Positions 1-6,548 of a stretch of 6,548 nucleotides of DNA are shown here, one piece after another. The stretch covers positions 1 through 6,548 of the forward strand of contig JALOPD010000207.1 in NCBI GenBank assembly GCA_025454075.1, given 5' to 3'. Position 1 is the first letter of the stretch. Every line of letters starts with the position of its first letter. The DNA comes from Desulfobacterales bacterium (GTDB lineage Bacteria > Desulfobacterota > Desulfobacteria > Desulfobacterales > UBA2174_A). The position numbers and the translations under genes were made by a program. The notes beneath the pieces were generated by a model. That model worked only from the letters and a program-made list of their open reading frames with translations. It ran no database searches and was not told the origin of the DNA.

Positions 1-1
1 C

Positions 2-1009
2 GCGAGCCTGGTCTTCACCCGCCGCAGCATCACCCGGCCCATCACCCGGATCGTCGCCGGCCTGAACGACGGGGCCGACCAGGTGGCCTCCGCCGCCGCG
101 CAGATCTCCTCGACCAGCCAGTTGCTGGCCGAAGGCGCGTCCGAACAGGCCGCATCCATCGAGGAGACATCGGCCTCGCTGGAGGAAATGGCCTCCATGA
201 CCCACCGCAACGCTGACAATGCGCGCCAGGCCGACGGCTTGATGAAGGAGACGCGCAAGGTGGTGGCCCAGGCCAAGGAGTCCATGTCTCAGATGTGCCG
301 GTCCATGGACGACATCACCCGGGCGAGCGAGGAAACCTCCAAGATCATCAAGACCATCGACGAGATCGCCTTCCAGACGAACCTGCTCGCGCTGAACGCG
401 GCCGTGGAGGCCGCCCGGGCGGGCGAAGCCGGCGCCGGTTTCGCCGTGGTGGCGGACGAAGTCCGCAACCTCGCCATGCGCGCGGCGGATGCGGCCCGCA
501 ACACCGCTGCCCTGATCGACGAGACGGTGAAGAAGGTCAAGGACGGGGCCGGACTCGTGTCCGCCACGAACAGTGCCTTCGGCCTGGTCGCGGAGAGTGC
601 GGACAAGGTGGGCGACCTGGTGGGCGAAATCGCCGCTGCCTCCGGCGAGCAGGCCGAGGGGGCCGGACAGGTGAACAAGGCGGTTTCCGAGATGGACAAG
701 GTGACCCAGCAGAATGCCGCCAGCGCCGAGGAATCGGCCTCCGCGTCCGAGGAGATGAGCGCCCAGGCCGAAACGATGAAGGGCATGGTGAACGACCTTC
801 TGGCCATGGTCGGCGGGACGTCGAAAAAGGAAACGCCGGCGCCTCCGCAGAAGGTCGGACGGAAGCTTGCGTCCAGGGTGCCGGGAATGCATCGTGCCGC
901 GACGGCTGAGCCGGAATCCAAATTCCGAAAGGCGCCGGGCAGCCAGGTCAAGCCGAGAGACCCCGAGCAGGTGATTCCCCTGGAGGGGGACGATTTCAAG
1001 GATTTCTAA
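2..1009 (+). CDS. Methyl-accepting chemotaxis protein, C-terminal signalling part (5' truncated by window edge)
   Basis: This is the cytoplasmic part of a chemoreceptor that controls the CheA kinase through CheW. The frame is open from base 2, so the true start lies upstream; 335 residues are visible. Residues 1-20 hold the end of a membrane segment and a short HAMP-like start ([10 protein letters not shown]). Two candidate methylation helices with paired Glu/Gln follow, near residues 48-63 ([16 protein letters not shown]) and 236-252 ([17 protein letters not shown]). Between them lies the highly conserved signalling hairpin tip, about residues 119-160, containing [20 protein letters not shown] and then [13 protein letters not shown]. 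The tail is a flexible Pro/Lys-rich linker ending in an acidic, aromatic DDFKDF. There is no NWETF-type CheR-docking pentapeptide. The sensory domain is outside the window, so the ligand is unknown. Family assignment is secure. Confidence 0.97.
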
Positions 1010-1044
1010 CCGGCTACACCACATCCCACTCAGCGTTAAGACAG

Positions 1045-1080
1045 AGGCGTCCCACGACCAGCGGCGGGGCGCCTTTTTTT
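1045..1080 (+). terminator. Intrinsic terminator after the chemoreceptor gene
   Basis: AGGCGTCCC (1045-1053) pairs with GGGGCGCCT (1066-1074) with one G-T wobble, making a 9-bp GC-rich stem around a 12-nt loop. A run of seven T follows directly (1074-1080). This is a classical Rho-independent terminator and separates the chemoreceptor from the TPR group. Confidence 0.85.
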
Positions 1081-1094
1081 CGCCCGTTTGCGGC

Positions 1095-1108
1095 TGACAG
1101 CGCTGTCA
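1095..1108. promoter_or_regulatory. Perfect 14-bp palindrome, candidate operator upstream of the TPR gene
   Basis: TGACAGCGCTGTCA is a perfect dyad lying between the terminator and the TPR gene, 31 nt before its Shine-Dalgarno sequence. A weak TTGCGG (1088-1093) precedes it and an AT-richer GATAGA (1110-1115) follows it, so a repressor bound here could block a promoter. The promoter itself is not convincing. The dyad could also act as an RNA hairpin in the leader. Confidence 0.4.
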
Positions 1109-1139
1109 TGATAGAGAAGAGCCATTCTGTCGAGCGAAA

Positions 1140-1146
1140 GGGAGGT
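1140..1146 (+). promoter_or_regulatory. Ribosome binding site that fixes the TPR gene start
   Basis: GGGAGGT lies 10 nt before ATG 1157. The in-frame GTG at 1145 overlaps this site and so cannot use it, which favours ATG 1157. Confidence 0.7.
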
Positions 1147-1156
1147 GGACTTCTCC

Positions 1157-1723
1157 ATGGGTGAACAGACGGCAATAGACGAAGCCGCCGGTGCGCTGCA
1201 GAAAGGGCATGAGCTCCTGCAGTCCGGGGCGCACGAGCAGGCCCTGGCGGAGTTCACCCGCGCCGGGGAGCTGTTCGCGACAGCCGGCGACCGGCAGAGG
1301 GAGGCCCGGGCCTGCACCAACAAAGCCTTGGTGCTGGTGCAGCTCGAGCGTTTCGAGGATGCCCTCGACGGATTCCGGACTGCACTCAAGCTCTTCGAAG
1401 CTGGCGACGAATTCATCCGCGTGGCCGAGCAGTACGGCAACATGGGCTCGGTACACCGGGACCTGGAGCAGCCGGACGAGGCGCTCGAAAACTACGCGGA
1501 GGCGCTCGCGATCTACGAGGAGCTCGGGCTGCGCGAGCGCGCGGCCGACCAGTGCACGAACATCGCCTACGCCCGGTTCATGAAGAAGGAGTACGGCGAG
1601 GCGCTGGGCTGGTACCGCAAGGCGCTCTCGCTCTACACCGAGACCGGCAGCGAGGAGAAAGCCAAGCTCACGGCCGAGAACGTTTCCCGGCTGGCGGCGG
1701 CGCTCGAGGAGCCGGACAAATGA
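1157..1723 (+). CDS. Tetratricopeptide repeat (TPR) protein
   Basis: This 188-residue protein is almost entirely TPR helices and has no signal peptide or membrane segment, so it is probably a cytoplasmic scaffold. At least four helix-turn-helix units can be read, centred on ALAEFTRAGELF, ALDGFRTALKLF, ALENYAEALAIYEELG and ALGWYRKALSLYTETG, each preceded by the matching A-helix (for example CTNKALVLVQLERFEDA and CTNIAYARFMKKEYGEA). The last repeat leads into a short capping helix. The stop overlaps the next start (ATGA), so translation is coupled to the DUF4037 gene, and a physical or functional partnership is likely. TPR proteins bind other proteins; no specific partner can be read from the sequence. 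Confidence 0.93.
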   Translation: MGEQTAIDEAAGALQKGHELLQSGAHEQALAEFTRAGELFATAGDRQREARACTNKALVLVQLERFEDALDGFRTALKLFEAGDEFIRVAEQYGNMGSVHRDLEQPDEALENYAEALAIYEELGLRERAADQCTNIAYARFMKKEYGEALGWYRKALSLYTETGSEEKAKLTAENVSRLAAALEEPDK

Positions 1724-2640
1724 AGGGGCTGGAGCTGGCCCAGGCCTACTTCCGCGCGGTCGGGCTTCCCATGATCCGCGAGCGCTTCGCGGACCTGGCC
1801 GAGCGGGTCGCGGCCGGCCTGGTCGGCCCGGGGTCGGAGTGCTTCGGCTTCGACGACGAGCTCTCGCACGACCACGACTGGGGCCCGGCCTTCTGCCTGT
1901 GGCTGGCCGACGACGACCACGCCCGCATCGGCGCCGAGCTGCAGGCCGCCTACGCGGCATTGCCGCCGATTTTCGAGGGCTGCGGCCCGCGCCGGGCGAG
2001 CCCGGGCGAGGAGTGGCGTGTGGGCGCCCAGCGCACCTCGGCCTTCTACCGGCGCTTCACCGGTCTCGACCGCCCTCCCGAGCGGCTGGAGGAGTGGCTG
2101 CGGATCCCGGAGGAGTCGCTCGCCACCTGCACCAATGGTCGGGTGTTCAGCGACCCGCTCGGCGAGTTCACCCGCCGGCGCGAGGCGCTGCTGGCCTACT
2201 ACCCCGAAGACGTCCGGCTGAAGAAGATCGCCTCGCTCTGCATCACCACCGCCCAGACCGGCCAGTACAACTACGCCCGCTCGCTCAGGCGCGGCGACCG
2301 GTTCGCGGCGGCCTATTCGGCCGTCACGTTCGCCGCCAACGCTATCCGCCTGGTCTTCCTGCTCAACCGCCGGTTCGCTCCGTTTTACAAGTGGCTGCAC
2401 CGGGCCGTGCGCGAGCTGCCGACGCTCGGCGCCGAGGTCCACGGGCAGATCGACCTCATGCTGGCCGAGGACGACCCCGGCCGCAGGGCCGAGGTTATGG
2501 AGTCGGTCTCGGTAGCGATTGCCGATATTCTGCGCCGGCAGGGGCTCTCGAACTCGGACAGCGATTTTCTGCTGGACCACGCCCCGCAGGTGCAGGCCCG
2601 GATCGAAAGCCCGCGGCTGCGGCAGCATCTGACAGCGTGA
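1720..2640 (+). CDS. DUF4037-family protein (nucleotidyltransferase-like fold)
   Basis: This 306-residue protein starts at ATG 1720, inside the stop of the TPR gene. The open frame reaches further upstream, but that part is a shadow of the TPR gene. Near residues 36-61 it has GPGSE, then FDDELSHDHDWGPAFCLWL. The GS and DxDxG-like pattern resembles the metal-binding motif of the nucleotidyltransferase superfamily and is the hallmark of DUF4037. The rest is mainly helical, with YNYARSLRRGD, NAIRLVFLLNRRFAPFYKW and HGQIDLMLAEDD, as in this family. The substrate is unknown; aminoglycoside-type or nucleotide transfer would be a guess. The coupling to a TPR protein and the nearby DUF4125 gene suggest a three-protein functional set. 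The family call is confident; the biochemical role is not. Confidence 0.88.
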   Translation: MKGLELAQAYFRAVGLPMIRERFADLAERVAAGLVGPGSECFGFDDELSHDHDWGPAFCLWLADDDHARIGAELQAAYAALPPIFEGCGPRRASPGEEWRVGAQRTSAFYRRFTGLDRPPERLEEWLRIPEESLATCTNGRVFSDPLGEFTRRREALLAYYPEDVRLKKIASLCITTAQTGQYNYARSLRRGDRFAAAYSAVTFAANAIRLVFLLNRRFAPFYKWLHRAVRELPTLGAEVHGQIDLMLAEDDPGRRAEVMESVSVAIADILRRQGLSNSDSDFLLDHAPQVQARIESPRLRQHLTA

Positions 2641-2645
2641 AGGAG

Positions 2646-2869
2646 GGGTTCAAGGGGCCGAGGGGTCAAGGGGTCGATGAAGCAGATGCAGGATCGGCGC
2701 TGGGGAAGCGACCTTCCAGTCGCGAGCCTTCCGGGCGGGTTGGCGTCTGTAGCTTTTCATCGTGCATCATGGACCCTGTATCCTGAATCCGGCTCCGGAA
2801 ACCGGCATCGAGCATCCAGTATCGAGGATCCAGCATCATCTCCTCTCGACCCCTTGACCCCTCGAACCC
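2646..2869. repeat. Intergenic inverted-repeat element with internal short repeats
   Basis: The 250-nt gap between the DUF4037 and DUF4125 genes is bounded by complementary arms. GAGGGGTCAAGGGGTCGA (2660-2677) is the exact reverse complement of TCGACCCCTTGACCCCTC (2846-2863). Outside these, GGGTTC (2646-2651) pairs with GAACCC (2864-2869) across an 8-nt insertion in the left arm. The arms are themselves iterations of CAAGGGGTC-like units. The interior, about 168 nt, has no credible coding frame and ends in a CATCCAG-type tandem repeat. I infer a non-autonomous mobile or palindromic repeat of the sort scattered between genes in deltaproteobacterial genomes; no transposase or target duplication is visible. 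It splits what would otherwise be a compact gene group, and its RNA could fold into one long hairpin. Confidence 0.7.
2807..2834. repeat. Tandem 14-mer repeat inside the intergenic element
   Basis: ATCGAGCATCCAGT (2807-2820) is followed directly by ATCGAGGATCCAGC (2821-2834), with two mismatches, then by ATCATC. Looser related units (TGTATCCTGAATCC) lie upstream near 2777-2790. Confidence 0.75.
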
Positions 2870-2890
2870 TTTTTCACCCCTGGTGACTTC

Positions 2891-3478
2891 ATGATCGAAA
2901 AAGACCGCATCATCGAGGCCATCCTCGAAATCGAGCTCCGGATGTTCCTCACCGTGAACCCGATGCAGACCAGCGGCTGCCAGGAATACCCCGAGAGCTT
3001 CAAGCTGCACCGCCGGGCACAGTTCCATCCCTGGTCCGGGGAGGCGCTCGGCAGCTACCTGGACGACCTGCACGCGGCCGAGGAGCTCGGGGAGAACCTC
3101 ATGCGCCGGAAGTACGCCCGCATGCAGGGGCTGCTCGGAAATGCTGCGGACAACCCCGTCGTCGAAGAGATCGTCCGGCTGAAAATGGACTGGCAGCGGG
3201 CGATGTTCCGGAACTACCCCGCGGTCATGAGCGGCGCGCGCCCGCTCACCGACGAGAGCACCCGGGCGCAGATGACCTCGTTCGAAACCTACGCCCGCGG
3301 CGAGCTCGAAACCTACTCCGAGCGCACCTTGGGGCTTCTCCACCGCGACCTCTTGGCCATGCTGGCGGCCGGCGAAAGCCTGTCGGAGAAGGTCTACGAC
3401 CACCTCGTTCGCGCGAGCGGCTACGCGTCGCTGGAAGAAGCGGAGAACAAGCTGACCGCCCGCATGCAGGAAGGTTAA
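2891..3478 (+). CDS. DUF4125-family protein
   Basis: This is a 195-residue soluble protein with no signal peptide. Recognisable DUF4125 features are the N-terminal IEAILEIELRMFLTVNPMQT, a Cys-Gln (CQEYPESFKLHRRAQF), then WSGEALGSYLDDLHAAEELG and NLMRRKYARMQG. The protein looks all-helical and ends in an amphipathic Glu/Lys-rich helix. The start at ATG 2891 has GGTGA (2882-2886) 4 nt upstream. The function of the family is unknown to me. Its neighbours here are the TPR-DUF4037 pair upstream, across the repeat element, and the MerB-like lyase only 26 nt downstream, so it is probably co-transcribed with the lyase. Confidence 0.85.
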   Translation: MIEKDRIIEAILEIELRMFLTVNPMQTSGCQEYPESFKLHRRAQFHPWSGEALGSYLDDLHAAEELGENLMRRKYARMQGLLGNAADNPVVEEIVRLKMDWQRAMFRNYPAVMSGARPLTDESTRAQMTSFETYARGELETYSERTLGLLHRDLLAMLAAGESLSEKVYDHLVRASGYASLEEAENKLTARMQEG

Positions 3479-3488
3479 ACCACTCACC

Positions 3489-3495
3489 GGTGGAG
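3489..3495 (+). promoter_or_regulatory. Ribosome binding site that fixes the MerB-like gene start
   Basis: GGTGGAG lies 9 nt before ATG 3505. An in-frame GTG at 3490 sits inside this site, so ATG 3505 is the better start and all residue numbers given here count from it. Confidence 0.6.
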
Positions 3496-3504
3496 ATACG
3501 GAAA

Positions 3505-4185
3505 ATGGAAATTGCCGATCCGGATGTCCGGCACTACGTTTACAGCACGTTTGCAAGAACCTCCCGCCCGCCGACCCCCCTCGAATGCGCCGAACACTTC
3601 GACATCCCGGTAGCCGACATTGAGGCTGCCTATGAGCGGCTGGCGAACGCCCACCACATCGCCCTCGCCCCGGGGTCGCATTCCATCTGGATGGCCCACC
3701 CGTTCTCGGCTCTGCCCACGAACTATGTGACCGAGATCGGGGCCCGGCGCTACTGGGGCAACTGAGCCTGGGACATCCTCGGCATCGCCGCCATTCTGGG
3801 CCGGGATGCCGTGGCGCACACCCCGTGCGGGTGTGGAGAGTGCCGCCAACGGCTCGCGCTGCCGATCCGCCCGGGCCGGCCGGTGGCGTCGGACTGGATC
3901 GTTCACTTCGTAGTCCCGGCCGCTCGGTTCTGGGACAACATCGGCTTTACCTGAGCGACGATTCTCGCCTTCAGGTCGAAGGATCACCTCGACAGGTGGC
4001 TGACGCGGCGAAAGGTGGCGGAAGGCTACCTCATGCCGATCCAGACGTGCTGGGAGTTGGCGCAGAAATGGTATGCCGGCCGCCTCGATCACGATTGGCA
4101 GCGGCCGGGACAGGACCAAGCTCACCAGCTGTTCGACAAACTCGGGCTGAAGGGCGCTTTCTGGGACCTCGGCGGGAAGCGCTGA
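3505..4185 (+). CDS. MerB-like organomercurial/organometal lyase, apparent double selenoprotein (TGA at codons 87 and 150 read as Sec)
   Basis: MerB enzymes cleave carbon-mercury bonds by protonolysis, using two cysteines and an aspartate. This 226-residue frame (MerB of R831b has about 212) matches the family end to end. It has an N-terminal helical/winged-helix part, then IWMAHPFSALPTNY (near residues 66-80), YWGN-U87-AWDILGIAAILGRDA, TPCGCGEC (106-113), FTU(150)ATILAFRSKDHLDRW, and the usual C-terminus (WELAQKWYAGRL ... LFDKLGLKGAFWDL). The frame is broken only by TGA at 3763 and 3952, exactly where family members carry the catalytic Cys. Against MerB numbering, U87 = Cys96, Asp90 = Asp99, Cys108 = Cys117 and U150 = Cys159; the 63-residue spacing is exact. 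There is no other stop or frameshift, and SECIS-like hairpins follow both TGAs. The genes at 1157 and 1720 use TGA as stop, which argues against a TGA-to-amino-acid genetic code. Homology is firm; Sec insertion is a strong inference; the organomercurial substrate is assumed from the family. Confidence 0.9.
3763..3765 (+). other. In-frame TGA, candidate selenocysteine codon Sec87 (replaces MerB Cys96)
   Basis: The reading YWGN-U-AWD matches the MerB catalytic C-x-x-D motif, with the Asp (3772-3774) in place. Standard gene calling would end the protein here, at 86 residues. Confidence 0.85.
3780..3811 (+). promoter_or_regulatory. Candidate bacterial SECIS hairpin for the first Sec codon
   Basis: CGGCATC (3780-3786) pairs perfectly with GATGCCG (3805-3811). 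Inside it, CCG/CGG (3788-3790 with 3802-3804) and CC/GG (3791-3792 with 3799-3800) continue the stem, with G3787 and C3801 bulged, up to a 6-nt loop ATTCTG (3793-3798). The loop starts 27 nt after the TGA, within the range usually accepted for bacterial SECIS. The stem is strong, but there is no G in the first two loop positions, so the match to the consensus is imperfect. Confidence 0.5.
3952..3954 (+). other. In-frame TGA, candidate selenocysteine codon Sec150 (replaces MerB Cys159)
   Basis: The reading GFT-U-ATILAFRS aligns with the second catalytic cysteine segment of the family (typically FTC followed by a hydrophobic strand and FRS). It lies exactly 63 codons after the first TGA. Confidence 0.85.
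3960..3985 (+). promoter_or_regulatory. Bacterial SECIS-like hairpin for the second Sec codon
   Basis: CCTTC (3968-3972) and GAAGG (3978-3982) form a perfect 5-bp stem with a 5-nt loop AGGTC (3973-3977), 18 nt after the TGA. A lower stem GAT/ATC (3960-3962 with 3983-3985) is set off by a 5-nt 5'-side bulge. The loop carries the GGUC element that SelB recognises in the E. coli fdhF SECIS, at nearly the same distance from the UGA. This is the best evidence in the DNA itself for recoding. Confidence 0.75.
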
Positions 4186-4233
4186 TCCCCCACGGACTTT
4201 CATGGAGCCGGACAGGTCCGAGAGAAAGAACGG

Positions 4234-4260
4234 CGCGATCGCTTAAAATCAGGAATCGCG
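4234..4260. other. Small hairpin downstream of the MerB-like gene
   Basis: CGCGAT (4234-4239) pairs with ATCGCG (4255-4260) around a 15-nt A/T-rich loop; a shifted alternative pairs ATCGC with GCGAT. There is no T-tract. It lies in the 130-nt gap before the next gene and could be a weak transcription end or a leader structure. I see no clear promoter in this gap. Confidence 0.3.
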
Positions 4261-4300
4261 ATGCGACCCCATCCCCTTTCCCAATGGGATAACCGTTGTT

Positions 4301-4310
4301 GAGGTGGAGG
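4301..4310 (+). promoter_or_regulatory. Ribosome binding site of the exported-protein gene
   Basis: GAGGTGGAGG ends 5 nt before ATG 4316. It overlaps the alternative GTG start at 4304, which is therefore less likely. Confidence 0.65.
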
Positions 4311-4315
4311 ATGCA

Positions 4316-4951
4316 ATGCTGAACAACGGGTGCAAACTGGGAACCATGATCGCGCTGACCCTCTGGATGCTGGTTTGCTCGGGGCGGCCAACCTTTGCGT
4401 TCGAGTGTTTGGGCCCCTCTTACACAGTCCGGCAGGGAAAGAACTACATGGACGATGTGACTCCCCGAGAGCTCGTTTCCGGGGAGTACGAGAGTTTAAC
4501 GCAGCTGTTTCAGTGGATGGAGGGCGATTGGGTCGGGAACGGCCATACGGTCAGGTGTGCCGGGCCCGAAGACGGGATTCGCAAGGAGGCCGAAAGCTAT
4601 GTGATTGCCTCCCGTGGCAAGCGCCGCGCGCACGACCAGTTCAGCCTTGAGAGCCACATAAACGACCAGGAGGCAGGAACAAAGGCGGACCTGACCCATG
4701 ATTTTTTCTTGAACGAGCGGCGCCTGGCGACGTCCGACCTGTCGGTCTCGGATATCGACCTGGTGAACGCCTCAGCCACCGTGTTGGCTTATGTAAAAAA
4801 GGCCCGGATCAAAGGTGCCGGCCTTTCTACTTCGCACGAGTGGGTCGTCAGCATACGAAAAACTTCAGACACGTCTATGGAGATAGAAACCGAGTTTTCC
4901 GCCAATGGGAGGCTCACCTCCACGAGCATTTGGCGCCTTGAACGAAAGTAA
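4316..4951 (+). CDS. Small exported (periplasmic) protein of unknown function
   Basis: This is a 211-residue protein. Its N-terminus is a Sec-type signal peptide: a short Lys-containing n-region, a hydrophobic core MIALTLWMLV (11-20), and a likely signal peptidase I site after TFA (Ala28). A lipobox is not formed, because Val, not a small residue, precedes Cys21. The mature chain (about 183 residues) has WMEGDWVGNGHTVRC and then alternating polar/hydrophobic stretches ending in TSTSIWRLERK, which looks like a beta-rich, possibly lipocalin/calycin-like, barrel. Only two cysteines remain after cleavage (31 and 81), possibly a disulfide. I do not recognise a named family. Codon use is somewhat less GC-biased than in the upstream genes (for example TTTTTTCTTG near 4703), so it may be of separate origin. 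It converges with the phosphodiesterase gene. Confidence 0.8.
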   Translation: MLNNGCKLGTMIALTLWMLVCSGRPTFAFECLGPSYTVRQGKNYMDDVTPRELVSGEYESLTQLFQWMEGDWVGNGHTVRCAGPEDGIRKEAESYVIASRGKRRAHDQFSLESHINDQEAGTKADLTHDFFLNERRLATSDLSVSDIDLVNASATVLAYVKKARIKGAGLSTSHEWVVSIRKTSDTSMEIETEFSANGRLTSTSIWRLERK

Positions 4952-4984
4952 CGGCCGGCAACCGAAGTTGAAGCCTTACACCGG

Positions 4985-5010
4985 CGCTGATCCCGGAAAA
5001 CCGGACAGCG
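4985..5010. terminator. Hairpin between convergent genes, possible bidirectional terminator
   Basis: CGCTG (4985-4989) pairs with CAGCG (5006-5010), and above it CCGG (4993-4996) pairs with CCGG (5001-5004) around an AAAA loop, with small bulges between. It sits between the stop of the exported-protein gene (4951) and the end of the phosphodiesterase gene (5025), where a shared terminator is expected. There is no T-run on either side, so efficient intrinsic termination is uncertain. Confidence 0.45.
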
Positions 5011-5024
5011 GGCCGTGCTCCGCT

Positions 5025-6278
5025 TCAGCGCTCACGCAAAAGGATCGCACGTGCGGTCACGGCCGTGTCCGGAAACTCGCTGAAAACCCCGTCCACACCC
5101 AAACGGAAGAACAGCAGGTACTCGGCTTGCGGATCCCCCCGATAGCTGAAGGCCAGCTGCCGTTTCTCGTTGCGGAACGTAAACACGTGCACAAACAATC
5201 CATGTTTGTGCGCTTCGGCAACCAGTCCCGTTGGTGGCTGGGCTTCCGCGTCGCGCAGGTCGATCTTGCCGTCGCCGTTGCCGTCGACAAGTTGCCCGGC
5301 CGCATCGACCCGTCCCTTCACCGGCACGATGTATGGCTTCCAGACGCCGACTCCGTCGGCGTAGCTCTTGATCTCGGCCAAACCGGCCGGAGTCACCATG
5401 TCGGCAAACAAGCGCGTGTCGCCGGAGGTGCACCAGTCATAGGGCCGATCATAGGGGATCGCATAGGTAATTCGACCGGTCTTCAAGTCGATGTCGTCGC
5501 CGTCGACCAGTTGCACCATGCGCGTTTTCAACCCCTTGCTGCGCATCTCTTTCAAGCTGCTCGGCTCAAAGCTCTGAACGAACACCGGGGCTGATGGACC
5601 ATTCCAGCCGGTCGCGTTGAGCGCGGCGATCAGCCTGTCCTCCAGGGGAAGTCCCAGGTTGCGGTGATAGGTGGGGTTCTTGGTCTCAGGGTAGATGTAA
5701 ACCGTTCGGCCAAGCCGCGCAGCTTCCGCCCTGGCCAGGTTGATGATCTCCTGCAGCGTCGCGATCCTGAACATCCCGTTGTTCTCTTGGGGCCGCTCGG
5801 GATCGGTGATCACGGCCCCCAGCGTCTTGATCTCCGCCAACGTGAAGTCGTGGGCGAACCAGCCTGTCTGTTTCTCTCCATCCACCGGCCAGTCCACACG
5901 TTTGCGGGCGGCGAACTCGGGCCGGGAGGCTACGTCGGTGCTGATGCCGAGGTTCGGGTCGTGCCGCGCGATCAGCACGCCGTCACTGGTCGAGATGAGA
6001 TCGGGCTCGATCACGTCGGCGCCTTGCGCAATCGCCAGCCGGTAGGATTCCAGCGTGTGCTCGGGCAGGTAGCCGGATGCACCCCGATGGCCGATAATCA
6101 ACGGTGGCTTGGCATCAAGCGTCTGCAGGCCTTTACCGCCGGCAGCACCGGCGGCAACTGCCGCCGGCGCCAGAACACCCGCCAAGCCGATGGCCAAGAA
6201 TGCCATCCTTGAGGCGAGCGCGTTCATGCAACCGGGCGGTGTCGGAGCAGCGGACATTCTCGATCGATGGCACATCAT
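5025..6278 (-). CDS. Periplasmic glycerophosphodiester phosphodiesterase (GlpQ-like)
   Basis: The enzyme hydrolyses glycerophosphodiesters, which come from phospholipid turnover, to glycerol-3-phosphate and an alcohol. The chain has 417 residues. After a signal peptide (hydrophobic core about 25-43, likely cleaved around AVAAGA), HRGASGYLPEHT (64-75), EPDLISTSDGVLIARHD (91-107) and PETK (197-200) give the catalytic histidines (64 and 106, spaced 42 as in E. coli GlpQ) and the metal ligands (Glu91, Asp93, Glu198). The C-terminal GVDGVFSEFPD is also typical. Residues 332-343 form a canonical EF-hand-type loop, DGNGDGKIDLRD, suggesting bound calcium. GGAGG lies 5 nt before the first of two adjacent ATGs (6278, 6275), giving a long n-region; the internal Met18 would give a more usual signal peptide but lacks a Shine-Dalgarno sequence. 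No glp transporter or kinase gene is adjacent. Confidence 0.95.
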   Translation of the reverse strand: MMCHRSRMSAAPTPPGCMNALASRMAFLAIGLAGVLAPAAVAAGAAGGKGLQTLDAKPPLIIGHRGASGYLPEHTLESYRLAIAQGADVIEPDLISTSDGVLIARHDPNLGISTDVASRPEFAARKRVDWPVDGEKQTGWFAHDFTLAEIKTLGAVITDPERPQENNGMFRIATLQEIINLARAEAARLGRTVYIYPETKNPTYHRNLGLPLEDRLIAALNATGWNGPSAPVFVQSFEPSSLKEMRSKGLKTRMVQLVDGDDIDLKTGRITYAIPYDRPYDWCTSGDTRLFADMVTPAGLAEIKSYADGVGVWKPYIVPVKGRVDAAGQLVDGNGDGKIDLRDAEAQPPTGLVAEAHKHGLFVHVFTFRNEKRQLAFSYRGDPQAEYLLFFRLGVDGVFSEFPDTAVTARAILLRER

Positions 6279-6283
6279 ACGAT

Positions 6284-6288
6284 CCTCC
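6284..6288 (-). promoter_or_regulatory. Ribosome binding site of the phosphodiesterase gene
   Basis: GGAGG on the minus strand lies 5 nt before ATG 6278 and 8 nt before ATG 6275. It supports these starts over Met18, which has no purine-rich site upstream. Confidence 0.65.
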
Positions 6289-6355
6289 GAACATATGTAA
6301 GAATGCGGGCCTGCTTCAACGGTTCAGGGGGTAGCGTTTTGGGTGGAGTGTAGCT

Positions 6356-6383
6356 GAAATAGCACCCGCGAGTAGAATATCAA
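6356..6383 (-). promoter_or_regulatory. Weak candidate sigma-70 promoter for the phosphodiesterase gene
   Basis: On the minus strand, TTGATA (6383-6378) is one base from the -35 consensus. It is followed after 16 nt by TATTTC (6361-6356), a poor -10. It lies in an AT-richer patch about 80 nt upstream of the start. This rests on motif resemblance only. Confidence 0.25.
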
Positions 6384-6548
6384 ACGTTTTCATGAGGAGG
6401 AAAACAACGGGACGAGGCGGTCTGCCGTCATCTCGGCGTGGATCAAAGCGAGCCGGCGGGTCCGACACGGCGTGCAGCGATTGCCCGAGCACGCGCGCTG
6501 ATCGCCTGCCCGGCCCCCCAAGACTTGCCGATCCCTGGATCCGAAGTC
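6384..6548. other. No supported gene in the right edge
   Basis: Several frames stay open here, as expected at high GC, but none has a start with a ribosome binding site or a recognisable protein. A purine-rich GAGGAGG (6394-6400) has no start codon at a useful distance. The stretch may be the edge of a gene lying beyond the window. Confidence 0.4.

Follow-up and report, generated by a model that had tools for sequence, protein, structure and literature searches.

The 6,548-nt stretch of Desulfobacterales DNA analyzed here (the window) carries a gene that probably encodes a MerB-family protein with two selenocysteines (Sec), each inserted with the aid of an RNA hairpin behind its TGA codon, that cleaves carbon-mercury or similar soft metal-carbon bonds through two selenolates. 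The gene occupies positions 3505-4182 of the forward strand as a frame of 226 codons, with in-frame TGA at codon 87 (3763-3765) and codon 150 (3952-3954) and a terminal TGA at 4183-4185. Re-reading the frame bore out the claim of an earlier sequence-only reading that nothing but these two TGA codons interrupts it; that reading's further expectation, that a standard pipeline would report an 86-residue fragment, came close, the longest listed open reading frame at the locus being 91 aa from a GTG start at 3490. The features of the locus are as follows.

2891..3478, forward strand: DUF4125 gene, upstream neighbor (PF13526, 190.2 bits)
3489..3495, forward strand: GGTGGAG, a putative Shine-Dalgarno-like sequence preceding the ATG at 3505 (by eye)
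3505..4185, forward strand: MerB-like gene, 226 codons plus stop, with two in-frame TGA codons
3763..3765, forward strand: TGA, predicted Sec87, equivalent of MerB Cys96 (frame, relatives and profile alignment)
3772..3774, forward strand: Asp90, equivalent of MerB Asp99 (frame, relatives and profile alignment)
3776..3815, forward strand: predicted SECIS-like hairpin after the first TGA, with the 11-pair clade A consensus stem (alignment folding)
3823..3843, forward strand: PCGCGEC motif including Cys110, equivalent of MerB Cys117 (alignment and profile)
3952..3954, forward strand: TGA, predicted Sec150, equivalent of MerB Cys159 (frame, relatives and profile alignment)
3968..3982, forward strand: predicted SECIS-like hairpin after the second TGA, loop AGGTC (alignment; same place in single-Sec genes)

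Translated through both TGA codons, the protein matches the Pfam MerB family PF03243 at 84.8 bits over residues 67-190, against a gathering cut-off of 27, in agreement with the family assignment first made from the sequence. Aligning a profile of the window protein and ten relatives to MerB chains from the PDB places codon 87 (site 1) on Cys96, Asp90 on Asp99, and codon 150 (site 2) on Cys159, as the sequence-only reading had proposed. The catalytic positions of PF03243 thus hold TGA at both cysteine equivalents, where Sec is predicted, and retain the aspartate. The same alignment corrects one earlier assignment: the equivalent of MerB Cys117 is not Cys108 (+21 from site 1) but Cys110 (+23). 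Together with Cys113, these two cysteines sit within a motif, PCGCG[EN]C, that is present in all eight clade A proteins of one alignment (clade A is delimited below). The predicted fold of the read-through protein has a mean pLDDT of 96.4, and the top structure match for the window protein is mercury-bound MerB2 (5c17).

The pair of TGA codons recurs, and the window protein is not alone in having the double-Sec form. A search of genome contigs returned ten relatives (L001-L010). Seven of these (L001-L007) share both TGA codons and the 63-codon distance between them, and come from Desulfobacterales, Desulfuromonas, Desulfobacteraceae, one Anaerolineae, and three 'Deltaproteobacteria' assemblies; the remaining three (L008-L010; Longimicrobiales, Acidobacteria, and Acidimicrobiia) have Cys followed by TGA. 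This distribution upholds the argument that two chance nonsense mutations at just these codons would be unlikely. A later genome scan added one more double-TGA gene, L094, giving a clade A of nine genes including that of the window (L001-L007, L094). Across 56 rows, in which L044 duplicates L008, the two codons read TGA/TGA in 30, Cys/TGA in 23, and Cys/Cys in three, with no other codons; the comparison of homologues that had been proposed as a check therefore returned TGA or a Cys codon in the relatives assessed. The gene shows the in-frame TGA opposite Cys of homologues that is expected of a bacterial selenoprotein. The loci fetched numbered 30 from the phylum of L001, 20 from that of L008, 15 from that of L004, and 12 from the later scan; L037-L041, L090, L099, L100, L102, and second copies lie outside the two-codon assessment. 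Two distant loci, read by eye, have Cys then TGA (L035) and Cys at both positions (L101).

Genome scans found matches in 46 of 249 genomes from the phylum of L008 (Gemmatimonadota) and 27 of 251 from that of L004 (Chloroflexota). The strong matches there are mainly single-TGA genes, with some that are stop-free, and the single-TGA loci we read have Cys at site 1 and TGA at site 2. Such single-Sec MerB-like genes (L045-L063, L077-L086) are common in these two phyla. A search of plasmid DNA gave no match.

A scan of 395 genomes from the phylum of L001 (Desulfobacterota) gave matches in 35: one is a clade A gene, 22 are intact members of a second group, clade B, a 23rd clade B gene (L042, genome G384) is frame-broken, and the rest are distant or partial. 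Clade B (L014-L034, L036, L096-L098) is a distant MerB-like family in which TGA occupies both Cys positions at a spacing of 65-68 codons and the residue at +3 from the first TGA is Glu, in contrast to the Asp of clade A. Its members carry the motifs [GA]QU[GA][FIL]E and U[SA][TKR]M..FRSE, and three of the intact genes (L096-L098) come from the phylum of L005. The four members scanned score 67-80 bits against PF03243, and no NCBIfam model reached its cut-off for the three scanned.

That the window holds a decaying merB with two nonsense mutations is scarcely credible. Two copies do look damaged, as decay in the family might produce: the database protein P0049 is missing the active-site stretch and has a frame change (relative to window positions 3514-3705 and 3977-4135), and L042 keeps both TGA codons with a frame change between them. 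Each is either a decayed copy or an assembly error, and of the frame-broken relatives that the sequence-only reading had named as counter-evidence they are the only two, among many intact genes. The same TGA pair is found in 33 other intact genes, the window frame has no other stops, and the hairpins and selenium machinery described below are conserved or present in relatives; the recurrence of both TGA codons contradicts decay.

Among 207 relatives listed from two protein-database searches, 179 end in [GAV][FY]T, the motif just ahead of the second TGA, which is what gene callers that take this codon for a stop would produce; P0005, a close database relative at 69% identity, carries Cys at site 1 and has its C-terminus at site 2. 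RNase HI domains (PF13456/PF00075) lie beside the MerB-like part in 32 of 120 database relatives listed (e.g. P0025, P0030, and P0040), and in P0025, the one read, the RNase H part is N-terminal to the MerB-like part and the chain stops short of site 2. Three translated database relatives have Trp at both sites, presumably because the gene caller's code reads TGA as Trp. Taken at face value, such proteins would fit a lineage-specific code that reads TGA as Trp or Gly, an explanation of negligible probability: two neighboring genes of the window, TPR (1721-1723) and DUF4037 (2638-2640), use TGA as an ordinary stop codon, and in genes read as DNA the aligned alternatives are Cys rather than Trp. 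On these grounds, and on the presence of SelB and tRNA-Sec in relatives, we rejected reassignment.

The genomes that carry related genes hold the machinery for Sec insertion. SelB scores over its family cut-off in nine of the ten hosts of L001-L010, the tenth (G004) having pieces only, and in 57 of another 59 genomes that hold the TGA, or 66/69 in total. For comparison, it passes in 2/7 genomes whose match is full-length and stop-free and in 8/14 without any match; the counts beyond the ten hosts were made by eye, and their sum of 67 equals the automatic tally. tRNA-Sec passes its cut-off in all ten hosts of L001-L010 (barely in G005); in 14 control genomes SelB passes in two and tRNA-Sec in five. 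In the L001 host, a second tRNA-Sec match adjoins a second SelB match (G001:C11:4805-6066). Together with the alternation of TGA and Cys and the conserved hairpins, these findings support a double-Sec protein, with read-through as Sec in the organism of the window remaining, like the fold, a prediction.

A SECIS-like hairpin is predicted from alignments just 3′ of each TGA. In a 17-codon window, the consensus fold lies below all 200 synonymous-codon shuffles at both sites, in clade A (8 genes) and in clade B (20 genes, without L034 and L036), a signal that is inflated because codon shuffles break kinship. With a 14-codon window, 5 of 200 shuffles reach the clade A fold at site 1, where the stem extends further; for L008-L010 alone, the fold at site 2 is not significant (31/200 shuffles as low). 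Ranked along the gene, the hairpin of clade A is first of 212 at site 1 and 28th of 212 at site 2, and that of clade B is first of 196 at site 2 and 13th at site 1. The 11-pair stem at clade A site 1 is 90.9% paired, compared with 44-52% when slid, and four of its pairs have changed on both sides; covariation there is moderate, with 11-45 of 500 shuffles reaching the observed values, and is weak in the stem at site 2. A GGTC loop is present at site 2 in 29 of 31 single-Sec genes, where shuffles give 7.5 on average and 16 at most, with no signal at site 1 (Cys) of the same 31 genes. We take this loop to be reminiscent of the SECIS loop of E. coli fdhF.

The signal resides in the alignment: the window alone shows no excess hairpin stability over codon shuffles (p 0.25 and 0.42), and single-sequence folding reaches p ≤ 0.05 in 4/8 clade A genes at site 1, 1/8 at site 2, and 13/22 clade B genes at site 2. 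Rfam returned no SECIS match in the window, only sub-threshold matches to plant miRNAs and sRNAs. A further conserved hairpin of clade A lies ∼18 codons after the first TGA, near the PCGCGEC codons and not directly behind the TGA.

A quick maximum-likelihood tree was built from 74 rows (SH-aLRT support only, no bootstrap, L077-L098 absent). It joins the eight rows of clade A to three database proteins that have Cys at site 1, in a group supported at 99 that lies among single-Sec forms; the 22 rows of clade B make up a separate group, also with support 99. Catalytic Cys letters were kept in the Cys rows and TGA was masked, which introduces a small bias. The tree has three changes at site 1 and five at site 2, the latter with three database proteins scored as TGA by inference. 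Should the tree be rooted among Cys forms, these counts would mean that double Sec was reached at least twice.

The genomic neighborhood gives few clues to function. Genes for TPR, DUF4037, and DUF4125 proteins lie in a row upstream on the same strand (1145-3478); the DUF4037 gene (1720-2640) overlaps the TPR stop as ATGA, and a gap of 26 nt separates the DUF4125 gene from the MerB-like gene, with which it is possibly co-transcribed. Before the DUF4125 gene, the intergenic segment 2652-2871 contains an imperfect 26-nt inverted repeat with arms 168 nt apart, and this segment also draws sub-threshold plant miRNA matches in Rfam. Four window neighbors, the TPR, DUF4037, and DUF4125 genes among them, have no tblastn match at L001-L010 or L064-L075. 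Neighbors differ between clade A loci and across 12 clade B regions, except that L067 and L068 have several families in common, and no conserved partner gene was found at the loci compared. Searches for merA, merR, and merT found none among the proteins scanned in the 6.5-kb window or among 20 scanned neighbors of relatives. We therefore consider the substrate putative, and a stand-alone organometal lyase with two selenolates is the best reading.

By analogy with MerB chemistry, the metal would be held by Sec87 and Sec150 where MerB uses Cys96 and Cys159, the leaving carbon would receive its proton from Asp90 as it does from Asp99 in MerB, and the freed metal would be handed to a thiol or selenol carrier. 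Selenolates are stronger and more nucleophilic ligands for mercury than thiolates, and would help most where substrate is at trace levels in sulfidic, anoxic settings. Mercury is the likely metal, judged from the active site shared with MerB and not from context.

An alternative is that the double-Sec protein acts on another soft organometal or metalloid (organotin, organolead, or methylated arsenic or selenium), in the manner of the selenocysteine-assisted organometal (SAO) system. The lack of mer genes beside the clade A genes examined would fit this, as would the extra PCGCGEC cysteines, the C-terminal extension past PF03243, and the finding that HgcA, the product of the mercury methylation gene hgcA, exceeds its cut-off in none of 10 clade A or single-Sec hosts. 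We nonetheless consider it rather unlikely, as both mercury-ligand positions and the equivalent of Asp99 are retained, the closest structure is a MerB2 with mercury bound, and a 227-aa Cys relative (L043) adjoins merA on plasmid pMR68. Paired Sec residues mostly serve as redox centers or ligands, and the stand-alone genes without a conserved partner could also encode a selenol or diselenide pair whose role is Hg(II) binding or storage, or redox chemistry, with no bond cleaved. This is very unlikely given the acidic residue kept at +3 in the genes compared (Asp in clade A, Glu in clade B), which is expected mainly if proton transfer matters.

Clade B co-occurs with HgcA. Within Desulfobacterota, HgcA exceeds its cut-off in 16/22 clade B genomes and 97/373 others (p 1.3e-5 with kinship ignored, and with G384, which holds the damaged clade B copy, counted among the 373); two more of the 22 have HgcA fragments below the cut-off. 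The host of L094 has no HgcA over the cut-off, and in the one-contig genome G292 hgcA and the clade B gene lie far apart. Among genomes of the G005 phylum, HgcA is found in 0/3 clade B carriers and 3/49 others, so the link may be a lineage effect, and we treat the co-occurrence as a lead, not a result.

How anaerobes without a mer operon break down methylmercury is a long-standing puzzle. It is possible, though we hold it only tentatively, that two-selenolate organometal cleavers arose at least twice from MerB, that together with the single-Sec form they make up a hidden, mer-independent demethylation system, and that clade B limits the methylmercury of methylators. Were this so, clade B would be how hgcA-positive mercury methylators undo or limit their own product, and clades A and B with the widespread single-Sec form would constitute methylmercury demethylation in anaerobes independent of mer. 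Selenolates bind mercury far more strongly than thiolates, so Sec at both metal-gripping positions would be a natural test of the benefit of selenium in metal-carbon cleavage, and the family offers a Cys/Cys, Cys/Sec, and Sec/Sec series for biochemistry. Because ordinary gene callers read double-TGA genes as fragments, merB surveys of sediments and metagenomes would undercount them.

Known MerB proteins (PF03243; R831b MerB 3f0o/3f2f/1s6l and MerB2 5c17) have Cys at the metal-binding positions, where the window protein has TGA at both; it also differs in its C-terminal stretch of ∼35 residues past PF03243 and in that no mer neighbors were found. It falls short of the classical MerB models (NF009710, 28.1 versus 193 bits; NF033555, 16.1 versus 200), and the scanned members of both clades score far below the cut-offs of NCBIfam (June 2026). 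In the limited literature searched, we recognized no description of a double-Sec MerB, and within that scope such proteins appear undescribed.

The nearest described counterpart is SaoL, likewise a MerB-like selenoprotein, to which the window protein has a weak match. A review from 2022 includes a selenoprotein described as alkylmercury lyase MerB-like, whose example accession is the same as that of SaoL (PMC9312934), and a 2026 review gives one MerB-like selenoprotein, SaoL, with a single Sec in a CU motif (PMC13188914), compared with the two predicted here. The sequence-only reading had left undecided whether the window protein belongs with SaoL or to a separate double-Sec lineage. The SaoL model NF040728 gives it 21.3 bits against a cut-off of 140 (other family members reach up to 47.7), on which score we rejected membership, and NCBIfam found no Sao families in six neighboring proteins of the 6.5-kb window; a separate lineage is favored. 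The Cys-type relatives (P0122, P0123, P0102, L011, L012, and L043) are also MerB-like, at 218-227 aa and 25-43% identity, and include the plasmid merB of Sphingomonas panacis (L011) and a gene on a Paraburkholderia plasmid (L012). They differ from the window protein in having Cys at both positions and, in L011 and L012, Cys rather than Asp at +3.
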